DNA of 37,265 nt from Acidilobaceae archaeon (GTDB lineage: Archaea; Thermoproteota; Thermoprotei_A; Sulfolobales; Acidilobaceae): NCBI GenBank assembly GCA_026413755.1, contig JAOAKH010000012.1:1-37265 (forward strand). The letters run 5' to 3'. Position 1 is the stretch's first letter; the number at the start of each line of letters is the position of its first letter. Both the position numbers and the translations under genes were made by a program. The notes under the pieces were generated by a model, which ran no database searches, was not told the origin of the DNA, and saw only the letters and a list, made by a program, of their open reading frames with translations. This document shows positions 1 to 37,265 of the stretch, piece after piece.

Positions 1-96
1 GTAACGCTGGACAAAGCCCTCTGGGCCCTCAGGAGAGCTGCCCACGAGCTGTACCCGGTAGAGCAGGAAGGGGGTTGCGAGATATTAGGCCTCTAA
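1..96 (+). CDS. C-terminal end of an unidentified protein (partial)
   Basis: The frame is open from the first base to a TAA at 94-96 and encodes the last 31 residues of a protein ending in CEILGL. The segment is helical and amphipathic (LDKALWALRRAAHELYP). It reads in the same direction as the UMP kinase gene 22 bases downstream, so the two may be co-transcribed. I do not recognise the family from this fragment. Confidence 0.6.
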   Translation, partial: VTLDKALWALRRAAHELYPVEQEGGCEILGL

Positions 97-118
97 GCAC
101 GCGGGGGGATGAGGAGGG

Positions 119-826
119 TTGAAAGCGCTGAGCAGTGATGCAGACCAGGCTGCCGACCCCGTGGTGGTGAAGCTGAGCGGCAGGCTCCTGAGCCCCCCTA
201 GGGCAGCATACCTCAGGGCGCTGAGGGACTCGCTCCTCAGGGCTTCAGCCCTCAGGCCCATAGCAGTGGTTGCCGGCGGCGGCCCCCTCTCTCGGGAGTA
301 CATCTCAGCCCTGAGGGAGCTCGGCGTGCCGGAGGCGCTGCTGGACGTCATGGGGATAAACGCAGCGAGGCTCAACGCGCTTTGCCTCTCCCTTGCCCTC
401 TACCCCAGGGCTCCTCCGAGGGCCCTCGCGACGCTTGAGGAAGCAGCTGAGGCCCTCGCGAGGGGCTTCATACCCGTTATGGGCGGCCTGCAGCCGGGCC
501 AAAGCACAAACGCGGTGGCTCTCTCCCTCGCGGAGGCGGTGGGGGCTAAGCTGGTTATCAACGCGCTTGCCGGAGTGGAGGGAGTTTACGACGGCCCGCC
601 GGGCTCAGAGGGGAGCAGGCTGCTGGAGAGGGTCAGCTACGAGGAAATGGAGGCGCTTGTGGCAAAGAACCCTCAGGTCGCAGGGGCTTACGAGCTCATG
701 GACCACGTGGCGCTGAGCATAGCGAGGAGGAGCTCTATAAGGGTTCTGTTCGTTAACGGCGAGGAGCCGGCGCTGATAGAGAGGGCCATAAGGGGGGAAA
801 GAGTTGTGGGCACGCTGCTTGGGTGA
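119..826 (+). CDS. pyrH: UMP kinase (archaeal PyrH-type, amino acid kinase fold)
   Basis: UMP kinase phosphorylates UMP to UDP with ATP in pyrimidine nucleotide synthesis. The 235-residue protein has the amino-acid-kinase layout: an N-terminal VVVKLSG strand-loop, the glycine-rich VVAGGGPLSREY segment (about 50-61), an FIPVMGGLQPGQSTNAVA nucleotide/substrate loop in the middle and VINALAGVEGVYD. Length fits archaeal UMP kinases, which are shorter than many aspartokinases of the same fold. The TTG start at 119 directly follows GAGGAGGG; a GTG at 161 would also give a complete first strand but lacks a ribosome site. The stop overlaps the start region of the next transporter gene. Confidence 0.88.
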   Translation: MKALSSDADQAADPVVVKLSGRLLSPPRAAYLRALRDSLLRASALRPIAVVAGGGPLSREYISALRELGVPEALLDVMGINAARLNALCLSLALYPRAPPRALATLEEAAEALARGFIPVMGGLQPGQSTNAVALSLAEAVGAKLVINALAGVEGVYDGPPGSEGSRLLERVSYEEMEALVAKNPQVAGAYELMDHVALSIARRSSIRVLFVNGEEPALIERAIRGERVVGTLLG

Positions 827-1994
827 GACTTTGGGCGGGCTGAGGGACGTGCTGCTCTCATATGCAAGCGTGGCGCTCATCAGAGCTGCCAACGCCCTCT
901 TCATGGTCTCCCTAGCCCTCTCCCTGGACCTCAGCCCAGCCCTCCACGGCCTCGTGCTAGCCTCATATGCAGTCGTGGAGGCGCTCACGGGCGTGATGGC
1001 GGGGGCAGCTTACGAGAGGCTGGGCCCCCGCGCCTCCCTCTCGCTGGCAGCCGCGTACCTCGTTGCAGGGTACCTCCTCATGAGCTCCAGCGGCTCCCCC
1101 CTCCTCCTCATGGTCCTGAACGGCCTTGCTGGCGCTGCCGCAGCTCTGGCCCTCGTTTCCACGCTCTCCCTGCTTGCGGAGGAGACTAGGGGGAGGGAGA
1201 AGGGGAGGCTGTACGGCGCAGGGGGGTTCGAGGCAGCTAACCTCGGGGGCTATGCCCTGGGCTTCTCCCTCGCTGCGGCGTTGGAGTACCTCGGCGCTCT
1301 AAGGGGCTTCTACTCCTCTGCCGCCCTAGCCCTCCTGGCCCTCCTGCTGGCGCTCCCCATAGCTAGAGGCGGCGAGGGAAGGGTGAGCTATGAGGTGAGC
1401 AGGGACTCGCTAAAGCTAGTCCCCATATGGTTCGCCATGGCTACTGTTATCGGCGTGGGCTTCATGGCGCCCAAGATCCTGAGGGAGCTCGACGTGGGCC
1501 TGCTGGATGGCACTTCAGCGGAGGGAATGGTAAGCCCCCTCCTCATAGCTGGCATGGCAGGGGCCTCCCTTGCTCTGCTCGCAGCCAGCTACGTGGCTGC
1601 GAGGATAGGTAAGCTGAAGGCCCTAGCGCTCGGCTCCCTTTCTGCCCCCTTGGCCCTGGCGCTCTTCGGCCTCTACCACGAGCTGTTCCTCGGCAACCTC
1701 CTCTACTTCCCCCTCCTGGCCCTCCTAGCGCTCCCCGTCATGCTGCTGCCCCCCTCGCTTCTGGCCTATCTGGCGGACTACACGGACAGGCTGAGGTCGA
1801 GGGGGTCTGGGATGGGGATCTACGTTACTGTGCTGGGGCTCGGCATAGGCTTCGGGGAGTACTTCGTGGGCGGCTACGCGTTCCAGGAGCTGGGCCTCGG
1901 GGGCTCCATGCTGCTCCTCTCCCTCTCCTTCCTCCTCCTCTCCCTCCCCAGCCTCTACCTCCTCTGGCAGGACGCTAGGCGAAGACCCTCCTAG
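804..1994 (+). CDS. Major facilitator superfamily transporter
   Basis: A 396-residue integral membrane protein with about twelve hydrophobic segments in two halves separated near residue 190-205 (after ALPIARGGEGR), the usual MFS arrangement. The loop YERLGPRAS after the second or third segment resembles the MFS motif A loop. The substrate cannot be deduced. The start is uncertain: TTG 804 has GGGGGG upstream and overlaps pyrH by 23 bases, while TTG 831 follows GGTGAG and removes nine residues. Its 3' end overlaps the convergent gene by 20 bases. Confidence 0.8.
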   Translation: MWARCLGETLGGLRDVLLSYASVALIRAANALFMVSLALSLDLSPALHGLVLASYAVVEALTGVMAGAAYERLGPRASLSLAAAYLVAGYLLMSSSGSPLLLMVLNGLAGAAAALALVSTLSLLAEETRGREKGRLYGAGGFEAANLGGYALGFSLAAALEYLGALRGFYSSAALALLALLLALPIARGGEGRVSYEVSRDSLKLVPIWFAMATVIGVGFMAPKILRELDVGLLDGTSAEGMVSPLLIAGMAGASLALLAASYVAARIGKLKALALGSLSAPLALALFGLYHELFLGNLLYFPLLALLALPVMLLPPSLLAYLADYTDRLRSRGSGMGIYVTVLGLGIGFGEYFVGGYAFQELGLGGSMLLLSLSFLLLSLPSLYLLWQDARRRPS

Positions 1995-2700
1995 CTATAG
2001 CCGCGAGGAGCGCTATGATAGCTGCTCCCCCAGCCGCAACGGCTAGCCCCCAGGGGACCCGCCAGATGTCGTCAGCCCTGGAGGTCACGTAGAGGTAGTC
2101 CACGTTGTTAGCCTCAAAGGAGTCCTCCGCGAGGAGCTCTACCCTGAGGGGCCTCAGGACCACAATCTCCTTGAAGACTAGGAACCTGGGGTTCTCCCCG
2201 ATCTTCACGTAGAACTCGTATAGCTGGTTGTCCCACAGCCTCACCTCCTCCTCCCACAGCACCTTGCCAGCGCTCTCGTCTACCACCCTCACTATAGCTC
2301 TCTCCCCCGGCACGTTGGTCCTCAGGAGGGCCATGAGCTTTACCCAGCTGCCCTCCCTCACGTCCAGGAACTTAGTGCCCCTCCTCACCACCGAGATCTT
2401 GCTCTCCGGCGCTATCTCCAGCTCCCACCTCCTCCCCCCTACCTCCACCGCGAGCGCCCTGGCCCAGGGCACGTTAACGACTAGCTCCGCGGGGCTGCCG
2501 GGCTTGACGGTGCCCCTCGATATGACGCCTGTCTCCTCTCCTTTCAGGAAATACACAGCGTATGGAGCTTCCTCGCCCTCGTGGTATATTGTGACCTTAA
2601 TGGAGTCGCCGGGCAATATGATGCCCTCGCGCGTGACAGCAAGGGGTTCGAACGAGACGTGCGTAGAGGAGGCTAGCAGCACCAGGAGCAGGGCCAGCAT
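1975..2700 (-). CDS. Exported protein anchored by a C-terminal membrane helix
   Basis: 241 residues. An N-terminal hydrophobic stretch (LALLLVLLASS) looks like a signal peptide. The body is rich in beta-strand patterns typical of stacked extracellular sandwich domains (residues about 20-205). A C-terminal membrane helix (about 214-236, GLAVAAGGAAIIALLAAIA) is followed by RR, giving a type I topology with a tiny cytoplasmic tail. The ATG is preceded by GGGAGGGG. It lies 27 bases after the acetyl-CoA synthetase stop and is probably in the same minus-strand transcript. No family recognised; a cell-surface role is inferred from topology only. Confidence 0.65.
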   Translation of the reverse strand: MLALLLVLLASSTHVSFEPLAVTREGIILPGDSIKVTIYHEGEEAPYAVYFLKGEETGVISRGTVKPGSPAELVVNVPWARALAVEVGGRRWELEIAPESKISVVRRGTKFLDVREGSWVKLMALLRTNVPGERAIVRVVDESAGKVLWEEEVRLWDNQLYEFYVKIGENPRFLVFKEIVVLRPLRVELLAEDSFEANNVDYLYVTSRADDIWRVPWGLAVAAGGAAIIALLAAIARRVFA

Positions 2701-2727
2701 TTCCCCTCCCAGGAGAGTTGTGTACCT

Positions 2728-4770
2728 TCACTTTAATATCTTGATCTTTGCATCCAAAACGAGCAGCTCCCCCCGCCGGAGGGCGAGGGGGTTAACGTCT
2801 ACCTCCACCACCTCCTCGTTCTCCTCCATGAGGCCCCCGAGGGCTGCCATGAGCTTTACCACCTCGGCTGCCTCAAGCCTGCTCCCCCTGTAGCCGGCGA
2901 GGAGCTTCGAGAGGGGGGTCTCTGAGATCATGTCCATCACGTCCTCCTCGCTCAGGGGCAGCAGCCTGAAGGAGACCTGCTCTAGCAGCTCCAGGAGGTA
3001 ACCTCCTAAGCCCAGAAAGGCGGTGGGGCCGAAGAGCTCGTCCCTTACGGCTCCTGCCGCTATCTCTACCTCTGCGGGGAGCATCTCCTCCACCAGCACG
3101 CCCTCAACCCTCAGGCCCCTCTCCCTCGCGGCCCTCGCTACCTCCTCGAAGGCCGCCGCGGCCTCCTCCCCTCTCACCCAGAGCCTCACGCCTCCCAGCT
3201 CAGATCTGTGGATAGCGTCTGGGGAGAGCAGCTTCACTGCCACCGGGACGCCGAGCTCCCGGGCTATCCTCTCTGCCTCCTGCGGGGAAGTAGCTACTCC
3301 TCCCCTCGGCGTCCTGAGCCCGTAGGCCCTCAGGACCTCCTTTGCCTCGTGCTCCAACAAGAACCCCCTGCCCTCCTCCCTTGCCTTAGCTATGAGCTCC
3401 CTTGCCCTCCTGCCGCCGCTGGCCCTCAGGCCTCGGAAGGCCCTCTGCCTCCGCGAGAGGGCCTTTATCATTGCCAGCGCCTCCCCGGGCGAGGAAGCCA
3501 CGGCTACCCCCATGGCCCTGAGGGCTGAGGCTAGCTGCTGCGCATACCTTCCGCCCGCCATGAGGACCACGAAGGGAGCTCCCTCCTCCTTTAGCCTGGC
3601 CGCCATCTCTACGAAGTTCTCCGAGTCCATAGCAATGGTCTGGGGCTGGTTTATGAGGAGCAGCGACATGCCCCTCCTAAGCGCCGCCCTTGCGACCTTC
3701 TCGTACTGCTCAGCCACAGCCCCGCCCGAGAGGTCCACGGGGTTGTTAAGGGCCATGAAGGGCGGGAGCGCCCTCCTGAGCTCCTCCCTCAGCTCCCCCT
3801 TCAGCTCCGCAAGCCTCACGCCGCCCTCCTCCAGCGCGTCTGCCGTCAGCACCCCCATGCCCCCCGTGTTCGTTATAGCTACCGTCTCCGCGAAGCCTCC
3901 TCTTACTCTGCTCAAGGCCTCTAGGGCAGCCACGAGCTCCTCCACGCTGCCCACTAGCACGGCTCCAGCTTGCTTCAGCGCCCCCTCCACGAGCCTCCGC
4001 TGCTTCGCTAGCGCTGCTACATGAGTGGCGGCAGCCCTCGCGCCGCTCTCCGTGACGCCCCCCTTCAGCGCCACGAGGGGCTTCCTAGCGCTGGCCTTCC
4101 TGAGAGCTTCAGCTAGCTCCCTCCCCTCTGCGGCGCTCTCGAAGTAGAGCCCTATGACCTCCGTTAAGGGATCTTCTGCCAGCGCCTCCAGCAGCTCCCA
4201 CGTCTTCACGTCGGCGGCGTTGCCCACGCTGACGAACCTCCTGAGCCCTATGGACCTCTCGCTCATGAGATCTAGGATCAGAGAGCCCAGGGCCCCGGAC
4301 TGGGAGATCACCGAGACCCCTCCCCTGCCCGGGAAGCCCTGCCTCTCCCGCGACATGAAAGTGGCGTTGAGGGGCGTGTAGTTATCTATCACCCCCACGC
4401 AGTTGGGGCCTAGGACTCTCATTGAGTGCCTCCTGGCTATCCTCCTCACCTCCTCCTCCAGCTCCCGCCGGCCTGCCTCGCTGAAGCCCCCGCTGTAAAC
4501 TATGGCAGCCCTAGCTCCTCCCTCAGCGCTCTGCTCCAGCACCTCCGGCACGGCGCTTGAGGGCGTTATTATGAGGGAGAGCTCGGCGCTCACCTCCTTC
4601 ATGCTCCCGTAGAAGGGCCTACCGAGCAGCGAGCCGCGGCGCGGGTTAACTAGGTAGACTTCGCCCGGGAAGCTGCTCAAAACGTTCTCTGCCAGCCCCC
4701 TCCCCAGAGAGCCCGGCCTCTCGCTGGCCCCGGCTATAGCGATGCTCCTGGGGGAGAAGAAGGTTATCAT
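2728..4770 (-). CDS. Acyl/acetyl-CoA synthetase (ADP-forming), fused alpha-beta subunits
   Basis: Converts acyl-CoA, ADP and phosphate to free acid, CoA and ATP, the energy-yielding last step of sugar and amino-acid fermentation in archaea. In 680 residues it has an N-terminal CoA-binding Rossmann domain (about 1-130, with NPRRGSLLGRPFYGS and GPNCVG), a succinyl-CoA-ligase-like part with ISQSGALGSL (about 155-164), and the likely phosphohistidine at His250 in ATHVAALA. The C-terminal ATP-grasp domain (about 460-680) contains VKLLSPDAIHRSELGGV and VDVNPL. Alpha and beta parts, separate in some archaea, are fused here. The ATG overlaps the lsm stop in ATGA, indicating translational coupling. 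Which acyl-CoA is preferred cannot be read from sequence. Confidence 0.9.
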   Translation of the reverse strand: MITFFSPRSIAIAGASERPGSLGRGLAENVLSSFPGEVYLVNPRRGSLLGRPFYGSMKEVSAELSLIITPSSAVPEVLEQSAEGGARAAIVYSGGFSEAGRRELEEEVRRIARRHSMRVLGPNCVGVIDNYTPLNATFMSRERQGFPGRGGVSVISQSGALGSLILDLMSERSIGLRRFVSVGNAADVKTWELLEALAEDPLTEVIGLYFESAAEGRELAEALRKASARKPLVALKGGVTESGARAAATHVAALAKQRRLVEGALKQAGAVLVGSVEELVAALEALSRVRGGFAETVAITNTGGMGVLTADALEEGGVRLAELKGELREELRRALPPFMALNNPVDLSGGAVAEQYEKVARAALRRGMSLLLINQPQTIAMDSENFVEMAARLKEEGAPFVVLMAGGRYAQQLASALRAMGVAVASSPGEALAMIKALSRRQRAFRGLRASGGRRARELIAKAREEGRGFLLEHEAKEVLRAYGLRTPRGGVATSPQEAERIARELGVPVAVKLLSPDAIHRSELGGVRLWVRGEEAAAAFEEVARAARERGLRVEGVLVEEMLPAEVEIAAGAVRDELFGPTAFLGLGGYLLELLEQVSFRLLPLSEEDVMDMISETPLSKLLAGYRGSRLEAAEVVKLMAALGGLMEENEEVVEVDVNPLALRRGELLVLDAKIKILK

Positions 4771-5030
4771 CCTGAGAGGGCCTGTTCTGCGGCTATCTCA
4801 GGGTTGAAGCTGATGTACTGCAGCGTGCTGCCCCTTATAAGCATCCTGCCTATCCTCGTCACCACCTGCTTCCCCCCCTTCACCTCTACTGCCTCGTCGA
4901 GGATCAAGTTCATGGTCGAGTCCGTCACTCGCAGTATGCCCACATACTCGCTGCCGTCCTTTAGCTTCACGTAGATCTGGGTGTTTATGGCCTCCCTCAG
5001 GTACCTCATGGGGTTGCTGAACTCGCTCAT
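4767..5030 (-). CDS. lsm: Lsm/Sm-like archaeal RNA-binding protein (SmAP)
   Basis: An 87-residue Sm-fold protein expected to form a heptameric ring that binds U-rich RNA. The Sm1 motif is visible as VKLKDGSEYVGILRVTDSTMNLIL, and Sm2 as IGRMLIRGSTLQYI, including the RG that contacts nucleobases. The ATG at 5028-5030 has a TATA-like AGCTTAAATAA about 35 bases upstream on the same strand (5062-5073), so the transcript leader is short. It is followed by and overlaps the acetyl-CoA synthetase gene by four bases. Confidence 0.93.
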   Translation of the reverse strand: MSEFSNPMRYLREAINTQIYVKLKDGSEYVGILRVTDSTMNLILDEAVEVKGGKQVVTRIGRMLIRGSTLQYISFNPEIAAEQALSG

Positions 5031-5061
5031 TTCGATAGCCCTGGGAATTGGGATGCTGCCG

Positions 5062-5073
5062 TTATTTAAGCTT
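5062..5073 (-). promoter_or_regulatory. TATA box for lsm
   Basis: Reading on the minus strand the element is AAGCTTAAATAA, about 35 bases before the lsm ATG. With the usual archaeal spacing of about 25 bases, transcription would begin near 5041. Confidence 0.5.
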
Positions 5074-5117
5074 TACGGGACGCAGCTGAAAACATATCTT
5101 TCCTCATGCCCTCAGCT

Positions 5118-5258
5118 TCCCATGATATATCATGGCTCACCGCGAGATGCAGCCCCTTCGCTGCAGCTCCTGAGCCGGGAAAGCTCTAGGAGCGCAGGTG
5201 CTTCCTGGACTCTCAGCGGCAAGGGCAGAAAAAGAGGTTCTACACGCAGCATCTGCCC
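5118..5258. other. Structured intergenic segment: palindrome and hairpins
   Basis: Between lsm and the UPF0147 gene there is no convincing ORF but strong dyad symmetry. A perfect 16-bp palindrome CCATGATATATCATGG spans 5120-5135. A long stem-loop spans 5134-5176, with outer arms GGCTCA/TGAGCC and inner arms TGCAGC/GCTGCA around a CCCTTC loop; an A.G mismatch and GAG/CTC pairs lie between them. GGGCAGA/TCTGCCC at 5223-5229 and 5252-5258 form a third inverted repeat directly after the UPF0147 stop, enclosing the minus-strand run CTCTTTTTCTG, a plausible terminator. The segment could be an RNA gene, a 3' UTR structure or a regulatory site; I cannot tell which. Confidence 0.4.
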
Positions 5259-5259
5259 C

Positions 5260-5529
5260 CTAGTCCTTAACTGTTTCGAGGACAGATATGATCTGCCACA
5301 TTCTCGTCCTCGTGTGCAGGGGCATGTTTGGATCCTGGCTTACCTCGTCGAGTATGCTCACGGCGTTAGCTGCCCTGACGCCAGGCGAGAGCTTTGTGTC
5401 CCTTAGCTGGGCTAGCGCGTTAACTGCTGCCCTCCTGATGTTCCTCGGCACGCCAGTGTCGTTGACTATTGTGGTCAGCAGCGCCACCGCGTATTTTATC
5501 TTAGCCTCATTGCTGGACTCGCTCGCCAC
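5260..5529 (-). CDS. UPF0147 family protein
   Basis: An 89-residue all-helical protein matching the archaeal UPF0147 family: conserved [16 protein letters not shown] in the first half, then [23 protein letters not shown]. Function is unknown in the family. It is divergent from the GH57 gene; the 57-base spacer between them holds an A+T-rich CTAAATTTTTAAT that can supply TATA elements in both directions. Confidence 0.9.
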
Positions 5530-5560
5530 GAGGCTTCACCCCCTAACTTACTATAGCTCT

Positions 5561-5574
5561 CCTAAATTTTTAAT
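5561..5574 (+). promoter_or_regulatory. TATA box for the GH57 gene
   Basis: CCTAAATTTTTAAT lies centred about 20-25 bases before the GTG start at 5587, so the mRNA is probably leaderless; no Shine-Dalgarno sequence is visible. The element is close to symmetrical and may also serve the divergent UPF0147 gene. Confidence 0.5.
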
Positions 5575-5586
5575 CGGGATTAAGAA

Positions 5587-7008
5587 GTGGAACTAGTGCT
5601 GTTCTTCGAGGTCCACCAGCCGCTGAGGCTTAAGCCTACGATAGCTTACCCCCTCGGCTCTCAGCCCTCCTCGCTGCGGGAGCTCTTCGAGTGGGAGCTC
5701 AACAAGGAGGTCTTCAGGAGGGTGGCAGAGAGGGCGTACGTGAAGGCCTCGCGGGTGCTGCTGGAGGCGCTGCAGGAGCACAGGGACTTCAGGCTCACCT
5801 TCAGCATCTCGGGGCTGGCAATAGAGGCAATGGAGAGGTGGAGCCCAGAGGCGCTGGAGCTCTTCAGGAAAATGGTAGAGACTGAGCGCGTGGAGCTGGC
5901 TGCCCAAACGTACTACCACTCCCTTGCCTGGCTGGTAGACAGGGAGGAGTTCGCGGAGCAGGTGAGGGAGCATGCGGCTAAGCTAGAAGAGGTCTTCGGC
6001 TACTCGCCCACAGCTGCAGAGAACACAGAGTTCATATACGACAACGACCTCGCCTGCGCTCTCTACAACCTGGGCTTCAGGGCTACCGTGACCGAGGGGG
6101 CCCCCTGGCTGAGGGGCTTTGTGGGAGAGAACAGGGTTTACAGGGCCTGGGGGTGCGAGATGAGGGTGCTGCTGAGGAACTACATGCTAAGCGACGACGT
6201 GGGCTTCCGCTTTAGCCTCCGCTCATGGGATCAGTACCCGCTGACTGCAGACAAGTACGCCGCCTGGATAGCGTTCTCGCCGGGGGAGGTGGTGCTGGTG
6301 GCGCTCGATTACGAGACCTTCGGCGAGCACCAGAGGGAGGAGAGCGGCATATACGAGTTCCTGCGGTGGCTCCCCAAGGAGGCCGCCAGGAGGGGGATCA
6401 GGTTCTCCACCCTCACCGAGGCCGCCCTCAGCCACGAGCCCGCGGGGGTCATAGACGTGCCCCCCTGGGCTCCGGTGAGCTGGGCAGACGAGAGGGACCT
6501 CTCTGCCTGGGTCGGCAACGAGGCGCAGAGGCTACACTTGCAGGCCCTGAGGGATCTCTACTACTACGCAAAGACGGCGGGCGGCGGGGCGCTGAGGCTT
6601 TGGAGGCTCATGTCCGTAAGCGATCACTTCTACTACCAAGCAACGAAGGGGGGCCCTGCGGGGGAGGTGCACAGCTACTTCAACCCCTACAGGAGCCCTT
6701 ACGTGGCGCAGCTGGTATACCAGAGGGCTCTCGTGCTGCTAGCGGAGGAGCTGAGGAGGGCAGCGAGGGAGGACATATGCTCCTTCCTGAAGGCCTTCAG
6801 GGCCCCCGAGCGCTTCTGCTTCTACCCCTCCGACCCGAGGCTAGGGAGGGCCTGCAGCCTCGCCGAGCTGGCGGAGGGCCTGGAGAGAGGGGGGGCGTGG
6901 GAAGAGCATTTGAGAAAGGGGCACGTGGAGGCCTGGCTGAGGGACGTAATGCTAACTACTTTAGAGGAGGCGGCGCGCTGCGGCTATAAGCTCCGCAAGA
7001 GTTTGTGA
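5587..7008 (+). CDS. Glycoside hydrolase family 57, alpha-amylase-like
   Basis: A retaining alpha-glucan hydrolase or transferase of 473 residues. It opens with the family signature LFFEVHQP (residues 5-12). The likely nucleophile is Glu148 in AAENTEFIYDND, and the likely acid/base is Asp241 in VALDYETFGEHQ; both contexts match the archaeal MJ1611-like GH57 subgroup rather than the branching-enzyme subgroup. No signal peptide is seen, so it acts inside the cell, most likely on glycogen or maltodextrins. A sugar-nucleotide pyrophosphorylase follows after six bases, supporting a joint role in glycogen metabolism. The GTG start is leaderless. Confidence 0.88.
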   Translation: MELVLFFEVHQPLRLKPTIAYPLGSQPSSLRELFEWELNKEVFRRVAERAYVKASRVLLEALQEHRDFRLTFSISGLAIEAMERWSPEALELFRKMVETERVELAAQTYYHSLAWLVDREEFAEQVREHAAKLEEVFGYSPTAAENTEFIYDNDLACALYNLGFRATVTEGAPWLRGFVGENRVYRAWGCEMRVLLRNYMLSDDVGFRFSLRSWDQYPLTADKYAAWIAFSPGEVVLVALDYETFGEHQREESGIYEFLRWLPKEAARRGIRFSTLTEAALSHEPAGVIDVPPWAPVSWADERDLSAWVGNEAQRLHLQALRDLYYYAKTAGGGALRLWRLMSVSDHFYYQATKGGPAGEVHSYFNPYRSPYVAQLVYQRALVLLAEELRRAAREDICSFLKAFRAPERFCFYPSDPRLGRACSLAELAEGLERGGAWEEHLRKGHVEAWLRDVMLTTLEEAARCGYKLRKSL

Positions 7009-7014
7009 AGTGGG

Positions 7015-8262
7015 GTGAATATCATTCCAGTATCTAAAGCCCTGATACCTATTGGAGGCCTAGGGACGAGGCTCTACCCCATAACGGTGGAGACCTCTAA
7101 AGCTATGGTGAGGTTCCTCAACACCTTCCTCATAAACTTCATACTGCAGGGGCTCGCCACAGAGGGGATAGAGGAGGTATACCTCGGCGTGAGCGGGTAC
7201 TTAAACTACAGAGCCCTCCACGACCACCTGGGAAACGGGCTGAAGGTCAAGACTCCGAGAGGGGGTTACAGGCTGATCAGGATAAGGTATCAGCCAAACG
7301 AGGACAGCGTGGGGAACGCCCACTCTGCTAGGATACTCCTAAAGTACTATAGGCTAAGAGAGCCAATACTGGTGCTGCAAGGGGACACGGTTGCTAAGAT
7401 AAACGTGAGGAGCATGTACAAGAGGCACAAGGAGGCCGGGGCCTTCATGACAATAGCCCTGAAGGAGGTCCAGGATGAGAAGGAGTTGAAGCACTTCGGC
7501 GTAGCTAGGCTCGACGAGTCCTGGCTCATAAAGGGCTTCGTGGAGAAGCCGAAGAGCCCAGCCGAGGCACCCTCGCGCTGGGTGAACACCGGCATATACC
7601 TACTCTCGGAGGAGATGATAGACTTCCTGCTCTCAGAGGACTTCGAGGCCATGATCAGGGAGGGGAAGGGAGACTTCGGCGCGGACGTGATCCCGCGCAT
7701 AGTGAAGGAGGGGAAGGTCGTGGCGGGCCATAGGCTGGAGGGCTACTGGTTCGACATAGGGACGCCGGAGAGGTATCTGGAGGCCACCTTTTACCTGCTG
7801 AGGGTGCTAGAGGAGGCAGCGCTGGACGTAACTACCTCCTACAAGGGGGTAAAGATGCAGGGCACAAGCCCCGCCTCCAGGTTCCTCCAGGTGGAGCTCA
7901 TAGAGAAGGCAGCCACCAAGGTCATTCTGTTCGAAGGGGACGTGCTGCTCGGGAGGCACATAAGGATAGGGGACGGCGCGAGGGTAGAGAGGGCAGTAGT
8001 GGACAACTACACTGTCCTGGAGGAGGGCGTGACCGTGAGGGGGAGCGTGGTGATGGACCGCTGTCACGTTGGCTCGGGCGCCCTCGTGGAGGACAGCATT
8101 GTGGGCAGGCACTCGCGCGTGGGGGCAAAGGCTAAGGTGGTGAGGAGCTACATAGGGGACAACGTGACGATAGAGGAGGGGGCGCAGCTCTACGAATGCA
8201 AAGTCTGGCCTCACCGCGTAGTGAAGGCCAACGAGGTCTGCAAGGGGGAGAGCATTATCTGA
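7015..8262 (+). CDS. Sugar-nucleotide pyrophosphorylase with left-handed beta-helix tail
   Basis: Transfers a nucleotidyl group to a hexose-1-phosphate. The N-terminal nucleotidyltransferase domain (about 1-255) has the loop ALIPIGGLGTRLYPIT, the substrate segment VLQGDTVAKI and the metal/product region GYWFDIGTPERYLEA. The C-terminal 130 residues contain imperfect hexapeptide repeats (IRIGDGARVERAVVDN, GSVVMDRCHVGSGA) forming a left-handed beta-helix. In 415 residues it resembles archaeal glucose- or mannose-1-phosphate nucleotidyltransferases; the nucleotide and sugar cannot be fixed from sequence, but the GH57 neighbour favours glucose-1-phosphate and glycogen synthesis. The GTG start is six bases after the GH57 stop. 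It overlaps the convergent rqcH gene by 8 bases. Confidence 0.85.
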   Translation: MNIIPVSKALIPIGGLGTRLYPITVETSKAMVRFLNTFLINFILQGLATEGIEEVYLGVSGYLNYRALHDHLGNGLKVKTPRGGYRLIRIRYQPNEDSVGNAHSARILLKYYRLREPILVLQGDTVAKINVRSMYKRHKEAGAFMTIALKEVQDEKELKHFGVARLDESWLIKGFVEKPKSPAEAPSRWVNTGIYLLSEEMIDFLLSEDFEAMIREGKGDFGADVIPRIVKEGKVVAGHRLEGYWFDIGTPERYLEATFYLLRVLEEAALDVTTSYKGVKMQGTSPASRFLQVELIEKAATKVILFEGDVLLGRHIRIGDGARVERAVVDNYTVLEEGVTVRGSVVMDRCHVGSGALVEDSIVGRHSRVGAKAKVVRSYIGDNVTIEEGAQLYECKVWPHRVVKANEVCKGESII

Positions 8263-10138
8263 TCCTCAGCCCCTCCCCCTCGCCCCTCCGAGCCCTGAAA
8301 ACTGAAGAGCTGCCGGGCAGCTTGTCCGCTATCTCTTCCTTCCTCACCGCGAGAGCTATGTGCTTCTCCTCCAGCGCTTCCGCTAGCCTCTCCCTGACCT
8401 TCTCTGCGGCCTCCTCTATCCTGAGGTCCCCAGGCGTCAGGAGCGTATATGCTAGGCTCAGCCTCCTCACCACTCTCTCCGCGCCCGCCACTACGACCGG
8501 GCTCCCCTCCTCGTCGAGGGCTATCCCCACCGCCAGGAGCAGCCTGACGCCGCGCAGGTAGTTCCTCTGGCCGTAGACCATGAAGGCCCCCGTCTTTAGG
8601 TACTCCCCTGCTGGCGCGCTCTTAGATACCTGCGAGCCCCTCACCCAGTAGACGTCCACGCTCGCCAAGCCCGCCTTCCACGCCTTGCTGTAGCACGCGG
8701 CGATCACAGCTGCGTCCTCTACGTCCTCAGGCCTCTCCTCCCCCTTGCTAAGGAGGACCACCGCAGACCCCCCCTGGATGTCGGCGTGGAGGAAGACGTC
8801 TTGATCGCCCAGCAGCCTCCTCACGAGGCTGTCGTTCTGGCTCGCGTCCCTCCCTCCCACTGCTATGAAGCCGTTACTCGTTAGAGTCCAGCGGTACTTT
8901 TCGAACCAGTGAGCCCTCCTCGCCCTAGCCTTTGCCGCCAGCTCCCTCGCCTTTGCCCTTAGCTCCAGCTCCTCCATGCCCTTCCTGGCCTCCTCTATGG
9001 CCTCCCTGGCCCTCCTTGCCTTGCTCTCCAGCTCGCCCGCCTCGCGGTAGAGCCTCACGAGGAGGGCCTGCGCGCTCTCCCCCCTCAGCACCCTGAAAGT
9101 CACCTCGCCTAGGGAGGCCTCTATGGAGCCGTCGGGCAGCCTTCGCACGCCCTCGCAAGGCCCAACGCCCTGCGCGCATGCAGTCACCCTCTCGAGAAGC
9201 TCGTAGTTCGTTGCGAGCTTCTCCGCGAGCTCCCTGAGCCTCCTCGCCCGCTCCTGGTAAGAGAGCTCCAGCTCTTGGGCCCTCCTAAGGCTCTCCTCCA
9301 GCTTCCTCCTCTCCGCCTCTAGCGCGGCGTCCTTCTCCTCCCTCCGCGCAAACAGCTCGTCCAGCGCCTCATCAAAGCTGGCCAGCTCCCTCGCCTGCCC
9401 CCTCGTGGGCCTGAAGGGCGTTGCCTCTGCAGGCCTTCCCTCCTTCATGAGCAAGTACCCTTTGCCAAGGAGCGACTCCTCGTATAGCCCCCTCATCTCC
9501 CTCACGAGCCTCTCCAGCTCCTCCGCGCTCAGCGAGGGAGGGCTCTCTGGCTTCAGCCCTGCCCTGTGCACCACTTCCTCTGCAGCCTCCCCGCCTAGTC
9601 CCAGCCCCCTCACGAGGCCCCTCACTATGTCCTTTCCGGAGGATATCCTCTTGGCAACCTCCTCTGCGCTTGCGTGGAAGGGATTTATGAGCTGGAGGGG
9701 AGGGGGCTTGTACTCTGCGCCCGGCTTCACGCTCCTGTCCCTTAAAGAAGCGTAGGCGTTGGCAGCGATCACCTTTCCCCCCTTCGCTAACACGAGGAAG
9801 CCCCGGGGGAGGAGCTCAGCATATATAGAGTACTCCCCCAGCTCCACCCTTAGCACCCTGTCAAAGCCCAGCTGCTCCAGAGCTGAGATCTTCAAGTCCC
9901 TCAGGTGGGCTTTCATTGCCGCAGCCACGCCCCTCGAGGCGGGCTCCAGGGCAGAGGTCCTGCTGCTCAGGTGCGCCCTCACGCCGGGCTCCAGCACGAG
10001 CGCCTCCGCCCTCCCCCTCAGCTTTATTGCCACAGCGCCCCTAGCAACGTAAACGTTGTCTACCCTGAGCCCCACTAGGTCTTGTCGCAGCCTCGTCCAG
10101 ACGTGGAGGTCCAGCGAGCTCATGGACTCCCTAGCCAT
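8255..10138 (-). CDS. rqcH: RqcH/NFACT-family ribosome quality control protein
   Basis: Homologue of bacterial RqcH and eukaryotic Rqc2/NEMF, which bind obstructed large ribosomal subunits and, in bacteria, add alanine tails to stalled chains. It has an N-terminal NFACT-N domain (MSSLDLHVWTRLRQDLVGLRVDNVY-like start), a helix-hairpin-helix segment, a long charged coiled coil (about 255-320 and 375-415), and a C-terminal NFACT-R domain starting at WFEKYRWTLTSNGFIAVGGRDA with VFLHADIQGGSAVVLL. The ATG at 10136-10138 is preferred because it follows GGTGG and forms TGATG with the upstream amidohydrolase stop, a typical coupled start. An in-frame GTG at 10147 would add three residues. Length about 627 residues is normal for archaeal members. 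Confidence 0.9.
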   Translation of the reverse strand: MARESMSSLDLHVWTRLRQDLVGLRVDNVYVARGAVAIKLRGRAEALVLEPGVRAHLSSRTSALEPASRGVAAAMKAHLRDLKISALEQLGFDRVLRVELGEYSIYAELLPRGFLVLAKGGKVIAANAYASLRDRSVKPGAEYKPPPLQLINPFHASAEEVAKRISSGKDIVRGLVRGLGLGGEAAEEVVHRAGLKPESPPSLSAEELERLVREMRGLYEESLLGKGYLLMKEGRPAEATPFRPTRGQARELASFDEALDELFARREEKDAALEAERRKLEESLRRAQELELSYQERARRLRELAEKLATNYELLERVTACAQGVGPCEGVRRLPDGSIEASLGEVTFRVLRGESAQALLVRLYREAGELESKARRAREAIEEARKGMEELELRAKARELAAKARARRAHWFEKYRWTLTSNGFIAVGGRDASQNDSLVRRLLGDQDVFLHADIQGGSAVVLLSKGEERPEDVEDAAVIAACYSKAWKAGLASVDVYWVRGSQVSKSAPAGEYLKTGAFMVYGQRNYLRGVRLLLAVGIALDEEGSPVVVAGAERVVRRLSLAYTLLTPGDLRIEEAAEKVRERLAEALEEKHIALAVRKEEIADKLPGSSSVFRARRGEGEGLRIR

Positions 10139-11301
10139 CAGCTCCACCGCATGAAGAGCTCCTCGTGCTCCCTCAGGAGGGAGCTAGCGCTGTGGCCGTT
10201 CCCGTAGAGGTCCAGGGCCTCCTTAACGGCCTCCTCCACAGCTTTCCTAACGTCAGAGAGGGCGTAACCTCCCTCCACCAGCCTCCCCTCCCTCACGGCT
10301 ACCTCCTCGTTCACCACCACTAAGCTCGGCGGCCTCCTCTCCCTCAGCACCTCCTCAAGGCTCGCGTCGTATGCTACGTAGTCGCCGTCGTGAGGCACGT
10401 TGTAAAGCCTATAGCCCCCCACCGTGGCGCTCCTCAGGAGCGAGAGAGGGGAGTCCCTGAACGCCCTGAGCATGAGCGGGAGGTGCATAGGGGTGGTCCC
10501 CAGCAGGAGCGGCCAGTCGCTGCCAAACGCAGATATGCCAGAGAGGTCCCTCCTAGTCCTGCCGTATAGCATGACGTTTGTGGCAGGGCAGGCAACGCAG
10601 CTAAGCCCCAGGGAGCTCATGTCGTCGTCTATGCAGTGGACGGGCACTATGCGTATTGAGTAAGGGGGCCTCCCGAAGACCTCCAGGAAGCGCCCCCTCT
10701 CCGACACCCCCTCGCCTAGGTGGAGCCCCAACACTGCGCCGCTCTTCGCTGCCAGCGATATGGCCTCCCTCACCGTGCTCTCCTTTGCCAGCCTAAGGCT
10801 GTGCACAAATATCCCCATCCTCGCCATGCCGTCACCGACGAGGTAGGAGGCCTTTGCGTAGTCCTCCCTCACCTCCTCTAGCGTCCAGCCGGCCCTGTCC
10901 ATGACGGTGGGCAGGAGCACAGCTCGAGGCCTATGCTTAAGGGAGAGGAGAGCCTTCACGTTAGCGAGGAGCCTCCCTGTAAGGGCCATGAGCGTAGTGC
11001 CCTCCAGGAGCCCCCGGAGGAGCGTAAGCCTGGCCAGCCTCTTCGAGAGCTCCAGGTCCCTCCTGACCTTCACCTCATCCACAGCCAGCTCCCTCCTCTC
11101 TAGCCAGTCGTAGGAGTCGCTCCACCGTCGCCCCTCCCTAACTCCCCCGTCCACCACCTGCGGGTGGGCATGGCCGTCGCTGAAGCCGGGGATGATGAGG
11201 GTCTCGTAATACGCGTCCTCTGCGGAGGGCATCCTGAAGTTCTCAACTACCTTTCCGTGCACCACTGCCACGCTTGCCTCCAGGAGCCCCATGTAGCCCA
11301 C
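10138..11301 (-). CDS. Metal-dependent amidohydrolase (cytosine/guanine deaminase-like)
   Basis: A 387-residue TIM-barrel amidohydrolase. The metal ligands are visible: GFSDGHAHP (His44 and His46), LGLHLGEG in the middle, PVHCIDDD, and the final aspartate in SAFGSDWPLLLG. The substrate is unknown; the arrangement is closest to the chlorohydrolase/deaminase branch. A TATA-like CTTTTTAAGC at about 11336-11346 on the minus strand sits about 40 bases upstream. The GTG start at 11301 lacks a clear ribosome site and an ATG three codons later (11292) is equally possible. The stop is coupled to rqcH. Confidence 0.8.
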   Translation of the reverse strand: MGYMGLLEASVAVVHGKVVENFRMPSAEDAYYETLIIPGFSDGHAHPQVVDGGVREGRRWSDSYDWLERRELAVDEVKVRRDLELSKRLARLTLLRGLLEGTTLMALTGRLLANVKALLSLKHRPRAVLLPTVMDRAGWTLEEVREDYAKASYLVGDGMARMGIFVHSLRLAKESTVREAISLAAKSGAVLGLHLGEGVSERGRFLEVFGRPPYSIRIVPVHCIDDDMSSLGLSCVACPATNVMLYGRTRRDLSGISAFGSDWPLLLGTTPMHLPLMLRAFRDSPLSLLRSATVGGYRLYNVPHDGDYVAYDASLEEVLRERRPPSLVVVNEEVAVREGRLVEGGYALSDVRKAVEEAVKEALDLYGNGHSASSLLREHEELFMRWS

Positions 11302-11349
11302 GCTCTAGCTTTGCTTAGAGGAGGGCATGCGGGAGCTTAAAAAGGGCCT

Positions 11350-11517
11350 TCAGCCCTTCTTCTCTTTCTCCTCCTCGCCACTTAGCGACTTCCTGAACTC
11401 TCTGACGGATTCTCCGAGGGCCCTAGCTAGCTGGGGAAGGCGTGAGGCGCCGAAGAGGATGAGAATGATTATCAACAAGATCAGCAGCTCTGTGCTCGTA
11501 AAGGGACCAAAGACCAT
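11350..11517 (-). CDS. tatA: TatA/E-type twin-arginine translocase subunit
   Basis: A 55-residue gene. The protein starts MVFGPFTSTELLILLIIILI, then LFGASRLPQLARALGESVREFRKSL and a highly charged tail EEEKEKKG. This is the TatA pattern: one short membrane helix (about 9-22), the FG hinge, and an amphipathic helix with the conserved LPQLARALG. TatA builds the pore that exports folded proteins with twin-arginine signals. GGAGGTGAAGAGG precedes the ATG, and TATAAATATTA lies about 40 bases upstream. No tatC is in the window. An overlapping ORF on the plus strand is a shadow of this gene. Confidence 0.88.
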   Translation of the reverse strand: MVFGPFTSTELLILLIIILILFGASRLPQLARALGESVREFRKSLSGEEEKEKKG

Positions 11518-11550
11518 CCTCTTCACCTCCTCTTGTTTAGAGATAGAGGC

Positions 11551-11563
11551 TAATATTTATACA
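11551..11563 (-). promoter_or_regulatory. TATA box of tatA
   Basis: Read on the minus strand this is TGTATAAATATTA, a strong archaeal box A. Transcription would begin near 11530, giving a short leader that contains the GGAGGTG ribosome site. Confidence 0.6.
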
Positions 11564-11576
11564 ATGATCCTCATTG
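11562..11576. promoter_or_regulatory. Inverted repeat abutting the tatA TATA box
   Basis: CAATGATCCTCATTG has perfect six-base arms (CAATGA/TCATTG) around TCC. It covers the region just upstream of and touching the tatA TATA box, where a bound protein would block TBP/TFB, so it is a candidate operator. No regulator can be assigned. Confidence 0.4.
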
Positions 11577-11697
11577 AGCGACCTGCCGTAGGGTCATGAA
11601 GTTAGTTTCGCACAGACCTCTCCGCTGCTCTCCAGCATATAGCCGGCACCTCCGCATATGGTAAAGAACTTTCTCGCGAGGGAGCAAAAAGGGAGGG

Positions 11698-12210
11698 CTA
11701 GGAGGGAGGCTTAACCCTCTCCAATATCTGGTAGTTCTTGGGCCAGGGGGAGAGCGTGTACTTCATCACCCACTCCTTCTTCAGGGAGCCGTCAAGTATC
11801 GCCTCCTTCGCAGTCTGGATCATGCGTTGAAGCATTTCTTGCGGGATTTTGCCCTCCGCGGCAGCAGGGCACTCGTGGTCGAGCACTATTATGAACTCCT
11901 CCCTCTCGAAGTCGTAGTATACCATGAGCGGCCAGAGCCTGCAGTCAAAAGGCCTCTTATCGTATATCGTGCACAAACCCTCCCTCGAGAGGAACGGGCA
12001 CGTCTTTCCCCCCGGTCCCCCGAGCGTCTTGACCCTCCCCAGCCTCGTCCTCACTACCGACGCAGCTCCGTCGAACTCCCCCTCCTCCTCTTCCAGCAGC
12101 ACTGCATAGAACCTCCTGCAACAGTTGACCTTGCAGCCCCTGCATATGTCCCCGAAGTTCACGAAGCTCAGCCTTTGCGCCAGCTTACCCATGCTGCCCA
12201 GCTCAAGCAT
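11698..12210 (-). CDS. YkgJ-type cysteine-cluster protein (putative Zn/Fe-S binding)
   Basis: About 170 residues. Cysteines follow the YkgJ/UPF0153 pattern: CRGCKVNCC near residues 23-31, TCPFL, LCTIYDKRPFDCRLWP in the middle and HECP later. These eight or so ligands are typical of a family proposed to hold a metal or Fe-S cluster; the function is unknown. The ATG at 12210 is preferred over the longer frame from GTG 12246 because a TATA-like CTTATATTGC (about 12226-12235) lies inside that extension. An ATG at 12192 is another option. Confidence 0.75.
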   Translation of the reverse strand: MLELGSMGKLAQRLSFVNFGDICRGCKVNCCRRFYAVLLEEEEGEFDGAASVVRTRLGRVKTLGGPGGKTCPFLSREGLCTIYDKRPFDCRLWPLMVYYDFEREEFIIVLDHECPAAAEGKIPQEMLQRMIQTAKEAILDGSLKKEWVMKYTLSPWPKNYQILERVKPPS

Positions 12211-12363
12211 GCGCTTCTCTCTTCTGCAATATAAGGGTAAGTTCACGGAGATATCATAACAGCGCGGCGTCTGCTGAGGGCTCGTGAGATCTCCCTTGAA
12301 ATGTAAACGGAACTCATTTACAGATCATGGAGCTGTCACGCATATACTCACATGATATTACAA

Positions 12364-13101
12364 TTACCCAGAGACGAAAACGCACTCCTCTCCCTTCCCC
12401 CCTAGCCAGGCCTCCTCTATCTTTAGCCTATGCTCAAAGTCCCCCCTGCTGACCCTTCTCCCCCTAAGGCACAGCGCCTTCCCGAAGAGCGGCGAGTCCA
12501 CTACGAGCGTCTCTGCCTCTCCCCCCTCGAAGGCCGCGTTGAAGCCGTACCTCCTCGAGAGCGCTATGATCTTCTCTACCTCCCTCTCCCCCACGGTCAC
12601 TCCTACGAGCTGGCGGGGGAGCCCCATCGTTGTGGCGCTCACTATCACGAACCGGAAGCCGTCCTTCACGAGCCTCCTCATGTGCTCCTCCTGATCGGAG
12701 CCCCAGAGGGGGAGCTCCAGCCGGAGGCCCAGGCTGGCTGCGACCCTCTCAAGCCTGCTCCGCTGGTAAACGCTAGCTATAGCGCCCGCCAGCACGGCCT
12801 CAAAGCCCACCGCCCGCTTCAGCTTCGAGAGCTCTAGCTCCAGCTCCTCCACCTCCTTCTCCTTCTCCCCCGAGACCTCTGCAAAGAAGGCCTTGCCCCC
12901 TATTCCCATGGCCTCTGCCTGTAGCCTCACCAGCTCCACTGCAGGGTAGTGGAACATCCAGCTGTCCTCCCTCTTGGGCTTCAGCGTTAGCGTGCAGGCC
13001 AGCTCAAGCCTCTGCATAGCTATGTAAAGCGCGTAGCTGCTGTCCTTGCCCCCGGAGAGGAGGGCGCAGAACCTCAGAGGAGCCCAGCCTCCTTCATGCA
13101 T
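12364..13101 (-). CDS. Dph6-like diphthine--ammonia ligase / ATP pyrophosphatase
   Basis: A PP-loop ATPase of the DUF71/Dph6 family, which in eukaryotes and archaea carries out the last amidation step of diphthamide on elongation factor 2. The 245-residue protein has the adenylate-binding CALLSGGKDSSYALY near the N-terminus, then EVLAGAIASVYQRSRLERVA, ELPLWGSDQEE and FNAAFEGGEAETLVVDSPLF, all typical of the family. The ATG at 13101 overlaps the upstream gene by 28 bases, indicating an operon. Substrate assignment rests on family membership only. Confidence 0.85.
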   Translation of the reverse strand: MHEGGWAPLRFCALLSGGKDSSYALYIAMQRLELACTLTLKPKREDSWMFHYPAVELVRLQAEAMGIGGKAFFAEVSGEKEKEVEELELELSKLKRAVGFEAVLAGAIASVYQRSRLERVAASLGLRLELPLWGSDQEEHMRRLVKDGFRFVIVSATTMGLPRQLVGVTVGEREVEKIIALSRRYGFNAAFEGGEAETLVVDSPLFGKALCLRGRRVSRGDFEHRLKIEEAWLGGKGEECVFVSG

Positions 13102-13346
13102 ATCTCGCGGGCCTTAGCCATGTCGCCGCCGGCGGGGTCTTGCGAGGCCTTCACGCGGAGCCTCAGGCTTATGAGCTCAGCCCTCCCGCCTACCACAGCT
13201 ATTACGGCTTCGCAAAGCGAGAGCCTCCTCGTGCAAAGGGTCACGTTTCCCTCGCTGATCTCCCTCTCGCAGCTCCCCTTCTCCTCGAGCAGCTTATATA
13301 CGTCTATGCTGTATAGCCTCTCCTCCCCTGCCTCTACCTTCAGCAC
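13074..13346 (-). CDS. Small conserved-looking protein of unknown function
   Basis: 90 residues from the first standard start, GTG 13346. The frame stays open upstream for another 20 or so codons encoding EAIAVSWEFFDRFYR, which looks coding but contains no ATG, GTG or TTG, so either the N-terminus is at 13346 or a rare start is used. The protein has alternating strands and helices, with four cysteines spread through it and a charged C-terminal helix. It sits between a zinc-ribbon gene (44 bases upstream) and the Dph6-like gene, which it overlaps. I do not recognise the family. Confidence 0.55.
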   Translation of the reverse strand: MLKVEAGEERLYSIDVYKLLEEKGSCEREISEGNVTLCTRRLSLCEAVIAVVGGRAELISLRLRVKASQDPAGGDMAKAREICMKEAGLL

Positions 13347-13389
13347 CCTGTAGAACCTGTCGAAGAACTCCCAGCTTACCGCTATAGCC

Positions 13390-13647
13390 TCACGCCTCCG
13401 CGAGAGGAGTTAGGAGGACGAGCTTAGTGCCGCAGTAGGGGCAGGTGTACTTCGTCTTCCTGGCACACGCATGGCAGAAGTAGCTCTCGTGGAGGTGGGA
13501 GCAGTTGGGGCAATAGTAAGCTAGGGTCTTCTTCGCCTTAGCTATGCCCCCAGTTAGGTCCACCCACCTGCCGCAGACCCTACACCTCTTCTCCACCCAG
13601 CCAAGGTGGCCCATTGCGTTGTAGCCCTTTGCCAACCCTACGGTCAT
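13390..13647 (-). CDS. Small protein with two zinc ribbons
   Basis: 85 residues with four CxxC pairs (Cys22/25, 46/49, 58/61, 69/72), enough for two tetrahedral zinc sites; the spacer KAKKTLAYY is basic. Such proteins are common in archaeal translation and transcription operons, but no specific family is evident. ATG 13647 is chosen because TAGGTG lies six bases upstream and the TATA-like CTTTTTAAGC is at about 13678-13688; a GTG at 13656 would overlap the ribosome site. It heads a minus-strand operon with the 90-residue gene and the Dph6-like gene. Confidence 0.75.
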   Translation of the reverse strand: MTVGLAKGYNAMGHLGWVEKRCRVCGRWVDLTGGIAKAKKTLAYYCPNCSHLHESYFCHACARKTKYTCPYCGTKLVLLTPLAEA

Positions 13648-13673
13648 CCGTAGCACCTAGCTCCCTCTCCCAC

Positions 13674-13690
13674 CTAAGCTTAAAAAGGCA
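13674..13690. promoter_or_regulatory. Divergent promoter element
   Basis: CTAAGCTTAAAAAGG lies between the zinc-ribbon gene (minus) and the exported-protein gene (plus). Read either way it gives a TATA-like run (TTTTTAAGC or GCTTAAAAAGG) at about the expected distance from both starts, so it probably serves both directions. Confidence 0.45.
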
Positions 13691-13717
13691 TTTCATGGAG
13701 GAGGGGGAGGAGAGGAG

Positions 13718-14467
13718 ATGGTCTCTAGGATAGCGGTCTTGATAGCCGTTGCGTTCACCTTAACTATCATCTCCTCTGCAGCAGGCCTCTGGATCTTCCA
13801 CTCCCACATTTCGCCCCTCGTGGGCCTAGCAGAGAAGAGGAGCCTGGGGGACACGTTGGGGAAGGTCACCTACTTGCGCTACGAGCTGATCATAAACGGG
13901 GAGGCGTACAAGGTGGAGATAGAGAACGAGCCGGGGGCGAGGAGAGGAGTAGCGCACCTTATATACCCCAACGGCACGAGGGTTAGCTATCGTTACAACT
14001 ACACCTCCACGCTAGTATTCCTCAGGAGGGAGGGGAGCAACGTAACGCTTAACCCCCTCATATACACAGAGGCTTTCGCCACCTCACTCCTAATCAAGGC
14101 AGACGCGGGTCTCGTGGAGCCCTTCCCCGGCATAGCGCCCATCTTTGCCCTTAACTACATAGGCAACGCCACCAGGCTAGACTGGAGGGCCCTATACGAC
14201 CCCAAGGCTGAGGTAAGGCCTCAGCACGTGCTGTACGAGTTCCAGGGCGTAAAGGTGGGGAGGGAGGAGCACAGGGGCTTGCTGCTGCAAATCTCAGCGC
14301 TGTACGAGGGAGAGCTGAGCCCTGCCCTGAAGTGGTACGCGGTGAGCTGCGTGGCAAAGGTAGCTAGGGTGGGGGGGCTAGTTATTGCGAGCGAGATCTC
14401 GTTGGAGTTCACTCTAGCCGGAAGCCCCTACCTTGTGGAAGTAAAGCTGGAGGAAGTCCGCCGGTAG
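13718..14467 (+). CDS. Exported or N-terminally anchored protein of unknown function
   Basis: 249 residues with one N-terminal hydrophobic segment (about 4-26, IAVLIAVAFTLTIISSAAGLWI) that is either a signal peptide or an anchor. The rest is extracellular in character: strand-rich, with several N-glycosylation sequons (NGT, NYT, NVT, NAT). The ATG has GGAGGAGAGG directly upstream. No family recognised. It stands alone between a divergent zinc-ribbon gene and tRNA-Thr. Confidence 0.65.
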   Translation: MVSRIAVLIAVAFTLTIISSAAGLWIFHSHISPLVGLAEKRSLGDTLGKVTYLRYELIINGEAYKVEIENEPGARRGVAHLIYPNGTRVSYRYNYTSTLVFLRREGSNVTLNPLIYTEAFATSLLIKADAGLVEPFPGIAPIFALNYIGNATRLDWRALYDPKAEVRPQHVLYEFQGVKVGREEHRGLLLQISALYEGELSPALKWYAVSCVAKVARVGGLVIASEISLEFTLAGSPYLVEVKLEEVRR

Positions 14468-14508
14468 CTTCAAAAAAATATAAGCCAAAAGCTCGTTATA
14501 TTCATGGG

Positions 14509-14600
14509 GCCGCCGTAGCTCAGCCGGCAGACTGCGCGGGGCCGAGAGCGCCGGCCTTGTAAGCCGGTGGTCGCGGGTTCGAATCCCGCCGGCGGCTCCA
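14509..14600 (+). tRNA. tRNA-Thr (TGT) with a 16-nt insertion in the D-loop
   Basis: Acceptor arms GCCGCCG (14509-14515) and CGGCGGC pair, followed by T and an encoded CCA. The anticodon arm is CCGGC-CTTGTAA-GCCGG, anticodon TGT. The T arm is GCGGG-TTCGAAT-CCCGC. The D stem GCTC/GAGC encloses 24 bases instead of about 8; removing 16 bases (14531-14546, or the window shifted by one) leaves a standard D-loop AGCCGGCA. This is best read as an intron at a non-canonical D-arm position, as known in Thermoproteales, although I could not draw an unambiguous bulge-helix-bulge. Confidence 0.9.
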
Positions 14601-14634
14601 CAAAAAGGGAGGAGGCCCTTAAAGAGGGAGAACT

Positions 14635-16065
14635 TTACCACCAGCCCAGCGTCCTGCCCACTGCGGCAGCTAGGAAGGTGAGGCTGAGGATCATGAAGAT
14701 GATGTTCAGCACCACAAGAAGGGGGTGGAGCCTGAGCTCCTTTGGCACTACGCGGTAGTTCAGGTATAGGAGGGCCGGAATCCCTATTATGGCCCCAGCG
14801 TTGGCGGCGTTTGCGGCTATGAGCACCAGGGTGGTAGGGGCTGCCATGAAGAAGGCGAGGGAGGCCCAGAGGAGGTAGACGGCCAGAATGCCGTAGTAGA
14901 TCACCCTCACGTCCCCTCTCGCAGCGTTCCTCACGGCCTCCAGCCTCCAGAAGGCGTCCACAAGGGCCCTCACCACAGCGTCCACAACGCCCAGCTGGGT
15001 CTTCAGGAGCACGAGGATGGCAATGATTATACCTATTGCGAAGCCCACCTTCCCCCAGCCTACGTTTTCAAGCACCAACCCAAGCCAGGCAGGTATCCCG
15101 TACCTTATGTCTATCCCCAGCGCGTGCTTCGAAGCGTATGCTAAGGTCATGGGCAGCCACATTCCTATGAGGGCTCCGAGGAAGAAGATGATGAAGATCT
15201 CCTCCTTTGCGAGCGAGAGCCACCTCCAGTAAGAGCTGAGGTTCTCAGGCGTGAGGGGGAAAAGCTTGCCCACGGGGGAGACGGGTATCTTCTTGGCTCC
15301 CACTATGGCAGGGATGTAGCCTGTCTTAGCCCCCATGCCATAGCCCTTGTCCTTGAAGTAGTTGGCTAACACGTAGTTCACGCCCGCTGCGTAGCCGGTG
15401 TAGCCCCAGAAGGCGCCCAAAACTACGAGGTCCGCCTTGGGAGGCAGATAGCCAAAGCTCAATATCCCCCTTACCAGCTCTCCCCACACCTCCAGCGGCA
15501 CGAGCAGTATGGCCAGCACTATGAAGGCAGGGAAGATGATGGAGAGGTCTATCCAGTTGAAGACCTCCAGGGTCCTGGCAACCCTGTGGCCCAGGGTGAG
15601 GATGAGGAAGGTGAGGAGGAGCATGGATATGCCCACGAGCGCCAGCAGGTCCCTATGGGCAGGGCCGGGGATGCCGCCTATGAGGAGGCTGGTGAAGGCA
15701 GAGGCGCTGGTGAGCGCCCAACCTCCCCAGATGAAGGTAAGGGGGACAAAGAGGGCCCCCAGGACTCCTACGAGCGCGCCTATCCTGAACATGAGGGCTA
15801 TGGGGGTCTCGCCGTAAGCTACGACGAGTCTCACCCAGGAGTAGAGGTACACCGACTGCAGGAAGGCCGCTACGAGGGTGATCCAGGCTATGCCCAAACC
15901 GATCGTTATGGCTGCCGAAGGGCCTATTATGAACTCCCCGCTCCCTATCGAGACTCCCAGCGCCACTACGCCGGGGCCCCAGAGGAGGAGGACCCTCTCC
16001 CTGAGCCCTATGCTCCTTCCCAAGCGTTCTTCAGGAGACTCCAGGCGCTCCGGAGGAGAGGCCAC
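14635..16065 (-). CDS. Nramp-like membrane transporter lacking the metal-binding DPGN motif
   Basis: A 476-residue protein with about eleven to twelve membrane segments. The start of the first helix, GPGVVALGVSIGSGEF, aligns with the Nramp/Slc11 signature, but the metal-coordinating DPGN is replaced by SIGSGEF, and no MPH motif is visible in the sixth helix region (FWGYTGYAAGVNYVLANYF). It therefore belongs to an Nramp-related clade that probably moves something other than Mn2+/Fe2+. A TATA-like GATATAAAAAC on the minus strand (about 16103-16113) lies about 40 bases upstream of the GTG start. Its 3' end is close to the tRNA-Thr 3' end. Confidence 0.8.
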   Translation of the reverse strand: MASPPERLESPEERLGRSIGLRERVLLLWGPGVVALGVSIGSGEFIIGPSAAITIGLGIAWITLVAAFLQSVYLYSWVRLVVAYGETPIALMFRIGALVGVLGALFVPLTFIWGGWALTSASAFTSLLIGGIPGPAHRDLLALVGISMLLLTFLILTLGHRVARTLEVFNWIDLSIIFPAFIVLAILLVPLEVWGELVRGILSFGYLPPKADLVVLGAFWGYTGYAAGVNYVLANYFKDKGYGMGAKTGYIPAIVGAKKIPVSPVGKLFPLTPENLSSYWRWLSLAKEEIFIIFFLGALIGMWLPMTLAYASKHALGIDIRYGIPAWLGLVLENVGWGKVGFAIGIIIAILVLLKTQLGVVDAVVRALVDAFWRLEAVRNAARGDVRVIYYGILAVYLLWASLAFFMAAPTTLVLIAANAANAGAIIGIPALLYLNYRVVPKELRLHPLLVVLNIIFMILSLTFLAAAVGRTLGWW

Positions 16066-16102
16066 GTTCCCACTCTCAGCCCCTTCCTTTTTAGGAGAGT
16101 TT

Positions 16103-16113
16103 TTATATCTTGA
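16103..16113 (-). promoter_or_regulatory. TATA box of the Nramp-like gene
   Basis: GATATAAAAAC on the minus strand, about 40 bases before the GTG start at 16065. Expected transcription start is near 16082. Confidence 0.55.
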
Positions 16114-16147
16114 CAGGTCTGCGCTTCTCAGGAGGCCTCCTGATCAG

Positions 16148-16547
16148 CTAGATCAGGGTCTCCTCGAGCAGCTTCTCATGCATGAGCCATGAGTGGGCCT
16201 CCTTATCTGCTTCCACGTCCACCCCGAAAAGCTCCCTAAGCGCCAGCCTGTCCAGCTCGTAACGCAAGCCCGCGCCTCCCCCTTGCAGCCCTAAGCTGCG
16301 CCCTAAACGTCAGAGCTTGGAGCTTCGCTATCTCTTTATCCTCCTTTGCGTCCGGGCGCAGGGGGACAGTCCCGGGGACGGGAGATATGAGGGGCTCTTC
16401 TGAGAGAGGACTACGGTTCCAAGCGTTGGCATCCTCTCCCCATGCCGCACGAGGAACCTACTTGCCCTCTCGAGGCGCCTTTCGCTAGTGTTCATCATCT
16501 TCGCATAGGCTCCAGAGAGGGCTAGGCGAGAGAGCCTTTTTGTCCAT
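16148..16547 (-). pseudogene. Decayed, unidentified protein-coding gene
   Basis: On the minus strand, protein-like sequence runs through three frames. One segment reads AYAKMMNTSERRLERA and FLVRHGERMPTLGTVVLSQ. After a frame change come ISPVPGTVPLRPDAKED and LQALTFRAQLRAARGRRG. After another, LRYELDRLALRELFGVDVEA and EKLLEETLI end at a TAG (16148-16150). No frame is open throughout and no promoter or ribosome site is apparent. The charged helical C-terminus looks like a real protein end, so I read it as a gene broken by at least two indels. I do not recognise the family. The rest of 16114-16720 contains only the hairpin segment listed next. Confidence 0.45.
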
Positions 16548-16606
16548 GTAGCTGTCTTGTCCCCTTCCCGTCATTCGTTCCAGAAGCTTGTTGAGCTATA
16601 TAGTTT

Positions 16607-16662
16607 ATGCTCTGCTCGGAGGGGACGCCCATTCCCAACGAGGCGTCCCGCTGAGAAGCGGG
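16607..16662 (+). mobile_element. Possible IS605/TnpB right-end remnant with overlapping hairpins
   Basis: A 15-codon frame ends with TPIPNEASR and a stop, much like the C-terminal tail of archaeal TnpB proteins. It overlaps two hairpins: GGGACGCC/GGCGTCCC (16622-16629 with 16642-16649), and CCCGC/GCGGG (16647-16651 with 16658-16662) around TGAGAA. The two stems share CCC, so they are mutually exclusive. TGAGAAGCGGGAGGC resembles, from memory, the structured ends found downstream of archaeal tnpB. No transposase is present, so at most this is a solo scar. Confidence 0.3.
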
Positions 16663-16720
16663 AGGCTATAACTATTTGTAGGAGTACCAAAGAGGTTAGA
16701 GCATTATGTCGGCTTTGGGA

Positions 16721-17317
16721 TTACCTCTTGATCCTCTCCAATAAGTGCTCGTGGAGCCTCCGCTCGCCCGTGATCTCGGGGTGGAAAGTTACGGCGATCG
16801 CGTTATCCTGCACCGCTGCCGCCCCCGCCTTGCCAAGCTGCGGGTGATCTACGTAGCCTATCATCCTGCTCCTCCCCCAAGCCTCCTCTATGATGGGAGC
16901 CCTGATGAAAGCTACCCTCATCCTCCCAATGCCCTCCAGCTCCACCTCAGCCACAAAGGACTCGCGCTGCCTGCCGAACGCGTTCCTCAGCACGCCTATG
17001 TCCATAACGCCCAGCAGCGGCTGTGAGGTCTCTCCCACGACGCGGTCCCTCACCCTCTTTGCCAGCAGTATAGCGCCAGCGCAAGTGCCGAGCGTGGGGA
17101 GGCCCTTCTCTATCATCTCTCTCAGCGGCTCGAGGAGGCCGGAGGCCTTAACGAGCTCGCCAATAGTTGTAGACTCGCCGCCCGGGATTATGATCCCGTC
17201 GATCCCCTGAAGGTCCTGGGGCCTCTTCACTAGCTTAGAGCTCGCCCCAAGCTCCCTCAGGATCTCGAGGTGCTCCAGCACGTCCCCCTGGAGCGCTAGG
17301 ACGCCAACTGTTACCAT
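16721..17317 (-). CDS. pdxT: PLP synthase glutaminase subunit PdxT
   Basis: A class I glutamine amidotransferase of 198 residues that releases ammonia from glutamine and passes it to PdxS for pyridoxal 5'-phosphate synthesis. The PGGEST loop (45-50), the nucleophile Cys79 in LGTCAG, and the His179/Glu181 pair in TFHPE complete the triad. The ATG overlaps the pdxS stop by one base (TAATG), so the subunits are translationally coupled. Confidence 0.97.
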   Translation of the reverse strand: MVTVGVLALQGDVLEHLEILRELGASSKLVKRPQDLQGIDGIIIPGGESTTIGELVKASGLLEPLREMIEKGLPTLGTCAGAILLAKRVRDRVVGETSQPLLGVMDIGVLRNAFGRQRESFVAEVELEGIGRMRVAFIRAPIIEEAWGRSRMIGYVDHPQLGKAGAAAVQDNAIAVTFHPEITGERRLHEHLLERIKR

Positions 17318-18324
17318 TACTCTCCCCTCACCTGCATCAGCTGCTCCGGCTTGAGGGTCCTGATGTCTATGCCCATCATGGAGGCCTTCTCAGAGATCAT
17401 CCTCTGAGCCTCTACTACGGTCTCAGGGTCGTCGTAGTGCGCTGTTGCGAGCACTATTGCCCTGGCCCTCCCCTCCGGATCTTGGCTCTTGAATATGCCG
17501 GAGCCCACGAAGATGCCGTCCGAGCCGAGCCACATCATGAGGGCCGCGTCTGCTGGAGTAGCTATGCCCCCTGCAGCAAAGTTCACCACGGGCAGCCTCC
17601 CTAGCCTTGCGGTGAGCAGCGCGAGCTCGTAAGGCACCTTGTTCTCCTTTGCATAAACCCATATGGCCTCGTAGTCCTTAGCTAAGTAGTAGCCCCTGAG
17701 GGTAGCTATGTCCCTGTTTACCAGCTTCATGTGCTTCACCGCCTCTGCGACGTTGCCCGTCCCGGGCTCGCCCTTGGTCCTTATCATAGAGGCCCCCTCG
17801 TAGATCCTCCTGAGGGCCTCGGGGAGGCTCCTAGCGCCGTTGACGAAGGGCGTCTTGAACTCCCACTTGTTTATGTGGCTCCTCTCGTCTACGGGCGTGA
17901 GAACCTCGCTCTCGTCTATTAGATCTACTCCGAGCTCCTCCAGCAGCCTTGCCTCCCCCGCGTGGCCTATCCTGCACTTGGCGGAGATGGGGATGGTGAC
18001 GCTGCTGGCTATGGAGAGTATTACGTTAGCGTCCGCGGTCCTCGCCACCCCTCCAGCCATCCTCACGTCATATGGCAGCTTGTCCAGGATCATCACACCT
18101 ACTGCTCCCGCGTCCTCAGCTATCTGCGCCTGCTTCTCGTTTGTTACGTCCATTATGACGCCTCCCTTGAACATGGAGATGAAGCCGTACTTCACTAGCG
18201 GCGTGGCCTCCTCTACCCTGAGCCCTCCCTCCTTCCTCTTGTCCCTCTCCTCTAGAAGCGCATATATGAGGTCCCTCAGCCTCTCTAGGTACGCATACGC
18301 ATCTACCAGCTTCACTCGCCTCAC
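17317..18324 (-). CDS. pdxS: PLP synthase synthase subunit PdxS
   Basis: Builds PLP from ribose 5-phosphate, glyceraldehyde 3-phosphate and ammonia. The 335-residue TIM barrel shows [10 protein letters not shown], the two catalytic lysines Lys116 (ISAKCRIGH) and Lys184 (RTKGEPGTG), [11 protein letters not shown], and the phosphate-binding [17 protein letters not shown]. It is about 35-40 residues longer than usual bacterial PdxS, mainly through an N-terminal charged helix. The GTG start follows GGAGATCG; a GTG three codons later is possible. The gene lies 43 bases downstream of a threonine-synthase-like regulator candidate on the same strand and has a 12-bp palindrome at its promoter. Confidence 0.97.
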
Positions 18325-18352
18325 CGATCTCCTAGCGCTTAAGGGGGATTAA

Positions 18353-18371
18353 GGCTTTATTGAACGTTCAA
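18353..18371 (-). promoter_or_regulatory. pdxS promoter with 12-bp palindrome
   Basis: The perfect palindrome TTGAACGTTCAA (18360-18371) overlaps the upstream gene's stop codon. On the minus strand it runs directly into CAATAAAGCC, a TATA-like element about 35 bases before the pdxS GTG. A protein bound here would cover BRE/TATA, so it is a candidate operator for pdxST. Confidence 0.5.
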
Positions 18372-19432
18372 CAGAGCCTGTAGAGCTTCACCCTCCTCTC
18401 CCCTTTCTCCACGATCTCATAGCATATTTCCCCCCTCTCCTCCATCTCCCTCACTGCCTTGTAAACGGCCCTCAGCGTGTATGCAGGCCTCTCCTTCCAG
18501 ATCTCGTAAGCAGTCTTGCTGCCCCCCTCCAGCGCCGAGAGCACGAGCTTCTTCACGGCGCTCCTCGCAGGCCTGCCGGGGGGCTTCGCGGCCACGGTGA
18601 TGACTGCAACGGAGTCGCCGAGCGAGGAAGCAACCGCATAGCCTATTGCTGCCAGCGGCTTCACGCTAAAGCCCTTTGCCGAGAGCCTGGCAAGGGTCTC
18701 GTAGACCTCCTCCCCAGAGATCGCCTCGACCCTTACCCTCAGGCCGGAGAGCAGCGGCGGCTCCCTCCCCTTCAAGGCAGCAGCGATAACCTCGTAGCTG
18801 CAGCCAGCGCCCGCTGCCTCCAGGTCCCTCAGGCCCTTGAGCAGGGAGAGCGCCAGGAGGCCGCTCTTTGCGGGAGCCACTATGCGGCTCTCCCGAGCCC
18901 CCCTCTCGCAGATCTCCAGCGCTATAGTCTTCAACCCCTCCACGCTCCAGGGGCTCAGGTAGCTCAGCCTCGGCGCGCTGCTGCTCGTGACCAGCTTAGC
19001 CCGCGAGAGCTCTGCCAGGTCCTCTGCCTCCAGGGCCAGCGGGTCGGGGGCTACTACTTCGGTCGCTACCCCCTCTAAGTACCTCACGAGAGACCTCGCG
19101 AAGTATGGCTCGTATGCTACTGACACCCTGCTCCACCCCGCGCTTAGGGCGTAGGAGGAGAGGACGGCAGAGGCTCTGTCTGCATATGAGCCCGTGGGGT
19201 TGAACCTCTCGTTCTTCACCCTAACCCCATCTACAGAGCTAAGCGGCGTGTTCCCCTCCCCGAGCGACCTCCGCTTTGAGAGCGTGGGGAGCATGCGCTT
19301 GAACCTCCATATGCCCCTCTCCCCCCTCTCTGGCCTGAAGAGGGGCTCCCAGAGCCTGAGGAAGAGGACCTCCCCGCAGCGGGGGCAGAGCTCCGCCTCC
19401 CCCCTCCAGCCGCACCTAGGGCACTCTAGCAA
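18368..19432 (-). CDS. Threonine-synthase-like pseudoenzyme with zinc ribbon and C-terminal winged helix
   Basis: 354 residues in three parts. Residues 4-19 form a CxxC...CxxC zinc ribbon like that of many archaeal threonine synthases. Residues about 55-280 follow the fold-type II PLP enzyme pattern: LGEGNTPLSSVDGVRVKNE, then FNPTGSYADRAS. In active enzymes the latter reads NPTGSFKDR, so the Schiff-base lysine is Ala84 here (codon GCA, 19181-19183), and the SSGN-type PLP loop is replaced by AYEP. Residues about 285-354 look like a winged helix-turn-helix with AYEIWKERPAYTLRAVYKAV and a basic wing. A catalytic role is unlikely; a ligand-sensing DNA-binding role is inferred. It lies immediately upstream of pdxS-pdxT. 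TTG start preceded by GGAGGCGC. Confidence 0.75.
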   Translation of the reverse strand: MLECPRCGWRGEAELCPRCGEVLFLRLWEPLFRPERGERGIWRFKRMLPTLSKRRSLGEGNTPLSSVDGVRVKNERFNPTGSYADRASAVLSSYALSAGWSRVSVAYEPYFARSLVRYLEGVATEVVAPDPLALEAEDLAELSRAKLVTSSSAPRLSYLSPWSVEGLKTIALEICERGARESRIVAPAKSGLLALSLLKGLRDLEAAGAGCSYEVIAAALKGREPPLLSGLRVRVEAISGEEVYETLARLSAKGFSVKPLAAIGYAVASSLGDSVAVITVAAKPPGRPARSAVKKLVLSALEGGSKTAYEIWKERPAYTLRAVYKAVREMEERGEICYEIVEKGERRVKLYRLC

Positions 19433-19482
19433 GGCGCCTCCGCATAATTTTTTCCCTCGGGACTAATTACGTTGGTGAGAGC

Positions 19483-19896
19483 TTGTTAGTGGGGAGCCTC
19501 GTCAAGAGGAAGCCCATAGTAGTGGAGCCCTGCGCCACAATATCTCACGCTGCAAAGGTCATGGCAGAGAACAACGTGGGGAGCGTCCTCGTGGTGGAAG
19601 GGGAGAGGCTCGTGGGCATCTTCACTGAGAGGGACCTCCTGAGAGCGGTAGCTGCCGGCAGGCCGCTGAGCACGCCGGTGGGCGAGCTAATGAGCAGGGA
19701 GTTGGTGACCGTATCGCCTGGGGAGAGCATATACAAGGCGATGGAGATCATGACCTCGAGGAACATAAGGCACCTCCCCGTGGTGGAGGGAGGGAGGCTA
19801 GTAGGGGTTATCTCCATCAGGGACGTGGCGGAGTGGATCAGGGAGTCACTGGCAGAGAAGGTAGGAGAGGCAGAGATGGGCCATTTCGTAGCTTAG
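19483..19896 (+). CDS. Two-CBS-domain protein
   Basis: 137 residues made almost entirely of two CBS domains (about 1-62 and 68-128), with the recurring pattern VGSVLVVEGERLVGIFTERD in the first and RHLPVVEGGRLVGVISIRD in the second. Such stand-alone modules bind adenosine nucleotides and usually modulate other proteins. The TTG start follows GGTGAG; the A+T-rich CATAATTTTTTCC at about 19442-19454 is a probable TATA. The stop codon is the last base triplet before the tRNA-Met gene on the other strand. Confidence 0.88.
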   Translation: MLVGSLVKRKPIVVEPCATISHAAKVMAENNVGSVLVVEGERLVGIFTERDLLRAVAAGRPLSTPVGELMSRELVTVSPGESIYKAMEIMTSRNIRHLPVVEGGRLVGVISIRDVAEWIRESLAEKVGEAEMGHFVA

Positions 19897-19986
19897 TGCC
19901 GCCGCCGGGATTCGAACCCGGGACCTCCGGATTTCCCAGGCGGAGGCCGTATGAGTCCGGCGCTCTGCCGGCTGAGCTACGGCGGC
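19897..19986 (-). tRNA. tRNA-Met (CAT), probably elongator, with a 17-nt intron
   Basis: Acceptor GCCGCCG/CGGCGGC, discriminator A, no encoded CCA. D stem GCTC/GAGC, anticodon arm CCGGA-CTCATAA-TCCGG after removing 17 bases (19933-19949) inserted between positions 37 and 38, the canonical archaeal intron site. The T arm is CCGGG-TTCGAAT-CCCGG. The initiator hallmarks are absent, so this is an elongator Met, or less likely a lysidine/agmatidine-type Ile-CAT tRNA. A TATA-like AAAAATATAAGG on the minus strand (20007-20018) sits at the end of ino1. Confidence 0.92.
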
Positions 19987-20018
19987 CCACTATGAGAGCC
20001 CAGGGGACCCTTATATTT

Positions 20019-21110
20019 TTAGAAGGGCTCGTCTAGCCTAGGCCTCGCCTCCTCCCCCAGCTTCTCGAGGCCCTTGTAGAGCATCCTGAGCGCCTCTAGC
20101 TCGCTCCTCGCCTGCCTGGGCGGGTACTTGAAGTAGAAAGCAGAAGCCCAGTCTATGCTCCCCCTGAGCCCGTGATCCTTAGCTACCTTTGCCACTCTTA
20201 TCACGTCCACCAGCACAGCAGAGGCCATGGCCTTGTCGTCCACCCTCAGCCTCACCTCTATTTCCACCTCGCTGCCTGCGAAGGCAAGGGCCTTCAGGTA
20301 TATGTGGGAGATCTTTGTGTTGCCGAGGAATGGAACGTAGCCGCTGGGGCCTGCGTAGATCTTCTCCTCCCTTACCAGCTCCTCCGGCCTCTCCTGCGTG
20401 CTAGCCACAGCCATTGTCTTGCTCTCCTTCTTGCTGGCCAGCCTCTCCAGGGCGAGCATGTTCTTGAAGTCCGTGTTCCCGCCCACGTTTAGCTGGTAAG
20501 TCTCTAGCAGCCTGACGCCCCTCCACCTCACTAGGCTCGCCAGAGCTCTGTGGACTGCAGTGGCGCCCAGCTGGCCCTTTATGTCGTCCCCTAGCACAGG
20601 TGCAGGGGAGCTGAAGCCCTTGCTAGCTACGAAGACGGGTATGGCGTTCACGAAGGCCGCGCCGGCCCTGGCTGCCGCCTCAGCGTAGAAGCGCGTCGCC
20701 TCCTCGCTCCCCACGGGCAGCAGGTTAACTAGCACGTCCACGCCTTGATCCTCCATCTCCTTCGCCAGCTCCTCCACCGTGGGCTCCGGGAGCTTTGCAG
20801 GCCTGAAGTCCTCTGTCATGTGCGGCGCAACGCCGTCGAGCACCTTGCCCATCCTCACCGTCACGCCCCTCGGCACAGGCGCTATTTTCCTCACCATGTT
20901 AGGGTAGGCGAAGATGGCCTCTGAGAGGTCCTTCCCCACTTTCTCGCGAGAGACGTCCACTGCGTACGTGAACCTTATGTGGGAGACCTCGTATCTGCCT
21001 ATCCTCTCGTGCATGAGGCCCTCCGAGCTCCCGAGCTGCTTGTACAGCTCGACCCCCTGGACAAGCATGGCAGCTATGTTGCCTACCCCGATCAGCCCCA
21101 CGTTGATCAA
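20019..21110 (-). CDS. ino1: Inositol-1-phosphate (myo-inositol-3-phosphate) synthase
   Basis: Converts glucose 6-phosphate to inositol phosphate using NAD+, feeding archaeal inositol ether lipids and possibly di-inositol phosphate solutes. The 363-residue protein has the N-terminal NAD fold (VGLIGVGNIAAMLVQG), VNLLPVGSE, VNAIPVFVA, the catalytic-region GDDIKGQLGATAVHR, YQLNVGGNTDFKNM, and SKKESKT. Length is that of short archaeal/actinobacterial enzymes. The TTG start follows GGAGAGAGCC. TATA GCTTAATATT lies at 21136-21145 on the minus strand, with a near-palindrome between it and the expected transcription start. It is divergent from a PadR-type gene. Confidence 0.93.
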   Translation of the reverse strand: MINVGLIGVGNIAAMLVQGVELYKQLGSSEGLMHERIGRYEVSHIRFTYAVDVSREKVGKDLSEAIFAYPNMVRKIAPVPRGVTVRMGKVLDGVAPHMTEDFRPAKLPEPTVEELAKEMEDQGVDVLVNLLPVGSEEATRFYAEAAARAGAAFVNAIPVFVASKGFSSPAPVLGDDIKGQLGATAVHRALASLVRWRGVRLLETYQLNVGGNTDFKNMLALERLASKKESKTMAVASTQERPEELVREEKIYAGPSGYVPFLGNTKISHIYLKALAFAGSEVEIEVRLRVDDKAMASAVLVDVIRVAKVAKDHGLRGSIDWASAFYFKYPPRQARSELEALRMLYKGLEKLGEEARPRLDEPF

Positions 21111-21121
21111 GGCTCTCTCCT

Positions 21122-21135
21122 TTTACGGCCGTGAA
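21122..21135. promoter_or_regulatory. Candidate operator 1 between ino1 and the PadR-type gene
   Basis: TTTACGGCCGTGAA, one mismatch from the perfect palindrome TTTACGGCCGTAAA. It lies between the ino1 TATA element and its probable transcription start, a repressing position. Confidence 0.55.
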
Positions 21136-21153
21136 TATTAAGCCTTTTAGCTT

Positions 21154-21167
21154 TTTATGGCCGTAAA
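21154..21167. promoter_or_regulatory. Candidate operator 2 between ino1 and the PadR-type gene
   Basis: TTTATGGCCGTAAA, one mismatch from the same palindrome as operator 1 and exactly 32 bases from it centre to centre, about three helical turns. It overlaps the likely TATA (CTTTTTATGG) of the PadR-type gene, which points to autoregulation. Confidence 0.55.
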
Positions 21168-21179
21168 CATTAGGGAGCC

Positions 21180-21491
21180 ATGGAGACGAAGGCGCTGGAG
21201 AGGCTCAGGAGGAAGGTAACCCTAGAGAACCTCTGGATGTACGTGGTGAAGATACTTGCAGAGGAGGGGCCGCTAAGGGGTTACGAGGTGAAGAAGAGGC
21301 TAGAGGAGCGCTACGGCATAAGGCCCGCCACGGTTACAGCCTACGTGGTCCTCTACAAGATGAGCAGGGAGGGGCTCATAGAGGCGGTTAGCTTGGGCGG
21401 GGACACGCTCTACAGGCCCACGGAGAAGGGGCTCAGGGCGCTGGAGGAGGCGAGGAAGATCATAGAGTGGGTGAGGAAGAACATAGAGTGA
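21180..21491 (+). CDS. PadR-like winged-helix transcriptional regulator
   Basis: 103 residues. After a short N-terminal helix, LWMYVVKILAEEGPLRGYEVKKRLEERYG and PATVTAYVVLYKMSREGLIE match the PadR winged helix, with the GYEV and Y.LL-type positions conserved; the wing reads GGDTLYRPTEKG. The C-terminal helix (EEARKIIEWVRKNIE) is suited to dimerisation. It is divergent from ino1 across a 69-base spacer with two near-identical palindromes, so it probably controls itself and ino1. The ATG appears leaderless: the TATA lies about 25 bases upstream. Confidence 0.85.
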   Translation: METKALERLRRKVTLENLWMYVVKILAEEGPLRGYEVKKRLEERYGIRPATVTAYVVLYKMSREGLIEAVSLGGDTLYRPTEKGLRALEEARKIIEWVRKNIE

Positions 21492-21514
21492 GTTAATAAA
21501 GCTTTGTAGTCAGT

Positions 21515-21555
21515 ATATACGCGTAGATTTATTAATCGAAATATACACTACGTAG
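21515..21555 (+). promoter_or_regulatory. Promoter with repeated motif upstream of the second winged-helix gene
   Basis: TATATACGCGTAG (21515-21527, containing the palindrome TACGCGTA) and ATATACACTACGTAG (21541-21555, ending in the palindrome CTACGTAG) are imperfect direct repeats. GAAATATACAC is the likely TATA for the gene at 21575, so one repeat falls on and just after it. Confidence 0.35.
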
Positions 21556-21574
21556 CGGAACAGGTGTCCTTTCT

Positions 21575-21901
21575 ATGGACCCTCGCAACGTAGGATCTAA
21601 AGAGTGTAGACATTCGCCAGAGAAGGCCTTCCTCCGCCAGCTGCTCCTTGCCCTGCAGGACGACCTGCGGCTATCTATAATCAAAGCGCTGGCTGAGCCG
21701 AGCGTGGACGGCCTCTCGTTCAGGGGACTGCAGCGGAGGCTAAAGGTGAACCACAAGCGCCTAGAGAGGGCCCTCCACGCCCTTACTACGGCCCAGCTAC
21801 TAGAGGTGTCGCTGATAAAGGTGGAGGACAGGACGTACAGGATATACAGGCTGAGGAACGGCACAAAGGAGCTCCTGAGCTCTCTTCACCACTGCGACTA
21901 A
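21575..21901 (+). CDS. Winged-helix DNA-binding protein
   Basis: 108 residues with an ArsR/MarR-like winged helix: DDLRLSIIKALAE, then LSFRGLQRRLKVNHKRLERALHALTTAQLLEVSLIK and a wing EDRTYRIYRL. The N-terminal 25 residues include HSPEKAFLRQ and two cysteine/histidine positions but no evident metal site. It lies just upstream of the three TasA-like genes and could regulate them; that is inference from position. The ATG is in a T-rich context without a clear ribosome site. Confidence 0.72.
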   Translation: MDPRNVGSKECRHSPEKAFLRQLLLALQDDLRLSIIKALAEPSVDGLSFRGLQRRLKVNHKRLERALHALTTAQLLEVSLIKVEDRTYRIYRLRNGTKELLSSLHHCD

Positions 21902-22016
21902 ACGATTTTATAAGCTTTTATAGCGGGCGCTGACCCCCTCTCTTCTCCTACTGTAGCTCCTACTCACAAAGGGAAAAACCCAGTGTTAGCATTCTTTCGC
22001 GCGAAGCGGTGAGAGC

Positions 22017-22541
22017 TTGTTGAGGAGAGTTGCTAGGGACAGAAGAGCGCTAGCTGCGGTGGCGCTGCTGGCCCTGCTGCTAGCGGGCGCGGCAGCCTTC
22101 GCCATCTTCCGCGAGACGCTCAGGGCTCCAATAAGGGTGGAGACGGGCAGGTTTGACTTCTCCATACGGAACGCGACGGTGGTCGATAACGAGCCAAAGG
22201 AGCCAGATATCGCCAAGTGCGAAGCAAAGATAGCGGGTGATCGCAAGAGCGTGAACATTACGATAAGCAACGCCTACCCGCTATACAACTGCACGGTCAC
22301 AGTGATCATGCAGAACGTGGGCACTATTCCTGGCAGGTTCGAAGTGAAGAACCTCATAGGGGAGCCGGCTGGGTGGCTCAACGTTACTTATGAGGACCCC
22401 CGCGAAGGCGTCATGATAGGTGTTAATCAGTCTGCTACAGCCAAGATCTTCATAAGAGTTAGAGACAAAGACGTTCCTGAAGGTGCGTCTAGCAGCTTCA
22501 TCGTTGAGTACGTCTTCCGTCAGTACCTGCCCTATCCATAA
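22017..22541 (+). CDS. TasA/CalY/AbpA-like exported fibre-subunit candidate 1
   Basis: 174 residues. A basic N-terminus (RRVARDRR), a hydrophobic signal (ALAAVALLALLLAGAAAFA), then IFRETLRAPIRVETGRFDFSIRNA. This follows the TasA/camelysin layout, in which a signal is followed by AxFxDxE-type residues, then a glycine and the first strand (aGxLdlxi). The mature part is strand-rich with several NxT/S sequons. TasA and the archaeal bundling pilin AbpA polymerise by donor-strand exchange; polymerisation here is inferred. TTG start preceded by GGTGAG. The first half is nearly identical in DNA to the next gene; the second half is not. Confidence 0.6.
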   Translation: MLRRVARDRRALAAVALLALLLAGAAAFAIFRETLRAPIRVETGRFDFSIRNATVVDNEPKEPDIAKCEAKIAGDRKSVNITISNAYPLYNCTVTVIMQNVGTIPGRFEVKNLIGEPAGWLNVTYEDPREGVMIGVNQSATAKIFIRVRDKDVPEGASSSFIVEYVFRQYLPYP

Positions 22542-22571
22542 AGCCTCCCTCTAACGGCCTGCCCCGCCCCC

Positions 22572-22600
22572 GAAGCCCCCCTTTTTCTTTGTTCTCTTTC
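22572..22600 (+). terminator. T-rich terminator candidate
   Basis: CCCCCCTTTTTCTTTG followed by TTCTCTTTC lies 30-60 bases after the stop of the first TasA-like gene. Pyrimidine/T tracts of this kind terminate transcription in Crenarchaeota; no hairpin is needed. A TATA-like AGATATATATTAAGC follows at about 22679-22693 for the next gene. Confidence 0.4.
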
Positions 22601-22678
22601 AGCCGCACTCAATTATCTCTCCTTACGGCTGTTCAGAACCCTCCAGCTCTTTATAAAGCGCCGTTGTGCCAGCTCTCA

Positions 22679-22693
22679 AGATATATATTAAGC
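22679..22693 (+). promoter_or_regulatory. TATA box for the second TasA-like gene
   Basis: AGATATATATTAAGC is a strong box A match about 65 bases before the ATG at 22753; the expected leader is about 40 bases. It shows that this copy has its own promoter. Confidence 0.5.
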
Positions 22694-22752
22694 TGTAGCA
22701 CATAGTCACAAAAACTCTTCTTCCTCCTTTCCTCTAAGAAGCGCGACCAGCC

Positions 22753-23250
22753 ATGAACAGGGTAAGGGACAAGAGAGTAATAGCTGCGGTCGCGCTGCTG
22801 GCCCTGCTGCTAGCGGGCGCGGCAGCCTTCGCCATCTTCCGCGAGACGCTCCAAGCACGCATAGAGGTGGCGACGGGCAAGTTTGACTTCTCCATACGGA
22901 ACGCGACGGTGGTCGATAACGAGCCAAAGGAGCCAGATATCGCCAAGTGCGAAGCAAAGATAGCGGGTGATGGCAAGAGCGTGAACATTACGATAAGCAA
23001 CGCCTACCCGCTGTACAGGTGCACGGTCAATCTGACCGTGGAGAACGTGGGCACTATCCATGGGAGGTACGAGAACGCCTCGATTGAAGTTCCTGCCGCG
23101 CTGTCGGTTAACGTGACAGCTCCTCCGGGCATCATAGCCCCCAAGCAGAGGGTCAACGTAGTCATCGTAGTCTCCGTAACCGGAGCTGCAGAAGAGGACA
23201 AGAGGTACAGTGCCTCCGTAGTGATGAGGTTCAGGCAGGCCCTGCCATAA
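22753..23250 (+). CDS. TasA/CalY/AbpA-like exported fibre-subunit candidate 2
   Basis: 165 residues, a paralogue of the gene at 22017. Residues about 10-90 are almost the same (LLALLLAGAAAFAIFRETL, GKFDFSIRNATVVDNEPKE), while the C-terminal part diverges (NASIEVPAALSVNVTAPPG). The signal peptide ends near AAAFA. The mature protein is strand-rich with many sequons (NAT, NIT, NLT, NAS, NVT), as expected of a surface glycoprotein. The ATG is a standard start; no strong ribosome site is seen. T-rich sequence at 23283-23300 may terminate it. Confidence 0.6.
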   Translation: MNRVRDKRVIAAVALLALLLAGAAAFAIFRETLQARIEVATGKFDFSIRNATVVDNEPKEPDIAKCEAKIAGDGKSVNITISNAYPLYRCTVNLTVENVGTIHGRYENASIEVPAALSVNVTAPPGIIAPKQRVNVVIVVSVTGAAEEDKRYSASVVMRFRQALP

Positions 23251-23357
23251 CAGGCCTAGCACGCCTACGACCTTTTCCCCACTCTCTTTTATTTTCCTGT
23301 TGCACGTTCTCACGCCCCCTTTTCTCCTCTGAGCGGCTCTTTTTCCCGCGAGCAAAA

Positions 23358-23804
23358 ATGGCCGGTCTGAGAGCCTCGATAGCATTGGTCCTCACAGCGA
23401 CCGCCCTCCTTTCCCTCCTCTCTGCCTCCCTCTTCCAGGAAACCCTCTCAGCCCCCGTGAAGGTTGGCACGGGCTACATAGACGTTGTCGTCGAGGGCGC
23501 AGAGGTGGAGGAAGGCGGGAACGTTTGCGCTGTCAATTCGTGGAAGGGCACGACGGTTTACGTGAACGTTAGCGGGCAAGCAGGAGATCGATGCCTCATA
23601 CGGGTCAGGGCGTATAACAACGGCACTGTGCCGGCCAGGCTAAAGAGCGTGGATCCGCGCGACGCGAGAGTCGTAGGAGCGGTCGAGCTCCCCGGCCCCG
23701 TGCTCCCCAGGCAGCAGGGAATAGTAAAGTTCTCCCTAACGCTCCGAGAAAACCTGTCGGCGCAGCTAGCGGTGAAGCTCAACTTCGCTATGGGGCCTCC
23801 GTAA
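23358..23804 (+). CDS. TasA/CalY/AbpA-like exported fibre-subunit candidate 3
   Basis: 148 residues, a more distant relative of the two preceding genes. The signal ASIALVLTATALLSLLSA is followed by SLFQETLSAPVKVGTGYIDVVVEGA, which aligns with IFRETLRAPIRVETGRFDFSI of copy 1. The rest differs, with two cysteines (NVCAVNSW and DRCLIRV) that could form a disulfide, as also seen in the paired cysteines of copies 1 and 2. The ATG follows GCGAGCAAAA with no ribosome site. Its position in tandem suggests a multi-subunit surface filament. Confidence 0.55.
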   Translation: MAGLRASIALVLTATALLSLLSASLFQETLSAPVKVGTGYIDVVVEGAEVEEGGNVCAVNSWKGTTVYVNVSGQAGDRCLIRVRAYNNGTVPARLKSVDPRDARVVGAVELPGPVLPRQQGIVKFSLTLRENLSAQLAVKLNFAMGPP

Positions 23805-23836
23805 AGATATTAGGGCCTCCTGCTCTTTGTAACCGG

Positions 23837-23884
23837 ATGATGTAAGCCGCAAGCCCGATAGGTGAGGAGGGCTCGTGTTACTGA
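23837..23884 (+). ncRNA. Candidate box C/D sRNA
   Basis: All four boxes are present with archaeal spacing: C ATGATGT (23837-23843), 11-base guide, D' CCGA (23855-23858), 3-base spacer, C' GTGAGGA (23862-23868), 12-base guide, D CTGA (23881-23884). C, D' and C' each differ by one base from consensus; flanking terminal stem is weak. The D' guide AAGCCGCAAGC is complementary at 10 of 11 bases to GCCTGCGGCTT, which I recall as a conserved archaeal 16S rRNA segment. It lies 50 bases upstream of reverse gyrase. Confidence 0.5.
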
Positions 23885-23934
23885 CGTGCTACAGCCTCTC
23901 AGCTCGCTAGAGCTCCCCGCAGCTAGGCCCGGCG

Positions 23935-26900
23935 GTGGCGGCGCTGATCTCTGCAAAATACTTAGGCCTCTGCCCCAACTGCGGCGGGCCCATAAGCTAC
24001 TCCAGGCTCTCCCGCGGGCTCCCCTGCGAGGCCTGCCTGCCGGAGCCGAGGGAGGGCTACGTTGAGGAGCTAAAGAGGGCAGGGAGGCTGAAGGGCCTCG
24101 GCTGGCTCAAGGCGCTGGAGGAGGAGGAGAGGGCCTTCCTGGAGTTCTTCCGCGCAAGGCTCGGCCTGGAGCCCTGGGGGGCGCAGAGGAGCTGGGCGAG
24201 GAGGCTGCTAATGCTCGAGAGCTTCGCCATAATAGCCCCCACAGGCGTTGGGAAGAGCACGCTGCTCATGGCCTACGCGGCCTTCAGGGCGCTCCAGGGC
24301 TGGAGAGCCCTCTACCTAGTGCCTACGGAGAACCTCGCAAGGCAAGTCTCTGAGAGGCTCAGGGGGCTGCACGAGGGCACAGTAGCATACTACTCCAGCC
24401 TGCCGAAGAGGGCTAGGGAGGAGGCGCTAGCCAGGATAGCTAGCGGGAACCTCGGCGTCCTCGTCGTCACCACGGGCTTCCTGGAGAGGAGGGCCCACGA
24501 GCTCCCCCTTTTCGACCTCGTGATAGTGGACGACGTGGACAGCCTGGTGAGGGACAGCAAGAACGTTGAGAGGGTGCTGAGGGCCCTCGGCTTCCGCGAG
24601 GAGACTATAGCTGTGGCGGCAGAGCTGGTGAGGCAGAGGCTGAGGCTCAGGAGGGCTAGGGCAGCCGGGGCGGGGGCGGAGAGGCTAGAGCTGGTGGTGG
24701 GGGAGCTGGAGGGGAGGCTCAGGAGGCTTATGGGCAGCGAGAGGGGAGGGCAGCTGGTAGTCGCGTCTGCTACGGGGAGGCCTAAAGGCCACAAGCACCT
24801 GATCTTCAGGGAGCTGCTGAACTTCGAGGTAGGCGGAGGAGGGGACTACGTGAGGAACGTGATAGACTCCTACGCTGCCGCGCAGGCAGAGGAGGCAGTT
24901 AGGGTGGCAAAGCTGCTCGGGAAGGGGGGCATAGTTTTCGTGAGCCAGTACTTGGGGAAGGCGTACGTAGAGAGGATAGCGCAGAGGCTGAGGGAGGAGG
25001 GGCTCAGGGCCTCCAAGGCCTTGGCGGGCTCCTGGAGGGGGGTGCTGGAGCTGGAGGGGGGGAAGGCAGACGTGCTGGTAACGGTAGCGAGCAGGTATGG
25101 CGTGGCGGTGAGGGGGCTAGATGCGCCTAGGGTAGTTAAGTACGTAGTCTTCGCTGGAGCCCCAGCCAGGAGGGTGAGGCTAGAGGACGCCCTCTCCTCG
25201 CCCCTCAGGCTGCTGCGGCTGCTGCTGCAGGCAAAGGAGGAGGGGAGCGAGGAGGGGGCGCGGCTGGCCTCGGAGGTCATGAGAGCGCTTGAGAGGGCAG
25301 AGCCCGAAGCCCTCATGGCGGCCTTGAGGGAAGGCGCCGAGGGGCAGCTGGCAGAGGCTGTAGAGCTGCTGAGGAGGGCTAAGGCCTGGGCCCTCGGCTG
25401 GGCTAAGGAGAGGCTGAGGGAGAGGGGGGAGGCGAGGGTGGGCACGATGCTCATAGCGCTGGAGGGGGAGCCCTACGCATACCTCCCCGACGCCATCACC
25501 TACCTGCAGGCAAGCGGGAGGGCCAGCAGGCTGCTGGAGGGCAGGATGACGCTAGGGCTAAGCGTCGTGGTGGAGCCGAGGGAGGAGCTCGTGAGGGCCC
25601 TTGAGGCAAAGCTCAGGGCCTTCGCGGACGTGAGGTTCTTGCGGCTGCAGGAACTAGACCTGGAGGCCGTGAAGGAGGAGCTAGAGGAGAGCAGGAGGGG
25701 AGGAGGGAGGGAGCTGAAGGTGAGGACGAGGCTGCTCATAGTTGAGTCCCCCACAAAGGCGAGGACCATAGGCTGGTTCTGGGGGAGGCCTGGGAAGAGG
25801 AGGGTGGGGAGGCTCACGGTCTACGAGACCTCTTACGTTGACGACGACAGCATAACCATATTGCAGGTGGCAGCCAGCAGGGGGCACCTCTTCGACCTGG
25901 TGGAGGAGCTGGAGGGCTCGAGGCACGGCGTGCTGGTGGAGGACGGCTCATATGTGCCGGTTTACGGGAGCATAAAGAGGTGCCTCTCCTGCGGAGCCCA
26001 GTACGTCTCTCGCCCGCGCTGCCCACGCTGCTCCTCCCAGGAGGCCCTCGACGCGCTCTCTACCGTTGAGGCCCTGCGGAGGCTTGCGCTCTCTGCGGAC
26101 GAGGTGGTGATCGCTACAGATCCAGACAGGGAGGGGGAGAAGATAGCCCTAGACGTCGCGCTGGCGCTCAAGCCCTACGCAAAGGCCGTGAGGAGGGCGC
26201 GCATATACGAGATCTCCAGGAGAGAGGTAACGAGGGCCATAAGGGAGGCAGGGGACGTGGACCTGAGGCTGGCAGAAGCGCAGATGGCCCGCAGGATAGC
26301 GGACCGCTGGATAGGCTACGAGCTGAGCGCCCTCGCGAAGCAAGCTTACGGCAAGGAGTGGCTGGGGGCGGGGAGGGTGCAGACCCCCGTCCTCGGCTGG
26401 GTGGTGGAGCGCTACAGGCACTGGAGCTCCTCCCAGCTCTACAAGGCCTGCCTGAAGCTGGCGGTGGGCTACAGGGTCTGCTTCTCCTCCCCAGACAGGA
26501 GGGAGGCAGAGAGGGCAGCCCTCTCTGCCGTCGTAGTGGAGAGGGTTACAAGGGAGGAGGCAACGCTCTCCCCCCCGCCGCCCTACTCCACAGATTCCAT
26601 GCTGTACGAGGCCTCCCTCAGGCTGGGCATGAGGGTTGAGGCGGCCATGAGGGTCGCGCAGGAGCTCTTCGAGGCGGGCCTCATAACTTACCACAGGACC
26701 GACTCGATCAGGGTCTCCTCTCAGGGGGCAGAGGTGGCCAGGGCTTACCTGGCGGGCAGGGGGCTCGAAGAGCTGTTCAGGCCTCGCAGCTGGAGCGAGG
26801 AGGGGGCTCACGAGGCCATAAGGCCCACGAGGCCCCTCGACCTCGAGGCCCTCGACAAGGCTGTGGCGGAGGGAACGCTGAAGCTGGGCATAAGGCTCAC

Positions 26901-27495
26901 AGAGAGGCACAGGGAGCTCTACGACCTCATATTCAGAAGGTTCATGGCCAGCCAGATGGCAGAGGCTAGGGCGCTGAAGGTCTCGCTGGAGCTCTCCGCA
27001 GCGGGGCTCAGGGCGAGCGCGGAGCTCACGGCAGCGCTCCTCTCGCCGGGCTTCGCGCTGCTCTACGGCCCGAGGCTTGAGCCCTGGGCCCTCTCTGTAA
27101 AGGAGGGGGACCAGCTAGAGGCAGCGGAGGCAACCGTTAGGAAGGGGAGCGCCGTGAGCCTCTACACTAGCGGCGAGCTGGTGAGGCTCATGAAGGAGAG
27201 GGGGATCGGGAGGCCCAGCACCTACCACAAGGCAATAGAGGCGAACAGGAGGCACGGCTACGTCGTGGAGAGCAAGAGGAGAGGGGCTATAGTGCCCACA
27301 AAGATGGGGATAGAGGTCTACTCGCTGCTGAGGAACAAGTTCCCCCTCTTCGTCTCGGAGGAGTACACGAGGGCACTCGAGGAGAAGCTCGACGAGATAG
27401 AGAGGGGAAAGAGCGCGGGGGAGCTGCTCGGCGAGCTCTGGAGCTCCCTAGCTCAGCTGGGCTCTAGGCCTTCTGAGGTTCCTCCTTCCTTATAA
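23935..27495 (+). CDS. rgy: Reverse gyrase
   Basis: Introduces positive supercoils, the hallmark enzyme of hyperthermophiles. The 1186-residue protein is the standard fusion. A zinc finger (Cys13, 16, 31, 34) precedes a SF2 helicase-like half with Walker A APTGVGKST (101-109) and DEAD-like VIVDDVD. A topoisomerase IA half starts at IVESPTKART (about 603), with a second zinc finger from Cys683 (CLSCG...CPRC), the acidic ATDPDREGEKI, and the catalytic Tyr919 in LITYHRTDS. Everything needed for activity is visible. The GTG start lacks a strong ribosome site. The 3' end overlaps rad50 on the other strand by 43 bases. Confidence 0.97.
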   Translation: MAALISAKYLGLCPNCGGPISYSRLSRGLPCEACLPEPREGYVEELKRAGRLKGLGWLKALEEEERAFLEFFRARLGLEPWGAQRSWARRLLMLESFAIIAPTGVGKSTLLMAYAAFRALQGWRALYLVPTENLARQVSERLRGLHEGTVAYYSSLPKRAREEALARIASGNLGVLVVTTGFLERRAHELPLFDLVIVDDVDSLVRDSKNVERVLRALGFREETIAVAAELVRQRLRLRRARAAGAGAERLELVVGELEGRLRRLMGSERGGQLVVASATGRPKGHKHLIFRELLNFEVGGGGDYVRNVIDSYAAAQAEEAVRVAKLLGKGGIVFVSQYLGKAYVERIAQRLREEGLRASKALAGSWRGVLELEGGKADVLVTVASRYGVAVRGLDAPRVVKYVVFAGAPARRVRLEDALSSPLRLLRLLLQAKEEGSEEGARLASEVMRALERAEPEALMAALREGAEGQLAEAVELLRRAKAWALGWAKERLRERGEARVGTMLIALEGEPYAYLPDAITYLQASGRASRLLEGRMTLGLSVVVEPREELVRALEAKLRAFADVRFLRLQELDLEAVKEELEESRRGGGRELKVRTRLLIVESPTKARTIGWFWGRPGKRRVGRLTVYETSYVDDDSITILQVAASRGHLFDLVEELEGSRHGVLVEDGSYVPVYGSIKRCLSCGAQYVSRPRCPRCSSQEALDALSTVEALRRLALSADEVVIATDPDREGEKIALDVALALKPYAKAVRRARIYEISRREVTRAIREAGDVDLRLAEAQMARRIADRWIGYELSALAKQAYGKEWLGAGRVQTPVLGWVVERYRHWSSSQLYKACLKLAVGYRVCFSSPDRREAERAALSAVVVERVTREEATLSPPPPYSTDSMLYEASLRLGMRVEAAMRVAQELFEAGLITYHRTDSIRVSSQGAEVARAYLAGRGLEELFRPRSWSEEGAHEAIRPTRPLDLEALDKAVAEGTLKLGIRLTERHRELYDLIFRRFMASQMAEARALKVSLELSAAGLRASAELTAALLSPGFALLYGPRLEPWALSVKEGDQLEAAEATVRKGSAVSLYTSGELVRLMKERGIGRPSTYHKAIEANRRHGYVVESKRRGAIVPTKMGIEVYSLLRNKFPLFVSEEYTRALEEKLDEIERGKSAGELLGELWSSLAQLGSRPSEVPPSL

Positions 27496-29864
27496 CGCTC
27501 CTCTCTTATAACGCTTCGGCCGCCCCTCTTCTCCACCAATATCACCTTGTCTGCCTGCCCCTCCACCTCTGAGTCGTGGGTGATCACAATGACCTGGCTC
27601 AAAGTTTGGGAGAGCTGCGGCAGCATCTCGAAGACCTGTCTCCTGGCGTCCTCGTCCAAGAACTCGGTGGGCTCGTCTAGTATCATGAAGTCGGCAGGCA
27701 CCTTGAGGACCCTGGCGAGCGCCATCCTGAGAGCTATGGCGAGCATTGTCCTCTCGCCGCCGCTCAGCGACCTTATGTTCAGCTTGTAGTCTCCTCCCCG
27801 CGGCCCCGTCCTCACGACGTATACTTCAAAACCCTCATCTATCCCCACCCTGAAGTCCAGCGCCTCCTTTCTTATTTCCTTGAGAATATTGTTGACCTCC
27901 TGCTCTAACCGCCTCCTGAGCTCCCTCGTTAGCTCCTGCGCCAGCTGACCGTCCTTGCCCAGCACCCTCTCCTCTAGCCTCTGGATAATCGCTGCGATCT
28001 CCTTCTTGATCTTGGCAGCCTCCACCTCCTTCTCCAGCCTTCCTATCTCCTCCTCCAGCTCTATCAACTTCTTCTTAAGCTCCTCCACGCCCCCTCTCAG
28101 CTTCCCCAGTTTTTGGGCAAGGTCCTTCATCCTCTTCTCTGCCTCATCCCTCCTCCTCTCCGCCTCCCTCAGCTCCATCTCCAGCTCTGCCGCGCTCCTC
28201 TGGGGCACCTCTACGCTAAGAGCGCGCATGGAGGAGAGCAGCACCGCCCTCTTCCCCTCCAGCTCCGCCCTCCTCTCCTCCAGCTTATGTAGCTCCTGCC
28301 GCTCCTCCCTTGCCCTCTCCAGCGGGCAGTCGAGGGGAGAGCGCATCTCTACACCATACGCAGCTGCTAGCGGCGCGCAAGCCTTGAGGAAGTCCTCCGC
28401 GCTCCTCCTCGCCTCCTCCCTCGCCTGCCTGGCCTGCCTCAGCTTCTCTAGCAGCTTCCTCCCCTCCTCAGCCCTCCTCTTCTCCTCGCCCAGCCTTTGC
28501 AGCTCGCCCTCTATTGCAGCGATCTCCTTCTTTATCTCCTCAAGCCTCCTCCTCCTCTCCTCTGCCAGGTGGCGCGCCCTCTCAGGCGAGAGGGGGGAGC
28601 CGCAGTAGGGGCAGCGGTCTGCGGCAGAGATGGAGAGAAGCCTCTCTATCATCTCCTTCTCCCCCTCCAGCCTCCCCTTTGCGCCCGTCAGCTCCCTCAC
28701 CCTCTCCTCCAGCTCCTCTGCCGACAAAGCGCTTAGCTCCGCCTCCACCCTATCGAGCTCTCGCAGCCACAGCTCCTCTGCCTGCCTGTCCACCACCCAG
28801 AGGGCCTCGAGGAGCTCCCTAAGGCCTCCTTTGCTCCTCTTCAGCACCTCCTGCCACAGCCTCCCCCTCGCGAGGTCCTGCCTGCGCTCAGCGAGCTCCT
28901 TGCCCAGCTCCCTCTCGGCCTTGTATAGGCTCTCAAGGGAGTACTTGAGGTGCGCTTGCGCCATAGAGGCCTCCTCCAGGAGCCTCTCGTCCCGCAGGGC
29001 GGTCGGCAGCTGTGCAGCTCTCCTGCTCAGCTCCCTCAGCTCCCTCTCCACTCTCTCTAGCTCCTCCGCAAGCTTCCTAGCCTCCAGGGCCCTCCTGAGC
29101 CCCTCCGCTGCCCTCTTCGCCTCTTCTGCCTCCTGCTCTGCGGCCCTCGCCTTTGCCTCTAGCTCCCCCAGCTCCCTCTCCATTTTCTCTATTTTTGCGC
29201 GCTCCTCCTCCCTCTTCCTTTTCTTCTCCTCTAGCTCTTTCCCTCTCCTCTCCAGAGCCCCTGCCTCCGCCTCCAGAGCCCTCCGCCGGTCGCTGAGGAT
29301 CTTTCTTGCCTCCTCTAGCCTCCCCCAGCCGGCGAGGTCCAATATAGCGTTCTTCCTCTCCGCGGCCCCCATGGTGAGGAGCTCCCCTAGACGGCCTTGG
29401 CGAGCTATGCTGGTGGCGACTAGCACCTCCGTGTCGCTCACGCCGAATATGTTGGAGAGGGCTCTGCACACCTCTTGCACGCCTTCCGCTATTTTCTGTT
29501 TCTGCACGCCTTCCGCTATTTTCTGTCTCTGTTTCTCGTCCTTGACCTCCCCCCGTAGCTCCACCACCGGCTCCCCCGTCCTCCTCCCTAGCGTCCTCTT
29601 TAGCTCGTAATTCCTCCCGCCTGCCTCGAACTGGACGATTATGCTGCCCTCCTCGGCTCCTATCCTCACGAACTCTTCCACGTTAGTCCTCGCTGTCCTT
29701 AGAGACCGGTCGCAAGGTCCCACGAGGGCCATAATTATGGCATCTACTATTGAGCTCTTGCCGCTCCCGTTAGGGCCTACTATTGCGTTTATGCCTGGGG
29801 AGAAGGTCACCGTCCCCTGCTCGTAAGAGAGCACGTTCCTTAGCTCCACCCTCCGGATCATCAT
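27453..29864 (-). CDS. rad50: DNA double-strand break repair ATPase Rad50
   Basis: Partner of Mre11 in break resection and tethering. In 803 residues: Walker A GPNGSGKSS (30-38), a coiled coil (about 165-660) broken by the zinc hook CPYC (Cys418/421), then the ABC signature SLSGGERTMLAIALRMAL and Walker B FMILDEPTEFLDED near the C-terminus. An in-frame 27-base tandem duplication gives RQKIAEGVQ-KQKIAEGVQ at residues 113-130. The ATG is 11 bases after the mre11 stop. It is somewhat shorter than many archaeal Rad50 (about 860-880). Confidence 0.96.
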   Translation of the reverse strand: MMIRRVELRNVLSYEQGTVTFSPGINAIVGPNGSGKSSIVDAIIMALVGPCDRSLRTARTNVEEFVRIGAEEGSIIVQFEAGGRNYELKRTLGRRTGEPVVELRGEVKDEKQRQKIAEGVQKQKIAEGVQEVCRALSNIFGVSDTEVLVATSIARQGRLGELLTMGAAERKNAILDLAGWGRLEEARKILSDRRRALEAEAGALERRGKELEEKKRKREEERAKIEKMERELGELEAKARAAEQEAEEAKRAAEGLRRALEARKLAEELERVERELRELSRRAAQLPTALRDERLLEEASMAQAHLKYSLESLYKAERELGKELAERRQDLARGRLWQEVLKRSKGGLRELLEALWVVDRQAEELWLRELDRVEAELSALSAEELEERVRELTGAKGRLEGEKEMIERLLSISAADRCPYCGSPLSPERARHLAEERRRRLEEIKKEIAAIEGELQRLGEEKRRAEEGRKLLEKLRQARQAREEARRSAEDFLKACAPLAAAYGVEMRSPLDCPLERAREERQELHKLEERRAELEGKRAVLLSSMRALSVEVPQRSAAELEMELREAERRRDEAEKRMKDLAQKLGKLRGGVEELKKKLIELEEEIGRLEKEVEAAKIKKEIAAIIQRLEERVLGKDGQLAQELTRELRRRLEQEVNNILKEIRKEALDFRVGIDEGFEVYVVRTGPRGGDYKLNIRSLSGGERTMLAIALRMALARVLKVPADFMILDEPTEFLDEDARRQVFEMLPQLSQTLSQVIVITHDSEVEGQADKVILVEKRGGRSVIREERYKEGGTSEGLEPS
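29476..29529 (-). repeat. 27-bp in-frame tandem duplication within rad50
   Basis: Two adjacent 27-base units, 29476-29502 and 29503-29529, differ at one base. They encode nine residues each, in the ATPase lobe before the conserved VCRALSNIFGVSD. The near identity suggests a recent slippage event. Confidence 0.9.
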
Positions 29865-29875
29865 CTTGATCGCCC

Positions 29876-31018
29876 TTAGATTACTCCCAGCGCCTTCCTC
29901 AGCTTTAGCCGGAGATCTCTACTCTCCTCTAGCCTCCTTAAGAACCTTTCTGCCTCCTCTTCGGGCTCCGCTAGCAGCTCAAGGAGCGCCGCGGAGAGCT
30001 CCTCGTCCTTGAAGAGCCTCCTAACTATGCTATCCAGCGAGACCCTCTCTTCCCTCCCCTGGGCTCTGTCCTCTACTCGGGGCTTCTGCTCCTGGAACTC
30101 GTGCCTGTAGGTGAGGATCTTCCCGCTCTTCACTAGCTCCTCCAGCCTTTTTAGCAGTTCCGATAGCCTGTGAGAGGAACCGCTGAGGTATAAGAAGAGG
30201 AGCGGCGACTTTTCGTGCTCTGGGAGCTTCTCGAGCGCTTTCCTTGCGTCCAGCTCGCTCCCTTCTACGTATACCCAGGGCCTCGTTTTCTCTAACTTTA
30301 CCTTCTGAACCCTCACCTCTCTCCCCTCCACGTCCACCAGCAGCACATACCTGTTCCTCTCCCGGCGGTACTCCTGCAGGGAGAGGAAGTCCGTAGAGCC
30401 AGAGTACGCAATGATTCTCTCTTCAATCCTTTGCTCCCATGGCACGTGGAGGTGCCCGAGCGCCACGTAGCTGTACTCTGGCGGTATTTCTCTGGCCTCC
30501 ATTTCGCACTTCTTGTTGCCATGGCTTAGCGGTGTCACGTCGCAGAGGAGTAAGTGCGCTAAGGCTACCTTCACCCTCCCAGAGGCCTTTAGCGCATGCA
30601 CCCTCTCCTTGAGCTTCCCCGAGGCCCAGCCTGAGAAAACCAGGAGGGAAACGTCGCCCAGCCTGAACTCAGAGGGCTCCTCGTAGGCGCTTGGGCTATG
30701 CAGGAGCCCTAGCTCCTCCAGCACCCTCACCGGAGACCCCCTCGACTTCGCCTTGGGCAGCTCGTGGTTGCCCGGCGCTACGTAGAAAGGAATGCCCTCT
30801 TCCTTCAGCTTCTTGAGCGCTATGATCGCCTCTCGGTATGCTACCGGCGTGGGGACTGCGTGCTCAAACAGGTCGCCGCCGTGGAGGACCACATCGACCC
30901 TCTCCCCTATTGCTATATTCACAGCTTCATTAAAGGCTTCGTAGAGGTCTTTCTCCCTCTCTATTAGCCCGTACTGCCTGTAGCCTAGGTGCGTGTCTGA
31001 AAGGTGAAGGAACCTCAT
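29876..31018 (-). CDS. mre11: Mre11 nuclease
   Basis: Mn-dependent 3'-5' exonuclease and endonuclease acting with Rad50. Phosphodiesterase motifs are complete in the first 230 residues: SDTHLGY, HGGDLFE, APGNHELP, ALAHLLL and ALGHLHVPW. The C-terminal part holds the capping domain and a helical Rad50-binding region with LFKDEELSAALLELL. Length 380 is normal. It heads a mre11-rad50 operon, with the MFS gene 12 bases upstream; the nurA and herA genes that often flank the pair in archaea are not in the window. Confidence 0.95.
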   Translation of the reverse strand: MRFLHLSDTHLGYRQYGLIEREKDLYEAFNEAVNIAIGERVDVVLHGGDLFEHAVPTPVAYREAIIALKKLKEEGIPFYVAPGNHELPKAKSRGSPVRVLEELGLLHSPSAYEEPSEFRLGDVSLLVFSGWASGKLKERVHALKASGRVKVALAHLLLCDVTPLSHGNKKCEMEAREIPPEYSYVALGHLHVPWEQRIEERIIAYSGSTDFLSLQEYRRERNRYVLLVDVEGREVRVQKVKLEKTRPWVYVEGSELDARKALEKLPEHEKSPLLFLYLSGSSHRLSELLKRLEELVKSGKILTYRHEFQEQKPRVEDRAQGREERVSLDSIVRRLFKDEELSAALLELLAEPEEEAERFLRRLEESRDLRLKLRKALGVI

Positions 31019-31030
31019 GCGTGAGCCCCA

Positions 31031-32134
31031 CTAGCTTTTGCGCCAGCTCCTAAAAAGCAAGAGAAGAGATAGCAGGGAGAGGAGGAGCATCGCTGCCAGC
31101 CCCCTCTCTAGGCTGCTCTCCCTCAGCGCCGGATACAGGAGGAAGTTGGCGAGGGAGGAGAGGCTGTAGATCATGCTCACTATCCCCGCCGCCGTGGCCT
31201 GGAGCTCCCTCGGGAGGCTCTTGCTAACGTACATAGTCTGCGCCACCTCCTTGAAGGGGTACAGCGGGACTAGCCAGAGGAGGGCTAGCAGGAGGCCTCC
31301 AGAGAGGTAGAGCAGGACTGCGTAGAGAGAGTAGGCAAAGATCGATAGCAGGAAGGCCCTCCCCTCCCCCACTCCCTCCACGAGCCTCCCAGCCAAGGGC
31401 CTTGCGAGGGCAGAGGCGAGGGAGGTGAGGCTCACCCCCACCAGGCCGAAGAGGAAGAGGTCGCTCCCCAGCTCCCTGTACACCTTCACAGCTACCATGC
31501 TGAAGAAGAGGTTAAGGCCCGCTGAGAAGAGGGCTATGCCTAGGAGCGGCCCGAGGGGCAGAGAGCGCAGGGCTCCCCCCACGTTCCCCGTCGCGAGGGA
31601 GTTCTCCACGAAGAGGACGGCAAGGAGGGAGGAGAGGGAGTACAAGAAGCCTATCAGCACGAAGGCTCCCAGGTAGCCGTAGGCCTCCACTGCCGGCGCC
31701 GGCAGGAGGCCGCCTGCGGCCCAGGCGAGGGGGAAGAGGAGGGAGAGCCGCGCATATCTGGAGGCGGAGCCGCCGCTAGCCCTCAGCAAAGATCCGAAGG
31801 CCCCTGCGGCGAAAAGCGTGGAAAGGAGCCCCAGAGAGGCTATCGCAGCCACCGCCCTCGCGTCGCTAAGGAGGGCTACGAGCGGCGGGAGGGCTCCCCT
31901 CACTGCAGAGAGGGCCACTATGGCCCTGGCCCCCTTCACGTCGCCCGCCAGCCCGAGCAGGGGGCCTGCTAGGCCGGGCAGGGCCTCCGCGGCCCCCACC
32001 AGAAGCATGAAGCTGTAGCTCTGCTCCCCCAGCAGGTCGCTGAAGTAAGCTCTGCTCGCCGCGTAGTAAGATGCAGCGGCAGCCTGATCTATGGCTATCG
32101 AGGCAGATACCCCCCAGGCCCTCCGGTCGCTCAT
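31031..32134 (-). CDS. Major facilitator superfamily transporter
   Basis: 367 residues with about eleven to twelve hydrophobic segments; the cytoplasmic loop between halves includes VENSLATGNVGGALRSLPLG. Motif A-like residues are weak (LGLAGDVKGAR after the second helix). Substrate unknown. It precedes mre11 on the same strand by 12 bases, so co-transcription is likely even though the functions are unrelated. It resembles the transporter at 804 in general layout only. Confidence 0.78.
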   Translation of the reverse strand: MSDRRAWGVSASIAIDQAAAASYYAASRAYFSDLLGEQSYSFMLLVGAAEALPGLAGPLLGLAGDVKGARAIVALSAVRGALPPLVALLSDARAVAAIASLGLLSTLFAAGAFGSLLRASGGSASRYARLSLLFPLAWAAGGLLPAPAVEAYGYLGAFVLIGFLYSLSSLLAVLFVENSLATGNVGGALRSLPLGPLLGIALFSAGLNLFFSMVAVKVYRELGSDLFLFGLVGVSLTSLASALARPLAGRLVEGVGEGRAFLLSIFAYSLYAVLLYLSGGLLLALLWLVPLYPFKEVAQTMYVSKSLPRELQATAAGIVSMIYSLSSLANFLLYPALRESSLERGLAAMLLLSLLSLLLLFRSWRKS

Positions 32135-32172
32135 TTCTCCCCTCGCCAGACAAGCTGAGAGCTATTAGGCAG

Positions 32173-32246
32173 TGGGCCCGCGGGGATTTGAACCCCGGAC
32201 CTCCGCCGTGTGAGGGCGGCGTCCTACCAGGCTAGACGACGGGCCC
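32173..32246 (-). tRNA. tRNA-Val (CAC), attachment site of an integrated element
   Basis: Acceptor GGGCCCG/CGGGCCC with discriminator A, D stem GTCT/GGAC, anticodon arm CCGCC-CTCACAC-GGCGG, T arm CCGGG-TTCAAAT-CCCCG, no intron and no encoded CCA. Bases 32205-32240 (positions 7-42 of the tRNA) recur with two differences at 34274-34309, so this gene appears to be the restored copy at one end of an insertion. Confidence 0.95.
32205..32240 (-). repeat. Direct repeat (att) within tRNA-Val
   Basis: 36-base segment matching 34274-34309 at 34 of 36 positions. The two copies lie in the same orientation, 2069 bases apart, as expected of left and right attachment sites after site-specific integration. 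Confidence 0.75.
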
Positions 32247-32274
32247 TCGCCAAACCTAAGACCTGCGGCCAGCT

Positions 32275-32517
32275 CTAATAAGTCTTGGCCGCCAGCCTCT
32301 CGAGCGCTCTGTTAATCACCTCGTTGCTGACCCTCCTCCTGCGGTTCCTAACCATTAGCGCCGGAAATACCGAGCTCCCGGTAGCTTTCGATATATAGAA
32401 CGCGCTGCGAAGGTACGGCTGTGTGATGCCGCTGCCGTAGACTTCGGGTAGCGCGGCGGTTCTTTTGGAGAGGTGGTAAGCGGCTTCCAGTCGCTCGCCA
32501 GCGAGGTCATTCAGCAA
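32275..32517 (-). CDS. Small ORF in the integrated element
   Basis: 80 residues from a TTG, ending 28 bases before tRNA-Val. The C-terminal half is basic (RNRRRRVSNEVINRALERL), compatible with DNA binding, but no family is recognised. Its place and direction are those of the N-terminal fragment left when an SSV-type integrase gene is split by integration; however, the frame that runs on into the tRNA is a different one, so this is not established. A TATA-like GCTATACTAAT is just upstream. Confidence 0.4.
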   Translation of the reverse strand: MLNDLAGERLEAAYHLSKRTAALPEVYGSGITQPYLRSAFYISKATGSSVFPALMVRNRRRRVSNEVINRALERLAAKTY

Positions 32518-32612
32518 GCGTATGCGGAGGACTAGCGCATTAGTATAGCAACGCTATTCCCACCTTCATATCCTTTTTAGGCTACTTTGCGCTAGAAGCC
32601 TAGGGCACTTGA

Positions 32613-33656
32613 ATGACTCACGAAGACGAAAGACGGGAGGTGAAGGTTGATATGCCGAAAGAGATAAAGCTGAATATGTCGTACGAGGACTACATGCGAC
32701 TCGCCATTCTGTGGGTCACAATGGACACCAAAGACTTAGCTAAGGCCCTATATGTGGTGAAGGTCGCCGCAAAAGGAAGTTATATAATGGGTTTGTTCGG
32801 CGGAGAAAAGAAGAGTGGTAGTGAACGGTACGCGGGGCTGGTCGTGAGCGACTTAAAGCCCGTAAACGATGGATTATACCTCAGGCTATACAACACGGAC
32901 AAGGAATATCTAGTGCCGTCGGATTTGATGAGGAGGCACGGTATCGACATCTATAAGGTGTACTATCTTGGAACCATAAACCCGTTTAAGTGCTCTGCGC
33001 TCAACGTGATTCTCTCGTCCATGGGCGAGAAGCAGCTGAAGGAGTTCATAGAGGAGGTAATCCGAATAAACAAGGAGGCCATGACAGAAGCTGATGAGAG
33101 GAGGTTGAGGAAGCTCTCTAAAGAGGTGAAAGCACGGATAAACGTGTTACGTGGCTCACACTATGTGGTATATAGGGGTAACAGAGTCTTCACTGCCTGC
33201 GTTCCAGAAGATCTTAGTAAGTCTGTCAGCGCGTTCAACACGGGTTACATAGAGTGTAGAAATGCCAAGCAAGCATATTACTATGCTGCAATCTTGAACT
33301 ACATGGCCTATAAAGTCATCAGCGAAGGAAGAGAATTCATGAGGGACCACTATGCTAGACCATCACTTGCCATAGTTGCTGCCAAACTAACGTGGAAAGA
33401 CCTTCCCTCCGAGCTAAGGGATGAAATAGCTAGGCTCTCACATGAGCTATCGAGGAAGCTTACATGGATAGACTACCCCAACCAGAAAAAAGCGCTTCTC
33501 GAGACAGCTAAGACGCCCGAATTCGCTAAAATAATCGAACTATTAGATAAGCATATAGAGAGTGCAGGCAAGCAGAGGATGTTAGAGGGGGCCCTGGGAC
33601 TAGTATCTGTAGTTAGCAGGAAGGAGTTCTTGAAGCGCCTTCGTAGAGGGTCTTAA
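32613..33656 (+). CDS. Unrecognised 347-residue protein of the integrated element
   Basis: The only intact sizeable gene between the two tRNA-Val repeats. Its codon use is visibly richer in A and T than the neighbours (many AAA, GAT, ATA and TAT codons), a sign of foreign origin. No signal or membrane segments. Residues about 35-135 are strand-rich; about 155-180 form a charged helix; the C-terminal third contains YIECRNAKQAYYYAAILNYM, MRDHYARPSLAIVAAKLTW and helices to the end. That third reminds me of the target-recognition-like tails of some archaeal DNA methylase-related proteins, but I cannot confirm it. ATG start with no clear ribosome site; CATATCCTTTTTAGG upstream may hold the promoter. 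Confidence 0.6.
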   Translation: MTHEDERREVKVDMPKEIKLNMSYEDYMRLAILWVTMDTKDLAKALYVVKVAAKGSYIMGLFGGEKKSGSERYAGLVVSDLKPVNDGLYLRLYNTDKEYLVPSDLMRRHGIDIYKVYYLGTINPFKCSALNVILSSMGEKQLKEFIEEVIRINKEAMTEADERRLRKLSKEVKARINVLRGSHYVVYRGNRVFTACVPEDLSKSVSAFNTGYIECRNAKQAYYYAAILNYMAYKVISEGREFMRDHYARPSLAIVAAKLTWKDLPSELRDEIARLSHELSRKLTWIDYPNQKKALLETAKTPEFAKIIELLDKHIESAGKQRMLEGALGLVSVVSRKEFLKRLRRGS

Positions 33657-34262
33657 ACACCGCTCGAGGGCCCCTTTCTGCTTTTCGAGCTCGTCCCCGA
33701 GCATCTCCTTCAGTGTCTAGGTAGTGGGCCCTCGTGACGCTCCTCGGGGCCCAGCCGTGTATGCGCTCCACTATGGGCTGAGGCACCCCTGACTAGGAGC
33801 GCTGTGTTGAGAGCCCTCAGCGAGTAGAGCCTGAAGCTCGGAACGACCCTGATCTCCTAGGTACTCCGTCTCCCGACCCTATCGATAAGGCTTCAGCATT
33901 CTCGAGTAGCTATAGGTAGAGGCTCGGCGTTAGGATAGGCTTTCTTATCTATGACCTGCGGGACCACCTCGTTGGCCCACCTAACTTCTTGCGGCCTCGG
34001 CTCGGTCATGAGCAGCTTCTCCCGAACGCCGTCTTTATCGCTAGCACGGCCTCCTCCAGACATGCCCTAGTCCTCCCAGCTTCCCCTCAGCCTGCTCCGC
34101 AAGTCCTCCTTCCAGCCTAAGGCACGGCCTCGGGCCTTCAGAACGTGCTCAGCAGCCTCCTGAGGTAGCCGACCCTCTCGCTAGCGGTCTTACCCTGAGA
34201 CCTGAGCCAGTCTATAATCGGACCTCTTTGGGAGGACGGGCCTCTCAAGAATAACGGGTCCA
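33657..34262 (-). pseudogene. Decayed tyrosine integrase
   Basis: On the minus strand, integrase-like peptides can be read across several frameshifts and stops. In order they are GPIIDWLRSQGKTASERVGY, CLEEAVLAIKTAFG, EPRPQEVRWANEVVPQVIDK, and VVPSFRLYSLRALNTALLVRG. A one-base shift then leads to GVPQPIVERIHGWAPRSVTR, followed by AHYLD. The last two resemble the box II region (SLR... in place of LRH) and the H-G-W/T..HYL region with the catalytic tyrosine. A further shift gives a charged C-terminal helix. It begins beside the partial tRNA copy, the usual place for the integrase of such an element, and is clearly non-functional. Confidence 0.7.
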
Positions 34263-34273
34263 CAAGCCTGCTA

Positions 34274-34309
34274 GCCGCGTGAGGGCGGCGTCCTGCCAGG
34301 CTAGACGAC
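34274..34309 (-). repeat. Partial tRNA-Val copy (att site)
   Basis: Matches positions 7-42 of tRNA-Val with two substitutions (D-loop T to C and position-37 A to G). The 3' half of a tRNA is missing, so this is not a functional tRNA. It marks the far end of the integrated element. Confidence 0.75.
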
Positions 34310-34347
34310 AGGCACCCACGAGAGGGAATGGGGAGCAAAGTTAGCAC

Positions 34348-34647
34348 TCAGCAGCTCCTTACGACTCGCCCGCTGGCGTCATCTAGCACGTATACCTCCT
34401 CGAAGCTCCCCTTGAGGGCCTCCTTGATCTCGTCCGCCACCTTCTCTACCATAGCGCTGTTGATCACTCTCCTAAAGCCGCACCTCGGGTTGCTGAGGGA
34501 GTAGTCTATATAGACGGCTACCTTCTTCCCGTCCCGGGATATCCTAAAGCGCGTGACGAAGCCGGCAGTTATGACGTCCACGTCAAAGCCCGGCAGGAGG
34601 ACCTTGGAGAGCCTCCTCTCCACTTCCGCAGCCTTCTCCTCTAGCAT
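34348..34647 (-). CDS. Small protein of unknown function
   Basis: 99 residues from ATG 34647, chosen because AAGGGGAC lies six bases upstream and the TATA AAGTTTAAATTG (34679-34691) is correctly spaced; a TTG at 34677 would add ten residues. The protein has an N-terminal helix, strands VDVITAGFVTRFRISRDGKKVAVYIDY, a basic-hydrophobic RCGFRRVINSAMVEKVADEI helix and a final strand pair. Compact alpha/beta layout; family not recognised. It lies just outside the integrated element, divergent from tRNA-Leu. Confidence 0.6.
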   Translation of the reverse strand: MLEEKAAEVERRLSKVLLPGFDVDVITAGFVTRFRISRDGKKVAVYIDYSLSNPRCGFRRVINSAMVEKVADEIKEALKGSFEEVYVLDDASGRVVRSC

Positions 34648-34678
34648 GCTGTCCCCTTGGACAATAAGGGAGGTCAAT

Positions 34679-34691
34679 CAATTTAAACTTT
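34679..34691. promoter_or_regulatory. Divergent TATA element
   Basis: CAATTTAAACTTT is nearly symmetrical and lies about 30-40 bases from both the minus-strand gene (ATG 34647) and the plus-strand tRNA-Leu (34720), so it probably drives both. Confidence 0.5.
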
Positions 34692-34719
34692 AGCTCCCCC
34701 ACAGCTAGAGGAGAAAGGA

Positions 34720-34806
34720 GCGGGGGTGCCCGAGCCTGGCAAAGGGGGCGGGCTCAAGACCCGTTGGCGTAGGCCGTCGTGGGTTCAAATCCCACCCCCC
34801 GCACCA
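34720..34806 (+). tRNA. tRNA-Leu (CAA)
   Basis: Class II tRNA: acceptor GCGGGGG/CCCCCGC, discriminator A and encoded CCA, anticodon arm GCGGG-CTCAAGA-CCCGT with anticodon CAA, a long variable arm (about 15 bases) and T arm GTGGG-TTCAAAT-CCCAC. No intron. Confidence 0.95.
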
Positions 34807-34845
34807 GCTGCATCCTTGCTAAAGACGGGAGGAGCCCCTTGCCCC

Positions 34846-35409
34846 TCATGAGAGCCCTCCCTCGCGTAGCAGGTAGCTCATGTCGGAGGCCAGCATGTGG
34901 GCCAGCCTCAGCGGCTCAGGGACCCTTGCGTGGATCTGCAGGCCCTCCACGAGGGCCTTTGCTCTCTCCAGCGGCAGCCCCCAGCTGTATATATAGAGAT
35001 CCCCCTTTTTCGTCGCAACCCGCTGCGCCCTGTCTACCTCCTTCAGCACCCTCAGCCTGAGCTCCCAGTCGGACAGGTGCTTCTCCATAGCTGCCCTCAG
35101 CCTCTCGCTTGAGGGCTCGTAGGTGTAGATCACCACCGTAGGGAGCCCCGTCAGCCTCTCCACTGTAGCTGGGGAGATCACGTTGAAGCCCGCTATAGTG
35201 AGGGAGTCGAGGAGCAATGCCTCTGCCCTCGCCAGCGAGAGCAGCTGCTGCACCATAGCCGAGACCACAGAGGAGGCCTCGAGGCCGTCTATGCTGAGCA
35301 GCGCGAACCTGGCAGCGCGGGGGCCTGAGGACCAGAGGAGGCACGCTAAGGCCGTGTAGCTACCTCCCTTCCTCACCCTCCCGTCGTCGCAGGCTATCGC
35401 GCTTCCCAA
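34846..35409 (-). CDS. DUF99 family protein (endonuclease V-like fold)
   Basis: 187 residues. The N-terminal AIACDDGRVRKGGSYTALACLL, LSIDGLEASSVVSAMVQQL and LLLDSLTIAGFNVISPATVERLTGLPTVVI match archaeal DUF99/UPF0215, a family with an endonuclease V-like fold and unproven function; the CDDG acidic pair and LDSLTIAGFN segment are the family's conserved core. TTG start with GGGAGG three bases upstream, overlapping the orc1/cdc6 3' end by 50 bases, so the two are co-transcribed. Confidence 0.82.
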   Translation of the reverse strand: MGSAIACDDGRVRKGGSYTALACLLWSSGPRAARFALLSIDGLEASSVVSAMVQQLLSLARAEALLLDSLTIAGFNVISPATVERLTGLPTVVIYTYEPSSERLRAAMEKHLSDWELRLRVLKEVDRAQRVATKKGDLYIYSWGLPLERAKALVEGLQIHARVPEPLRLAHMLASDMSYLLREGGLS

Positions 35410-36631
35410 GGGCCTCCCTTCCCACCTCCTCCGTCAGCTCCCCTATGGTTATATCCTCCGAGAGGGCCCTCAGCAGCGCCGAAAGGTCAGCAGAGAGCTC
35501 TATGACCCTTGTTTTCCCATACCTCCCCTTGCTGATTACCCTCCCAGAGATCACGCCTAACATGTCCAGCTCTGCCAAGATACCGCTCACCCTCCTCAGC
35601 GTTACTGTCTCCAGGCTCAGCCTCCTCGTGAGGAGCTTGTACTTGTCGTAGACCTCGCCGGTAGTAGTGTGGGTCCTCCCGCCTGCCGTGGTAGATATGA
35701 CTGCCAGCAGCACCAGCTTCCCATGGAGCGGCAGCGTCCTGATCACCTCTACCACCCGGTCCCTCTCTATCTCCTCCCTCGCCTTCATGACGTGCTCCTT
35801 CCTCACCCTCTCAGCGCCGCCCCTCTCCGCCAGCTCCCCCGCCACCCTCAGCAGGTCTAGCGCCCTCCTCGCGTCCCCGTGCTCCCTCGCTGCCAGGGCG
35901 GCGCAGAGGGGTATGACGTCCTCCTCCAGCGCCCCTGGCTGGAAGGCCTCCCTTGCCCTCATTGACAGGATGTCCTTTAGCTGCTCCGCGTTGTAAGGGG
36001 GGAACACGAGCTCCACCTCGCCCAGGCTGCTCTTCACCCGCGGGTCCAGGCTCTCTATGAAGTCCACGCTGTTAGTGATGCCGATCAGCGAGACCTTGGA
36101 GCTCCTCAGCTCCCCGTTTATCCTGGTGAGCTTGTATAGCACGTCGTCCCCCCTCCTCTTCACTAGGAAGTCTATCTCGTCCAGCACGACTATGTAGATG
36201 ACGCCCGCATCGGAGGCCTTCTTTACTATCCTTGCAAAGATCTCCCCCGTCGAGAGGCCTGTGAAGGGAATGCTCACTCCCACCCCTTCGCCTATGTCTG
36301 CCAGCACTCGGTAAGGCGTGTCGCGGTACCTCGCGTTAACGTATATTGCCCTCACCCTCTGCCCGCTCTCCCTCGCAGAGGCCTCCAGCCTGGATAGCAC
36401 GTACCTCACAACTGCCGTCTTGCCCGTCCCGGTGAGGCCGTAGATGAACAGGTTGCTCGGCTTCTCGCCCCTCAGCGAGGGGGCCAGCACAGAGGCTATC
36501 TTCCTAATCTCCTCCTCCCTGTGCGGGAGGGCCTCTGGGACGTAGTCTGGGAGCAGCTTCTCCCTGTTCCTGAAAATCTTTGACTTCAGCGCCCTCCTGA
36601 AGATCTCCTCCAGGGAGTCCAAGAGAAGCAC
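35360..36631 (-). CDS. cdc6: Orc1/Cdc6 replication initiator
   Basis: Binds replication origins and loads MCM. The 423-residue AAA+ protein has Walker A IYGLTGTGKTAVVRYVL near residue 67, Walker B IVVLDEIDFLVKR, sensor 1 IGITNSVDF, sensor 2 GDARRALDLLRVA, and a C-terminal winged helix (about 315-395) with LTRRLSLETVTLRRVSGIL. All AAA+ residues are present. The GTG start lies directly beside GGGGGGA; a TTG three codons later is possible. The upstream 120 bases include one ORB-like sequence. The gene is followed by and overlaps DUF99. Confidence 0.95.
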   Translation of the reverse strand: MLLLDSLEEIFRRALKSKIFRNREKLLPDYVPEALPHREEEIRKIASVLAPSLRGEKPSNLFIYGLTGTGKTAVVRYVLSRLEASARESGQRVRAIYVNARYRDTPYRVLADIGEGVGVSIPFTGLSTGEIFARIVKKASDAGVIYIVVLDEIDFLVKRRGDDVLYKLTRINGELRSSKVSLIGITNSVDFIESLDPRVKSSLGEVELVFPPYNAEQLKDILSMRAREAFQPGALEEDVIPLCAALAAREHGDARRALDLLRVAGELAERGGAERVRKEHVMKAREEIERDRVVEVIRTLPLHGKLVLLAVISTTAGGRTHTTTGEVYDKYKLLTRRLSLETVTLRRVSGILAELDMLGVISGRVISKGRYGKTRVIELSADLSALLRALSEDITIGELTEEVGREALGKRDSLRRREGEEGR

Positions 36632-36637
36632 TCCCCC

Positions 36638-36657
36638 CAGAGGAAACAGTGCCAGAG
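36638..36657 (+). promoter_or_regulatory. Possible origin-recognition-box-like element
   Basis: CCCCCCAGAGGAAACAGTG, next to the cdc6 start, resembles the core CCA.AGGAAAC of crenarchaeal ORB elements, with a G/C tract on the other side of the core. Only one copy is visible and no A+T-rich unwinding region follows, so an origin here is weakly supported. Confidence 0.2.
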
Positions 36658-36754
36658 AGGCTGTAAGCGGGGAGAAGCTCTGTATTTCTGAGGCGCGCCC
36701 CGCCTCCGACAGGCTGGGGCATAGCTTTTAAATCCCCCGCGAGCTATCTCTCAG

Positions 36755-36855
36755 GGGCCCGTAGCTCAGCCAGGACAGAGCGCCGGCCTTCTAAGCGCTC
36801 TGTCTGCCTGCGCGGGGAGAGCCGGTGGTCGGGGGTTCAAATCCCCCCGGGCCCG
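36755..36855 (+). tRNA. tRNA-Arg (TCT) with a 26-nt intron
   Basis: Acceptor GGGCCCG/CGGGCCC, discriminator G, no encoded CCA. The anticodon arm is CCGGC-CTTCTAA-GCCGG after removing bases 36794-36819 between positions 37 and 38, the canonical intron site; anticodon TCT. The intron can pair internally (GCGC near its start with GCGC near its end). A TATA-like AGCTTTTAAATCC lies at 36723-36735. Confidence 0.95.
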
Positions 36856-36902
36856 CTGGGCCTTAATAGCTCTGGAGCTTATTGGCCAGGAGGCGAAACG
36901 CA

Positions 36903-37190
36903 ATGATGCCTCACCCCACCAACGCTGTGCTCGTGGGGAAGAAGAAGGTCTCGAACTACGTGATCGCGGCCCTGAGGATGTTCACCCACGAAGGGCTGGA
37001 GGAGGTGATCGTGAAGGCGAGGGGGGCTAACGTGTACAAGGCGGTGGAGGTTGCTAACAGAGTAACTGCTACCCTCAGCAGCGTTAAAGTGGAGAGGGTG
37101 AAGGTTTACAGCGAGAGGCTAAGGGACAAGAACGGCGCAGAGCGGAGGGTCTCCTGCATAGAGGTGGCGCTGAGGAAGAGAAGGGACTAG
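36903..37190 (+). CDS. alba: Alba chromatin protein
   Basis: A small dimeric DNA/RNA-binding chromatin protein. Conserved Alba sequence NAVLVGKKKVSNYVIAALRMF includes the KK pair that contacts nucleic acid (and is acetylated in Sulfolobus), then VIVKARGANVYKAVEVANRV and the hairpin YSERLRDKNGAERRVSCIEVAL. The ATG at 36903 is preferred: AGGAGG lies nine bases upstream and TTAATAGC at about 36863-36870 serves as TATA; a TTG at 36882 would add seven basic residues. Length about 95 is normal. Confidence 0.95.
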   Translation: MMPHPTNAVLVGKKKVSNYVIAALRMFTHEGLEEVIVKARGANVYKAVEVANRVTATLSSVKVERVKVYSERLRDKNGAERRVSCIEVALRKRRD

Positions 37191-37265
37191 AGGGCCACCC
37201 TCGAGGAGGCCCCGTCGAACAATATAGTGGCGCCCGCGAGGTACTCTGGGGACCTGAGCAGGGAG
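37187..37265 (-). CDS. C-terminal end of a short-chain dehydrogenase-like protein (partial)
   Basis: On the minus strand an open frame enters the window and ends at a TAG (37187-37189), overlapping the alba stop by four bases. The last residues SPEYLAGATILFDGASSRVAL follow the usual end of SDR enzymes (sd.a.y.tGa.i.vdGG), with a DGAS in place of DGG. The match is short, so the family assignment is tentative. Confidence 0.4.
   Translation of the reverse strand, partial: SLLRSPEYLAGATILFDGASSRVAL

Follow-up and report, generated by a model that had tools for sequence, protein, structure and literature searches.

A protein encoded in a 37,265-nucleotide stretch of DNA from an Acidilobaceae archaeon (contig JAOAKH010000012.1; hereafter the window), which we call X, appears to be a pseudoenzyme transcription factor that controls the supply of vitamin B6. 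We place the probability of this reading, which is drawn from sequence comparison, at about 0.8. Alignments show that the ancestor of X, a threonine synthase, lost its PLP-binding lysine, and structure prediction shows that X gained a C-terminal winged helix. Downstream of the gene, on the same strand, lie pdxS and then pdxT (Table 1). Comparison across genomes gives strong support to the palindrome TATTGAACGTTCAATA, placed just ahead of the BRE/TATA box in target promoters, as the binding site of X, and the best reading by analogy is that X is the archaeal fold-type-II counterpart of bacterial PdxR.

Table 1. Location of X, its domains, its neighbors and the candidate regulatory elements. Positions without a prefix refer to the window.
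Feature	Position	Strand	Basis or remark
Gene X, Lys-less threonine synthase-like protein with C-terminal winged helix	18368..19432	-	354 aa, TTG start
Zinc ribbon C4, C7, C16, C19 of X	19376..19423	-	Sequence; Zn_ribbon_3 17.6 bits, below cut-off
N78-R86 NPTGSYADR, Ala84 codon at the PLP-lysine position	19175..19201	-	Alignment to 6cgq and 2zsj
C-terminal winged helix of X, residues 292-354	18371..18559	-	AlphaFold2; hhalign 98.6% to X2 winged helix
Candidate operator TGTTGAACGTTCAATA	18358..18373	-	Overlaps X stop codon, just before pdxS
Putative BRE/TATA-like element AAGCCTTAAT of the pdxS promoter	18348..18357	-	Composition of 44 aligned sites
pdxS, PLP synthase lyase subunit	17317..18315	-	NCBIfam PRK04180, 452 bits, above cut-off
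pdxT, PLP synthase glutaminase subunit	16721..17317	-	TIGR03800, 190 bits, above cut-off
MFS and APC permeases	L275:1150-2367	-	Directly downstream of palindrome
MFS and APC permeases	L271:995-2173	-	Directly downstream of palindrome
MFS and APC permeases	L210:1557-2927	+	Directly downstream of palindrome
MFS and APC permeases	L274:934-2364	-	Directly downstream of palindrome
Class-V aminotransferase, genome G014	L272:1109-2269	+	Palindrome 44 bp upstream

A threonine synthase fold without the PLP lysine

The window copy of X (P0001) is encoded on the minus strand; the original prediction gave no strand. Its AlphaFold2 model, computed with 27 homologues, has a pLDDT of 92.3 and a pTM of 0.78. 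The best Foldseek matches to this model are all threonine synthases (probability 1.00, TM 0.56-0.65), and the Pfam PALP profile matches X above its cut-off (48 bits). X shares the overall fold, the zinc ribbon and the EGxTP, NPTG and EGxKTI motifs with the fold-type-II enzyme ThrC, and the ribbon residues C4, C16 and C19 are at least 90% conserved within the X family. In contrast to ThrC, the catalytic lysine is missing and a winged helix has been added. The motif N78-P-T-G-S-Y-A84-D-R86 aligns with NPTGSFKDR of the solved threonine synthases 6cgq and 2zsj, which places Ala84 at the position of the Schiff-base lysine. The alignment contains no SSGN/STGN loop in X, where the corresponding stretch reads VAYEPYFARSL. 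The GNxGN phosphate loop is cut down to x-x-[ST]-G, and a shortened segment connects it to the EPSSA motif. The general fold, the EGLKTI helix and Thr279 persist. The proposal that X is threonine synthase-like and lacks both the PLP lysine and an SSGN-type loop is thus borne out by the alignment and the fold search. The window genome (G000) also encodes an ordinary Lys-bearing protein of the threonine synthase type with an NPSGSFKDR motif and an SSGN loop (L282), which speaks against X as the threonine synthase of the cell.

X could still be an active PLP enzyme if a lysine elsewhere had taken over the catalytic role; the PALP score lies above the Pfam cut-off, and Lys73 and Lys168 are invariant. 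However, both lysines also occur in ordinary threonine synthases, in the VKxE segment before NPTG and in the EGxKTI helix, and are therefore not replacement lysines. The loss of the SxGN and GNxGN elements, the shortened segment before the EPSSA motif and the Lys-bearing relative in the same genome also argue against activity, which makes this explanation highly improbable.

Relatives of X were sought in 60 related genomes and in GTDB contigs, and a profile search covered 229 genomes of the class. Full-length relatives were recovered from MAGs of Acidilobaceae, Sulfolobales, Desulfurococcaceae, Ignisphaera and Thermosphaera, and the X clade is present in about 50 hot-spring archaea of the Sulfolobales/Desulfurococcales type. 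The family is cleanly set apart in the profile search: all full-length members exceed 360 bits and, leaving aside broken X fragments, no other protein reaches 180. None of 48 X-clade proteins bears a lysine at the catalytic position, which is occupied by A, S, T, V, I, M or G and preceded by Tyr, not Phe. The loss is therefore not a mutation of a single genome, and the pseudoenzyme status proposed for the window copy extends to the whole clade.

The last 65 residues of the model comprise three helices (292-301, 308-314 and 320-332) and two strands (336-343 and 346-353), which form the predicted winged-helix tail with a pLDDT of about 87-92. This result agrees with the original prediction, which had named structure prediction as a check on its winged-helix reading of the last 70 residues. 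A flexible linker modelled at low confidence (residues 284-289) connects this domain to the body. The helix-helix-helix-wing pattern resembles that of PadR/TrmB/ArsR-type winged helices, but the TrmB and PadR matches are weak, every HTH score in Pfam lies below its cut-off and the fusion partner is unrelated. No GntR match was found in the Pfam search.

Reading of 118 threonine synthase-like proteins separated 33 with the lysine and no winged helix from 85 with a winged helix and no lysine. Exceptions were not encountered, and the loss of the lysine and the winged helix, whose co-occurrence the original prediction had proposed to check, go together in 85 of 85 cases. X is a single clade (support 100), and the remaining Lys-less proteins fall into two groups, X2a and X2b, in which the lysine is replaced by Arg, Tyr or Phe and by Ile, Leu or Met, respectively. 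By hhalign, X and X2 share a homologous winged helix; AlphaFold2 also predicts one in X2a, and the X2 member L137 exceeds the Pfam cut-off for HTH_5. The SDGN, GSG and TGHGLK motifs are invariant or nearly so in X2a, which argues that X2a lost essentially only the lysine of the PLP cradle, whereas X lost more. Given the missing SxGN loop and the reduced phosphate loop, PLP binding by X is not assured, its pocket being more eroded than that of X2a.

The best NCBIfam match for X is PRK05638 (NF004170), named 'threonine synthase', at 92 bits against a cut-off of 421, which leaves X outside this family. A PRK05638 member in genome G053 (700 bits, above the cut-off) resembles X in combining a winged helix with a missing lysine (NPTGSFRDR). 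PRK05638 falls within one of the two X2 groups; it differs from X in that it retains SDGN, GSGLT and TGHGLK and precedes an ECF transporter operon, not pdxST. Within this NCBIfam 'equivalog', the Lys-to-Arg change and the winged helix occur in G053 and in Desulfurococcaceae-type relatives (L121-L140, e.g. L137:5618-6925, minus strand), and in these genomes the gene lies upstream of the ECF transporter operon. The name 'threonine synthase' is probably wrong for PRK05638, and the proteins so annotated are probably not enzymes.

Gene neighborhood and the candidate operator

X, pdxS and pdxT lie on the same strand in 29 of 48 X loci, with gaps of 9-69 nt in 28 of these, and the operons occur in both orders, X-S-T and S-T-X. 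The open reading frame called for the window pdxS begins at 18324; a GTG at 18315 with GGTGA upstream (18313-18324) yields the MKLVD N-terminus of most relatives. At the N-terminus, the PdxS proteins linked to X are longer than the generic family by about 35 residues. An ECF transporter operon (S, A and T) directly follows the X2 genes, both X2a and X2b. The ECF-S component belongs to PF07155, and its closest relative of known structure is HmpT (4hzu_S), which reportedly prefers pyridoxamine as substrate (PMC4860826). The aligned Glu41 is retained in ECF-S and His84 is not. Across 229 genomes, pdxS and ECF-S avoid each other (23 genomes with both, 76 and 87 with a single one, 43 with neither; p 3.6e-11, a value that ignores phylogeny). 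A neighbor-based function for X in pdxS-less genomes (acs, macro-domain and HAD genes) was dropped, as these neighbors are not conserved.

The palindrome TATTGAACGTTCAATA was first spotted by eye upstream of pdxS and afterwards tested on other genes and genomes. It is common to the pdxS upstream regions of the S-T-X operons, where it abuts the TATA box, and in 44 aligned sites its spacing from an A+T-rich TATA-like element is fixed. The window site contains a 12-bp perfect palindrome, TTGAACGTTCAA, at 18360-18371, and no other site in the whole 1.12-Mb genome comes within one mismatch of the 14-mer. At a threshold of at least 13 of 16 positions, 16 of 29 upstream regions match the palindrome, compared with 0.045 expected from shuffles. 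Only the specific palindrome is significant; a generic count of dyads in the upstream regions (118 vs 92.75 shuffled) falls inside the shuffle range.

The site follows the presence of X. A close match before pdxS or ECF-S was found in 24 of 50 genomes with X compared with 1 of the 179 that lack it (p 1.3e-17), and, among genomes with pdxS, in 22 of 36 with X compared with 1 of 74 without (p 9.7e-13); these Fisher tests treat the genomes, most of which are incomplete MAGs, without correction for phylogeny. In X-S-T operons, the palindrome lies between X and pdxS and was not found upstream of X itself, and the site therefore tracks the target gene and not X. It also precedes pdxS where X lies at another place in the genome or on a different contig (G161, G156, G083 and G082). 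Where pdxS is missing, the palindrome is found before ECF-S (G043 and G129), and in G166 it precedes both genes. In those genomes of the genera g5 and g10 that have X but neither pdxS nor the ECF transporter, it lies 37-48 bp from the start codon of permease genes, homologous MFS permeases in 6 genomes, APC permeases in 4; this position makes these permeases candidate vitamin B6 transporters. The class-V aminotransferase of G014 has pyridoxamine-pyruvate transaminase as its best NCBIfam match, below the cut-off (239 bits vs 600). Eleven X genomes have neither pdxS nor ECF-S, and no clear B6-type target was found in four of them (G128, G138, G157 and G162). Close palindromes in pdxS-less X genomes were also observed before a radical-SAM gene (G042, L219 about 1500-1515) and before a gene for an ABC solute-binding protein (G157, L257 about 2147-2162). 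G193 has the palindrome before pdxS (L260:2838-2853), yet X was not found in this genome. The pdxS gene of G193 is interrupted by a frame change, which may reflect a faulty assembly; alternatively, X may have been lost.

A different dyad, TTAAAGn4AACTTTAA, occupies the same place in all 11 X2a operons tested (shuffled mean 0.085). The ECF operons of X2b (L173-L185) carry another conserved upstream element, roughly ATWGTGAA-N4-ATAGTGA direct repeats, and TACTTCGATTA-type repeats occur before ECF-S in f3 genomes (L188, L198, L200 and L201).

Linkage alone does not prove binding, and the window has two small winged-helix genes in the vicinity of X (21180-21491 and 21575-21901). Another transcription factor might therefore bind the palindrome, in which case X would be no more than a pseudoenzyme linked to it, such as a carrier of PLP or a PdxST partner. 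This seems quite unlikely, as the site accompanies X even where the two are unlinked, X has a winged helix of its own and related proteins with another recognition helix pair with another operator. The suggestion that X is a DNA-binding protein gains support from a clade-specific palindrome at the promoters of pdxST and of B6-uptake-type genes.

Proposed regulation of vitamin B6 supply and comparison with PdxR

As a B6 regulator, X would bind the palindrome as a putative dimer at target promoters. These targets would be pdxST in PLP-making organisms and, where pdxST is absent, the HmpT-like ECF transporter, MFS/APC permeases and, once, a pyridoxamine-pyruvate transaminase-like enzyme. The signal for X would be PLP or a different B6 vitamer, recognized by the degenerate pocket with no Schiff base, and ligand binding would shift the DNA affinity of X such that synthesis or uptake is fitted to need. 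Where its gene lies downstream of pdxST, X would be a member of its own regulated operon. Archaeal activators use positions just upstream of BRE/TATA. Since the candidate site occupies this place, activation by X when B6 is low, as with bacterial PdxR, is slightly favored over repression.

The ligand is probably a B6 vitamer. X might instead regulate the B6 genes in response to an amino acid or a phosphorylated intermediate bound in the old pocket, or to the PdxS/PdxT proteins; the PLP cradle is strongly altered, while the fold, the EGLKTI helix and Thr279 are kept. We consider such a signal rather unlikely, given that the targets are genes of B6 synthesis and of the B6-uptake type in distant genomes and that X2a, with a linked function, has every pocket motif except the lysine.

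Bacterial PdxR, which belongs to MocR, a subfamily of the GntR regulators, is encoded near pdxST, and its regulon covers the synthesis, salvage and transport of B6 (PMC5320631). Apo-PdxR activates pdxST with PLP as the anti-activator, and MocR regulators are stated to be absent from Archaea (PMC5320631). X resembles these proteins in joining a sensor domain derived from a PLP enzyme to a winged helix, and in its linkage to pdxST or B6 transport genes and a site at their promoters. The likeness on an archaeal fold-type-II scaffold is closer than the original prediction knew, because the X gene sits in the pdxST operon. However, the MocR sensor is a fold-type-I aminotransferase and its helix an N-terminal GntR domain, whereas X has a fold-type-II threonine synthase body, a C-terminal non-GntR helix and no lysine. 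X would thus work like PdxR without being a member of its family. Searches of the open-access literature found no description of threonine synthase-like transcription factors, none of an archaeal threonine synthase that bears a winged helix or HTH, and none of a regulator of vitamin B6 genes in Archaea.

X, X2a and X2b likely constitute a previously unrecognised archaeal superfamily of transcription factors for B6 homeostasis, each with its own operators and with pdxST or B6-uptake targets. This superfamily would have arisen independently of MocR, would sense without a Schiff base and would name new transporter candidates (HmpT-like ECF, MFS and APC). If true, a PLP enzyme has become a B6 transcription factor twice, in bacteria starting from fold type I and in archaea starting from fold type II, and the archaeal version gave up the covalent PLP anchor. 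X would also supply a defined candidate operator, a regulon open to testing and, for pdxST-less archaea, candidate B6 transporters.

Two further features of the window lie on the plus strand. Three tandem paralogous proteins of a secreted type (174, 165 and 148 aa) with a common N-terminal hydrophobic segment are encoded at 22017-23804, and a helicase-topoisomerase fusion of 1186 aa at 23935-27495 looks like a reverse gyrase.
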